A stretch of 38,175 bases of DNA from Desulfovibrionaceae bacterium (GTDB lineage: Bacteria; Desulfobacterota; Desulfovibrionia; Desulfovibrionales; Desulfovibrionaceae): assembly GCA_016932995.1 (NCBI GenBank), contig JAFGBU010000047.1:1-38175 (forward strand), written 5' to 3'. A program made the position numbers and the translations under genes. Of this stretch, positions 1 to 38,175 are shown one piece after another (within the stretch, counting starts at the first letter, position 1; the number at the start of each line of letters is the position of its first letter). The notes below the pieces were generated by a model that had not been told where the DNA came from, made no database searches, and saw nothing but the letters and a program-made list of their open reading frames with translations.

Positions 1-2
1 GA

Positions 3-65
3 GATTCGGCGAAACCGCGCTTTCGCCGAATCGAGTTGAAAAAGTCCAGGACGGACTTTTTCAAC
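3..65. terminator. Two adjacent perfect inverted repeats, likely bidirectional terminator
   Basis: Two hairpins lie side by side. The first pairs GATTCGGCGAAA (3-14) with its exact complement at 21-32 around a 6-base loop. The second pairs GTTGAAAAAGTCC (35-47) with GGACTTTTTCAAC (53-65) around a 5-base loop. The second has T runs on either strand, so it could stop transcription from both sides, including the minus-strand his transcript ending just above it. Function is inferred from structure; it could also be a dispersed intergenic repeat. Confidence 0.55.
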
Positions 66-98
66 ATTCTGCCAGGACGCGCGGCGGGCGGGCCGCGG

Positions 99-260
99 CT
101 ACCTGAAGAGCGCGACCGCCATGGAGGCCAGGGCCACGAGGATGAGCACGGCCAGAAGTATCTTGACCGTCTGGTCCCGGGCCCGGTCCCGTTTCTTCTT
201 CTTGAACATGCCGAGCAGGATGATGGCCAGGACCAGGACGGCTATCAGCTTCTTGAGCAT
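99..260 (-). CDS. Small hydrophobic protein, two predicted membrane segments (53 aa)
   Basis: This short ORF reads from ATG at 260 to TAG at 99. An N-terminal hydrophobic stretch (about residues 5-18, LIAVLVLAIILLGM) is followed by a very basic patch (FKKKKRDRAR) and a second hydrophobic stretch (about 33-51). That pattern suggests a small two-span inner-membrane protein with a positive cytoplasmic loop. GGAAAG and GGAG lie just before the ATG. It follows hisG by about 33 bases on the same strand and ends just before the hairpins at 3-65, so it is probably the last gene of the his transcript. I do not recognise the family and cannot assign a function. It could be a chance ORF, although the clean amphipathic layout argues against that. 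Confidence 0.5.
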   Translation of the reverse strand: MLKKLIAVLVLAIILLGMFKKKKRDRARDQTVKILLAVLILVALASMAVALFR

Positions 261-293
261 CTCCGCTTTCCGGCGCCTCGACCGCGCCGGGCC

Positions 294-1175
294 CTAGATG
301 ACCTTGTTCAGCGGGTACTCGATGATGCCCTCGGCGCCCAGGCCCTTGAGCCTGGGGATCAGCTCGCGCACCAGGCCCTCGTCGACCACGATCTCCACGG
401 ACAGCCACTGGTCGTCGGACAGCCCGGCCACGGTGGGAGAGGTCAGGCTGGGCAACAGGCCCATGACCCGGTCCATGTGGGCCTTGGGCACGTTCATCTT
501 CAACCCGACCATCCTCTCGGCCTTGAGCGCGCCCTGCAGAAGCAGGTTCAGCTCCTCGATCTTCCTGCGCTTCCAGGGGTCCTGCCAGGACTTCTTGTTG
601 GCGACGAGCTGGGTGTTGGTCTGCATGAGCTCGGCTATGACCCGCAGGCCGTTGGCCCTGATGGTCGTGCCGGTCTCGGTGACCTCGACTATGGCGTCGC
701 ACAGGCCCTCGACCACCTTGGCCTCGGTCGCGCCCCAGGAAAAGGACACGTCCACCTCCACGTTCAGGGAACCGAAGTAGTTCTTGGTGAAGTTGACCAG
801 CTCGGTGGCGATCTTCCTGCCCGCCAGGTCCTCGGGCCTCTTGTACGGGGAGTTGCCGCCCACGGCCAGGACCCAGCGGGCCGGCCGGTTGCTGACCTTG
901 GAGTAGACCAGGTCCGAGACCACAACCACGTCCGAGCCGTTTTCGAGTATCCAGTCCTTGCCGGTCAGGCCCACGTCCAGGGTCCCGGACTCGACGTACA
1001 CGGACATCTCCTGGGCCCGGCACATGCTGCACTTGATCTCCGGGTCGTCTATCTCCGGGAAGTAGTTGCGGTGATGCATGCGTATCTTCCAGCCGGAGCG
1101 CTCGAAGAGCTTGATGGTCGCCTCCTGGAGCGAGCCCTTGGGCACGCCGAGCTTGAGCAGGTTCGTGCTGGGCAT
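294..1175 (-). CDS. hisG: ATP phosphoribosyltransferase, long form
   Basis: This enzyme catalyses the first step of histidine biosynthesis, joining ATP and PRPP to give phosphoribosyl-ATP in the cytoplasm. The start [16 protein letters not shown] is typical of HisG. The PRPP-binding region is visible around [23 protein letters not shown]. At 293 aa this is the long form: the last ~75 residues (from [13 protein letters not shown]) form the ACT-like regulatory domain that binds histidine, so no HisZ partner is needed. Its ATG shares one base with the hisI stop (TAATG), which implies translational coupling. Only hisI and hisG are here, so the other his genes must lie elsewhere. Feedback inhibition by histidine is expected from the family. 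Confidence 0.95.
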
Positions 1176-1549
1176 TACTTGTAGACCTCCTTGGGATCAA
1201 AGACCCGGGGCGCGCAGACCAGCACCTCGCCGTCCTTGACCTCGCGATAGAAACAGGTCCGAAAGCCCTTGTGGCAGGCCGCGCCGCCGACCTGCTCGAC
1301 CAGGAGCAGGACCGTGTCCGAGTCGCAGTCCAGGCGCACCGAGAGGACCTTCTGGACGTGGCCCGAGGTGCCGCCCTTGCGCCACAGGGCGTTGCGGCTG
1401 CGGCTGTGGTAGTGGGCCTCGCCGGTCTTCATGGTCATGTCCCAGGCCTGCTCGTCCATGTAGGCGAGCATGAGCACCTCCCGGCTGGCCGCGTCCTGGG
1501 CTATGGCCGGGATCAGCCCGCCCGCCTTGTCGAAATCCGGCTTGATCAT
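1175..1549 (-). CDS. hisI: Phosphoribosyl-AMP cyclohydrolase
   Basis: The product opens the adenine ring of phosphoribosyl-AMP, the third step of histidine biosynthesis. At 124 aa it is a stand-alone cyclohydrolase without the fused HisE pyrophosphohydrolase. Family landmarks are visible in order: [31 protein letters not shown], the Mg-binding DCDSD cluster, and the zinc-ligand region [11 protein letters not shown]. The start is ATG at 1549 with a modest CGGGGTGA in front. It is the first gene of a tight hisI-hisG pair. The 95-base gap to btuD contains no clear terminator for the upstream cobalamin operon, so read-through into his is possible. Confidence 0.95.
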
Positions 1550-1644
1550 GAATCACCCCGAAAAGCATAGCATCGGCCGTTGCGCGCGGCCAGGGGCGGA
1601 AACATATCTTTTTGCGCCGCGCTAGGCAAGGCCGCGGGCCGGGA

Positions 1645-2451
1645 TCAGCCCCGCCCGGGCCCGCGCAGGAAGCGGCCGGGCACGGGCGTGACCCTGGGCG
1701 CGGCCAGGGGGCCCTGGTCCACCAGCAGGCAGCAGCCGAAGGCCGCCTCCAGGACCCGGTGCTCCAGCACGACCCCGGGCGGGCCCTGGGCCAGGGGCCG
1801 GCCGTCCTTGAGCAGCAGCAGCTCGTCCCCGTACATGGCCGCCAGGTTCAGGTCGTGGGAGACCATGACCACGGTCACCGAGCGCTCGCGCCGCAACTCC
1901 TCCATTAAGTCCATCAACAGGACCTGGTGGGAGAGGTCCAGGTTGGCCGTGGGCTCGTCCAGGAGCAGGACCTCGGGCTCCTGGGCCAGGGCCCGGGCCA
2001 CGAACGCCCGCTGGCGCTCCCCGCCGGACAGCTCGCCCAGCCTGCGGCCCGCGAGGTGCTCGATGCGGCAGGCCTGCATGGCCTGTCCGGCCACCTGCCT
2101 GTCCCGGTCCGAGGCCGTGCCCAGGGGCCCCTGCCGCGGGGCCCGGCCCATGAGCACGGTCTGGGCCACGCTGAACGGAAAGTCCTCGGACGCGCTCTGG
2201 GCCACCAGGCCGATCATCCCGGCCCGCTGCCTGGGCCCTAGGTTCGCGCTGTCCCGGCCCAGGACCTCGATCCGGCCCGCGTCCGGCCTGACAATGCCCG
2301 CGACCAGCTTGAGCAGGGTGGTCTTGCCCGCGCCGTTGGGACCGATGAGCACGAAGAACGCCCCCCGCCGCACGGCCAGGTCCAGGTCCCGGAGCACGGG
2401 CGCGTCCCGATAGGAGAAGCTCACGCCCTTGAAGACCAGGGCCGGGCTCAC
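1645..2451 (-). CDS. btuD: Cobalamin ABC transporter ATP-binding protein
   Basis: This is the ATPase subunit that powers import of vitamin B12 or another corrinoid through the BtuC-type permease. The 268-aa protein shows Walker A GPNGAGKTT (residues 37-45), the ABC signature LSGGERQ, Walker B VLLLDEPT and the switch histidine in VSHDL. It belongs to the FepC/BtuD branch of siderophore and corrinoid importers. The start is GTG at 2451, which overlaps the permease stop as GTGA. The substrate is inferred from the riboswitch, btuB and cbiZ in the same operon; by sequence alone an iron-siderophore importer would look similar. Confidence 0.9.
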   Translation of the reverse strand: MSPALVFKGVSFSYRDAPVLRDLDLAVRRGAFFVLIGPNGAGKTTLLKLVAGIVRPDAGRIEVLGRDSANLGPRQRAGMIGLVAQSASEDFPFSVAQTVLMGRAPRQGPLGTASDRDRQVAGQAMQACRIEHLAGRRLGELSGGERQRAFVARALAQEPEVLLLDEPTANLDLSHQVLLMDLMEELRRERSVTVVMVSHDLNLAAMYGDELLLLKDGRPLAQGPPGVVLEHRVLEAAFGCCLLVDQGPLAAPRVTPVPGRFLRGPGRG

Positions 2452-3455
2452 GCCGCCCTCCTTCTCAAGAGGTAGATGAACACCGGGGCCCCGACCATGG
2501 CCGTCATCACGCCCACGGGCATCTCGCCGGACGCGGGCAGGGTCCGGGCCAGGGCGTCGCACAGGACCATGAACGCGCCCCCGCCCAGGATCGAGGCCGG
2601 GACCAGGACCCGGTGGTCCGCGCCCAGGACCAGACGCAGGGCGTGGGGCACGACCAGGCCCACGAAGCCCAACAGCCCGCACAGGCAGACCGTGGCGCTG
2701 ACCATGAACGTGGTCACGACCAGAAGCAGGCAGCTCACCGCGGCCACGCGCACCCCCAGGGACCGGGCCGTGTCCGGGCCGAGCAGCAGCAGGTTCATCC
2801 TGTGGGCCTGCCAGAAGATCAGGCCGAAGCAGGGCGCGAGCGCCAAAAACAGGCCCAGGGCCTCGTCCGCCCTGGGCCTGGACAGGTCGCCCATGAGCCA
2901 GAACAGGATGCTCTGGAGCCTGGAGTCGTGGGCCAGGGACACGAAGAACAAAATCAGCGCGGAGCAGAAGGCGTTGACCATGACCCCGGCCAGGAGCAGG
3001 TTCTCGGTCCTGAACAGCCAGCGGCCCCGGGCCAGGACCAGGACCACGGCCAGGGTGCCCAGGCCCCCGGCGAACGCGCTCAGGCCCACGCCCGGGAACC
3101 TGGCCAGCCCGGCCAGAAGGGCCAGGATCGCGCCCACGGCCGAGCCCCCGGAAACCCCGAGTATGTAAGGCTCGGCCAGGGGGTTGCGCAACAGGGCCTG
3201 GAACACCAGCCCGGCCAGGGAAAGCGCGGCCCCGGCCAGGACCGCGGTGAGCACCCTGGGCAGCCTGAGGTCCAGGACAATGGACAAAAGCACCGGATCC
3301 GCGTCCCGGCCGAGCCAAAGGTCCAGGAGCTCACGGCCGCTCCAGTGGCTCGAACCGACGGACAGGCCGAGGACCACGGCCAGACAAAGGACCAGGCCGA
3401 GGACCAGGACGGCCGCCACGGCCCTGGGCCGCCAGTCCGCAACAGGGGCGCTCAC
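2448..3455 (-). CDS. btuC: Cobalamin ABC transporter permease (FecCD/BtuC family)
   Basis: This is the inner-membrane channel of the corrinoid importer. It is a 335-aa, almost wholly hydrophobic protein with about ten predicted membrane helices. FecCD-family signatures include LRLPRVLTAVLAGAALSLAG near residues 60-80, RNPLAEPYILGVSGGSAVGA, and GFVGLVVPHALR in the C-terminal third. The start is GTG at 3455, overlapping the binding-protein stop as GTGA. The downstream ATPase start overlaps this gene's stop in the same way, so the three transporter subunits are translationally coupled. Assignment to cobalamin rests on the operon context. Confidence 0.9.
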   Translation of the reverse strand: MSAPVADWRPRAVAAVLVLGLVLCLAVVLGLSVGSSHWSGRELLDLWLGRDADPVLLSIVLDLRLPRVLTAVLAGAALSLAGLVFQALLRNPLAEPYILGVSGGSAVGAILALLAGLARFPGVGLSAFAGGLGTLAVVLVLARGRWLFRTENLLLAGVMVNAFCSALILFFVSLAHDSRLQSILFWLMGDLSRPRADEALGLFLALAPCFGLIFWQAHRMNLLLLGPDTARSLGVRVAAVSCLLLVVTTFMVSATVCLCGLLGFVGLVVPHALRLVLGADHRVLVPASILGGGAFMVLCDALARTLPASGEMPVGVMTAMVGAPVFIYLLRRRAA

Positions 3456-4348
3456 GGTCCGGCCTCGAAGAGCTCGGGATGGATCAGCCTGGCCAGAAGC
3501 TCCAGCCCGTCCACGAGCCTGGGCCCGGGCCGGTCCAGGAGGTCCGAGTCCGCGGCGTATATCCTGCCCGCGGCCACGGCCGGGACCCCGGGCCACTCGC
3601 GCCAGCGCCGCAGGGTCTCGTCCAGGCCGCCCTCGCGGGGCATGCTGGGCACAATGACCACCTCGGGCGAGAGCCTGACCGCCTCCTCCCAGGAGAGCAC
3701 CGGATACCCGGCCAGGCCGGCCGCCGCGTTCTCGCCCCCGGCAAGACCGATCATCTCGTGCATGAAGGTCCCTGTCCCGGCCGTGACCATGGGCGAGGCG
3801 CCGATCTGGTACAGGACCCTGGGCCTGGACCCGGCCCTGGACGCGATCCCGCGCACCCGGGCCAGGCGCGCCTCCATGGACCGGGCCAGGACCTCGCCCT
3901 GGTCCGGGAGCCCCAGGGCCAGGGCCACGGCCCGGACGGCCTCCACGACCCCGGCCAGGCTTCGGGGGTCCACGGCGAACACCGGCACGCCGAGCTCCTC
4001 GAGCCGATCCACGACCTCGAGCGGGTTGCCGTCCCTGACCGCCAGGCAGAGGTCCGGCCGCAGGGCCAGGATGCGCTCCACGTCCGGCCGGGCGTAGGAC
4101 CCGACCCTGGGCAGGGCCAGGGCCTCCGGCGGGTGGTCGCTGAACGAGGTCGCGCCGACCAAGAGCTTCGCCCCGCCCAGGGCAAAGGCGATCTCGGTCA
4201 CGCTCGGGGCCAGGCAGACCACGCGGCAGGGCCGCGCCGGGACCAGCACCCTGCGGCCGGTCTGATCCACGAGCCCGCGCCCGCCTGCCGCGGCCAGGCA
4301 CAACAGGGCCAGGCACAAAAGGGGCGCAACAATGATCTTTGGTCTCAC
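3452..4348 (-). CDS. btuF: Periplasmic cobalamin-binding protein
   Basis: This is the substrate-binding component that delivers corrinoid from the periplasm to BtuC. The 298-aa protein has an N-terminal Sec signal (IIVAPLLCLALLCLAAA) with no clear lipobox, so it is probably soluble in the periplasm. The class III binding-protein pattern is clear: RVVCLAPSVTEIAFALGG near residues 43-60, then VGSYARPDVERILALRPDL, and TAGTGTFMHEMIGLAGGEN in the second lobe. The start is GTG at 4348, overlapping the cbiZ stop as GTGA. It sits between cbiZ and btuC in the riboswitch-led operon. Confidence 0.88.
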   Translation of the reverse strand: MRPKIIVAPLLCLALLCLAAAGGRGLVDQTGRRVLVPARPCRVVCLAPSVTEIAFALGGAKLLVGATSFSDHPPEALALPRVGSYARPDVERILALRPDLCLAVRDGNPLEVVDRLEELGVPVFAVDPRSLAGVVEAVRAVALALGLPDQGEVLARSMEARLARVRGIASRAGSRPRVLYQIGASPMVTAGTGTFMHEMIGLAGGENAAAGLAGYPVLSWEEAVRLSPEVVIVPSMPREGGLDETLRRWREWPGVPAVAAGRIYAADSDLLDRPGPRLVDGLELLARLIHPELFEAGP

Positions 4349-5019
4349 GGGCCCTTCCCCGCGCAGCGCTTCAGGGAATCGGTCAGGGCGTCCATGACCG
4401 CCCGGGCCACGGCCTGGCCTAGGGCCAGGTGCTTGCCGCAGTAGCGCGCCTCCGGGCCCGGGCCCTGGACCACGGCCAGGCTGTCGGTGCCCGTGCCCGT
4501 GGCCAACGCGCCCGTGGCCAGGCTCCTGACCCCGAGGTCCATGAGCGCCGCGGCCTTGGCCTCGGCGGCCAGCTGCACGGCCTCGACCATGGCCTCGGGC
4601 CGCAGGGCCGCAGCGCACAGGACGATGATGTTGATGGTCCCGGCGGCCATGGGCAGGGCCCCGGCCGGGTCCCCGGCCCTAAGCGCGTTGCTCAGGCCCG
4701 CGGTGACCAGGGCCGCGGCCCGGTCCGCGCCTTGCCCCGAGACGGCCGACCTGAAGGAGTCCATGGAGGCCGCGGTCATCATGCCCACGACCGGGCCGTC
4801 CCAGCCCCTGTCCCGGCAGAACCCGGCCAGGGTCTGTTCCGGGGACTTGAGACCGGACGCGTCCGGGCCCCTGTTGGCCGCAACCTTGAGGTTCACGGCC
4901 CGCCGGGCCGTAACCAGGCCGCCGCCCAGGACCGCGGAGCTCAGGACCAGGCGCGGCCGGCCAAAGGCCACGTGCACATACCTGTCGGTGCGCTCTATGC
5001 GGCAATCCTCGAACTCCAC
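4345..5019 (-). CDS. cbiZ: Adenosylcobinamide amidohydrolase (CbiZ family)
   Basis: CbiZ cleaves the aminopropanol (nucleotide-loop) side chain from adenosylcobinamide, and in some organisms from pseudo-B12, giving adenosylcobyric acid that can be rebuilt into the cell's own cobamide. The 224-aa length is typical. Conserved family stretches are visible: NLKVAANRG, GMMTAASMDSF, VTAGLSNA, GTINIIVL, and TGTGTDSLAVV near the C-terminal third. The start is GTG at 5019, behind an AGGGAGGGAC ribosome-binding site. Its place between the outer-membrane receptor and the ABC importer indicates a scavenging pathway that imports and remodels corrinoids made by others. Confidence 0.88.
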   Translation of the reverse strand: MEFEDCRIERTDRYVHVAFGRPRLVLSSAVLGGGLVTARRAVNLKVAANRGPDASGLKSPEQTLAGFCRDRGWDGPVVGMMTAASMDSFRSAVSGQGADRAAALVTAGLSNALRAGDPAGALPMAAGTINIIVLCAAALRPEAMVEAVQLAAEAKAAALMDLGVRSLATGALATGTGTDSLAVVQGPGPEARYCGKHLALGQAVARAVMDALTDSLKRCAGKGP

Positions 5020-5049
5020 GTCCCTCCCTGTGCGTCGGTCCGGGCCGGC

Positions 5050-6963
5050 CTAGAAGCTGCACTCGACCGAGCCGTAGAAGTTCCGGCCGGGCATGGGGTA
5101 GTAGCCCTGACCGTAGGCCAGGGTCGAGTACATGGCGTCCAGGAGGTTGTTCACCCCGGCGCAGAACGTAAGCATCTTGTATTCATAGGCCAGCCTGGCG
5201 TCAACGAGGGTGTAGGCCCCGATCTTGTCGTAGCGGTAGTTGTAGTAGTCGCTGCCGTTGAACTTGGAGCCCAGGTACGCGGCCTGGACCGAGAGCAGGA
5301 GCGGCTCCATGATCCGCCAGTCCGCGCCGACATTGATCTGGTGCCTGGGCACCAGGGGCACCCTGGCCCCGGACTCCTCGAACTTGGCCTCGATAAAGGC
5401 GTAGCCGGCCCGAAGCCCCAGGCAGTCCAAGGGCCGCCACCTGGCACCCAGCTCCAGGCCGTCGCGCACCGTGGTCTGGTCGTAGTTGTCGTTCTTTGTC
5501 CCGTCGTAATAGATCTCGTCCTCGGTGATCACCCGGTACAGGGCCAGGGAGAGCTCCATGTCCTCCAGGGGCCTGAGCCGGACCCCGGCCTCGTAGTGCC
5601 GGCCCTTCTGGGGCCTGATGTCCCCGTACTGCCAGCCCAGCTCGTCCACGTTGGGGCAGCGGAAGCTCGTGGCCCAGCTCGCGTACACGCTGCCAGCATC
5701 GCCCAGGGAGTAGACCAGGCCCAGGTCGTGGGCGTAGTTGTCCCAGGTGGCCTCGTCGAGGTTTTCCGAGCGCAGGTGGAAGTGGTCGAACCTCAGGCCC
5801 GCGCGCAGGCTCAGGTCGTGGGTCAGGGCCCAGCGGTTGTTCACGAACGCGCCGCTCTCCCGGACCACGTTCTTGAGCTCCGAGCCAACGTTCCCGGACT
5901 CGTAGTCCGAGACATAGTAGTCCACCCCGGCCTCGAACAGGTGGTCCCTGCCCAGCAGCCGGTAGTCGTTGTCATAGAGCAGGGAAAAATCCTTGGTCCT
6001 CTCGTCGATGCTGCTCTCGCCCCACCAGTCGTAGGGGTTCTCCCGGAACCGGGCCCCGAAATCGGCCCTCAGCCGGCCCCAGTCGTCCAGGTCCACGCGC
6101 GCCCCGAGCCCGGCCCGGTTGTCCGTGGTCCGGCCGTAGTCGTCGGGCCGGGTCGTCTCCTTGCGCCTCTCCCGGTCCTTGATCTGCTGGCGGTCCACGC
6201 TCCCGGGCAGGCCGTAGTAGTCGGAGTGGTGGAAGAAGCGGGTGGAGAGCTCCAGCCAGTCCGCGACCTCGAAGCCCAGGTCCGCGGAAAAGTCGTCCTT
6301 GTACAGCTGGCCGTTGTCCCTGAAGCCCTGGGAGTCGTGGGTCGCGGCGTTCAGGCTGAAGGAGAAGCCCTGTTTGCGGCCGCGCAGCCCGGCCTGGACG
6401 TCCGAGGTCCGATAGCTGCCGTACCCGGCGTAGACCCGGCCCTCCACGCCCTCCACGGGCCTGCGGGTGATGATGTTTATGACCCCGCCCACGGCGCCGT
6501 TTCCATAGATAACGCCGCCCGCGCCGCGCATGACCTCGATGCGCTCGACCTGGGACAGGTTGACGCAGGACAAATCCGGCCCGGAGGAGTCCACGGGATT
6601 GTAGCGCCGGCCGTCTATGAGCACCAGGACGTTGCTCGTAGCCGTGGCGCCCTGGCCGCGGATGTCCAGCACGGCCTTCTTGTCGGAGGCCAGGGTCTTC
6701 TGGACATAGACCCCGGCCTCCCGGGCCAGGAGGTCGACCATGTCGTTGCTCGGGGCCTTTTCGATGTCCTCGCGGGTTATGACCGTGACGTTTCTGGGGA
6801 TGTCGTTGACGTCCTCTTCCAGGCGGTCGCCCGTGACCACGACCTCGTCCATGTTGAAGACCATGGCCTGGTCAACGGGGCTGTTCCCGGTGGCGTTCTG
6901 TCCGGCCCACAGGCCGGAGGGGACAAGCAGGACCAAGACCATCAGGAGCTGAAAAAAACGCAT
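5050..6963 (-). CDS. btuB: TonB-dependent outer-membrane cobalamin receptor
   Basis: This is the outer-membrane beta-barrel that takes up cobalamin or other corrinoids using TonB energy. The 637-aa protein begins with a signal peptide (FFQLLMVLVLLVPSGLWA), followed by a TonB-box-like MDEVVVTGDRL. The plug domain contains VTVITREDIEKAPSNDMVDLL, DIRGQGATATSNVLVLIDGR and VERIEVMRGAGGVIYGNGAV. The barrel runs to a terminal phenylalanine (YGSVECSF), the usual signal for BAM insertion. ATG at 6963 is preceded by AAGGAGG, which is hidden in the hairpin at 6964-6999. The cobalamin riboswitch upstream supports the substrate assignment. Confidence 0.92.
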   Translation of the reverse strand: MRFFQLLMVLVLLVPSGLWAGQNATGNSPVDQAMVFNMDEVVVTGDRLEEDVNDIPRNVTVITREDIEKAPSNDMVDLLAREAGVYVQKTLASDKKAVLDIRGQGATATSNVLVLIDGRRYNPVDSSGPDLSCVNLSQVERIEVMRGAGGVIYGNGAVGGVINIITRRPVEGVEGRVYAGYGSYRTSDVQAGLRGRKQGFSFSLNAATHDSQGFRDNGQLYKDDFSADLGFEVADWLELSTRFFHHSDYYGLPGSVDRQQIKDRERRKETTRPDDYGRTTDNRAGLGARVDLDDWGRLRADFGARFRENPYDWWGESSIDERTKDFSLLYDNDYRLLGRDHLFEAGVDYYVSDYESGNVGSELKNVVRESGAFVNNRWALTHDLSLRAGLRFDHFHLRSENLDEATWDNYAHDLGLVYSLGDAGSVYASWATSFRCPNVDELGWQYGDIRPQKGRHYEAGVRLRPLEDMELSLALYRVITEDEIYYDGTKNDNYDQTTVRDGLELGARWRPLDCLGLRAGYAFIEAKFEESGARVPLVPRHQINVGADWRIMEPLLLSVQAAYLGSKFNGSDYYNYRYDKIGAYTLVDARLAYEYKMLTFCAGVNNLLDAMYSTLAYGQGYYPMPGRNFYGSVECSF

Positions 6964-6999
6964 GAAAAACCTCCTTCTTGAAACAGGTTCAAGAGGAGG
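6964..6999 (-). promoter_or_regulatory. Riboswitch expression-platform hairpin covering the btuB ribosome-binding site
   Basis: In the minus-strand transcript, CCTCCTCTTGAA pairs with TTCAAGAAGGAGG around a 5-base loop (pairing region 6970-6999) with one bulged A. The stem is followed at once by TTTTTC, 6 bases before the btuB ATG. The 3' arm contains the AAGGAGG Shine-Dalgarno sequence. The structure could block ribosome binding, act as an intrinsic terminator, or both, when the riboswitch binds cobalamin. The pairing is read directly; the mechanism is inferred. Confidence 0.65.
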
Positions 7000-7083
7000 C
7001 CTCGAGGGGGCGATGGCGGGGCGGCCCGCAAGGGGGCTTGGTCCCGCGTCGTCCAGGCTTTGCCTCGAAGCCGTTGCCCAAAT

Positions 7084-7262
7084 CCTTTCGGGCTGGTCTC
7101 CCGGCTCGAGGATCAGTCTACTCGCCGCGCCTTCCCACCCTGGCCTTGACGCCGGGCAGTGGCTTGATGCGGCTTTCGTCCCCTCTCACGGTTGCGGGCC
7201 AGCGCCGGTTTTCCACCGGACTTCCCAATTATCCCCGCTGGCGCGGGGACCCGAAAGGGCTC
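7084..7262 (-). promoter_or_regulatory. Cobalamin (AdoCbl) riboswitch
   Basis: The minus strand carries the conserved cobalamin-aptamer elements in order: GGGAAGTCCGGTGGAAAACC, then CGCTGGCCCGCAACCGTGAG, then the GCCACTGCCC and GGGTGGGAAGGCG arm, and the B12 box AGCCGGGAGACCAGCC (about 7091-7106). It lies in the 356-base gap between rlmN and btuB, and controls the btuB-cbiZ-btuFCD operon, which should be switched off when the cofactor is abundant. The rest of the gap, 7000-7083, links the aptamer to the expression platform. Confidence 0.93.
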
Positions 7263-7319
7263 ATCTGTCAAAGGCCAAGCCGAGCGGACAATACCGCAAG
7301 GCGCTGGCCTCAAAACTGT

Positions 7320-8381
7320 TCAGCACATCTGGGGGCCGCTGTCAACAGATGCGGCCTGGGCCCTGAGCTGCCCGCAGGCGGCCTGGATGTCCAGGCCCAT
7401 GCCCCGGCGCAGGGTCGCGGTCAGGCCCTTGTCCCAGAGCAGCCGCTCAAAGGCCAGGACCGCCTCCTGGTCCGGGGCCTGGTAGGGTATGCCCGGACAG
7501 GGGTTGAAGGCGATCAGGTTGACCTTGCACCTGCGTCCGGAGAGCAGCCGGGCCAGCTGCCGGGCGTGGTCCAGGGAGTCGTTTACCCCCTTGAGCAGCA
7601 GGTACTCGTAGGTGATGCGCTCCCTGGGCCTGAGCGGGTAGCGGTCCAGGCAGGCCATGAGCTCGGAAAGGGGCACCCGGGCGGCCCGGGGCATGATCCT
7701 GGCCCGCAGCTCCTGGTTCGGGGCGTGCAGGGACACGGCCGGCAGGGCCAGGCCGCTTCTGCCCAGGGCCTCCAGGCCCTCGGGCAGGCCCACGGTGGAC
7801 ACCGTGGTCCGGCGCGGGGAAAAGCCCAGGCCCAGGGGGTGGCCCAGGGCGCTGAGGGCCCTGAGCACCTCGTCCAGGTTCTGGAGCGGCTCGCCCATGC
7901 CCATGAACACCAGGTTCTTGAGCGGGTCCAGGCCGTGGTCCTCCAGGTACCTGCGGCCCACCAGGACCTGACCGAGTATCTCGGCCAGGTTCAGGTTGCG
8001 CTCCAGGCCCATGCGGCCGGTGTTGCAGAAGGTGCAGGCCATGGCGCAGCCGGCCTGGGTGGACAGGCACTGGGTGAACCGTCCGGGCCCGGGGATGAGC
8101 ACGCTCTCGATGAGCGCGCCGCCAAAGAGCCTGAGCAGGAACTTGACCGTGTTGTCGCGGCTGACCAGGGTCCGGACGGTCTCGGGCCAGACGATCCCGA
8201 CCCTTTGGGCCAGCCCGGCCCTCAGGTCCTTGGACAGGTTGGTCATCTCCGCGAAGTCCCGGCAGCCCTTTTGCCACATCCACTGCCAGAGTTGTGCGGC
8301 GCGGAACGCGGGCTGGCCGAGCTCGTCGCGGACCAGGGCCTCGAGCTCGGAAAATGTGAGGTTCAGGAGGTTCACGGCCAA
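7320..8381 (-). CDS. rlmN: 23S rRNA (adenine-2503-C2)-/tRNA (adenine-37-C2)-methyltransferase
   Basis: This radical SAM enzyme methylates A2503 of 23S rRNA, and A37 of some tRNAs, using a methyl-cysteine intermediate. The 353-aa length is typical. The iron-sulfur motif is C112-x3-C116-x2-C119 (GCAMACTFC). GMGEPLQN and STVGLP follow, and the resolving cysteine is C336 in GLDIQAACGQL. The RlmN N-terminal accessory domain is present (LTFSELEALVRDELGQPAFRAAQ). It ends 58 bases before the riboswitch, with no obvious terminator. It is the last gene of the minus-strand run that includes pyrB and pyrC. Confidence 0.96.
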   Translation of the reverse strand: MAVNLLNLTFSELEALVRDELGQPAFRAAQLWQWMWQKGCRDFAEMTNLSKDLRAGLAQRVGIVWPETVRTLVSRDNTVKFLLRLFGGALIESVLIPGPGRFTQCLSTQAGCAMACTFCNTGRMGLERNLNLAEILGQVLVGRRYLEDHGLDPLKNLVFMGMGEPLQNLDEVLRALSALGHPLGLGFSPRRTTVSTVGLPEGLEALGRSGLALPAVSLHAPNQELRARIMPRAARVPLSELMACLDRYPLRPRERITYEYLLLKGVNDSLDHARQLARLLSGRRCKVNLIAFNPCPGIPYQAPDQEAVLAFERLLWDKGLTATLRRGMGLDIQAACGQLRAQAASVDSGPQMC

Positions 8382-8424
8382 TAGATAAGGCCCCCGGCGG
8401 CCGGGGCAAGGCCCCTGGCGGCCG

Positions 8425-9756
8425 CTATCCGAGCCTTTCGGTGTCCTTGTACCTCTTGACGAACTCCCGGGCCTCGTCAGGGCCGGTCACGTCCCCGGCG
8501 ATCTGGGCCTTGAGCAGGGCCTCGCGCATCACGCCCACGGCCGGGCCGGGCCTGAGCCCGGTGGCCTGCATGATCTCGTTGCCGTTGAGCAGGGGCTCCA
8601 GGACCTCCTCGGGCATGTCCGCGCGTTCGAGCATCTTCATGTTGTGATTGAACTCGCGGTAGCTGCCGTTTCTGGCCTTGAGGTCGGCCCGGAATATCTC
8701 GATCAGCCTGGGGTACTCGTCCAGGCTCTTGAAGCGCCGGATGCCCTTGTCCGTGAGCATGAAGTGGAAGCGCATGTGGTGGCGGACCAGAAAGCAGATC
8801 AGGTCGATGTCCTCCTGGGGGAAACGCAGCCTGGTCAGTATCTTGCGCGTGACCTTGGCCCCGACCCGGTGGTGCTGCAAAAAGCTCCACTGGCCGTTGC
8901 TGTACTCCGCGGTGTACAGCTTGCCCACGTCGTGGAACAGGCAGGCCATGGTCCCGTACCAGTCATAGGGGAGCTCCTCGGGATAGCGGCGCATGACCTC
9001 CAGGGTGTGGTCGAGCACGCTCTCCTCGCCCTCGTCCGGGTTCTTGATCTGCCTGACCCGGGACAGGGCCGCAATCTCGGGGATGAGCGAGTGCATGATC
9101 TGGGAGTCGAAGAGCAGCTTGGCGAACAGCCACATGTTCTCGGCCTCGACCTTGCGCCACTCGTCCATGATCTCGGAGACCGAGACGTAGTCCGTGACCC
9201 GGCGCGCCCCGCGCACTATGGCCATCCAGGTGTTGGCCTCCACGGCCAGGTTGTAGTTGGCCGCAAAGCGCAGGGCGCGCACGGCCAGGACATAGTCGCG
9301 CTTCAGGGTCTGGTCGGGCAGGCCCTTGAGGCTAACAAAGCCCTCGGACAGGTCGGCGAAGCCCTCGTACATGTCCTTGGCCCTGGGGATCAGCGGGCAG
9401 ACCGAGGACAGCGGGGTCTCGCCCTTCTTCTCCAGCACCTTGAGCATCCTGGGCGTGAACAGGGCCACGGTCTCGTCCGGATGGGCGGCGTCGGCCACGT
9501 CGGCCGGGTAGAAGTAGTAGGTGACCCCGGCCTGGCCCAGGGTCCCGGTGACCGTCTCCTCGGCCGAGGCCTGGACCCCGGGGAACAGCCTGCGCAGGTC
9601 CTCCAGGCCCAGCTCGGTGCAGATGTCCAGGGCGCTTTCCCGGTCCGGGCCCTCCAGGGTCAGCTCCTGGAGCCTGGCGTTGACCACGTACGCGTCATAG
9701 CCGTTGCGCATGATGGTCTTGCAGATGCCCACCGCGTCCTTGAATGGCTGGCCCAT
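8425..9756 (-). CDS. HD-domain protein of the poly(A) polymerase/CCA-adding family with degenerate nucleotidyltransferase
   Basis: A 443-aa protein with the layout of a bacterial tRNA nucleotidyltransferase: an N-terminal NTase-like half, the helical segment RDYVLAVRALRFAANYNLAVE (which matches the RNA-binding-domain start of CCA enzymes), and a C-terminal HD domain with LDHTLEVM, FHDVGKL and RHHMRFH. The NTase active site looks lost. Where the family has GG-x-RD, this protein reads NARLQE, and where it has DxD it reads ALD (first acid replaced by Ala). The HD residues are intact, so a phosphohydrolase or nucleotide-binding role is more likely than CCA addition. ATG at 9756 is chosen for its CGGAGGAC site. 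An upstream ATG at 9825 overlaps the pyrC stop as ATGA and is possible. Function not known. Confidence 0.75.
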   Translation of the reverse strand: MGQPFKDAVGICKTIMRNGYDAYVVNARLQELTLEGPDRESALDICTELGLEDLRRLFPGVQASAEETVTGTLGQAGVTYYFYPADVADAAHPDETVALFTPRMLKVLEKKGETPLSSVCPLIPRAKDMYEGFADLSEGFVSLKGLPDQTLKRDYVLAVRALRFAANYNLAVEANTWMAIVRGARRVTDYVSVSEIMDEWRKVEAENMWLFAKLLFDSQIMHSLIPEIAALSRVRQIKNPDEGEESVLDHTLEVMRRYPEELPYDWYGTMACLFHDVGKLYTAEYSNGQWSFLQHHRVGAKVTRKILTRLRFPQEDIDLICFLVRHHMRFHFMLTDKGIRRFKSLDEYPRLIEIFRADLKARNGSYREFNHNMKMLERADMPEEVLEPLLNGNEIMQATGLRPGPAVGVMREALLKAQIAGDVTGPDEAREFVKRYKDTERLG

Positions 9757-9821
9757 GGGGCGTCCTCCGTTTTCATCGTCGCCGGCCGCGTTGCGGCCGC
9801 GTTTTTCAAGCTGATGATTGA

Positions 9822-11108
9822 TCATACAATTTTCCTGCCCCCGAGAAAATGGGCCCTGACCCGGCCCTCCAGGGTCCGGCCCAAGAACGGGGTGTTGGCG
9901 GCCTTGGAATGCAGGCTGTCCGGGCAGACCAGCCAGGACCGGCCGGGGTCGAAGAGCACGAAGTCCGCCGGGTCCCCGGGCCTGAAGCGGTTGAGCGGCA
10001 GGTCGAACAGGCCGCAGGGCGCCTCGGCCCACAGCCGCACCAGGTCCCCGGCCGTGAGCTCGCCCTCCCGGACCAGGGTCCAGGTCAGGGCCAGGGCCGT
10101 GTCCAGGCCGCAGACCCCGCAGGGCGCGGCGTCGAACTCGACCTCCTTTTCGCAGTCCGCGTGCGGGGCGTGGTCCGTGACCAAGATGTCCACCACCCCC
10201 TCGCGCACGGCCTGGCGCAGGGCCAGCACGTCGTCCCTGGTGCGCAGGGGCGGGTTGACCTTGGCCAGGGAGTCGAAGCCCGCGGCCCGCTCCTCGGTCA
10301 GCAGCAGGTAGTGCGGGCAGGTCTCGGCCGTGACCCTGACCCCGCGGGACTTGGCCCAGGCGATGAGCTCCACGGTCCTGCGGCAGGACACGTGGGCCAG
10401 GTGCACGGGGAGGTCCAGGTACTCGGCCAGGAGCACGTCCCTGGCCGCCTGGATGGTCTCGGCCACGTCCGGCTGGCCGTCCAGGCCCAGGCGTCCGGAC
10501 AAGACCCCGTCGTTGACCCCCGAGGCCGGGTTCATGGACGGGTCCTCGCAGTGGTCGATGACCCGCCTGCCCAGGTCCGAGGCGTACTCCATGGCCCGGC
10601 GCATGACCTCGGAGCTGGACACCGGAACCCCGTCGTTGGAAAAGGCCACGCACCCGGCCTCGGCCAGCTCGGCCATGGGCGCCAGCTCCCTGCCGGCCAG
10701 GCCCCTGGTCAGGGCCCCGATCGGAAACAGCCTGGGGCCGCGCGGCCAGGAGTCTTTCGCCCGGTCGAGCATGAGCTCGGTGACCGAGGCGCTGTCGTTG
10801 ACCGGGTTGGTGTTGGCCATGCACATGACGTTGCCGAACCCGCCGTGGGCCGCGGCCGAGAGCCCGGAGGCGATGTCCTCCTTGTACTCGTATCCCGGCT
10901 CGCGCAGGTGGGTGTGGGCGTCGGTCAGGCTGGGCAGGAGAACCAGACCCGAGGCGTCGATCTCCTCGGCCTCGCCGGCCGGGGTCTTCCCGGCCGCGGG
11001 CGCGAGCTCCAACACCTTGCCCCTGGCCACCAGGAGGTCCACCCTGCGGCCCTTGCCCCTGCCGTCCGGCAGGGTCGCGCCGCGCACCGCGAGTTGGCAT
11101 CCGGACAT
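9822..11108 (-). CDS. pyrC: Dihydroorotase
   Basis: The enzyme closes carbamoyl-aspartate to dihydroorotate, the third step of pyrimidine synthesis. The 428-aa class I amidohydrolase shows the metal-binding DAHTHLREPG (residues 63-72), MCMANTNPVND, VIDHCEDP, VHLAHVSC and the catalytic Asp in VTDHAPHA. Because the HxH pair and later His/Asp residues are kept, it should be active rather than the inactive PyrC-prime found next to pyrB in some bacteria. It lies 9 bases after pyrB on the same strand, which suits a joint ATCase-DHOase complex. Confidence 0.94.
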   Translation of the reverse strand: MSGCQLAVRGATLPDGRGKGRRVDLLVARGKVLELAPAAGKTPAGEAEEIDASGLVLLPSLTDAHTHLREPGYEYKEDIASGLSAAAHGGFGNVMCMANTNPVNDSASVTELMLDRAKDSWPRGPRLFPIGALTRGLAGRELAPMAELAEAGCVAFSNDGVPVSSSEVMRRAMEYASDLGRRVIDHCEDPSMNPASGVNDGVLSGRLGLDGQPDVAETIQAARDVLLAEYLDLPVHLAHVSCRRTVELIAWAKSRGVRVTAETCPHYLLLTEERAAGFDSLAKVNPPLRTRDDVLALRQAVREGVVDILVTDHAPHADCEKEVEFDAAPCGVCGLDTALALTWTLVREGELTAGDLVRLWAEAPCGLFDLPLNRFRPGDPADFVLFDPGRSWLVCPDSLHSKAANTPFLGRTLEGRVRAHFLGGRKIV

Positions 11109-11117
11109 CGGCTCCTC

Positions 11118-12047
11118 CTATTCGTTGGTCTTTCTGCTCAGGAAAAGGAACAGCAGGGCCATGCGCACGGCCAGGCCGCCGGCCACCTGCTCCAGGATCA
11201 GGCTCTCCGGGCTGTCGGCCAGATCCGAGTCGATCTCCACGCCCCGGTTGATCGGGCCCGGGTGCATGACAAAGGCGCCCTTTGCGGCCCGGTCCAGGTG
11301 CCTGCGGCCGAGGCCGAAGAGCCTGGCGTACTCGCGCAGGTCCGGCAGCAGCCCGGCCTGCTGGCGCTCGAGCTGGAGCCTCAGGCACATGACCGCGTCC
11401 ACGCCGCGCACGGCCTGGTCCAGGTCGCGGTGCACGCCGACCGGCCAGGTCTCGACCCCGGAGGGCATCAGGGTGCGCGGGCCGCAGAGCCTGACCTTGA
11501 CCCCGAGCCTGTCCAGCAGGATGACGTTGGACCTGGCCACCCGGCTGTGGGCGACATCGCCCAGGATGAGCAGGGTCCTGCCCTTGAACCCCCCCCAGGC
11601 CTCGGACAGGGTGAAGGCGTCCAGCAGGGCCTGGGTCGGGTGGGCGTGGCGGCCGTCCCCGGCGTTTATCACGCAGCAGTCCAGGCGCTCGGCCAGAAAC
11701 TGGGCCGCCCCGCTGGACGAGTGACGGATGACGATGGCGTCCGGGCTCATGGCCTGGAGGGTCAGGGCGGTGTCCTTGAGGGTCTCGCCCTTTTTCAGGC
11801 TGCTGCCGGTCGCGGACAGGGAAAAGGTGTCCGCGGAGAGCCGCTTTCCGGCCACGTCAAAGGAGGTCTTGGTCCTGGTGCTCGGCTCGGCGAAGAACAG
11901 GACCACGCTCTTGCCCCTGAGCGTGGGGACCTTCTTCACCGACCTGGAGTTTATCTCCCGGAAGTAGCGGGCGGTCTCGAACAGCGAGGCGACCTCCCGG
12001 GTCGAGAGCTGGGACACGTCCAACAAGTCCTTGTGCAGCCACTGCAT
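11118..12047 (-). CDS. pyrB: Aspartate carbamoyltransferase catalytic subunit
   Basis: The enzyme transfers a carbamoyl group from carbamoyl phosphate to aspartate, the committed step of pyrimidine synthesis. The carbamoyl-phosphate loop STRT (residues 56-59 in [13 protein letters not shown]) and the [11 protein letters not shown] motif are both present. I chose ATG at 12047 ([10 protein letters not shown]) because an AGGGGA site lies 7 bases upstream and the resulting 309 aa fits the family. An in-frame ATG at 12068 would add seven residues. No pyrI regulatory subunit is present, so regulation may depend on association with PyrC. Confidence 0.94.
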
Positions 12048-12071
12048 GTCGTCGTCCCCTGTGGGCATTGG

Positions 12072-13220
12072 TTAGGCCGCCCGGCCCAGGGCCCGCGAAA
12101 GGGCCTCGGGCACCACGCTGAACAGGGCCCTCTTTCCCGGGGCCAGGCTGCCGAAGTCCCGCTCCAGGCCCAGGGCCCGGGCGGGGTTCGCGGTGACCAG
12201 CCGAAGCGCCCCGGCCAGGTCCAGGGGCCCGTCAAAGCGCTCGGCCAGATATCGGGCCTCGTTCCAGAGGTTCAGGTCCGTGTTGGAGGCCAGGGAGTCC
12301 GTGCCCAGGCAGACGTTCACCCCGGCCCGGACCAGGTCCTCCCACGGCGCGCGGCCCACGCCGATGAAGGCGTTGCTGCGCGGGCACAGGCACACGCTGG
12401 CCCCGGTTCGGGCCAGGTCCGCCACCTCGCGGCGCGACAGGCGCACGCAGTGCACGGCCAGGACCCCGGGGTCCAAGAGCCCGAGCTCCAGGGCGTAGGC
12501 CAGGGGCGTCTTGCCCGGCGGGACAAAGCCCTTGAGCAGGCCCCTGTCTCTCAATATATCGGCAAAAAGGCCCGAGCCGTCCAGAAGAATGTTTTCCTCG
12601 TCCCGGTGCTCGGCCAGGTGCAGGGAAAAGGGCAGGCCCCTGCGCCTGCTCTGGTCCCTGGCCCGGCGCAGGGCCTCGGGGCTGGTCGAGTACAGGGCGT
12701 GCCCGGCCGCGGCCGCGCGGCCGCGGCCCCAGGCGCGGTCGAGCAGGTCCGCGGGATACGGCCTGCCCGGGCCGTGGCCCACGGCCTCCACGAAGAGCAC
12801 AAAAAAAAGGCCGGAATCGTCAAGGATCCCGGCCACGGCCTCGGCGTTCCTGGTGGCGGTGTCGGCGACGAACGCCGTGCCGCTGTCCGCCAGCTCAAGG
12901 CAGGCGGATTTCACGGCCTCCGAGTCGAAGCCGCGCCCGGCCGCGGCCATAAGCCCCGTGACCCAGGCCGCGAAGCCCCGGCCCGAGGGGGCCCGGCCGC
13001 GCAGGCCCGAGAACTCCAGGTGGCTGTGGGCGTTGATCAGGGCCGGGGCCACGGTCGCCTCGCCCAGGTCCCTGACCGGCCCTGAAAAGCCCCTGGCCAG
13101 GGCGGCGTAGGTCCCGACCTCCAGGATGCGCCCCTGGTCGTGGATTATGGCCGCGTCCTGGATGAACGGCCTGTCCGGGGTCATTACCGCGGCCCTGGCC
13201 GCGCGCAAGAGTTCCGCCAT
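12072..13220 (-). CDS. Amidohydrolase of the TRZ/ATZ (MTA/SAH/aminofutalosine deaminase-like) family
   Basis: A 382-aa metal-dependent hydrolase of the COG0402 type. Metal-binding and catalytic residues are visible in the expected order: H65 and H67 in NAHSHLEF, LHLAEHRDEE, AVHCVRLS and GTDSLASN. The short length plus ALINAHSHLEFSG and CPRSN resemble S-adenosylhomocysteine, methylthioadenosine and aminofutalosine deaminases. In an anaerobe that uses the futalosine route to menaquinone, the last is an attractive but unproven assignment. It ends 4 bases before the longer possible pyrB start and 24 bases before the chosen one. It might be read as a dihydroorotase relative because of its neighbours, but its motifs are those of purine and adenosyl deaminases. 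Confidence 0.7.
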   Translation of the reverse strand: MAELLRAARAAVMTPDRPFIQDAAIIHDQGRILEVGTYAALARGFSGPVRDLGEATVAPALINAHSHLEFSGLRGRAPSGRGFAAWVTGLMAAAGRGFDSEAVKSACLELADSGTAFVADTATRNAEAVAGILDDSGLFFVLFVEAVGHGPGRPYPADLLDRAWGRGRAAAAGHALYSTSPEALRRARDQSRRRGLPFSLHLAEHRDEENILLDGSGLFADILRDRGLLKGFVPPGKTPLAYALELGLLDPGVLAVHCVRLSRREVADLARTGASVCLCPRSNAFIGVGRAPWEDLVRAGVNVCLGTDSLASNTDLNLWNEARYLAERFDGPLDLAGALRLVTANPARALGLERDFGSLAPGKRALFSVVPEALSRALGRAA

Positions 13221-13317
13221 TGCTTGGTCCGGTTTTGGTTGCCGGCTCGGTACCTGATAGCGGTTTTCCCGGCGCTTGGAAACCGCCGGGCCGAACATTT
13301 TTTCCGGCCGGACGGCC

Positions 13318-14367
13318 CTAGTCCAGCTCAAAGAAGTCCTGGTCCCAGAACAAAAGCCCGCCGGGCCAAAGCCCGAGCCCGGCATAGTCCCCGGCCAGCT
13401 CCCGGCCGTGGCCCAATATCTCGCCCCTGTGCCTGGCGGGCGCGCGCAGCCGCCTCGGCGCCCGGCCCAGCTCCAGGACCCTGGCCCGGACCGCGTCGAG
13501 CAGGACCCGGGCCCGGACCGACTGGCCGAGGGCCGGGTGCCAGGGCCCGGCCAGGAGGTTTTCAACGAGCCCGGCCTCGGGCGCGAGCCCCATGCGGATG
13601 ACCGCGACCCCGGCGGACCACAACACGGGCAGGGCCCGGGACAGCTCGAGCACGGTCCGCTCCGGGTCCCAGGGCCGGTACCGGCCGCGCTCCCAGAGCC
13701 CGGCCAGGGCCGTGCCCCGGATGACCAGGCAGGGGTAGAGCCTGGCGCACTCGGGCCTGAGCCCGGCGGCCAGGGCCGCGTCCGCGGCGAACACGCCCGG
13801 CCGGTCCCCGGGCAGGCCGGGCATGAGCTGCACGCCCAGGCCCAGGCCCGCCTCCCGGACCATGCGGCAGGCCTCCAGGGCCGTGCGTCCGGAATAGCCC
13901 CGGCCCGAGGCCGCAAGGGCCTGGTCGTCGAAGCTCTGCACCCCGAGCTCGACCAGGTCGAGACCCAGGTCCCCGAGCTCGGCCAGCAGCCCCGGGTCCA
14001 CGGCGTCCGGCCGGGTCGAGCAGCGCACCCGGGAGACCTGGCCCCGCCGCTTGTAGGCCGCGGCCAGGCCCAGGAAACGGGCCGTCCAGTCCCCGGGCAG
14101 CAGGCTGAAGGTCCCGCCGTAAAAGGCCAGCTCAAAGGGCCGGTCCCCGGCCTCGGCGGCCCGGGCCAGGTCCTGCTCAAGGGACTCGTAGGCCTGCTCC
14201 GGGCCGACCACTCCCCGGCCGGTCTGCAAATGCTGGGCGCAGAACAGGCAGCGGCCCGGGCAGCCCAGGTAGGCCAGAAAAACGGGCCTGATCCGGGGCC
14301 TGATCCGGGGTCCTGTCCGGTCCGGCCCGGGGAGAAAGAAGCGCAGCGCGTCGGTGTCCTGAGCCAT
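13318..14367 (-). CDS. Radical SAM protein, Elp3-like without acetyltransferase domain
   Basis: A 349-aa radical SAM enzyme. The cluster motif is C36-x3-C40-x2-C43 in LGCPGRCLFCAQ, followed by LAFYGGTFSLLP, STRPDAV, VELGVQSFDDQ and VQLMPGLPGD. These are signatures of the Elp3/COG1243 group. The histone-acetyltransferase-like C-terminal domain of full Elp3 is missing, so the enzyme probably does something other than the standard wobble-uridine chemistry. Near the N-terminus RIRP occurs twice in tandem, from a 12-base DNA repeat (14284-14307). It starts 78 bases from the divergent nadE gene. Substrate unknown. Confidence 0.75.
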   Translation of the reverse strand: MAQDTDALRFFLPGPDRTGPRIRPRIRPVFLAYLGCPGRCLFCAQHLQTGRGVVGPEQAYESLEQDLARAAEAGDRPFELAFYGGTFSLLPGDWTARFLGLAAAYKRRGQVSRVRCSTRPDAVDPGLLAELGDLGLDLVELGVQSFDDQALAASGRGYSGRTALEACRMVREAGLGLGVQLMPGLPGDRPGVFAADAALAAGLRPECARLYPCLVIRGTALAGLWERGRYRPWDPERTVLELSRALPVLWSAGVAVIRMGLAPEAGLVENLLAGPWHPALGQSVRARVLLDAVRARVLELGRAPRRLRAPARHRGEILGHGRELAGDYAGLGLWPGGLLFWDQDFFELD

Positions 14368-14445
14368 TCGCCGGAGACTAGCAGGCCCGGGCCGGAAAGC
14401 ATAGGCCGCATTGCCCTTGCCGCCGCCATGGGCTAAACATCGAAA

Positions 14446-16086
14446 ATGAAGATCGGACTGCTCCAGGTCAACCCCGTGGTCGGCGACCTGGAGGGAAACG
14501 CGCGGCGCATCCTGGCCGCGGCCCGAAAGGCCGCGGTCCTGGGCGCGGACCTCTGCCTGACCCCGGAGCTGGCCCTTCTGGGCTACCCGCCCAGGGACCT
14601 GCTCCTGCTCCAAGGCCTGGCCGAGAAGTGCGGCCAAGCGGCCCGGGACCTGGCCAGGGACCTCAGGGGCCTGGTCCCGGTCCTGGTCGGCTCGATCGAG
14701 GCCAACCCGGGCCAGGGCAAGCCCCTGTTCAACTCCGGCCTGTGGCTTGAGCAGGGGGAGGTGAAGGGGTCCTTTCACAAGACCCTTTTGCCCTCCTACG
14801 ACGTGTTCGACGAGGCGCGCTACTTCGAGCCCGGCCAGGGCCCGGGGTTTCTGGACTTAAAGGGCCGGGTCCTGGCCGTGACCGTGTGCGAGGACGCCTG
14901 GAACGACGCGGGGTTCTGGCCCCGGCGCAACTACCGCCGCGACCCCCTGGAAGAGGCCGCGCAACGTTCGCCCGCGGTCCTTCTCAACCTGGCCGCCTCG
15001 CCCTTCTCCCTGGGCAAGCAGGCCCTGCGCGAGGCCCTGTTCTCGGCCGCGGCCAAAAAACACGGCGCGGCCTTTGTCTCCTGCAACCAGGTCGGAGGCA
15101 ACGACGACCTGGTCTTTGACGGCCGCAGCTGCGCCTTTTCCCGGTCCGGGGAGCTCGTGGCCCGGGCCTCGGCCTTTGCCGAGGACGTCCTGGTTCTCGA
15201 CCCGGAGGCCGGGCCGGGGACGATCCGGGACGACGACTTCGGCCGGGAGTCCGAGACCTGGCGGGCCCTGATCCTGGGCCTGGGCGACTACTTCGCCAAG
15301 AGCTCGTTTTCGCGGGCCATTGTCGGGCTGTCCGGGGGCGTGGACTCGGCCGTGACCGCGGCCGTGGCCAGCCAGGCCCTGGGTCCGAAAAACGTCCTGG
15401 GCGTGCTCATGCCCTCGCCCTTCTCCAGCCCCGGGAGCCTGGACGACTCCAAGGTCCTGGCCGCGAACCTGGGGATCGAGACGTTGATCCTGCCCATCCG
15501 CGGGGTGATGAACGCCTTTGAGTCCGCCCTGGCCGAGGCCTTTGCCGACCGGCAAAGGGACGTGACCGAGGAGAACATCCAGGCCCGCATCCGGGGCGTG
15601 CTGCTCATGGCCCTGTCCAACAAGCTGGGCGGCCTGGTCCTGACCACGGGCAACAAGAGCGAGCTGGCCGTGGGCTACTGCACCATCTACGGGGACATGG
15701 CCGGGGGTCTGGCGGTCATCTCGGACCTGCCCAAGACCGCGGTCTACGCCCTGGCCCGCTGGATCAACCAAAAGCTGGGCCAGACCATTCCCGAGGCGAT
15801 CCTGAAAAAGCCGCCCTCGGCCGAGCTCAGGCCCGGCCAGACCGACCGGGACAGCCTGCCGGCCTACGAGGTCCTGGACGAGATACTCAGGCTGCACATC
15901 GAAAAGGGCCTGGGCGCGGAGGCCATTGCCACGGCCGGGTTCGATCCGGCCACCGCGCGCCGGGTCCTGGCCATGGTCGCGGCGGCCGAGTTCAAGCGCC
16001 GCCAGGCCGTGCCCGGCATCAAGATCAGGGAGCGTTCCTTCGGGACCGGCTGGCGCATGCCCCTGGCCTGCAAGAGGCCGTTCTGA
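14446..16086 (+). CDS. nadE: Glutamine-dependent NAD+ synthetase
   Basis: The enzyme converts nicotinic acid adenine dinucleotide to NAD+ using ammonia released from glutamine. The 546-aa protein has an N-terminal nitrilase-type glutaminase with the triad E41 (TPELALLGYPPRD), K112 (FHKTLLPSYDVF) and C148 (VTVCEDAW). Its C-terminal synthetase has the PP-loop SGGVDS at residues 296-301, plus TTGNKSELAVGY and KPPSAELRPGQTD. ATG at 14446 has no obvious Shine-Dalgarno sequence. It is a single-gene plus-strand unit flanked by minus-strand genes, and ends only 3 bases from the end of gspC. Confidence 0.96.
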   Translation: MKIGLLQVNPVVGDLEGNARRILAAARKAAVLGADLCLTPELALLGYPPRDLLLLQGLAEKCGQAARDLARDLRGLVPVLVGSIEANPGQGKPLFNSGLWLEQGEVKGSFHKTLLPSYDVFDEARYFEPGQGPGFLDLKGRVLAVTVCEDAWNDAGFWPRRNYRRDPLEEAAQRSPAVLLNLAASPFSLGKQALREALFSAAAKKHGAAFVSCNQVGGNDDLVFDGRSCAFSRSGELVARASAFAEDVLVLDPEAGPGTIRDDDFGRESETWRALILGLGDYFAKSSFSRAIVGLSGGVDSAVTAAVASQALGPKNVLGVLMPSPFSSPGSLDDSKVLAANLGIETLILPIRGVMNAFESALAEAFADRQRDVTEENIQARIRGVLLMALSNKLGGLVLTTGNKSELAVGYCTIYGDMAGGLAVISDLPKTAVYALARWINQKLGQTIPEAILKKPPSAELRPGQTDRDSLPAYEVLDEILRLHIEKGLGAEAIATAGFDPATARRVLAMVAAAEFKRRQAVPGIKIRERSFGTGWRMPLACKRPF

Positions 16087-16089
16087 GGC

Positions 16090-16599
16090 TCAGGGCCGGG
16101 TCCGCTCGACCTCCTGGCGGAGCTCCAGGACCGGGGCCTCGCCGGTCCCCTGCTGGAACAGGGGCACCCTGCGCTCGGTCAGGCCCGAGCGCCAGACAAC
16201 GTCGGTCGGGGTTATCTCTTCCAGTATCCAGTTGTATATCTCCTGGCCCGGCCTGAGCGTCGCGGAGCGGCCGTTGATCTCCAGCATGGCCATGGGGTTG
16301 GCCCCGCTGACCACGGCCATTATCTTCCAGTTGGCCGGGTCCCGGCCGGTGAAGGCCTCGACCCCGGACAGGGGCAGGGCGGACAGGGACGAGCCCAGCT
16401 TGAGGATGTTCTTCTCCAGGATGATCCTTTCCGGGGGCTCGCCGTCCACGGTCAGGGGCCGGGCGTTGAGCGCCTCGCCGCCGGCCTGCAGGTGGACCTC
16501 CTCGGGCCGGTCGAAGAACCCGGTGACCAGAAAGGCCGCGCCCAGGCCCAGGGCCAGGGGCCAGGCGGCCCGGGAGAGCATCGCGCGCACGCCGGTCAT
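16090..16599 (-). CDS. gspC: Type II secretion inner-membrane clamp protein, short GspC
   Basis: GspC links the inner-membrane assembly platform of the type II secretion system to the secretin GspD across the periplasm. The 169-aa protein has one N-terminal membrane segment (about residues 10-26) and an HR-type domain (about 75-145, VEAFTGRDPANWKIMAVVSG through IYNWILEEI). The C-terminal PDZ or coiled-coil domain of classical GspC is missing. ATG at 16599 has only a weak upstream AAGG. It is the last gene of the operon, separated from gspD by an aminotransferase gene, and converges on nadE with a 3-base gap and no terminator. Confidence 0.7.
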   Translation of the reverse strand: MTGVRAMLSRAAWPLALGLGAAFLVTGFFDRPEEVHLQAGGEALNARPLTVDGEPPERIILEKNILKLGSSLSALPLSGVEAFTGRDPANWKIMAVVSGANPMAMLEINGRSATLRPGQEIYNWILEEITPTDVVWRSGLTERRVPLFQQGTGEAPVLELRQEVERTRP

Positions 16600-16636
16600 G
16601 TCCCGGACCTTAAACCCGCGGCCCGGGTCTTGTCCA

Positions 16637-17797
16637 TCACGCGGCCAGAATGGCCGAGGCCGCCCTCTCCTGGTCCTCCGGGTCGAGGTAGGGGTGCATG
16701 GGCAGGCTGAAGACCCGGGCGCTGAACTCCTCGCAGACCGGCAGCTCGCCCCGGACGTAGCCCAGGCCGGCAAAGGCCGCCTGGAGGTGCAGGGGCCGGG
16801 GGTAGTACAGGGCCGTGGGCACGCCCCGGGCCGCAAGGGCCTCGATCAGCCGGGCCCGGTGGGCCTCGCTCTCGGCCAGGAGCGTATACTGGGCCCAGGC
16901 CGAGACGCTGCCCTCCGGGACCCTGGGCAGGACCAGGCTCTCGGCCCCGGACAAGAGCTCGTTGTAGCGTCGGGCAACCTGTTGCCTGAGCTCGAGCTCC
17001 TGGTCGAAGACCTCCATCTTGGCCAGGACCACCGCGGCCTGGATGGTGTCCAGGCGCGCGTTCAGGCCCAGGCGCACGTTCTCGTACTTGTCCCGGCCCT
17101 GGCCGTGGACCCGGATGGAGCGCAGCAGGGCGTCCAGGTCGGAATCATTGCTGAAGCACATGCCGCCGTCGCCGTAGCAGCCCAGGGGCTTGGCCGGAAA
17201 GAACGAGGTGCAGGCCACCCGGCCGAAGGAGCAGGCCCTGCGGCCCATGTACTCGGCGCCGAAGGACTGGGCCCCGTCCTCGATCAGGGCCAGGCCGTGG
17301 GCCTGGCACGCGGCCTCGATGGCCAGATAGTCCGCGGGCAGGCCGAAGAGGTCCACGGCGACGACCGCCTTGGGCGCAAGGCCGCCGACCCTGGGCAGGG
17401 GATGCAGCCCGCGGTCGTTGTCCTTGACCGCCCTTATGGCCCGGCCGAGGGCCGCGGGGTCCAGGTTGAAGGTCGCCCGGTCTATGTCCACGAACACCGG
17501 GGTCGCCCCGAGCAGGGCCGGGGCCTCGGCCGTGGCCATGAAGGTGAAGGAGGTGGTGAACACCGCGTCGCCGGGCCCCACGTTAAGGGCCATGAGGGCC
17601 ATGAGCAGGGCGTCGGTCCCCGAGCCGCAGCCCACGGCCAGGCGCGCGCCCGCGTAGGCGGCCAGGCGCGCCTCCAGGGCCTCGACCTCCGGGCCCATTA
17701 TGTATCTGCCGTGTTCGAGGACCGCCTCGATGTTCCTGTGGACCGTGTCCTGTATCCGACGGTACTGGGCCTTCAAGTCAATGAAGGGGATAGGCAT
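16637..17797 (-). CDS. DegT/DnrJ/EryC1 sugar-nucleotide aminotransferase (WbpE-like)
   Basis: A 386-aa PLP-dependent aminotransferase that should transfer an amino group from glutamate to a keto-sugar nucleotide. Family landmarks: FIDLKAQYRRI at the start, VGCGSGTDALLMAL, VAVDLFGLPADY, LIEDGAQSFGAEY, and the PLP lysine in SFFPAKPLGCYGDGG. The FPAKPLGCYGDGG form is typical of WbpE-like enzymes that act on UDP-3-keto-GlcNAcA. Its position between gspD and gspC is odd, because it has no evident role in secretion. It may supply an amino sugar to a surface glycan, or be a late insertion in the operon. The surrounding intergenic gaps are short (37 and 26 bases). Confidence 0.85.
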   Translation of the reverse strand: MPIPFIDLKAQYRRIQDTVHRNIEAVLEHGRYIMGPEVEALEARLAAYAGARLAVGCGSGTDALLMALMALNVGPGDAVFTTSFTFMATAEAPALLGATPVFVDIDRATFNLDPAALGRAIRAVKDNDRGLHPLPRVGGLAPKAVVAVDLFGLPADYLAIEAACQAHGLALIEDGAQSFGAEYMGRRACSFGRVACTSFFPAKPLGCYGDGGMCFSNDSDLDALLRSIRVHGQGRDKYENVRLGLNARLDTIQAAVVLAKMEVFDQELELRQQVARRYNELLSGAESLVLPRVPEGSVSAWAQYTLLAESEAHRARLIEALAARGVPTALYYPRPLHLQAAFAGLGYVRGELPVCEEFSARVFSLPMHPYLDPEDQERAASAILAA

Positions 17798-17823
17798 CTG
17801 CTGGCCGCGCTCCTGGAGGGACC

Positions 17824-19815
17824 CTAGTTTTCCGCTTCCCGGGTCCCGGTTTTGGGCTGGGCTTGCCCGAACTCGCTCTGGTACAACTCCTCCCGCCGCC
17901 TCCGGTCCTGCTCAAAGGCCTCCATCTTCTCGCGGCTGATTATCTCGGCGTGCTCCTTGGTCCTGACTATGCGCGCCGAGAGGAAGATCATCAGCGTGCG
18001 CTTGGCCCCGGAGGCCTGGTCCGCCTTCTTGGACCCGAACCAGCCGGGTTTCTCGGCCTTTTGCCCGGCCTGGGTGGAGTCCACCATGCCGCTGATGATC
18101 ATGGTCGAGCCGTCCACGAGCACTACCTCGGTGCGGGTGTCCCTGTCCAGGGTCACGGGCTGGTCGAAGCGGGCGTCGTTGGCCACGGTCTTGTACTCCT
18201 GCTCTATCTCCATGCGCACCAGGTTGTTGTCCGGGTTTATGTGCGGGGTGACCTTGAGCTTCACGCCCACGGGCCGGTAGTCGAAGGTGTTGACCACGGC
18301 CCCGCCGTCGGCCCCGGACTTCTCGCTGGTCTTGAAGGCCCGGCGCTGGCCCACGAATATCTCGGCCTCGGAGTTGTCCAGGGTCATGATCTGGGGCGCG
18401 GACAGGACGTTGAACTCGCCCACGCCCTTGGCCCAGTCGGCCAGGGCGCTGATGCTCCGGAAGGTCTTGTCCCCGTATCTTATGGCGTTGCCGGTCAGGA
18501 TGGGCTCGGAAAAGCCCGAGGCGGACTGGGCCGTGAGGTAGTCCACGTTGCCCACCAGGCTGCCCCCGCCCTGGCCGAATATCCACTTGACCCCGAAGGA
18601 ACGCGAGTTGGACAGCGAGGTCTCCATGATCAGGGCCTCCACAAAGACCTGGTCCAGCGGGGCGTCGATCTTGGCCACGACCTCGTCCACCCTGGCCAGC
18701 TGCGCCGGGTCGGCCATGACGATGATCGAGTTGGTGTCCGGGTCGGCCGAGACCCGGTACCAGGTCTCCGAGGGCCTGGACCTGACCCCCTCGGGGACCT
18801 GGCCGGAGACAAGGGCCGAAAGGACCTCGGCCGCGGACGCGGCCTTGGCGTTCTTGAGCCGGTAGACCTTGATGTTGGACTGCGAGCGCCGCGGGTTGTC
18901 CAGCTGGAGCAGGAGGTTCCTGGCCCCGTCCACCTGGGCCCGGGTCCCGGCGACAATGACGCTGTTGGTCCAGTCCACGGCCAAGACCGCCGGGGCCCGG
19001 CCTATGGTCCCCTGGCGGGTCAGGTCCTGGTAGAAGCGGTCCACCTTGGCCGCGGCCTCGAGGGCGTCGGCGCTCTGCAGGCCGACCACCTCGGTCTTGT
19101 AGGCCGGGCCGGCCGCGGGCAGCGCGCCGATCAGCCGGATCATCTCCCTGACCCTGGAGCGGGTGTCCTTGATGAGCAGGGCGTTGGACCTGGGCACGGC
19201 GCTGAGCACGCCGAACTCGGACTTGAACGGGGCCATGAGCCTGGCCGCCTCGGCGGCCGAGACCCGGCCGGGCCTGAGGACCGTGGTCACCAGCTCCTCG
19301 TCCGGGCCCTTGCCCGGCTTGCTGCTCAGCCCGGCCTGCACGGCCCTGGCCTGCTCGGCCTGCAGGACGTAGATCACCCCGGCCTTGAGCACCGCGTACA
19401 GGCCCGCGCTCTGCAGGACCTGGTGGAATATGGCCATGAGCTCGGGCTCGTTGGCCGCCTGGCCGGATATGAGCGTGACCTTGGTGTCGGGCACGGACTC
19501 CTCGCGGAAGACCACGCTCTTGCCCGTGAACTGGCCCACGAAGCGGATGAAGTCCTTGAGCGGCAGGTTCTCCAGGTTGGCCTGGACCGGCCCGTCCTTG
19601 GCCTTGCGGGCCGCGGCCGGAACCGGCTTGACCGGCTCAGGGGCCGGCAGGGCCTTAAGGGCCTTGAGGGCCTCGGGCCTGTCCACCTCCTGCCTGACCC
19701 GCTCCTGGACGGCCGGGGTCGGCTCCAGGGCCCAGAGCGGGCCCGGGGCCAGGACCAGGACGGCCAGCGCGAGCAGGCCGAGGGCCGGGATCGTCCTGTT
19801 TGAGGCAAGGTTCAT
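17824..19815 (-). CDS. gspD: Type II secretion system secretin
   Basis: The secretin forms the outer-membrane pore of the type II secretion system. The 663-aa protein has a signal peptide ending near PLWA (residue 29). An N0 domain follows at roughly 75-150 (LENLPLKDFIRFVGQFTGKS), then repeated N1-N3 domains (RPGRVSAAEAARLM, VVGLQSADALEAAAKV, YRLKNAKAASAAEVLSAL). The secretin core has VFVEALIMETSLSNS, NVLSAPQIMTLDN, VGVKLKVTPHI and the late VVLVDGSTMIISGM. A charged C-terminal tail may bind a pilotin. The ATG has GGAGCG upstream. The gene lies within the gsp operon. Confidence 0.92.
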   Translation of the reverse strand: MNLASNRTIPALGLLALAVLVLAPGPLWALEPTPAVQERVRQEVDRPEALKALKALPAPEPVKPVPAAARKAKDGPVQANLENLPLKDFIRFVGQFTGKSVVFREESVPDTKVTLISGQAANEPELMAIFHQVLQSAGLYAVLKAGVIYVLQAEQARAVQAGLSSKPGKGPDEELVTTVLRPGRVSAAEAARLMAPFKSEFGVLSAVPRSNALLIKDTRSRVREMIRLIGALPAAGPAYKTEVVGLQSADALEAAAKVDRFYQDLTRQGTIGRAPAVLAVDWTNSVIVAGTRAQVDGARNLLLQLDNPRRSQSNIKVYRLKNAKAASAAEVLSALVSGQVPEGVRSRPSETWYRVSADPDTNSIIVMADPAQLARVDEVVAKIDAPLDQVFVEALIMETSLSNSRSFGVKWIFGQGGGSLVGNVDYLTAQSASGFSEPILTGNAIRYGDKTFRSISALADWAKGVGEFNVLSAPQIMTLDNSEAEIFVGQRRAFKTSEKSGADGGAVVNTFDYRPVGVKLKVTPHINPDNNLVRMEIEQEYKTVANDARFDQPVTLDRDTRTEVVLVDGSTMIISGMVDSTQAGQKAEKPGWFGSKKADQASGAKRTLMIFLSARIVRTKEHAEIISREKMEAFEQDRRRREELYQSEFGQAQPKTGTREAEN

Positions 19816-19859
19816 TGCTCATCGCTCCTGATGCGCGAAAAAACCGGCCGGCCCGGTCT

Positions 19860-20834
19860 TCAGTCCCTGCCGAGCTGCCTGGGCCCCAGCCCGGTCCTGA
19901 CCATGACCCCCACGGCCCACAGGGTGGTGGGCAGGTACTGGACCATGTGCAGGACCAGGGCCGCGGCCAGGGCCTCGGTCTTGGCCACCCCGAACCAGCC
20001 CAGGGAGGCGACCACGGCCGCCTCGTAGACCCCCAGCCCGCCGGGCGAGGAGGGCAGGGCCAGGCCCAGGGTGCCTGCTATGAAAATCGTCAACAACTCC
20101 GGCAAACTTAACCCCAGGCCCGCGACCCACCACAAAACCAGGACGGTCATGGCCGCATAGACCAGCCAGACCAGGACCGTCTGCAGGACCAGGGCCAGGC
20201 CCAGGCGCAGGCCCAGGCGCTCGCCCAGGACCATGAGCACCTCGGAGGCCAAGAGCCTCAGCCGCTCGCCCGGCAGGCGGTGGACCAGCCAGGCGACCGC
20301 TCCGGGCCGGACCCGGTTCAGGACCACGAAGAGCCACAGCCCGAGGACAACGGCCAGCAGGGGATACACGGCCAGGCCCAGGTCCATGAGCAGGGCCGCG
20401 CAAAGGGCCATGAACAGCAGGGCGTTCAGGTCCAGGAAGCGCTCCCAGAAGACCGCGACCATGCCCCGGGCCAGGGTCATGCCCGCGGCCCGGCGCAGGT
20501 AGACGGCCTTGGCCACCTCGCCCATCCTGGCGGGCAGGATGTTGTTCACGCCCAGGCCCAGGACAACGGCCGAGAGGCTGGCCCCGAACCCGGCCTCGCC
20601 CCGGCACAGGCCCATGAGCCTCAGGCCCGGCGGGGCCAGGATCAGCAGCACGCAGCCCAGGGCCGCGGCTATCCTGAGCGGGCTGTAGCGGCCAAAGGCC
20701 GAGATCAGTCTCGCGGGGTCAACGTCCCAAAAGGCGTAGACCAGGCAGGCCCCGGCCAGGCCGAGCTTGAGCAGGAGGGCCAAAAAACCTTTGAAGCCCC
20801 GGCCGCTCCCCTGCCCGGCCGCGTCGCGCTCCAT
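19860..20834 (-). CDS. Lysylphosphatidylglycerol synthase TM-region/flippase-like membrane protein
   Basis: A 324-aa polytopic membrane protein of the LPG_synthase_TM (UPF0104/AglD-type) family, related to the flippase half of MprF. About eight hydrophobic segments are visible. Two conserved stretches stand out: GLGVNNILPARMGEVAKAVY in the first half and ALPSSPGGLGVYEAAVV near the end. No lysyl-transferase domain is attached. Members are linked to lipid flipping or polyprenyl-glycan metabolism, but the substrate here is unknown. It directly abuts gspN (20,834/20,835) and sits inside the secretion operon, 44 bases before gspD. Confidence 0.82.
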   Translation of the reverse strand: MERDAAGQGSGRGFKGFLALLLKLGLAGACLVYAFWDVDPARLISAFGRYSPLRIAAALGCVLLILAPPGLRLMGLCRGEAGFGASLSAVVLGLGVNNILPARMGEVAKAVYLRRAAGMTLARGMVAVFWERFLDLNALLFMALCAALLMDLGLAVYPLLAVVLGLWLFVVLNRVRPGAVAWLVHRLPGERLRLLASEVLMVLGERLGLRLGLALVLQTVLVWLVYAAMTVLVLWWVAGLGLSLPELLTIFIAGTLGLALPSSPGGLGVYEAAVVASLGWFGVAKTEALAAALVLHMVQYLPTTLWAVGVMVRTGLGPRQLGRD

Positions 20835-21590
20835 CTACCAGCCGCTCCCGAGAAAGGCCTCGAGCCTGCCGGACTGGCTGAACGGGGTCCGGACCCCGGC
20901 CACGGTCATGTCCCCGGAGATCAGGTACGAGGAGCGGCAGAAGAGCTCGCGGTCCACGTCCAGGCGGCCCTGGGCCATGATCTCCACCGGCTCCCTGAGG
21001 CTCAGGGTCTTGACCGCCAGGCGGTCGCCCTCGAACTGGACCAGGAGCTCGAAGCCCTTGCAGACCAGGGACCTGGCCAGGGTCATCTCTCCGGCGCGCA
21101 GCTCCAGCCAGCCCCTGTCCGGGAACTCCCCCCATTCCGGGAGCTCGGCCTTGCCCTTGATCTTCAGGTTTCCGGCCATGTCCCCGCACCCGGTGACCGA
21201 GGCCAGGTTGAGCTCGCCCTTGAGCTCCACGGCCTTGTCCCCGAAGGCCAGGACGTGCAGGTCCGGCCCGGTGTCGATGCGGATGTCGGCCAGGGGCGAG
21301 AGCCCCAGCCGGACCTCGGCCGAACGGATGTTCAGGGGCATCCGGTTGCGGCCTAAAGCGATGGACAGGTTGAGCAGCCTGAAGCTCAGGGGCCCGGCCC
21401 GGTCGATGGACTCCCAGTCCAGGGCAAGGGAGGGCATGCTCTGGTCCGCCCGGCGCAGGTAGTCGCCCCAGACCTTGGCCCAGGGCGTGAACAGGAGCAG
21501 GCCGACCAAAAAACCGAGCACGGCCAGGGCCGGCCAGGCAAGGGCGCGCAATGTTCCGCCCGGCTTGGATGTCTGCCTGTGGTCAGCCAC
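20835..21590 (-). CDS. gspN: Type II secretion system protein GspN
   Basis: A 251-aa protein with one N-terminal membrane segment (about residues 15-33) and a large periplasmic beta-rich domain, as in the deltaproteobacterial GspN family. Recognisable pattern: PSLALDWESIDRAGPLSFRL, IRSAEVRLGLSPLA, and a long run of alternating hydrophobic strands. GspN is an accessory component of uncertain role that usually travels with gspC-gspM. The start is GTG at 21590 behind CGGAGGACC. It is followed without a gap by the flippase-like gene. Confidence 0.75.
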   Translation of the reverse strand: MADHRQTSKPGGTLRALAWPALAVLGFLVGLLLFTPWAKVWGDYLRRADQSMPSLALDWESIDRAGPLSFRLLNLSIALGRNRMPLNIRSAEVRLGLSPLADIRIDTGPDLHVLAFGDKAVELKGELNLASVTGCGDMAGNLKIKGKAELPEWGEFPDRGWLELRAGEMTLARSLVCKGFELLVQFEGDRLAVKTLSLREPVEIMAQGRLDVDRELFCRSSYLISGDMTVAGVRTPFSQSGRLEAFLGSGW

Positions 21591-21603
21591 GGGTCCTCCG
21601 GCC

Positions 21604-22095
21604 TCAGTGGGCCAGAATCATGTTCACGTCGGCCAGGCTGGGGTCCTCGAAGCGGCGCTCCAGGGCAAAGGATATCGTCCTGAGCCCGCCCCGGTCCCTC
21701 AGGTCCTGGAGCAGGTCCGAAAGCTGGGCCAGGTCCAGGGCCTCCAGGGAGGCCTGCACGGCCGGGGCGCCCTCGCCGATGCCGACCTCGCGCACCTGGC
21801 CCAGCCTGGGGTCCAGGCCCAGGTCGTGGACCACGAAGTCAAAGGTCTCCCTGGGGTCCAGGTCGACCACCGGGGCCTCCTTGGCCCTAAGGGCCAGGAC
21901 CTCGGAGACCATGGGCGCCACCCGGGAGTAGGTCTCCTTGAGCTCGATGATGGACTCCCGGCTGTCGGCCGTGCCCAGAACCAGGCCCGCCCAGGCCACG
22001 AGCAGCAGACCGGCCCAGCAGGACAGGGCCAGCCTGAAGAACCTGGCCTGGCGCGGCCCCGGCCACTTGGTCCAAAAAAACGCCCTCCCGCTCAT
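21604..22095 (-). CDS. gspM: Type II secretion system protein GspM
   Basis: A 163-aa bitopic protein: about 24 cytoplasmic residues, a membrane helix (about 25-42, ALSCWAGLLLVAWAGLVLG), and a periplasmic ferredoxin-like domain ending SLADVNMILAH. This matches GspM of the assembly platform, which dimerises with GspL. Its ATG overlaps the gspL stop as ATGA, consistent with a GspL-GspM pair being made together. The sequence is divergent, so the call leans on architecture and on the neighbours gspL, gspN and gspD. Confidence 0.7.
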   Translation of the reverse strand: MSGRAFFWTKWPGPRQARFFRLALSCWAGLLLVAWAGLVLGTADSRESIIELKETYSRVAPMVSEVLALRAKEAPVVDLDPRETFDFVVHDLGLDPRLGQVREVGIGEGAPAVQASLEALDLAQLSDLLQDLRDRGGLRTISFALERRFEDPSLADVNMILAH

Positions 22096-22730
22096 TTGGC
22101 CTCCACCCTGAGGATGAAGTCCAGGGCCCCGGCCGCCTGCTCGTCCCGCTCAAGGACAAAGGCGAACCCCGGGTCCGGCTCGAGGTCCTTCAGATAGCGT
22201 TCGAGCTCCGGCTTCGAGCCTATCTGGCCCCGGATCGCGCCGTACTCGCCGCTGAGGTTCAGGCCCTCCAGGCGCAGGCTTTCCGGGGCGTATCTGCTCA
22301 TGGACTGGAGCAGGCCCAGCACGTCTATGCCCCTGACCGAGCCGGCCAGGAGCTTGCCCCTCTCGAACTGGAGCCGGCCAAAGGGCGACTCCCCGCTGTC
22401 GGACCCGAGCGCCGTCTCGTACAGCCCGGCTATGGCCGCGTCCAGGCGCACGACCTGCCGGCGGTGGTTGTTCAGGCGCAGGACCTGGCCGGCGCAGAAC
22501 AGCAGGCCGACAAGACCCAGGATCACGAACCGGCGCACGAAGCGACGCGAGGCGGCCTCGATATCGACGGCCCGGGCCTCAGCGGCCCGGGCCTTTTCGT
22601 CGTCCTTGGGCGAAAGGGGCTTGAGCCCTTTCCCGGGCCCGGCCGAGGGGGGCGCGGGCCTCTTGGCCCGGCCGGGTCCGGCCTGGGGTCCGCTCTCGGA
22701 CCGGACCTTGGTTTTCGGTCTCTTTTCCAT
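22092..22730 (-). CDS. GspL/PilN-like secretion protein lacking the cytoplasmic actin-like domain
   Basis: A 212-aa bitopic protein with about 65 low-complexity, Lys/Pro/Ala/Arg-rich cytoplasmic residues and a membrane helix (about 68-86, RFVILGLVGLLFCAGQVLR). The periplasmic part begins with HRRQVVRLDAAIAGLYETALG, which resembles the start of the GspL periplasmic region. Classical GspL is about 400 aa and has an actin-like cytoplasmic domain that grips the ATPase GspE. That domain is absent here and no PilM-like gene lies nearby, so the ATPase contact must be made by another protein or by the basic tail. It overlaps gspM by 4 bases. Confidence 0.65.
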   Translation of the reverse strand: MEKRPKTKVRSESGPQAGPGRAKRPAPPSAGPGKGLKPLSPKDDEKARAAEARAVDIEAASRRFVRRFVILGLVGLLFCAGQVLRLNNHRRQVVRLDAAIAGLYETALGSDSGESPFGRLQFERGKLLAGSVRGIDVLGLLQSMSRYAPESLRLEGLNLSGEYGAIRGQIGSKPELERYLKDLEPDPGFAFVLERDEQAAGALDFILRVEAK

Positions 22731-22742
22731 TGCCGGGCCAGA

Positions 22743-24071
22743 CTAGGGCATATCCGCGGGCAGGTCCAGGGGGGTCCAGCCGATCTGCCCGCAGTCCAGG
22801 ATCGTGGCCCGCTCGGGCAGGTGCCCGGGCAGGGGGTCGTACCAGTCCGGCCGCTCGGCCTTGACCCACCACAGGTAATAGGCCCCGCCCGGGACCCTGC
22901 GGCACAACAGCCTGTCGTGCTCGCGCTGGTACACGGCGTCGGCCAGGGCGTAGCCCCGGCCGTTGATCTTAAAGCGGCCGTCCTGGTCCAGGTCCAGGGC
23001 CTGCCAGGCGCAGTCCCCGGGGCAGGGCCCGGGCCGGCCCTGCCCGGCGTCGAAGCAGCGGCTGCGGCCGTCCAGGTCGCGGACCAGGATCGCGCCGCGC
23101 TGCGCACAGTACTCGGCCCCAAGCCTGACCGGGCCCAGGTGGGCCTTCCTGACCGGCAGATCCTTGAAGGTCTTGTAGTACAGGACCCGGTCGCGGACAA
23201 AAAACCGCCGCAGCTCGTTCGGTTCGGGGGCCGGGCCGCCCCGGACCAGGTCCCAGAACAGCTCTTCGCCCGAGGGCCGCTCAAGGCCGATGAGCCCGGC
23301 GCTGAAGCGCGCCCGGACAAAGGGGCCGCCCGGTATGCGGAAGCGGTCCACGCGCGAGCCCTGTCTCAGGTTCCAGGCGGTCGTGGTCCCGGCCTGGTCC
23401 ACGGCCAGGAGCAGGCCCTGGCCGGGCGAAAAGCCCAGGCCCACCGGGGCCAGGTCCAGGACCTCCAGCCTGGCCAGGGGGCCCTGGGCCGGTCCGGCCC
23501 AGATCGAGTTGTCCTCCCCGGCCACGGCCAGGGCCTCGGCCTTGCCCGAGACAGCGGCCAGCACGGGCTCTGAGCCCAGGTCCAGGTCCCGGACCCTGGC
23601 GCAGCGCCCAAGGTCAAAGACCCGGACCAGGCGGTCGGCCTCGGAGCAGGCGGCCAAAAAGCGCGACTGCGGGGAAAAGGCCAGGACCCGGACCGGGCCG
23701 GCCAGGGGCAGGGAAAGGCCCGGGCAGGGCCAGGCGCTCCAGACCAGGACGTTTCCGTTCTCCAGGCCCGCGGCCAGGCCGTCTCCCTGGGCGGAAAACG
23801 CGGTCACCCCCTCGGCCAGGTGCAGCACGGCCGGCTCCCTGGCTATCTCCAGGGCGTAACGGCCGAAGAGCGCGTCCGGCGGGGGCGCGTACAACTTTTT
23901 GAGCGCCGGGTACTGCTCCTTGAGGAGCCCGGCCAACAGCCCGGCCAGGTCCCGCCCCCCGGCCGGGACCTTTACCTCGGCCGGGGCCTTGGCCGCGGTC
24001 GGCCCGCAGGCGGGCGCGAGCCCGAGAAGCAGCGCAAGGCCGTATGCCAAAAGCCGCCGGGGCGAAAACAT
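22743..24071 (-). CDS. Secreted beta-propeller-like (WD40-type) protein heading the secretion operon
   Basis: A 442-aa exported protein. The N-terminal signal (LLAYGLALLLGLAPA) ends at C20; the residues before it (APAC) are a poor lipobox, so it may be a lipoprotein or simply cleaved. The middle (residues ~95-270) has WD40-like repeats: VTAFSAQGDGLAAGLENGNVLVWS, VRVLAFSPQSRFLAACSEADRLVRVFD, GLLLAVDQAGTTTAWNL. The C-terminal ~110 residues are cysteine- and tryptophan-rich and unrecognised. I chose ATG at 24071 because it places the signal peptide at the start; an upstream ATG at 24137 also exists. No Shine-Dalgarno site is seen. It could be an assembly factor or a substrate of the secretion system. 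Confidence 0.6.
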   Translation of the reverse strand: MFSPRRLLAYGLALLLGLAPACGPTAAKAPAEVKVPAGGRDLAGLLAGLLKEQYPALKKLYAPPPDALFGRYALEIAREPAVLHLAEGVTAFSAQGDGLAAGLENGNVLVWSAWPCPGLSLPLAGPVRVLAFSPQSRFLAACSEADRLVRVFDLGRCARVRDLDLGSEPVLAAVSGKAEALAVAGEDNSIWAGPAQGPLARLEVLDLAPVGLGFSPGQGLLLAVDQAGTTTAWNLRQGSRVDRFRIPGGPFVRARFSAGLIGLERPSGEELFWDLVRGGPAPEPNELRRFFVRDRVLYYKTFKDLPVRKAHLGPVRLGAEYCAQRGAILVRDLDGRSRCFDAGQGRPGPCPGDCAWQALDLDQDGRFKINGRGYALADAVYQREHDRLLCRRVPGGAYYLWWVKAERPDWYDPLPGHLPERATILDCGQIGWTPLDLPADMP

Positions 24072-24100
24072 GGGCGCAATGTAATAAAAAGGACCTGCCG
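24072..24100 (-). promoter_or_regulatory. Possible promoter of the secretion operon
   Basis: On the minus strand TTGCCC and TACATT are separated by 17 bases, and TACATT lies only 6 bases before the ATG at 24071. If this promoter is used, transcription would begin at or next to the start codon and the first gene would have a leaderless mRNA. The match is moderate and untested. Confidence 0.3.
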
Positions 24101-24308
24101 GGGCAAGGCTTCGGGCCCCGGGCCCGGCGGGCGACATTGTTCACCGCTTCGGCTTCTTTTTCCATTGCCTCCATTGCCCCGGTCTGTTAAAGCGTTTTCG
24201 GGAAACGCCCACAAACGTATCGAGGCAAGGTTCCGGCCCTAGGCCAGCCGGTATTTCGCCTTGTATTTCAATGCCTTGTGGCCGCCAAATAATTTTAGGA
24301 GGAAAACC

Positions 24309-24497
24309 ATGGCTTGGAAAATCACCATCGACGAAGACAAATGCATTGGTTGCGGCGAGTGCGCGGACATCTGCCCGTCCGAGGTTTACGAGATCGTCAA
24401 TGAAAAGGCCAAACCCGTAAACGCGGACGAGTGCGTGGGCTGCGAGTCCTGCGTCGAGACCTGCGAGCAGGGCGCCATAACCGTCGAAGAGGTCTAG
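24309..24497 (+). CDS. Small 2[4Fe-4S] ferredoxin
   Basis: A 62-aa electron carrier with two bacterial-type clusters: C12-x2-C15-x2-C18-x3-C22 (CIGCGECADICP) and C42-x2-C45-x2-C48-x3-C52 (CVGCESCVETCE). It shuttles low-potential electrons in the cytoplasm of anaerobes. ATG at 24309 is chosen over an upstream in-frame ATG at 24261 because AGGAGG sits 6 bases before it and ferredoxins begin this way. It is a single-gene unit with its own terminator downstream. The divergent gap to the left (24,072-24,308) is AT-richer and should hold its promoter, but I could not fix the elements. Confidence 0.95.
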   Translation: MAWKITIDEDKCIGCGECADICPSEVYEIVNEKAKPVNADECVGCESCVETCEQGAITVEEV

Positions 24498-24564
24498 CTC
24501 CTCTTTTTTGCGGCGCGCCGCCTGATCGGCCGCGCCGCAAGAGCTTGTCGGCCCATAAACGCGG

Positions 24565-24598
24565 GGGCCCGGAGGGAATGAACCCCCTCCGGGCCCTT
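24565..24598 (+). terminator. Strong hairpin downstream of the ferredoxin gene
   Basis: A perfect 12-bp stem, GGGCCCGGAGGG (24565-24576) with CCCTCCGGGCCC (24585-24596), has an 8-base loop and is followed by TTGTGCGTT. The T tract is weak, but the position between the ferredoxin gene and asnB fits a terminator. A second inverted repeat, TTGCGGCGCG with CGCGCCGCAA, lies just upstream at about 24,508-24,540. Confidence 0.6.
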
Positions 24599-24666
24599 GT
24601 GCGTTCGTCCCGGCCCGGGAAAAAGGGTTTGCGCTCGCCTGGCCAGGCTTGCTAAGAAGCCTGGAA

Positions 24667-26625
24667 ATGTGCGGTATTTCCGGCATACTCGAACCCGGGG
24701 CCTGGCCGGAGCCGAACCGGCTCACGGACCTTGCCAGGGCCATGTCCGAGGTCCTCGGGCACCGGGGCCCGGATGACCGCGGGGTCTTTGTCGATCCCGA
24801 GGCCGGGCTCGGCCTGGGCCACAGGCGCCTGAGCATCATCGACCCCGGGCCCACCGGGGCCCAGCCCATGGCCGGGCCGGGCAACCGCCTGGTCCTGGTC
24901 TGCAACGGCGAGGTCTACAACTTCCAGGACCTGCGCCGAGACCTGGAACAGGCCCCGAACGCGCTCTCCCGGCCCTGGCAGGGCCGCTCGGACACCGAGG
25001 TCATGCTCGCGGCCTTTGCCGCCTGGGGCGTGCGCAGGTCCCTGGCCAGGTTCAGGGGCATGTTCGCCCTGGCCCTGTGGGACGCCGGGGAGCGGGTCCT
25101 TTATCTGGCCCGGGACCGCATGGGCGAAAAGCCCCTGTACTACGGCCTGACCCCGGCCGGGCTGGTCTTCGGCTCCGAGCTCAAGGCCCTGCGCGCGCAC
25201 CCGGGGTTCAAGACCCAAATCAACGCCCGGGCCATGGGCCTGTACCTGAACCGAGGCTGCGTGCCCGCGCCCCACTGCATCTACGAACAGGCCTTCAAGC
25301 TGCCCCCGGGCTGCCTGCTCCGGGTCCGGGCGGCCGACCACGGGGTGTCCGTGTCCGGGCCCGAGGCCTACTGGTCCGTGGCCCGGGCCGCGGAGGCCGG
25401 CCTGGCCGAGCCCTTTGAGGGCGACGAGAAGCAGGCCGCCGAGCGCATGGAGGCCCTGCTCCTGGACGCGGTCAAGGGCCAGATGATCTCGGACGCGCCC
25501 CTGGGCGCGCTGCTCTCCGGGGGCCTGGACTCGTCCCTGGTCACGGCCCTGATGCAGGCCCAGAGCAGCCGACCGGTCAGGACCTTCAGCATCGGGTTCA
25601 GGGAGTCCGCGTTCGACGAGGCCAGGGACGCGGCCGGGGTCGCCGGACACCTGGGCACGGAGCACACCGAGCTCCTGGCCGACCCGGCCCGGGCCCTGGA
25701 CCTGATCCCAAACCTGCCCCGGATATACGACGAGCCGTTCTCCGACCCCTCCCAGCTGCCCACGCTCCTGGTCTGCGGCCTGGCCCGCGAGCAGGTGACC
25801 GTGTGCCTGACCGGGGACGGCGGGGACGAGGTCTTTGCCGGGTACAACCGGCACTTCTGGGGCGCGCGCATCTGGTCCCTGGTCCGGCCCTGGCCCAGGC
25901 CCGTGCGCCGGGCCCTGGCCGGGTGCCTGAGGGCCCTGCCGCCCCGGGGCTGGGACAGGCTCAACGATCTGCTCGGGGCGCTCCTGCCGGCCGGGCTGAG
26001 ACAGAGGCTGGCCGGGGACAAGGCCCACAAGCTGGCCGCCGCGCTCTCGGCCCCGGACCTCGCCCGGTTCTACTCCGGCCTGGCCTCGGTCTGGCCCGAC
26101 CCCCGGGCGCTCCTGACCCGGGAGACGGACATGGACGAGCCCGGGACCCCGCCCGCGGGCCTGGACCCGACCAAGTGGATGCAGTTCATGGACCAGACCG
26201 GGTATCTGCCGGACGACATCCTGGTCAAGGTCGACCGGGCGGCCATGTCCTTCGGCCTGGAGACCAGGACCCCGTACCTGGACCACCGGGTGGTCGAGCT
26301 GGCCTGGCGCCTGCCCACGGCCATGAGCACGGCGCCGGGCCGGGGCAAGAGGGTCCTGCGCCGCATCCTGTACAAGTACGTGCCCCGGGAGCTGGTGGAC
26401 CGGCCCAAGATGGGCTTCGGCGCGCCCCTTTGCGAGTGGCTCAGGGGCCCCCTGAGGGGCTGGGCCCTTGGCCTGCTGGACAAAAAGCGCATCCGGGCGC
26501 AGGGTCTGATCAGGCCCGGGCCGGTGATCCGGGAGCTTACGGAGCACCTCTCGGGGAGGCGCGACAACCAGCACCGGCTCTGGAACCTGCTCATGCTCCA
26601 GGCCTGGCTGGAGGAACACGGCTAG
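24667..26625 (+). CDS. asnB: Asparagine synthase-type glutamine amidotransferase
   Basis: A 652-aa class II amidotransferase. Met1 is followed by the catalytic Cys2 (MCGISGI), which fixes the start at 24667. The glutaminase half has GLGHRRLSIIDPG and CNGEVYNFQDLR. The synthetase half has the PP-loop LSGGLDSSLV, GDGGDEVFAGYNRH, DILVKVDRAAMSFGLETRTPYLDHR and RPKMGFGAPL. Family members make asparagine, but those at the head of glycan clusters often amidate a sugar acid instead. Being first in the pgl-like operon, it may act on a uronic-acid sugar; asparagine synthesis cannot be excluded. Confidence 0.9.
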   Translation: MCGISGILEPGAWPEPNRLTDLARAMSEVLGHRGPDDRGVFVDPEAGLGLGHRRLSIIDPGPTGAQPMAGPGNRLVLVCNGEVYNFQDLRRDLEQAPNALSRPWQGRSDTEVMLAAFAAWGVRRSLARFRGMFALALWDAGERVLYLARDRMGEKPLYYGLTPAGLVFGSELKALRAHPGFKTQINARAMGLYLNRGCVPAPHCIYEQAFKLPPGCLLRVRAADHGVSVSGPEAYWSVARAAEAGLAEPFEGDEKQAAERMEALLLDAVKGQMISDAPLGALLSGGLDSSLVTALMQAQSSRPVRTFSIGFRESAFDEARDAAGVAGHLGTEHTELLADPARALDLIPNLPRIYDEPFSDPSQLPTLLVCGLAREQVTVCLTGDGGDEVFAGYNRHFWGARIWSLVRPWPRPVRRALAGCLRALPPRGWDRLNDLLGALLPAGLRQRLAGDKAHKLAAALSAPDLARFYSGLASVWPDPRALLTRETDMDEPGTPPAGLDPTKWMQFMDQTGYLPDDILVKVDRAAMSFGLETRTPYLDHRVVELAWRLPTAMSTAPGRGKRVLRRILYKYVPRELVDRPKMGFGAPLCEWLRGPLRGWALGLLDKKRIRAQGLIRPGPVIRELTEHLSGRRDNQHRLWNLLMLQAWLEEHG

Positions 26626-26646
26626 CGGGCCGCAGGAACCCATGGC

Positions 26647-27765
26647 ATGAACGTCGCCGTTGTCGCCGGGTACTCGCCGTCGCTGATAAACTTCCGCGGC
26701 CACCTGCTCCGGACCATGACCTCGGCCGGGCACAGGGTCGCGGCCCTGGCCCCGGCCGACGACCCGTCCACGGCCGAGGCCCTGCAGGCCATGGGCGTGG
26801 AGTTCCTGCCCCTGGGGCTAAGGCGCCAGGGCCTGAACCCGTTCCTTGATCTGGCCAGCCTGGCCGAGCTGTATTCGATGTTCAAGAAAATCAAGCCGGA
26901 CAAGATTCTTTCCTACACCATCAAGCCGGTGATCTACGGCTCCCTGGCCGCGCGCCTGGCCGGGGCGGGCGAGGCCTATTCCCTGGTCACGGGCCTGGGC
27001 TACGCCTTCGGGGGCCGGGGCCCCTGGCGCGGGCTGCTGGCCGGAGCGGTAAAGGCCCTGTACCGCCTGGCCCTGAAAAAAAACCGGGCCGTGTTCTTCC
27101 AGAACCCCGAGGACAGGGACTTTTTTGCCCGGGCCGGGCTGCTCGGGCCGGACCAAAGGACCGCGGTCCTGCCCGGCTCGGGCGTGGACCTCTCGCACTT
27201 CAGCGCCTCGCCCCTGCCGGCCGGGCCCATGGTCTTTGTCTGCGTGGCCAGGCTGCTCCGGGAAAAGGGCCTGGCCGAGTTCGCCCGGGCCGCGGAGATG
27301 TTGAGGCCCAGGCACCCCGGGGCCGAGTTCGTGCTCGTCGGGCCCCGGGAAAAGGGCCCGGGCGCGGTCACGGACAGGGAGCTCGCGCTCTGGCAGGACA
27401 AGGGCGGCCTCAAGTACCTGGGCCCGGTAACGGACGTGCGGCCGCACCTGGCCTCGGCCACGGTCTTCGTCCTGCCGTCCTACTACCGCGAGGGCGCGCC
27501 GCGCTCGATCATGGAGGCCATGGCCGCGGGCCGGGCGGTGATCACCTCGGACGCGCCCGGCTGCCGCCAGATGGTGGCCGAGGGCCGAACCGGGCTCCTG
27601 GTCCCACCCAGAGACCCCGAGGCCCTGGCCCGGGCCATGGAGAGGTTCATCCTCGAGCCCGGACTGGCCGCGGACATGGGCCGGGCCGGACGCGTCCTGG
27701 CCGAGGAGCGCTTCGACGTCCGGCTGGTGACCGAGCGCCTGATGCGGGAGATGGGCCTGTGCTGA
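26647..27765 (+). CDS. Family 4 glycosyltransferase, PglA-like
   Basis: A 372-aa retaining GT-B glycosyltransferase predicted to add the second sugar to an undecaprenyl-diphosphate-linked amino sugar on the cytoplasmic face of the membrane. The N-terminal acceptor domain starts MNVAVVAGYSPSLINFRGHLL and contains YSLVTGLGYAFGG. The donor-binding domain has VARLLREKGLAEFARAAEML and the EX7E motif in REGAPRSIMEAM. It resembles PglA of Campylobacter, which adds GalNAc to bacillosamine; the actual sugar is not predictable. It overlaps the next gene by 7 bases. Confidence 0.8.
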   Translation: MNVAVVAGYSPSLINFRGHLLRTMTSAGHRVAALAPADDPSTAEALQAMGVEFLPLGLRRQGLNPFLDLASLAELYSMFKKIKPDKILSYTIKPVIYGSLAARLAGAGEAYSLVTGLGYAFGGRGPWRGLLAGAVKALYRLALKKNRAVFFQNPEDRDFFARAGLLGPDQRTAVLPGSGVDLSHFSASPLPAGPMVFVCVARLLREKGLAEFARAAEMLRPRHPGAEFVLVGPREKGPGAVTDRELALWQDKGGLKYLGPVTDVRPHLASATVFVLPSYYREGAPRSIMEAMAAGRAVITSDAPGCRQMVAEGRTGLLVPPRDPEALARAMERFILEPGLAADMGRAGRVLAEERFDVRLVTERLMREMGLC

Positions 27766-28388
27766 AGAGGCTCATGGACCTGGTGATCGCCGGGCCGCTT
27801 CTGGTCCTGCTCCTGCCGCTCATGGCCGTCCTGGCCCTTTTGCTGCGCCTGAACCTGGGCCCCGGGGTCCTGTTCCGGCAAATGCGGCCCGGGCTCCACG
27901 GCCGGGGCTTCGAGCTGCTCAAGTTCAGGACCATGACCAGCGGGCGCGGACCGGACGGACTGCCCCTGCCGGACGAGCTGCGCCTGACCCGGCTGGGCCG
28001 GTTTCTGCGCGCCTCGTCCCTGGACGAGCTGCCCGAGCTCATAAACGTGCTCCGGGGCGAGATGAGCCTGGTCGGGCCCAGGCCCCTGCTCATGGAGTAC
28101 CTCGAGCTCTACTCCCCTTTCCAGGCCCGACGCCACGAGGTCAGGCCCGGGATCACGGGCTGGGCCCAGGTCAACGGCCGCAACGCGATCACCTGGGAGC
28201 AGCGCTTCGAGCTCGACGTCTGGTACGTGGAGCACCACAGCCTGGCCCTGGACCTCAAGATCCTGGCCATGACCGTGGCCAAGGTGCTCACGGGCGAGGG
28301 CGTGAGCCAGCCCGGCCGGGCGACCATGGAGCCCTTCACCGGCAGCGGCCCCAAGGACCCGGACGGCCCCCAAGGCCGGGCGCATTGA
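27759..28388 (+). CDS. pglC: Undecaprenyl-phosphate sugar phosphotransferase, PglC-like
   Basis: A 209-aa small monotopic phosphoglycosyl transferase that moves a phospho-sugar, probably di-N-acetylbacillosamine-phosphate, from UDP to undecaprenyl phosphate. Visible features: an N-terminal membrane segment (about residues 7-30) with a helix-breaking Pro, KFRTM, the catalytic Asp-Glu in SSLDELPELINVLRGEMSLVGPRPL, and RPGITGWAQVNGR. The minimal length matches PglC rather than larger WbaP-type enzymes. GTG at 27759 is chosen because MLKRLMDL is the usual family beginning; it overlaps the upstream gene. Its stop codon lies in a small tandem repeat. Confidence 0.85.
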   Translation: MLKRLMDLVIAGPLLVLLLPLMAVLALLLRLNLGPGVLFRQMRPGLHGRGFELLKFRTMTSGRGPDGLPLPDELRLTRLGRFLRASSLDELPELINVLRGEMSLVGPRPLLMEYLELYSPFQARRHEVRPGITGWAQVNGRNAITWEQRFELDVWYVEHHSLALDLKILAMTVAKVLTGEGVSQPGRATMEPFTGSGPKDPDGPQGRAH

Positions 28389-28410
28389 ACCCGGACGCAT
28401 TGAACCGGGG
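28381..28410. repeat. 15-bp tandem duplication spanning the pglC stop codon
   Basis: CGCATTGAACCCGGA is followed directly by CGCATTGAACCGGGG. The first 11 bases are identical and the period of 15 keeps the reading frame, so the TGA stop of pglC occurs twice in the same frame. This looks like a small slippage duplication. Confidence 0.6.
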
Positions 28411-28447
28411 CCGGTCTTCTGTTACAGCGGGTGCGGTTGGAGGCGAG

Positions 28448-29629
28448 ATGGCAGATGACGCGCCCATAAGGCCCAGGGACAAGTTCCTGGTCTTCGGCTC
28501 GCCGCTCATCGGCGAGGAGGAGATCCGCGAGGTCGAGGCCTGCCTGAGAAGCGGCTGGCTGGGCACCGGGCCCAAGGTGGCCCGGTTCGAGCAGGACTTC
28601 GCGACCTACCGCGGGGCGCCCGCGGCCGCGGCGGTCAACTCCTGCACCGCGGGCCTGCACCTGAGCCTCTTGGCCCTGAGGCTCGAGCCCGGGGACGAGG
28701 TCGTGACCACGCCGCTGACCTTCTGCGCCACGGTCAACGCCGTGATCCACGCCGGGGCGACACCCGTGCTCGCCGACGTGGACCCGAGAACCATGAACAT
28801 CGACCCTGAAAAAGTTAAGGAAAAGATCGGCCCCAGGACAAGGGCGATCCTGCCCGTGCACTTCGCGGGCCGGGCCTGCGACATGGACGCCCTGTGCTCC
28901 CTGGCCCGGGACCACGGCCTGAGGATGGTCGAGGACTGCGCCCACGCCATCGAGACCAGGTACAAGGGCCGGCCGGCCGGGAGCTTCGGGGACTTCGGCT
29001 GCTTCAGCTTCTACGTGACCAAGAACGTGGTCACCGGCGAGGGCGGCATGGTCGTGGCCAAAAGGCCCGAGGACCTGGCGCGGATCAAGACCCTGGCCCT
29101 GCACGGCATGTCCGCGGACGCCTGGAAGCGCTTCGGCGACGAGGGCTACAGGCACTACCTGGTGGTCGAGGCCGGGTACAAGTACAACATGACCGACATC
29201 CAGGCCGCCCTGGGCATCCATCAGTTGAAAAGGATCGAGGCCAACGCGGCAAAAAGGCGGCGGATATGGGAGACCTACGACCGGGAGCTGGCCGGCCTGC
29301 CCCTGACCCTGCCCGCGGTCCAGGAGCCGGACACGGTCCACGCCCGGCACCTGTACACCGTGCTCCTGGACGAGGAGGCCGCCGGCCTGACCAGGGACGA
29401 GTTCCTGCAGGCCATGACCGGGCAGAACATCGGGGTCGGCGTGCACTACCTGAGCCTGGGCGAGCACCCCTACTACCAGCAGCGCTTCGGCTGGAGCCCC
29501 GGGGACTGCCCCGCGGCCGCGGACATCGGCCGCAGGACCGTGAGCCTGCCCCTGTCGGCCAAGCTCACGGACCAGGACGCGGCCGACGTGATCAAAGCGG
29601 TGAAAAAGGTCCTGGCGGGCAGGGGCTGA
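28448..29629 (+). CDS. DegT/DnrJ/EryC1 aminotransferase (ArnB/PseC-like)
   Basis: A 393-aa PLP-dependent sugar aminotransferase. Landmarks: FGSPLIGEEEIREVEACLRSGWLGTGPKV, NSCTAGLHLSLLAL, TTPLTFCATVNAVIHAGATPV, VEDCAHAIETRYKG, the PLP lysine in SFYVTKNVVTGEGGM, and a C-terminus TVSLPLSAKLTDQDAADVI typical of ArnB and PseC relatives that aminate C4 keto sugars. ATG at 28448 is chosen for its GGAGG site; a TTG at 28385 would extend it into the repeat. The operon has another, PglE-like, aminotransferase, so this one may serve a second amino sugar. It ends one base before pglD. Confidence 0.85.
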   Translation: MADDAPIRPRDKFLVFGSPLIGEEEIREVEACLRSGWLGTGPKVARFEQDFATYRGAPAAAAVNSCTAGLHLSLLALRLEPGDEVVTTPLTFCATVNAVIHAGATPVLADVDPRTMNIDPEKVKEKIGPRTRAILPVHFAGRACDMDALCSLARDHGLRMVEDCAHAIETRYKGRPAGSFGDFGCFSFYVTKNVVTGEGGMVVAKRPEDLARIKTLALHGMSADAWKRFGDEGYRHYLVVEAGYKYNMTDIQAALGIHQLKRIEANAAKRRRIWETYDRELAGLPLTLPAVQEPDTVHARHLYTVLLDEEAAGLTRDEFLQAMTGQNIGVGVHYLSLGEHPYYQQRFGWSPGDCPAAADIGRRTVSLPLSAKLTDQDAADVIKAVKKVLAGRG

Positions 29630-29630
29630 G

Positions 29631-30273
29631 ATGGCGGCGGGCAAGGGTCCCCGGGTCCTGATCGTCGGGGCCGGCGGCCACGGCCTGGTGGTCGCGGACA
29701 TCCTCCTGGCCATGGCCTCGGCCCAGGGCGGCCCGCCTCCGGTGGGCTTCGTGGACCACGACCCGGCCCTGAGGGGCCCGGGCCCGGCCGGGCTTTCGGT
29801 CCTCGGGACCATGGAGGACCTGGACCGAATCGCCCACGACGCGATCGTGGTCGCCCTGGGCGACAACAGGACAAGAATGAAGGTCTTCAACGCCCTGGCC
29901 CAGGCCGGGGAGAGGTTCGCGCTCGCTGTCCACCCCGCGGCAAGGCTCGGCTTCGGGGCCGTGCTGGGGCCGGGCTGCATGGTCTGCGCCGGGGCGATCA
30001 TAAACCCCGAGGCCGAGATCGCGGCCGACTGCATACTGAACACCGGCTGCACCGTGGACCACCACAACCGCGTCGGGCCCCACGCCCACGTTGCCCCGGG
30101 CGCGAACCTCGGAGGCGGGGTCCGGGTCGGCCAGGGCGCGCTGGTCGGCATCGGGGCCGCGGTCGCGCCGGGCGTCGAGATCGGGGACTGGGCCGTGGTC
30201 GGGGCCGGGTCCGCGGTGATCAGGGACGTGCCGGAAAACACGGTCGTGGCCGGGGTGCCGGCCAGGGGCATCC

Positions 30274-30281
<8 letters not shown>
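29631..30281 (+). CDS. pglD: Sugar O/N-acetyltransferase, PglD-like
   Basis: A 216-aa enzyme with an N-terminal Rossmann-type sugar-nucleotide domain (VLIVGAGGHGLVVADIL) and a C-terminal left-handed beta-helix of hexapeptide repeats (about residues 95-205). PglD acetylates the C4 amino group of UDP-4-amino sugar with acetyl-CoA to give UDP-di-N-acetylbacillosamine. The catalytic histidine is present in CTVDHHNRVG, but the residue after it, Glu in Campylobacter PglD, is His here. It lies between two aminotransferase genes, abutting one and overlapping the other by 8 bases, which fits the pathway order. Confidence 0.82.
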
Positions 30282-31423
<1,142 letters not shown>

Positions 31424-31431
<8 letters not shown>

Positions 31432-33292
31432 CAACCTGAAGAACGTCAACTTCTACCTCATGGTCGCGGCGGACGCCGCGCTCTTCGGCCTGGCCTTTCT
31501 CTGCGCCTACCTGCTGCGCTTCGACTTCGGCCTGCCCGGGCCGTACAAGACCCAGTTCCTGAACCTGATCAAGTACGCGGTCCCGGTGAAGAGCGCCCTG
31601 TTCTTCGCCTTCGGCATGTACAAGGGCATGTGGCGCTACACCAGCGTGAGCGACTTCTGGCGGCTGTTCAGGGTCAGCCTGCTGCAGTCGCTGATTCTGG
31701 TGGTCGTGGTCCTGTACCGCTTCGGGTTCGTGGGCTTCTCCAGGAGCATCTTCATCTTCGACTGGGTGCTCACCCTGGCCTTCAGCGGCGGGCTCAGGCT
31801 GGCCATCCGCTCGATACTCTCCGCGGACCGGGGCTCCTGGAGGGAGATGTTCAGGCCCCAGGCCCTGCGCCGGAATTTGAAAAACGTGCTGATCATCGGG
31901 GCCGGGGGCATGGGCGAGCGGATATCCCGGGAGGTGGCGGCCAGGGACGGGCTCAGGCTGGTCGGGTTCCTGGACGACGACCCGGCCAAGCAGGGCCGGA
32001 CCATCCACAACCACCTGGTCATCGGCCCGGTCAGGGACCTGGCCAAGGTCTCGCAGCGCCTGGCCGTGGACGAGATATTCATCGCCGTGTCCGAGGCCAG
32101 CGCGGGCGAGATGCGCCGCATCGTGGAGACCTGCAAGGACTCGGGCCTGCCCTACAAGATCCTGCCGGCCATGGGCGAGATCATGGACGGCAAGCTGGAC
32201 ATAAGGACCCTGCGCAACGTGGACTACCTGGACCTGCTCGGCCGCAGCCCGGTCAGCCTGGACGCCGAGGGCATCAGCCAGTACATCACCGGCCGCTGCG
32301 TGCTGGTCACCGGGTGCGGGGGCTCCATCGGCTCGGAGCTCTGCCGCCAGATCGCGCGCTTCAGGCCGGAGAAGATCGTCCTGGTGGACTCCGGGGAGTA
32401 CAACCTCTACCGCATCCAGATGGAGCTGCACTGGGAGCTCGGGCTCAGGTCCTACGTCACGGTGCTCGGCAGCGTGACCGACGCCAGGCTCATGGACCGG
32501 GTCTTTGCCGAGCACCGGCCCAGCTCGGTCTTCCACGCCGCGGCCTACAAGCACGTGCCCATGATCGAGAAGAACCCCTGGCAGGCGGTCCAGAACAACG
32601 TCCTGGGCTCCAGGACGGTCATGGAGGCGGCCCACGCGCACGGGGCCGAGCGCTTCGTGCTCGTTTCCACGGACAAGGCGGTCAGGCCGGCCAACGTCAT
32701 GGGCGCCAGCAAGCGGGTCACCGAGCTGATGATGGGCCTGTTCAGGGACAGCCGGACCAGGTTCATGGCCGTGCGCTTCGGCAACGTGGTCGGGTCCTCG
32801 GGCTCGGTGGTCCCGCTGTTCAGGCGCCAGATCGAGCGCGGCGGGCCGGTGACCGTGACCCACCCCGAGGTCAGCAGGTACTTCATGAGCATCTCCGAGG
32901 CCGCCCAGCTCATCCTCCAGGCCGGGGCCATGGGCCGCCGCAACGGCGAGATATTCGTGCTCGAGATGGGCGAGCCGATCAGGATCGCGGACATGGCCAA
33001 CGACCTGATCAGGCTCTCGGGCAAGGAGCCGGGCGTGGACGTGGAGATCGTGTTCACCGGCCTGCGCGAGGGCGAAAAGCTCTTCGAGGAGCTGATCACC
33101 GAGGGCGAGGGCGTGGTCCGCACCGAGCACGAGAAGATCATGGTCCTGGAGTCCACGGATCAGGGGCCCAACCCGGCCCTGGCCCAGGACATCGACAGGC
33201 TCCTTAAGGCCTGCGGGTCCCTGGACCCCGGGGAGGTCAGGCGCGCCCTGGCCGAGCTGGTCCCGGAGTACAAGCCGCGCCTCGGCCCTTGA
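31424..33292 (+). CDS. pglF: UDP-GlcNAc 4,6-dehydratase, membrane-bound PglF/WbpM type
   Basis: A 622-aa protein predicted to start the pathway by converting UDP-GlcNAc to the 4-keto-6-deoxy sugar. The N-terminal ~140 residues hold about four membrane helices. A first Rossmann domain follows (NVLIIGAGGMGERI), then the short-chain dehydrogenase domain with LVTGCGGSIGSELCRQI near residue 295, FHAAAYKHVPMIEKNPWQAVQNNV and STDKAVRPANVMGASKRVTE. In that last stretch Met replaces the usual catalytic Tyr, as is normal for PglF/WbpM, and the Lys is kept. It is the last gene of the operon and is followed by an AT-rich gap. Confidence 0.92.
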
Positions 33293-33305
33293 TCCGCCAA
33301 ACAGT

Positions 33306-33378
33306 ATTCCACCGGCCCCTGTCAAAAATATATCAGGGATGAAATATTCCCCTTGATTTAATATTTCCGGTGGATTAT
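33306..33378. repeat. Nested inverted repeats in AT-rich intergenic region
   Basis: An outer pair, ATTCCACCGG (33307-33316) and CCGGTGGATT (33368-33377), matches at 9 of 10 positions. It encloses an inner pair, AAATATT (33343-33349) and AATATTT (33361-33367). The region lies between pglF and the HIT gene and is strikingly AT-rich against the GC-rich background. It may be a terminator, an operator or a binding site for a nucleoid protein. Confidence 0.45.
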
Positions 33379-33382
33379 TTAA
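33354..33382 (+). promoter_or_regulatory. Putative sigma-70 promoter for the HIT-IHF genes
   Basis: TTGATT (33354-33359) and TATTTA (33377-33382) are spaced by 17 bases in the AT-rich gap, about 70 bases before the HIT start codon. The -35 matches four of six consensus bases. The element overlaps the inverted repeats at 33306-33378, so a regulator bound there could affect it. Confidence 0.45.
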
Positions 33383-33454
33383 CAAAATAATGAGAAACTG
33401 ATCTTTCGCGCCCAGGCGGGAGGGAGGCCCGGGCGCGGCTGAACAGGGGTCTGA

Positions 33455-33871
33455 ATGAATCAAGGTTGCGTCTTCTGCAGGATCATCGCCGGGGACATCC
33501 CCTGCGCCAAGGTCTTGGAAACCGAAAGGGTGCTGTCCTTTCTGGACATCGCCCCGGTGAACAAGGGCCACGCCCTGGTCGTGCCCAAGGCCCACCACGC
33601 GACCCTGTGGGACCTGCCGTTGGACCTGGCCGCGGAGCTCGTCGCGGCCATGCAGAAGGTGGGCCGGGCGATCATGGAGGCCACCGGCGCCGAGGGTCTG
33701 AACGTCCAGATGAACAACCTCGAGGCCGCGGGCCAGCTGGTGCCGCACGCCCACTTCCATTTGGTGCCCCGGTTCAGCGACGACGGTCTGAGGCTCTGGG
33801 GCCAGCACCCCTACGAGCAGGAGGGCGAGATCGACAGGTTGGCGGAGTCCATCCGCAAGAGGGTTTCATAG
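33455..33871 (+). CDS. HIT family nucleotide-binding hydrolase
   Basis: A 138-aa HINT-like protein that hydrolyses nucleoside phosphoramidates or related adenylates. The active-site triad HAHFHLVPR places three histidines at 98, 100 and 102. The N-terminal CVFC (C5 and C8) is the usual zinc-binding half of the HIT fold. The start ATG has AGGGG upstream. It is the first of a two-gene plus-strand unit with the IHF-like gene 35 bases downstream. Confidence 0.92.
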   Translation: MNQGCVFCRIIAGDIPCAKVLETERVLSFLDIAPVNKGHALVVPKAHHATLWDLPLDLAAELVAAMQKVGRAIMEATGAEGLNVQMNNLEAAGQLVPHAHFHLVPRFSDDGLRLWGQHPYEQEGEIDRLAESIRKRVS

Positions 33872-33906
33872 GTCCGCAAGGGACCGTCAAACAACCGGAG
33901 GGAGGA

Positions 33907-34197
33907 ATGAGCGGTCAGACCCTTACCAAGGCCGGAATCGTGGACTACCTCTACGAAAAAACGGATAAGAACCGGGCCGAGATCAAGGAGATGGTCGAGA
34001 CCATCCTGGAGATCATGAAGCAGGCGGTAAAAAACGACCACGCCCTGCTGGTCAGCGGCTTCGGCAAGTTCGAGGCCTACGACAAGAAGGCCCGCAAGGG
34101 GCGCAACCCCCAGACCAACGAGACCATCACCCTGCCCCCGCGCAAGGTCGTGGTCTTCCGGCTGTCCCGCAAGTTCCGCTCCGAACTCAATCCGTAG
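33907..34197 (+). CDS. IHF/HU-family DNA-bending protein (IHF alpha-like)
   Basis: A 96-aa histone-like protein. Its pattern is typical: TLTKAGIVDYLYEKT, LLVSGFGKFEAYDKKARKGRNPQT with the intercalating proline in GRNP, and PPRKVVVFRLSRKFRSELN. It bends DNA and helps with recombination, replication and sigma-54 promoter activation. ATG at 33907 follows a strong GGAGGGAGGA site. IHF alpha and HU are hard to tell apart by eye; the N-terminal form favours IHF alpha. Its last 11 bases overlap the end of the convergent SPOR gene. Confidence 0.88.
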   Translation: MSGQTLTKAGIVDYLYEKTDKNRAEIKEMVETILEIMKQAVKNDHALLVSGFGKFEAYDKKARKGRNPQTNETITLPPRKVVVFRLSRKFRSELNP

Positions 34198-34594
34198 TCA
34201 GCACAAGGCCCTGGGGAAACTCCTCCCGGAGCTTCCCCAGGGCCTCCGAGCCCGCCTCCAGGGGTCCGACCTGGACCCGGTAATAGACCAGCCCGTCCTT
34301 TTCCAGGGGGCTTACCCGCGCCTGGCCGTAGCCCTTTGATGCCAACCGGTCGGCCAGGGCCCGGGCCTTGGACCGCTCGGAAAAGGCCCCGACCTGGACC
34401 CAGAACGGGCCCTTGACGCCCTCCAGGTCCCGGTCGGCCCGGGTCCTGGGCTGGAGCCTGACCACGAGGTCCTTCTGCTCCGCGACCGGCGAGGAATAGA
34501 CCTTTTGCCTGGCGCAGCCGCACGCGGCCAGGGCCAGGACCCCGGCCAGGGCCAGCGGCAGGACGGCCCGGAATCGGCCTGAAACAGTGCTCAT
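34187..34594 (-). CDS. SPOR-domain lipoprotein
   Basis: A 135-aa envelope protein. The signal peptide ends at a good lipobox, LAAC with C25, so it is likely a lipoprotein. The C-terminal ~75 residues form a SPOR domain (FWVQVGAFSERSKARALADRLASKGY through VYYRVQVGPL), which binds denuded peptidoglycan at the septum. It may be a rare-lipoprotein-A-like or cell-division protein without the catalytic domain. It is a single-gene unit behind a recognisable promoter and converges on the IHF-like gene with an 11-base overlap. Confidence 0.85.
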   Translation of the reverse strand: MSTVSGRFRAVLPLALAGVLALAACGCARQKVYSSPVAEQKDLVVRLQPRTRADRDLEGVKGPFWVQVGAFSERSKARALADRLASKGYGQARVSPLEKDGLVYYRVQVGPLEAGSEALGKLREEFPQGLVLTTD

Positions 34595-34667
34595 GATCCA
34601 CCCTCCCTGCTCCGGTTTGGGCCCTGCGGACCCCCCGAGAAGCCGGCAATCCGATCTGGACTTTTTC

Positions 34668-34696
34668 TAGATAAAATATAGATCGGCCGCTGGCAA
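34668..34696 (-). promoter_or_regulatory. Sigma-70-like promoter for the SPOR lipoprotein
   Basis: On the minus strand TTGCCA (34691-34696) and TATCTA (34668-34673) are 17 bases apart, about 75 bases before the start codon. The stretch around it is AT-rich within a 143-base gap. The match is good but untested. Confidence 0.5.
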
Positions 34697-34737
34697 GGGC
34701 CGGCTGACCGGGCCAACGGTCCGACCCCGGGATCGGG

Positions 34738-35253
34738 CTAGCGGACCCGGCTCAGGGCCAGGGCCAGGGCGGTCGAGAACTTGATCAGCTCGGCGTTGCC
34801 CTTGCGGATGGTCGCGGCCAGGCGTTGGCCCAGGACCATGAGCAGGCGGCAGCCCAGGACCGGCTCCCGGTCCAGGAGGTCGAAGAAGCGGTCCCTGTGG
34901 GTGACCAGAAATTCCGAGTCCTCGAGCACGGTTATGGTCGCGGAGCGGGTGTCGCGGTCGATCAGGGCGATCTCCCCGAAGACCGGGTAGCTGGTCTCGT
35001 CAAGGGTGGCCAGGACCTTCCTGGGATGCTCGAGGTCCAGGAGCGGCAGCTCCATGTCCTTGAGGACCATGGACTTGGTGACGCGCACCCGGCCGCGCAC
35101 CAGGATGTACATCTCGTCGCCCTGCTCGCCCTCGGAGACCAGCGTCTCGCCGGCCTTTCTGGAGGTCTTTTCAAACAGGGGCTTGACCTTGTCCAGCCAC
35201 TCGGCGGGAAAGTCCTTGAACAGCGGTATCTGGCTCCAGACCACGCTGTCCAT
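34738..35253 (-). CDS. Cyclic nucleotide-binding domain protein
   Basis: A 171-aa soluble protein that is almost entirely one cyclic nucleotide-binding (CAP-ED) domain: IPLFKDFPAEWLDKVKPLFEKTSRKAGETLVSEGEQGDEMYILVRG at the start, then YPVFGEIALIDRDTRSATITVLEDSEFLVTHRDRFFDLL. The FGEIAL and TRSATI parts match the phosphate-binding cassette. No DNA-binding helix-turn-helix follows; instead a ~40-residue helical tail. Its ATG shares one base with the K+ channel stop, so the two are translationally coupled and probably form one ligand-gated unit. Confidence 0.88.
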   Translation of the reverse strand: MDSVVWSQIPLFKDFPAEWLDKVKPLFEKTSRKAGETLVSEGEQGDEMYILVRGRVRVTKSMVLKDMELPLLDLEHPRKVLATLDETSYPVFGEIALIDRDTRSATITVLEDSEFLVTHRDRFFDLLDREPVLGCRLLMVLGQRLAATIRKGNAELIKFSTALALALSRVR

Positions 35254-36395
35254 CACGCCGCCCCCCCGGCCCTGAGCAGGACCACGGCGTCGAACTCCCC
35301 GACCGGCATGCCCCCGGGCGGGTTGGTGGTCACCCTGGGGCCCTGGCGGCCCAGCTTGGTCTCCCGGCCCGAGGACTGGAAGAGCTCCAGGATGAACTGG
35401 TCCAGGGCCGAGCCCTGATCCAGGATGTCCTCCAGGGACAGGCCCTTGCTCAGCTGGCACAGGGCCAGGGGCAGGCTGCCGTCGGCCTGGCGGGCGCGGT
35501 CCACGAGCTGGCCCCAGGTCAGGGAGCGCTCCTCCTGGGACAGGCCCCTGAAGCACAGCTGGCTCGCGCCCCTGAGGCCCAAAAGTCCCTGGACAAAGGT
35601 CCACATGGAGACGTTGGCGCCCATGAGCCCCAGAATCCTGCTGTCCAGGTCGCCCCGGACCAGTATCTCGTTCACCCCGGCCCGGAGCATGTGCTTGCGG
35701 TTCTCGGCCAGGGCGACCTCGCCGTAGATCGGCGTCTGGGGCGCGGCCTCGCGCACGGCCATGGCCGCGTACAGGCTCGTCTGGTCGGCCTCCTTGGGGT
35801 CCAGGCCGGCCTGGCTCAAGATGTAGATCGCCCTGGCCTGGTCCGGCCGGGCCTTGCTTATGACGCTCTCCTGGGTCACGCTGCCCCAGACGAAGTGCAG
35901 CTTCTCGCCGAGCCCGAGCTGAAAGGAAATCTCCTCGCGCTCGTCCGGGGGCAGGTTGTTCACCAGCACCAGGTCCGCGCCCTTGAGCACCCCGTTGTCC
36001 TTCAGGGCGCGTATCAGCCCGGCGGCGAAGTCGTTCCAGCCCAGGACAAGGATATGGCCGCTTATCTTCACTCTCAAAAGCCCCTTGCGTTTTTTGGCCT
36101 GCCGCTCGACGAGCAGCGAGGCCAGGCCGCCGGTCAGGGTGGAGACCAGCCCGATCCCGGAAAGCATGACCACGACGCCCATGATCCGGCCGCCCGCGGT
36201 GACCGGCACCACGTCGCCGTAGCCCACGGTGGTCATGGTCACCACGGTCCACCACATGGCGTCAAGCAGGCCCCCCCGGCCGCCGCCCCTCAACTCGAAC
36301 ACATAGAACCCGGCCGTGCTCGGGGAGAGCAGGACGACTATGCACAGGGCGAGCTTGACCAGGGTCCCCGGCCGCCCCTGGAGCAGCCGCGTCAT
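35253..36395 (-). CDS. Two-TM potassium channel with RCK (TrkA-N) domain
   Basis: A 380-aa K+ channel subunit. The N-terminal pore module has helix 1 (about residues 12-32), the pore with selectivity filter TVGYGD (56-61), and helix 2 (about 68-94). An RCK domain follows, beginning ISGHILVLGWNDFAAGLIRAL, with a nucleotide-binding Rossmann fold. The rest (about 250-380) is a second RCK-like or unrecognised C-terminal part. This is the MthK-like layout. It is followed at once by a cyclic nucleotide-binding protein, suggesting gating by a separate ligand sensor. A TTGACA promoter lies upstream. Confidence 0.9.
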   Translation of the reverse strand: MTRLLQGRPGTLVKLALCIVVLLSPSTAGFYVFELRGGGRGGLLDAMWWTVVTMTTVGYGDVVPVTAGGRIMGVVVMLSGIGLVSTLTGGLASLLVERQAKKRKGLLRVKISGHILVLGWNDFAAGLIRALKDNGVLKGADLVLVNNLPPDEREEISFQLGLGEKLHFVWGSVTQESVISKARPDQARAIYILSQAGLDPKEADQTSLYAAMAVREAAPQTPIYGEVALAENRKHMLRAGVNEILVRGDLDSRILGLMGANVSMWTFVQGLLGLRGASQLCFRGLSQEERSLTWGQLVDRARQADGSLPLALCQLSKGLSLEDILDQGSALDQFILELFQSSGRETKLGRQGPRVTTNPPGGMPVGEFDAVVLLRAGGAA

Positions 36396-36440
36396 GGCCC
36401 GCCCGCCGGGCTCAGGGTTTGTGGGGACATTGTATTTTTA

Positions 36441-36468
36441 TTCATACAAGATAGCGCCCGGGTGTCAA
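36441..36468 (-). promoter_or_regulatory. Sigma-70 promoter for the K+ channel operon
   Basis: On the minus strand a perfect TTGACA (36463-36468) is separated by 16 bases from TATGAA (36441-36446), about 45 bases before the channel start. TTGTAT (36444-36449) and ATACAA (36430-36435) on the same strand form an inverted repeat over the -10 region, a possible operator. Confidence 0.6.
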
Positions 36469-36484
36469 CGCCGGGGCCGGGCCG

Positions 36485-36515
36485 GAAAAAAAGGCGCCCC
36501 CGACAGGGGGCGCCT
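36485..36515 (-). terminator. Intrinsic terminator of the LysM gene
   Basis: A perfect 10-bp stem (36506-36515 with 36492-36501) has a 4-base loop and is followed by seven T residues on the minus strand, 24 bases after the LysM stop. It is a textbook Rho-independent terminator, isolating this unit from the K+ channel operon. Confidence 0.92.
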
Positions 36516-36538
36516 CTCAAGCGGTCCATGGGCCGGGG

Positions 36539-37006
36539 CTAGAACCGGTAGCCGAGGTCCGAGCGCATCTGGGCCGGGATCACGGCGTCCGGGCCGGGCT
36601 CCAGGCTCTTCCAGGGGGCACCGGCCTGCTTGCGCGAGGCCTTGACCTCTTCCAGGTCGAACCCGGTCCTGGGCACGGAGAATATCTGGCCCGGGTAGAT
36701 CAGGTCCGGGTTCTTGATCTTGTCCCGGTTGGCCTTGAAGATCAAAGGCCACATGAAGGGATCGTTGTAGATCTGCTTGTACTCGGATATCCACCACAGG
36801 CACTCGCCCTTGAGGACGGTGTGCGAGGTGGGCAGGGCGTTGTACTCCTTCTCGTATATCTGCATGGGAGAAAGGGTCGCCACGCTCCTGGCCTGCGGCT
36901 CCTCTTGAACCACTGCGGCGGTCTCGGGCTCGGACTTGACCTTCTTGGCGCAGCCCCATGCCAAGAACAAGCTGCATGCCACAGCCAACAAGACCAATCT
37001 CTTCAT
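36539..37006 (-). CDS. LysM-domain lipoprotein
   Basis: A 155-aa envelope protein. The signal peptide MKRLVLLAVACSLFLAWGC gives a lipobox-like end at C19. After a short linker comes a LysM peptidoglycan-binding domain (about residues 60-112): SHTVLKGECLWWISEYKQIYNDPFMWPLIFKANRDKIKNPDLIYPGQIFSVP. The tail is unremarkable. AAAGGAGGAGG precedes the ATG. It probably tethers to peptidoglycan in the periplasm. The gene lies 45 bases after an unrecognised gene on the same strand and has a strong terminator. Confidence 0.88.
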   Translation of the reverse strand: MKRLVLLAVACSLFLAWGCAKKVKSEPETAAVVQEEPQARSVATLSPMQIYEKEYNALPTSHTVLKGECLWWISEYKQIYNDPFMWPLIFKANRDKIKNPDLIYPGQIFSVPRTGFDLEEVKASRKQAGAPWKSLEPGPDAVIPAQMRSDLGYRF

Positions 37007-37030
37007 GGGAGGCCTCCTCCTTTGATGTCT

Positions 37031-37050
37031 ATTAAGTTGAAGAACTTAAT
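37031..37050. repeat. AT-rich perfect hairpin between two minus-strand genes
   Basis: ATTAAGTT (37031-37038) pairs exactly with AACTTAAT (37043-37050) around GAAG. It begins right after the stop of the unrecognised gene and lies just before the LysM ribosome-binding site. It lacks a T tract on the minus strand, so it may be an operator or an RNA processing site rather than a terminator. Confidence 0.5.
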
Positions 37051-37051
37051 T

Positions 37052-37819
37052 TCAAGTTTTAATTCTTTTTGACCAGTTATCAATAATTTTCTTTTCTTGC
37101 AAGGCCAATTCATATTCGGGACAAATTTTCAAGGCCTTGGACACCGCTTCCCCGGCCTCCTTCATCCATCCGCCGAGCCTTAGGCTCCGGCTCGCGAGCA
37201 CGTGCATGAGCGCCTTCTTGCCGCCGTAGACCATGAGGATAAGGTCTTCGTATTCATCAAAAAAGACCTCCTTGACCAGGGCCTCCTGGGAGTAGATGAG
37301 CCGGGCCAGGAGCATGTTGTCCCGGTGCCGGGCCAGGTAGGTGGGCAGAAGCTGCTTGCACTTGGCGGCGATGAACCGGATGCGGGCTATTTCCCGGCGG
37401 ATGCTCTCCCGGGTCTGCTCCAGGACCTGGTAGAGCTCGGAGGCGATGTCCTTTTCGGCCTGGGGCAGGTCCCCGGCCTGCAGCTCCCTGAACCAGGGCG
37501 CGTAGTTCATGTGCTGGTAGGAGTCCTCCAAAAGCTTCACGGTCTCGTGGAAGATGTAGCCCATGCCCCAGTCCAGAAGACGGCCCTCCAAGGGCGCCGG
37601 GGCGTTGCGGAAGACGTGGTGGGCGGTGTCCTTGAGCCGCCAGAGAAGGCCCTTGTTCATCTCCTGGCCCAAGAGGTCGCGCAGGACCTGGTGGCTGAGC
37701 AGGCCCTCGGTCTCGAACTGCCGGAACTGCTCCTCGAGCAGCCTGCAGCTGAGGCAGAAGTTCCGGAACAGGTCGCGCACGAACTCCGGCAGCTTTGCCC
37801 TGATCCAGGCCTTGGACAT
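37052..37819 (-). CDS. Unrecognised helical cytoplasmic protein downstream of Lon
   Basis: A 255-aa protein with no signal peptide or membrane segment and a strongly helical look. It contains GMGYIFHETVKLLEDSYQHMNYAPWFRELQ and long charged helices (about residues 115-165). The C-terminal ~45 residues (GGWMKEAGEAVSKALKICPEYELALQEKK) resemble a single TPR-type helix pair. I do not recognise the family. Its start lies 3 bases after the stop of the Lon-type protease gene, so it is probably co-transcribed and could be an adaptor or partner. Its 3' end is AT-richer than the rest. Confidence 0.7.
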   Translation of the reverse strand: MSKAWIRAKLPEFVRDLFRNFCLSCRLLEEQFRQFETEGLLSHQVLRDLLGQEMNKGLLWRLKDTAHHVFRNAPAPLEGRLLDWGMGYIFHETVKLLEDSYQHMNYAPWFRELQAGDLPQAEKDIASELYQVLEQTRESIRREIARIRFIAAKCKQLLPTYLARHRDNMLLARLIYSQEALVKEVFFDEYEDLILMVYGGKKALMHVLASRSLRLGGWMKEAGEAVSKALKICPEYELALQEKKIIDNWSKRIKT

Positions 37820-37822
37820 GTC

Positions 37823-38175
37823 CTACACCCTGCCTGTCTTGTCGATGTCCGCGGCCAGCTTGGCGAGCTCGGCCAGGCGCTCGTCCACCAGCCTGTACAC
37901 GGTGCCCCGGGGGAACGCGCCGTGCTTTTGCCTCTTGCCGGCCGCAACCCCGGTCAGGATGAACAGGGCCTGGCCGATGGTCTTGACCGGGTAGAGGTGG
38001 AAGGTCCCCTGGCGCACGGCCTCCACGACCTCGTCCTTGAGCATGAGGTTGACCAGGTTGTCGGCCGGGAACACGACCCCCTGCCGGCCGGACAGGCCGC
38101 GCCTGCGGCAGACCTCGAAAAAGCCCTCGATCTTGCGGTTCACCGCGCCCACGGCCATGACCGCGCCCGACTGGC
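37823..38175 (-). CDS. C-terminal part of a Lon-family (S16) ATP-dependent protease, partial
   Basis: The reading frame is open to the window edge, so only the last ~117 residues are seen. They belong to the Lon proteolytic domain: SGAVMAVGAVNRKIEGFFEVCRRRGLSGRQGVVFP, with the catalytic Lys in VGAVNRKIEGF, followed by HLYPVKTIGQALFILTG. The catalytic Ser lies outside the window. The sequence is closer to the LonB/archaeal-type or YcbZ-like group (KIEGFF) than to classical LonA. The start cannot be given. Confidence 0.85.
   Translation of the reverse strand, partial: QSGAVMAVGAVNRKIEGFFEVCRRRGLSGRQGVVFPADNLVNLMLKDEVVEAVRQGTFHLYPVKTIGQALFILTGVAAGKRQKHGAFPRGTVYRLVDERLAELAKLAADIDKTGRV

Follow-up and report, generated by a model that had tools for sequence, protein, structure and literature searches.

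A predicted polymerase-dead homologue of class II tRNA nucleotidyltransferases in the Desulfovibrionia

The closest described relatives of the protein reported here are the class II CCA-, CC- and A-adding enzymes that carry an HD domain, which have the same order of parts and the same fold. In such intact enzymes the tRNA is bound at its acceptor and T helices by the body and tail (PMC3925840), and split CC- and A-adding enzymes are known in delta-proteobacteria (PMC8208693). PcnB (TIGR01942) belongs to the same superfamily; the three PcnB proteins among our comparators likewise lack HD ligands, but they keep all transferase residues examined, which our protein has lost. Use of a nucleotidyltransferase-like fold without catalysis is exemplified by NF45/NF90, which are eukaryotic and are not known to have an HD domain; we saw no specific relation of the present family to them, their dimerisation domains (4at7-4at9) giving only weak Foldseek rows with E values of 0.06-0.13.

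The window, i.e. the whole 38,175-nucleotide stretch of DNA that was analysed (contig JAFGBU010000047.1 of a Desulfovibrionaceae bacterium, GCA_016932995.1), encodes a protein that differs from the class II enzymes in having lost motif A, the acid of the third-carboxylate column and motif B, and in having gained new invariant residues. The original prediction saw in it a repurposed relative of the CCA-adding enzymes, and this is supported by the lost motifs, by two homologues with intact motifs elsewhere in the genome, and by a conserved clade of its own.

Gene, fold and polymerase site

The gene for this degenerate class II tRNA nucleotidyltransferase homologue lies at 8425..9756 on the minus strand, as recognised from its open reading frame, its translation and hhalign against intact enzymes; it starts with an ATG at 9756, preceded immediately by GGAGG, and runs to 8425, encoding 443 residues. 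The head, or nucleotidyltransferase domain (residues 1-125; 9382..9756), is followed by the neck and body (residues 126-245; 9022..9381), the HD domain (residues 246-362; 8671..9021) and a C-terminal tail-like region (residues 363-443; 8428..8670), all on the minus strand. R163, E199, P226 and E227 of the neck and body, and the pattern PLLNG..IM..GPxVG of the tail-like region, are common to this protein and the intact enzymes. The only Pfam domain above its cut-off is HD (PF01966, 31.6 bits; cut-off 22), and the NCBIfam HDIG domain model is also passed (32.7 bits; cut-off 27.6). Matches to the NCBIfam CCA models fall far below their cut-offs, the closest being TIGR02692 (tRNA_CCA_actino) at 114.6 bits vs 438.8, and the PcnB model TIGR01942 gives 33.6 bits against a cut-off of 305.65. 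Above cut-offs, the protein is nameless in both collections beyond "HD domain", and it would be a mistake to annotate such proteins as CCA enzymes or poly(A) polymerases.

Membership of the superfamily by descent and fold is evident from full-length homology that takes in the head and neck as well as the body and tail. When 71 relatives were built into a profile, hhalign aligned it with that of 21 intact tRNA nucleotidyltransferases at probability 100 and E 1.2e-57 over 417 columns. The AlphaFold model of the protein has a mean pLDDT of 86.9 and shows the strand/helix pattern of the head. The structural comparison with CCA enzymes that had been suggested returned a fold match: going by title or molecule name, each of the 46 Foldseek rows at E<=0.001 is a CCA-adding enzyme, a poly(A) polymerase or a "tRNA processing enzyme". 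VIA-align superposed residues 121-441 on 3wfp_B (Z 22.8, rmsd 4.1, 286 aligned) and the whole protein on 3wfq_F (Z 23.9, 350 residues) with an rmsd of 18.2, this large value probably reflecting a head that is placed differently. Residues 271-437 match the solved tRNA enzyme 3wfo at 122.5 bits. The top structural chains (3wfo to 3wfs) carry the title "tRNA processing enzyme"; going by the structural paper cited in the opening (PMC3925840), we take them to be the Aquifex CC-adding enzyme.

For residue counts we aligned, with MAFFT, 125 distinct family members (from 145 loci; two contain X and two are short) and 34 intact comparators; close relatives are counted separately, so that the numbers of sequences are not numbers of independent events. 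Of 37 loci that matched the family profile, those used were chosen for GG..R[DNE], and three were left out before counting: a locus that is partly masked, and two that encode longer proteins of 848 and 660 residues lacking the motif. That GG and R never vary among the comparators is therefore by construction, and no selection was applied at D42, D44, D107, R111, D112, D154 or R157; having been found by similarity to the family, the comparators lean towards HD-bearing enzymes, and only 7 of the 34 were classified by name.

The prediction that NARLQE stands at the GGxxRD site is borne out by both the hhalign and the MAFFT alignments. Motif A of active enzymes (GG..RD and then DxD) is absent, G26, G27, R30 and D42 being replaced so that the protein reads N26 A27 .. 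Q30 and A42 L43 D44. No family member among the 125 has both GG glycines, and none has Arg30; the G26 column holds N in 117, S in 5 and G in 3, the G27 column A in 98 and other residues in the rest, and the R30 column Q in 117, H in 7 and T in 1. Chance does not account for the replacement, since N26 is conserved in 117 of the 125 members and Q30 likewise in 117. For ALD in place of DxD, the original claim holds in part: the first acid is lost, but the second is kept, so that not both acids have gone. The D42 column is E in 92 and A in 18 members, with others, vs D in 32 and E in 2 of the comparators; the D44 column is D in 111, E in 13 and A in 1, vs D in 34/34. Because ExD also occurs in two comparators (L116 and L144), ExD alone is no sign of a dead site.

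The loss extends beyond the residues named in the original prediction. The column that we take to be the third catalytic carboxylate, which lies on the beta-sheet of the head, judging by the spacing given in PMC3925840, holds D or E in 29 of 34 comparators and an acid in none of the 125 members (R45 Y23 N18 H16 L12 F6 C2 S2 T1); in the window protein it is Tyr81. Motif B, D..(x)RRDFTIN, is missing too: D107, R111 and D112 are present in all 34 comparators, and in the family D107 is kept in 1 and D112 in 7 of 125. At the templating EDxxR the window protein retains Asp154 and has Leu for Arg157; both residues are present in 34/34 comparators, and the family columns are D63/N62 and mainly L65/R51, respectively. 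The R195 column is D in 100 and E in 16 members, with others.

A sequencing or frame artefact is ruled out, the same replacements being found in 125 distinct sequences. These alignments are best explained by a class II superfamily member whose polymerase is dead, a state that would have been fixed early in the class Desulfovibrionia, and we predict that the window protein adds no nucleotides.

The loss is accompanied by new invariants. Residues present in at least 97% of the family and in fewer than 30% of comparators include K13, R17, N18, T101, N167, D189, Y190, W200, V203, E206, F211, Y258, D265, W266, G268, Q294, R304, M333, G338, R350, N370, H371, N372, K374 and R411, with N370, N372, K374 and R411 noted as those of the tail-like region. 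Because they are spread over all domains, we read them as pointing to a function that is retained but changed. Residues of body and tail common to intact enzymes persist as well (R163 in 125/125 members, E199 in 124/125, R309 in 121/125), as do the shared glycines G392, G404 and G408 (125/125). The median net charge is -12 in the family vs +4 in the comparators; it is -9 for the window protein, and +12 and +11 for the Cca and the A-adding enzyme of the same genome.

Distribution, ancestry and neighbouring genes

Nearly every sampled genome of the Desulfovibrionia encodes the family, including cultured species such as Nitratidesulfovibrio oxamicus (L061). Among 297 genomes of the class, 269 match at E<=1e-10 (268 of these at E<=1e-150 and one at 9.5e-20), and 28 have no match to the family gene; among 59 related genomes, the window's own included, 49 encode a family protein, with identities of 46-100% and one partial copy. 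Sampled genomes without the gene are those with genus codes g2, g9, g34 and g35 and many of g52. In a phylum sample of 148 genomes, five that belong to the same taxonomic family score 749-793 bits; 80 of the 143 outside it match at E<=1e-10, none near those scores (best 156 bits). Of 25 such outside loci that were fetched, 24 have GG..R[DNE], and the remaining one has a masked stretch. A contig scan, which reaches close relatives only, returned 63 loci whose titles are Desulfovibrio-type or unresolved (delta-)proteobacteria; sampling throughout covers the window's own phylum. In two loci (L177 and L178, genus code g21) there is one TAA inside the matched stretch, which from the lengths is probably the gene's own stop codon. 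We found no description of the family in the open-licence literature, a scope that excludes subscription journals, and no relevant mention in the main text of a D. vulgaris fitness paper (PMC10102598).

In a quick tree of 17 family representatives and 36 intact enzymes, the family forms one clade (SH-aLRT 100), with a stem length of 1.86 changes per column. Which group is its sister is uncertain: the tree joins it to one comparator (L119) at support of only 80, and deep branches are weak.

The window genome (2.48 Mb, 99.5% complete) was also searched for a further intact cca gene, as had been proposed, and two homologues of the same superfamily were found: an A-adding-type protein on contig C46 (L001; NF041569, 871 bits, below the cut-off of 1440) and a Cca-type protein on contig C35 (L002; NF008137, 196.5 bits, below the cut-off of 451). 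By eye, both have GGxxR[DN] and DxD, and the Cca-type protein carries its own HD motif, LCHDLGK; in the quick tree, with its weak deep branches, neither is the family's sister. That the gene might be the genome's sole cca gene gone odd is ruled out by these two homologues. Of 59 related genomes, 54 have a match to the A-adding model NF041569 at E<=1e-200, and none has one above its curated cut-off; only such near-full-length matches were counted, because at E<=1e-5 the model also matches 14 of 14 control genomes. Three related genomes (G048, G035 and G052) have an extra class II enzyme with intact motifs (L135, L136 and L137) beside the degenerate protein, 25-28% identical to the window protein over nearly its full length.

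The predicted position between pyrC and rlmN is confirmed with matches above NCBIfam cut-offs, and pyrB adjoins as well. All on the minus strand, pyrC (dihydroorotase; 9822..11108; TIGR00857, 363 bits, cut-off 279) lies 65 nt upstream, preceded by pyrB (aspartate carbamoyltransferase; 11118..12068; NF002032, 383 bits, cut-off 263), and rlmN (23S rRNA/tRNA adenine methyltransferase; 7320..8381; TIGR00048, 365 bits, cut-off 290) lies 43 nt downstream. Across 113 distinct loci flanked on both sides, with related species tallied apart and hence not independent, pyrC is within 300 nt upstream in 53 and pyrD in 8, rlmN is within 300 nt downstream in 53, and pyrC or rlmN is present in 90; in 18 loci none of pyrC, pyrD and rlmN was found on the same strand in flanks of 1.5-6 kb. 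These counts come from tblastn, de novo clustering being cluttered by shadow ORFs in GC-rich DNA. Linkage to pyrC alone does not hold throughout; in other lineages the gene sits beside rlmN or pyrD. A defence role found no support, since PADLOC matched nothing beyond Cas3 HD models, and these weakly (best E 1.2e-05). Further along the minus strand, a cobalamin riboswitch (RF00174, 118.6 bits; 7074-7269) lies between rlmN and a gene for a TonB-dependent receptor (5050-6963) similar to receptors for vitamin B12 and siderophores.

HD site and selection

The HD motif had been described as whole, and in the window protein it is: FHDVGK with its flanking histidines is present, the metal ligands of the H...HD...D pattern are H250, H275, D276 and D358, and H295 and H296 complete the six positions. 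Within the family, all six are kept in 87 of 125 members and not in the other 38. At least one of the four metal ligands differs in 36 of the 125 members, requiring at least 13 changes, and at least one of H250, H275 and D276 in 25, requiring at least 7; both minima come from one quick ML tree built without the HD-ligand columns and are approximate, 34 of its 122 inner branches being open. In one Halodesulfovibrio clade H275-D276 has become S/C-N and H295-H296 has become F-C; other sequences titled or coded Halodesulfovibrio keep all six positions. Desulfomicrobium has L-N or H-N at H275-D276, the Desulfoplanes type has L-D there, and the Solidesulfovibrio type has H250Q. G278 and K279 of the motif are present in 125/125. 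Among comparators, 30 of 34 keep H250, H275, D276, H295, H327 and D358; one of the other four has E for D358, and the three that have lost several are PcnB by NCBIfam. At the level of sequence, the HD metal ligands are dispensable in several lineages.

Selection was gauged in seven groups as the median pairwise dN/dS (Nei-Gojobori, own script), absolute values being rough since pS is high (0.3-0.65). The HD-dead Halodesulfovibrio group has a dN/dS of 0.051 (0.052 in the HD domain), HD-dead Desulfomicrobium 0.085 (0.058), and the Desulfoplanes type, a single pair, 0.093 (0.082); the Solidesulfovibrio H250Q group has the highest of the seven, 0.170, with 0.082 in the HD domain and 0.276 in the head. 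The three HD-intact groups have 0.085, 0.086 and 0.124, with 0.065, 0.063 and 0.171 in the HD domain. HD ligands have been lost without visible relaxation of selection on the HD domain in the groups examined, and the substitution patterns show the whole protein still preserved by selection in those tested. The predicted model of an HD-dead Halodesulfovibrio protein, a kind of model that is insensitive to point changes, has nearly the same elements (mean pLDDT 88.0, pTM 0.61).

Readings of function

Because HD ligands are dispensable in several lineages while selection persists, the function common to the family should be binding. What is bound is most likely a tRNA or tRNA-like end, because body and tail hold the acceptor and T helices in intact enzymes and the shared residues persist; a partner protein would be the next choice. 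We accordingly favour, at a probability of roughly 45%, a noncatalytic protein that probably binds tRNA ends and whose accessory HD activity has been lost in places. The family's conserved work would be noncatalytic, with the surfaces of neck, body and tail still binding a tRNA or tRNA-like 3' end, or holding a partner protein; N26, Q30, Y190, W200, D265, W266, G268, R350, N370, N372, K374 and R411 may belong to the binding site, and the HD domain, where intact as in the window species, may retain an accessory activity, the hydrolysis of a phosphate ester. In favour of this binder we count the RNA-modifying gene rlmN adjoining in 53 of 113 loci. Against it, the acidity of the family argues against simple tRNA binding, the 87 of 125 members with all six HD positions may mean that HD catalysis matters in most members, and selection is less even than it might be, as the Solidesulfovibrio-type group shows.

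The alternative that survives best, possible and on balance unlikely, makes the protein an HD phosphohydrolase for damaged tRNA 3' ends: it would bind tRNA as a CCA enzyme does and remove a 2',3'-cyclic phosphate or a 2'/3'-phosphate, addition being left to the A-adding enzyme and Cca, and HD-dead lineages would since have lost the activity. HD activities of E. coli Cca were reportedly described by Yakunin in 2004. Since a CCA enzyme whose DLD was mutated to ALA, which resembles the ALD of the window protein, remained active as a phosphohydrolase, with its transferase affected (PMC10673834), such activity is likely, by analogy, where the HD site is whole, and all ligands are present in the window species. 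The phosphohydrolase suggested in the original prediction is possible for that species and weak as a family-wide function, given at least 13 ligand changes and the purifying selection that persists in the HD-changed groups examined. The constancy of these ligands in 30 of 34 comparators, with PcnB making up three of the other four, and the HD motif already present in the genome's own Cca also weigh against it.

It is doubtful that the protein is a ligand or partner sensor. In that role it would serve the A-adding enzyme, Cca, RlmN or the pyrimidine enzymes as a regulatory subunit, and its former nucleotide pocket might read CTP or some other nucleotide. Conserved neighbourhood with pyrC, rlmN and, in other lineages, pyrD would fit, as would new invariants in all domains and the 92 of 125 members that have an acid at each DxD position; however, neighbourhood alone is weak, the 18 loci without these genes on the same strand are exceptions to it, and the five loci of the HD-dead Halodesulfovibrio type have pyrC and pyrB downstream on the opposite strand, at a distance of 0.8-3.4 kb. 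No regulatory site was found. The same pair of acids, and ExD in two comparators, could also be read as an altered nucleotidyltransferase in which the ExD pair and the changed residues act on another substrate, but this is very improbable, since the losses of GG, Arg30, the third-carboxylate column and motif B, often with that of Arg157 as well, go together and the window protein lacks the first DxD acid. A decaying pseudogene, which the loss of one and sometimes two active sites might suggest, has a negligible chance against dN/dS of 0.05-0.17 in all seven groups and presence in 268 of 297 class genomes.

Returning to the noncatalytic tRNA-end binder, a bolder version, which we rate as decidedly unlikely, would see a class-wide, doubly degenerating enzyme that reads or holds tRNA 3' ends without catalysis, operon-coupled to pyrimidine (CTP) supply and RlmN, with both sites dead in, for example, one Halodesulfovibrio clade under strong purifying selection. 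More generally, the family probably does a third, so far unstudied job beyond its two active sites. The natural HD-dead homologues are ready controls, so the question is directly testable. If the family is indeed a noncatalytic binder of tRNA ends, it would show a polymerase scaffold turning into an RNA-binding or regulatory protein.
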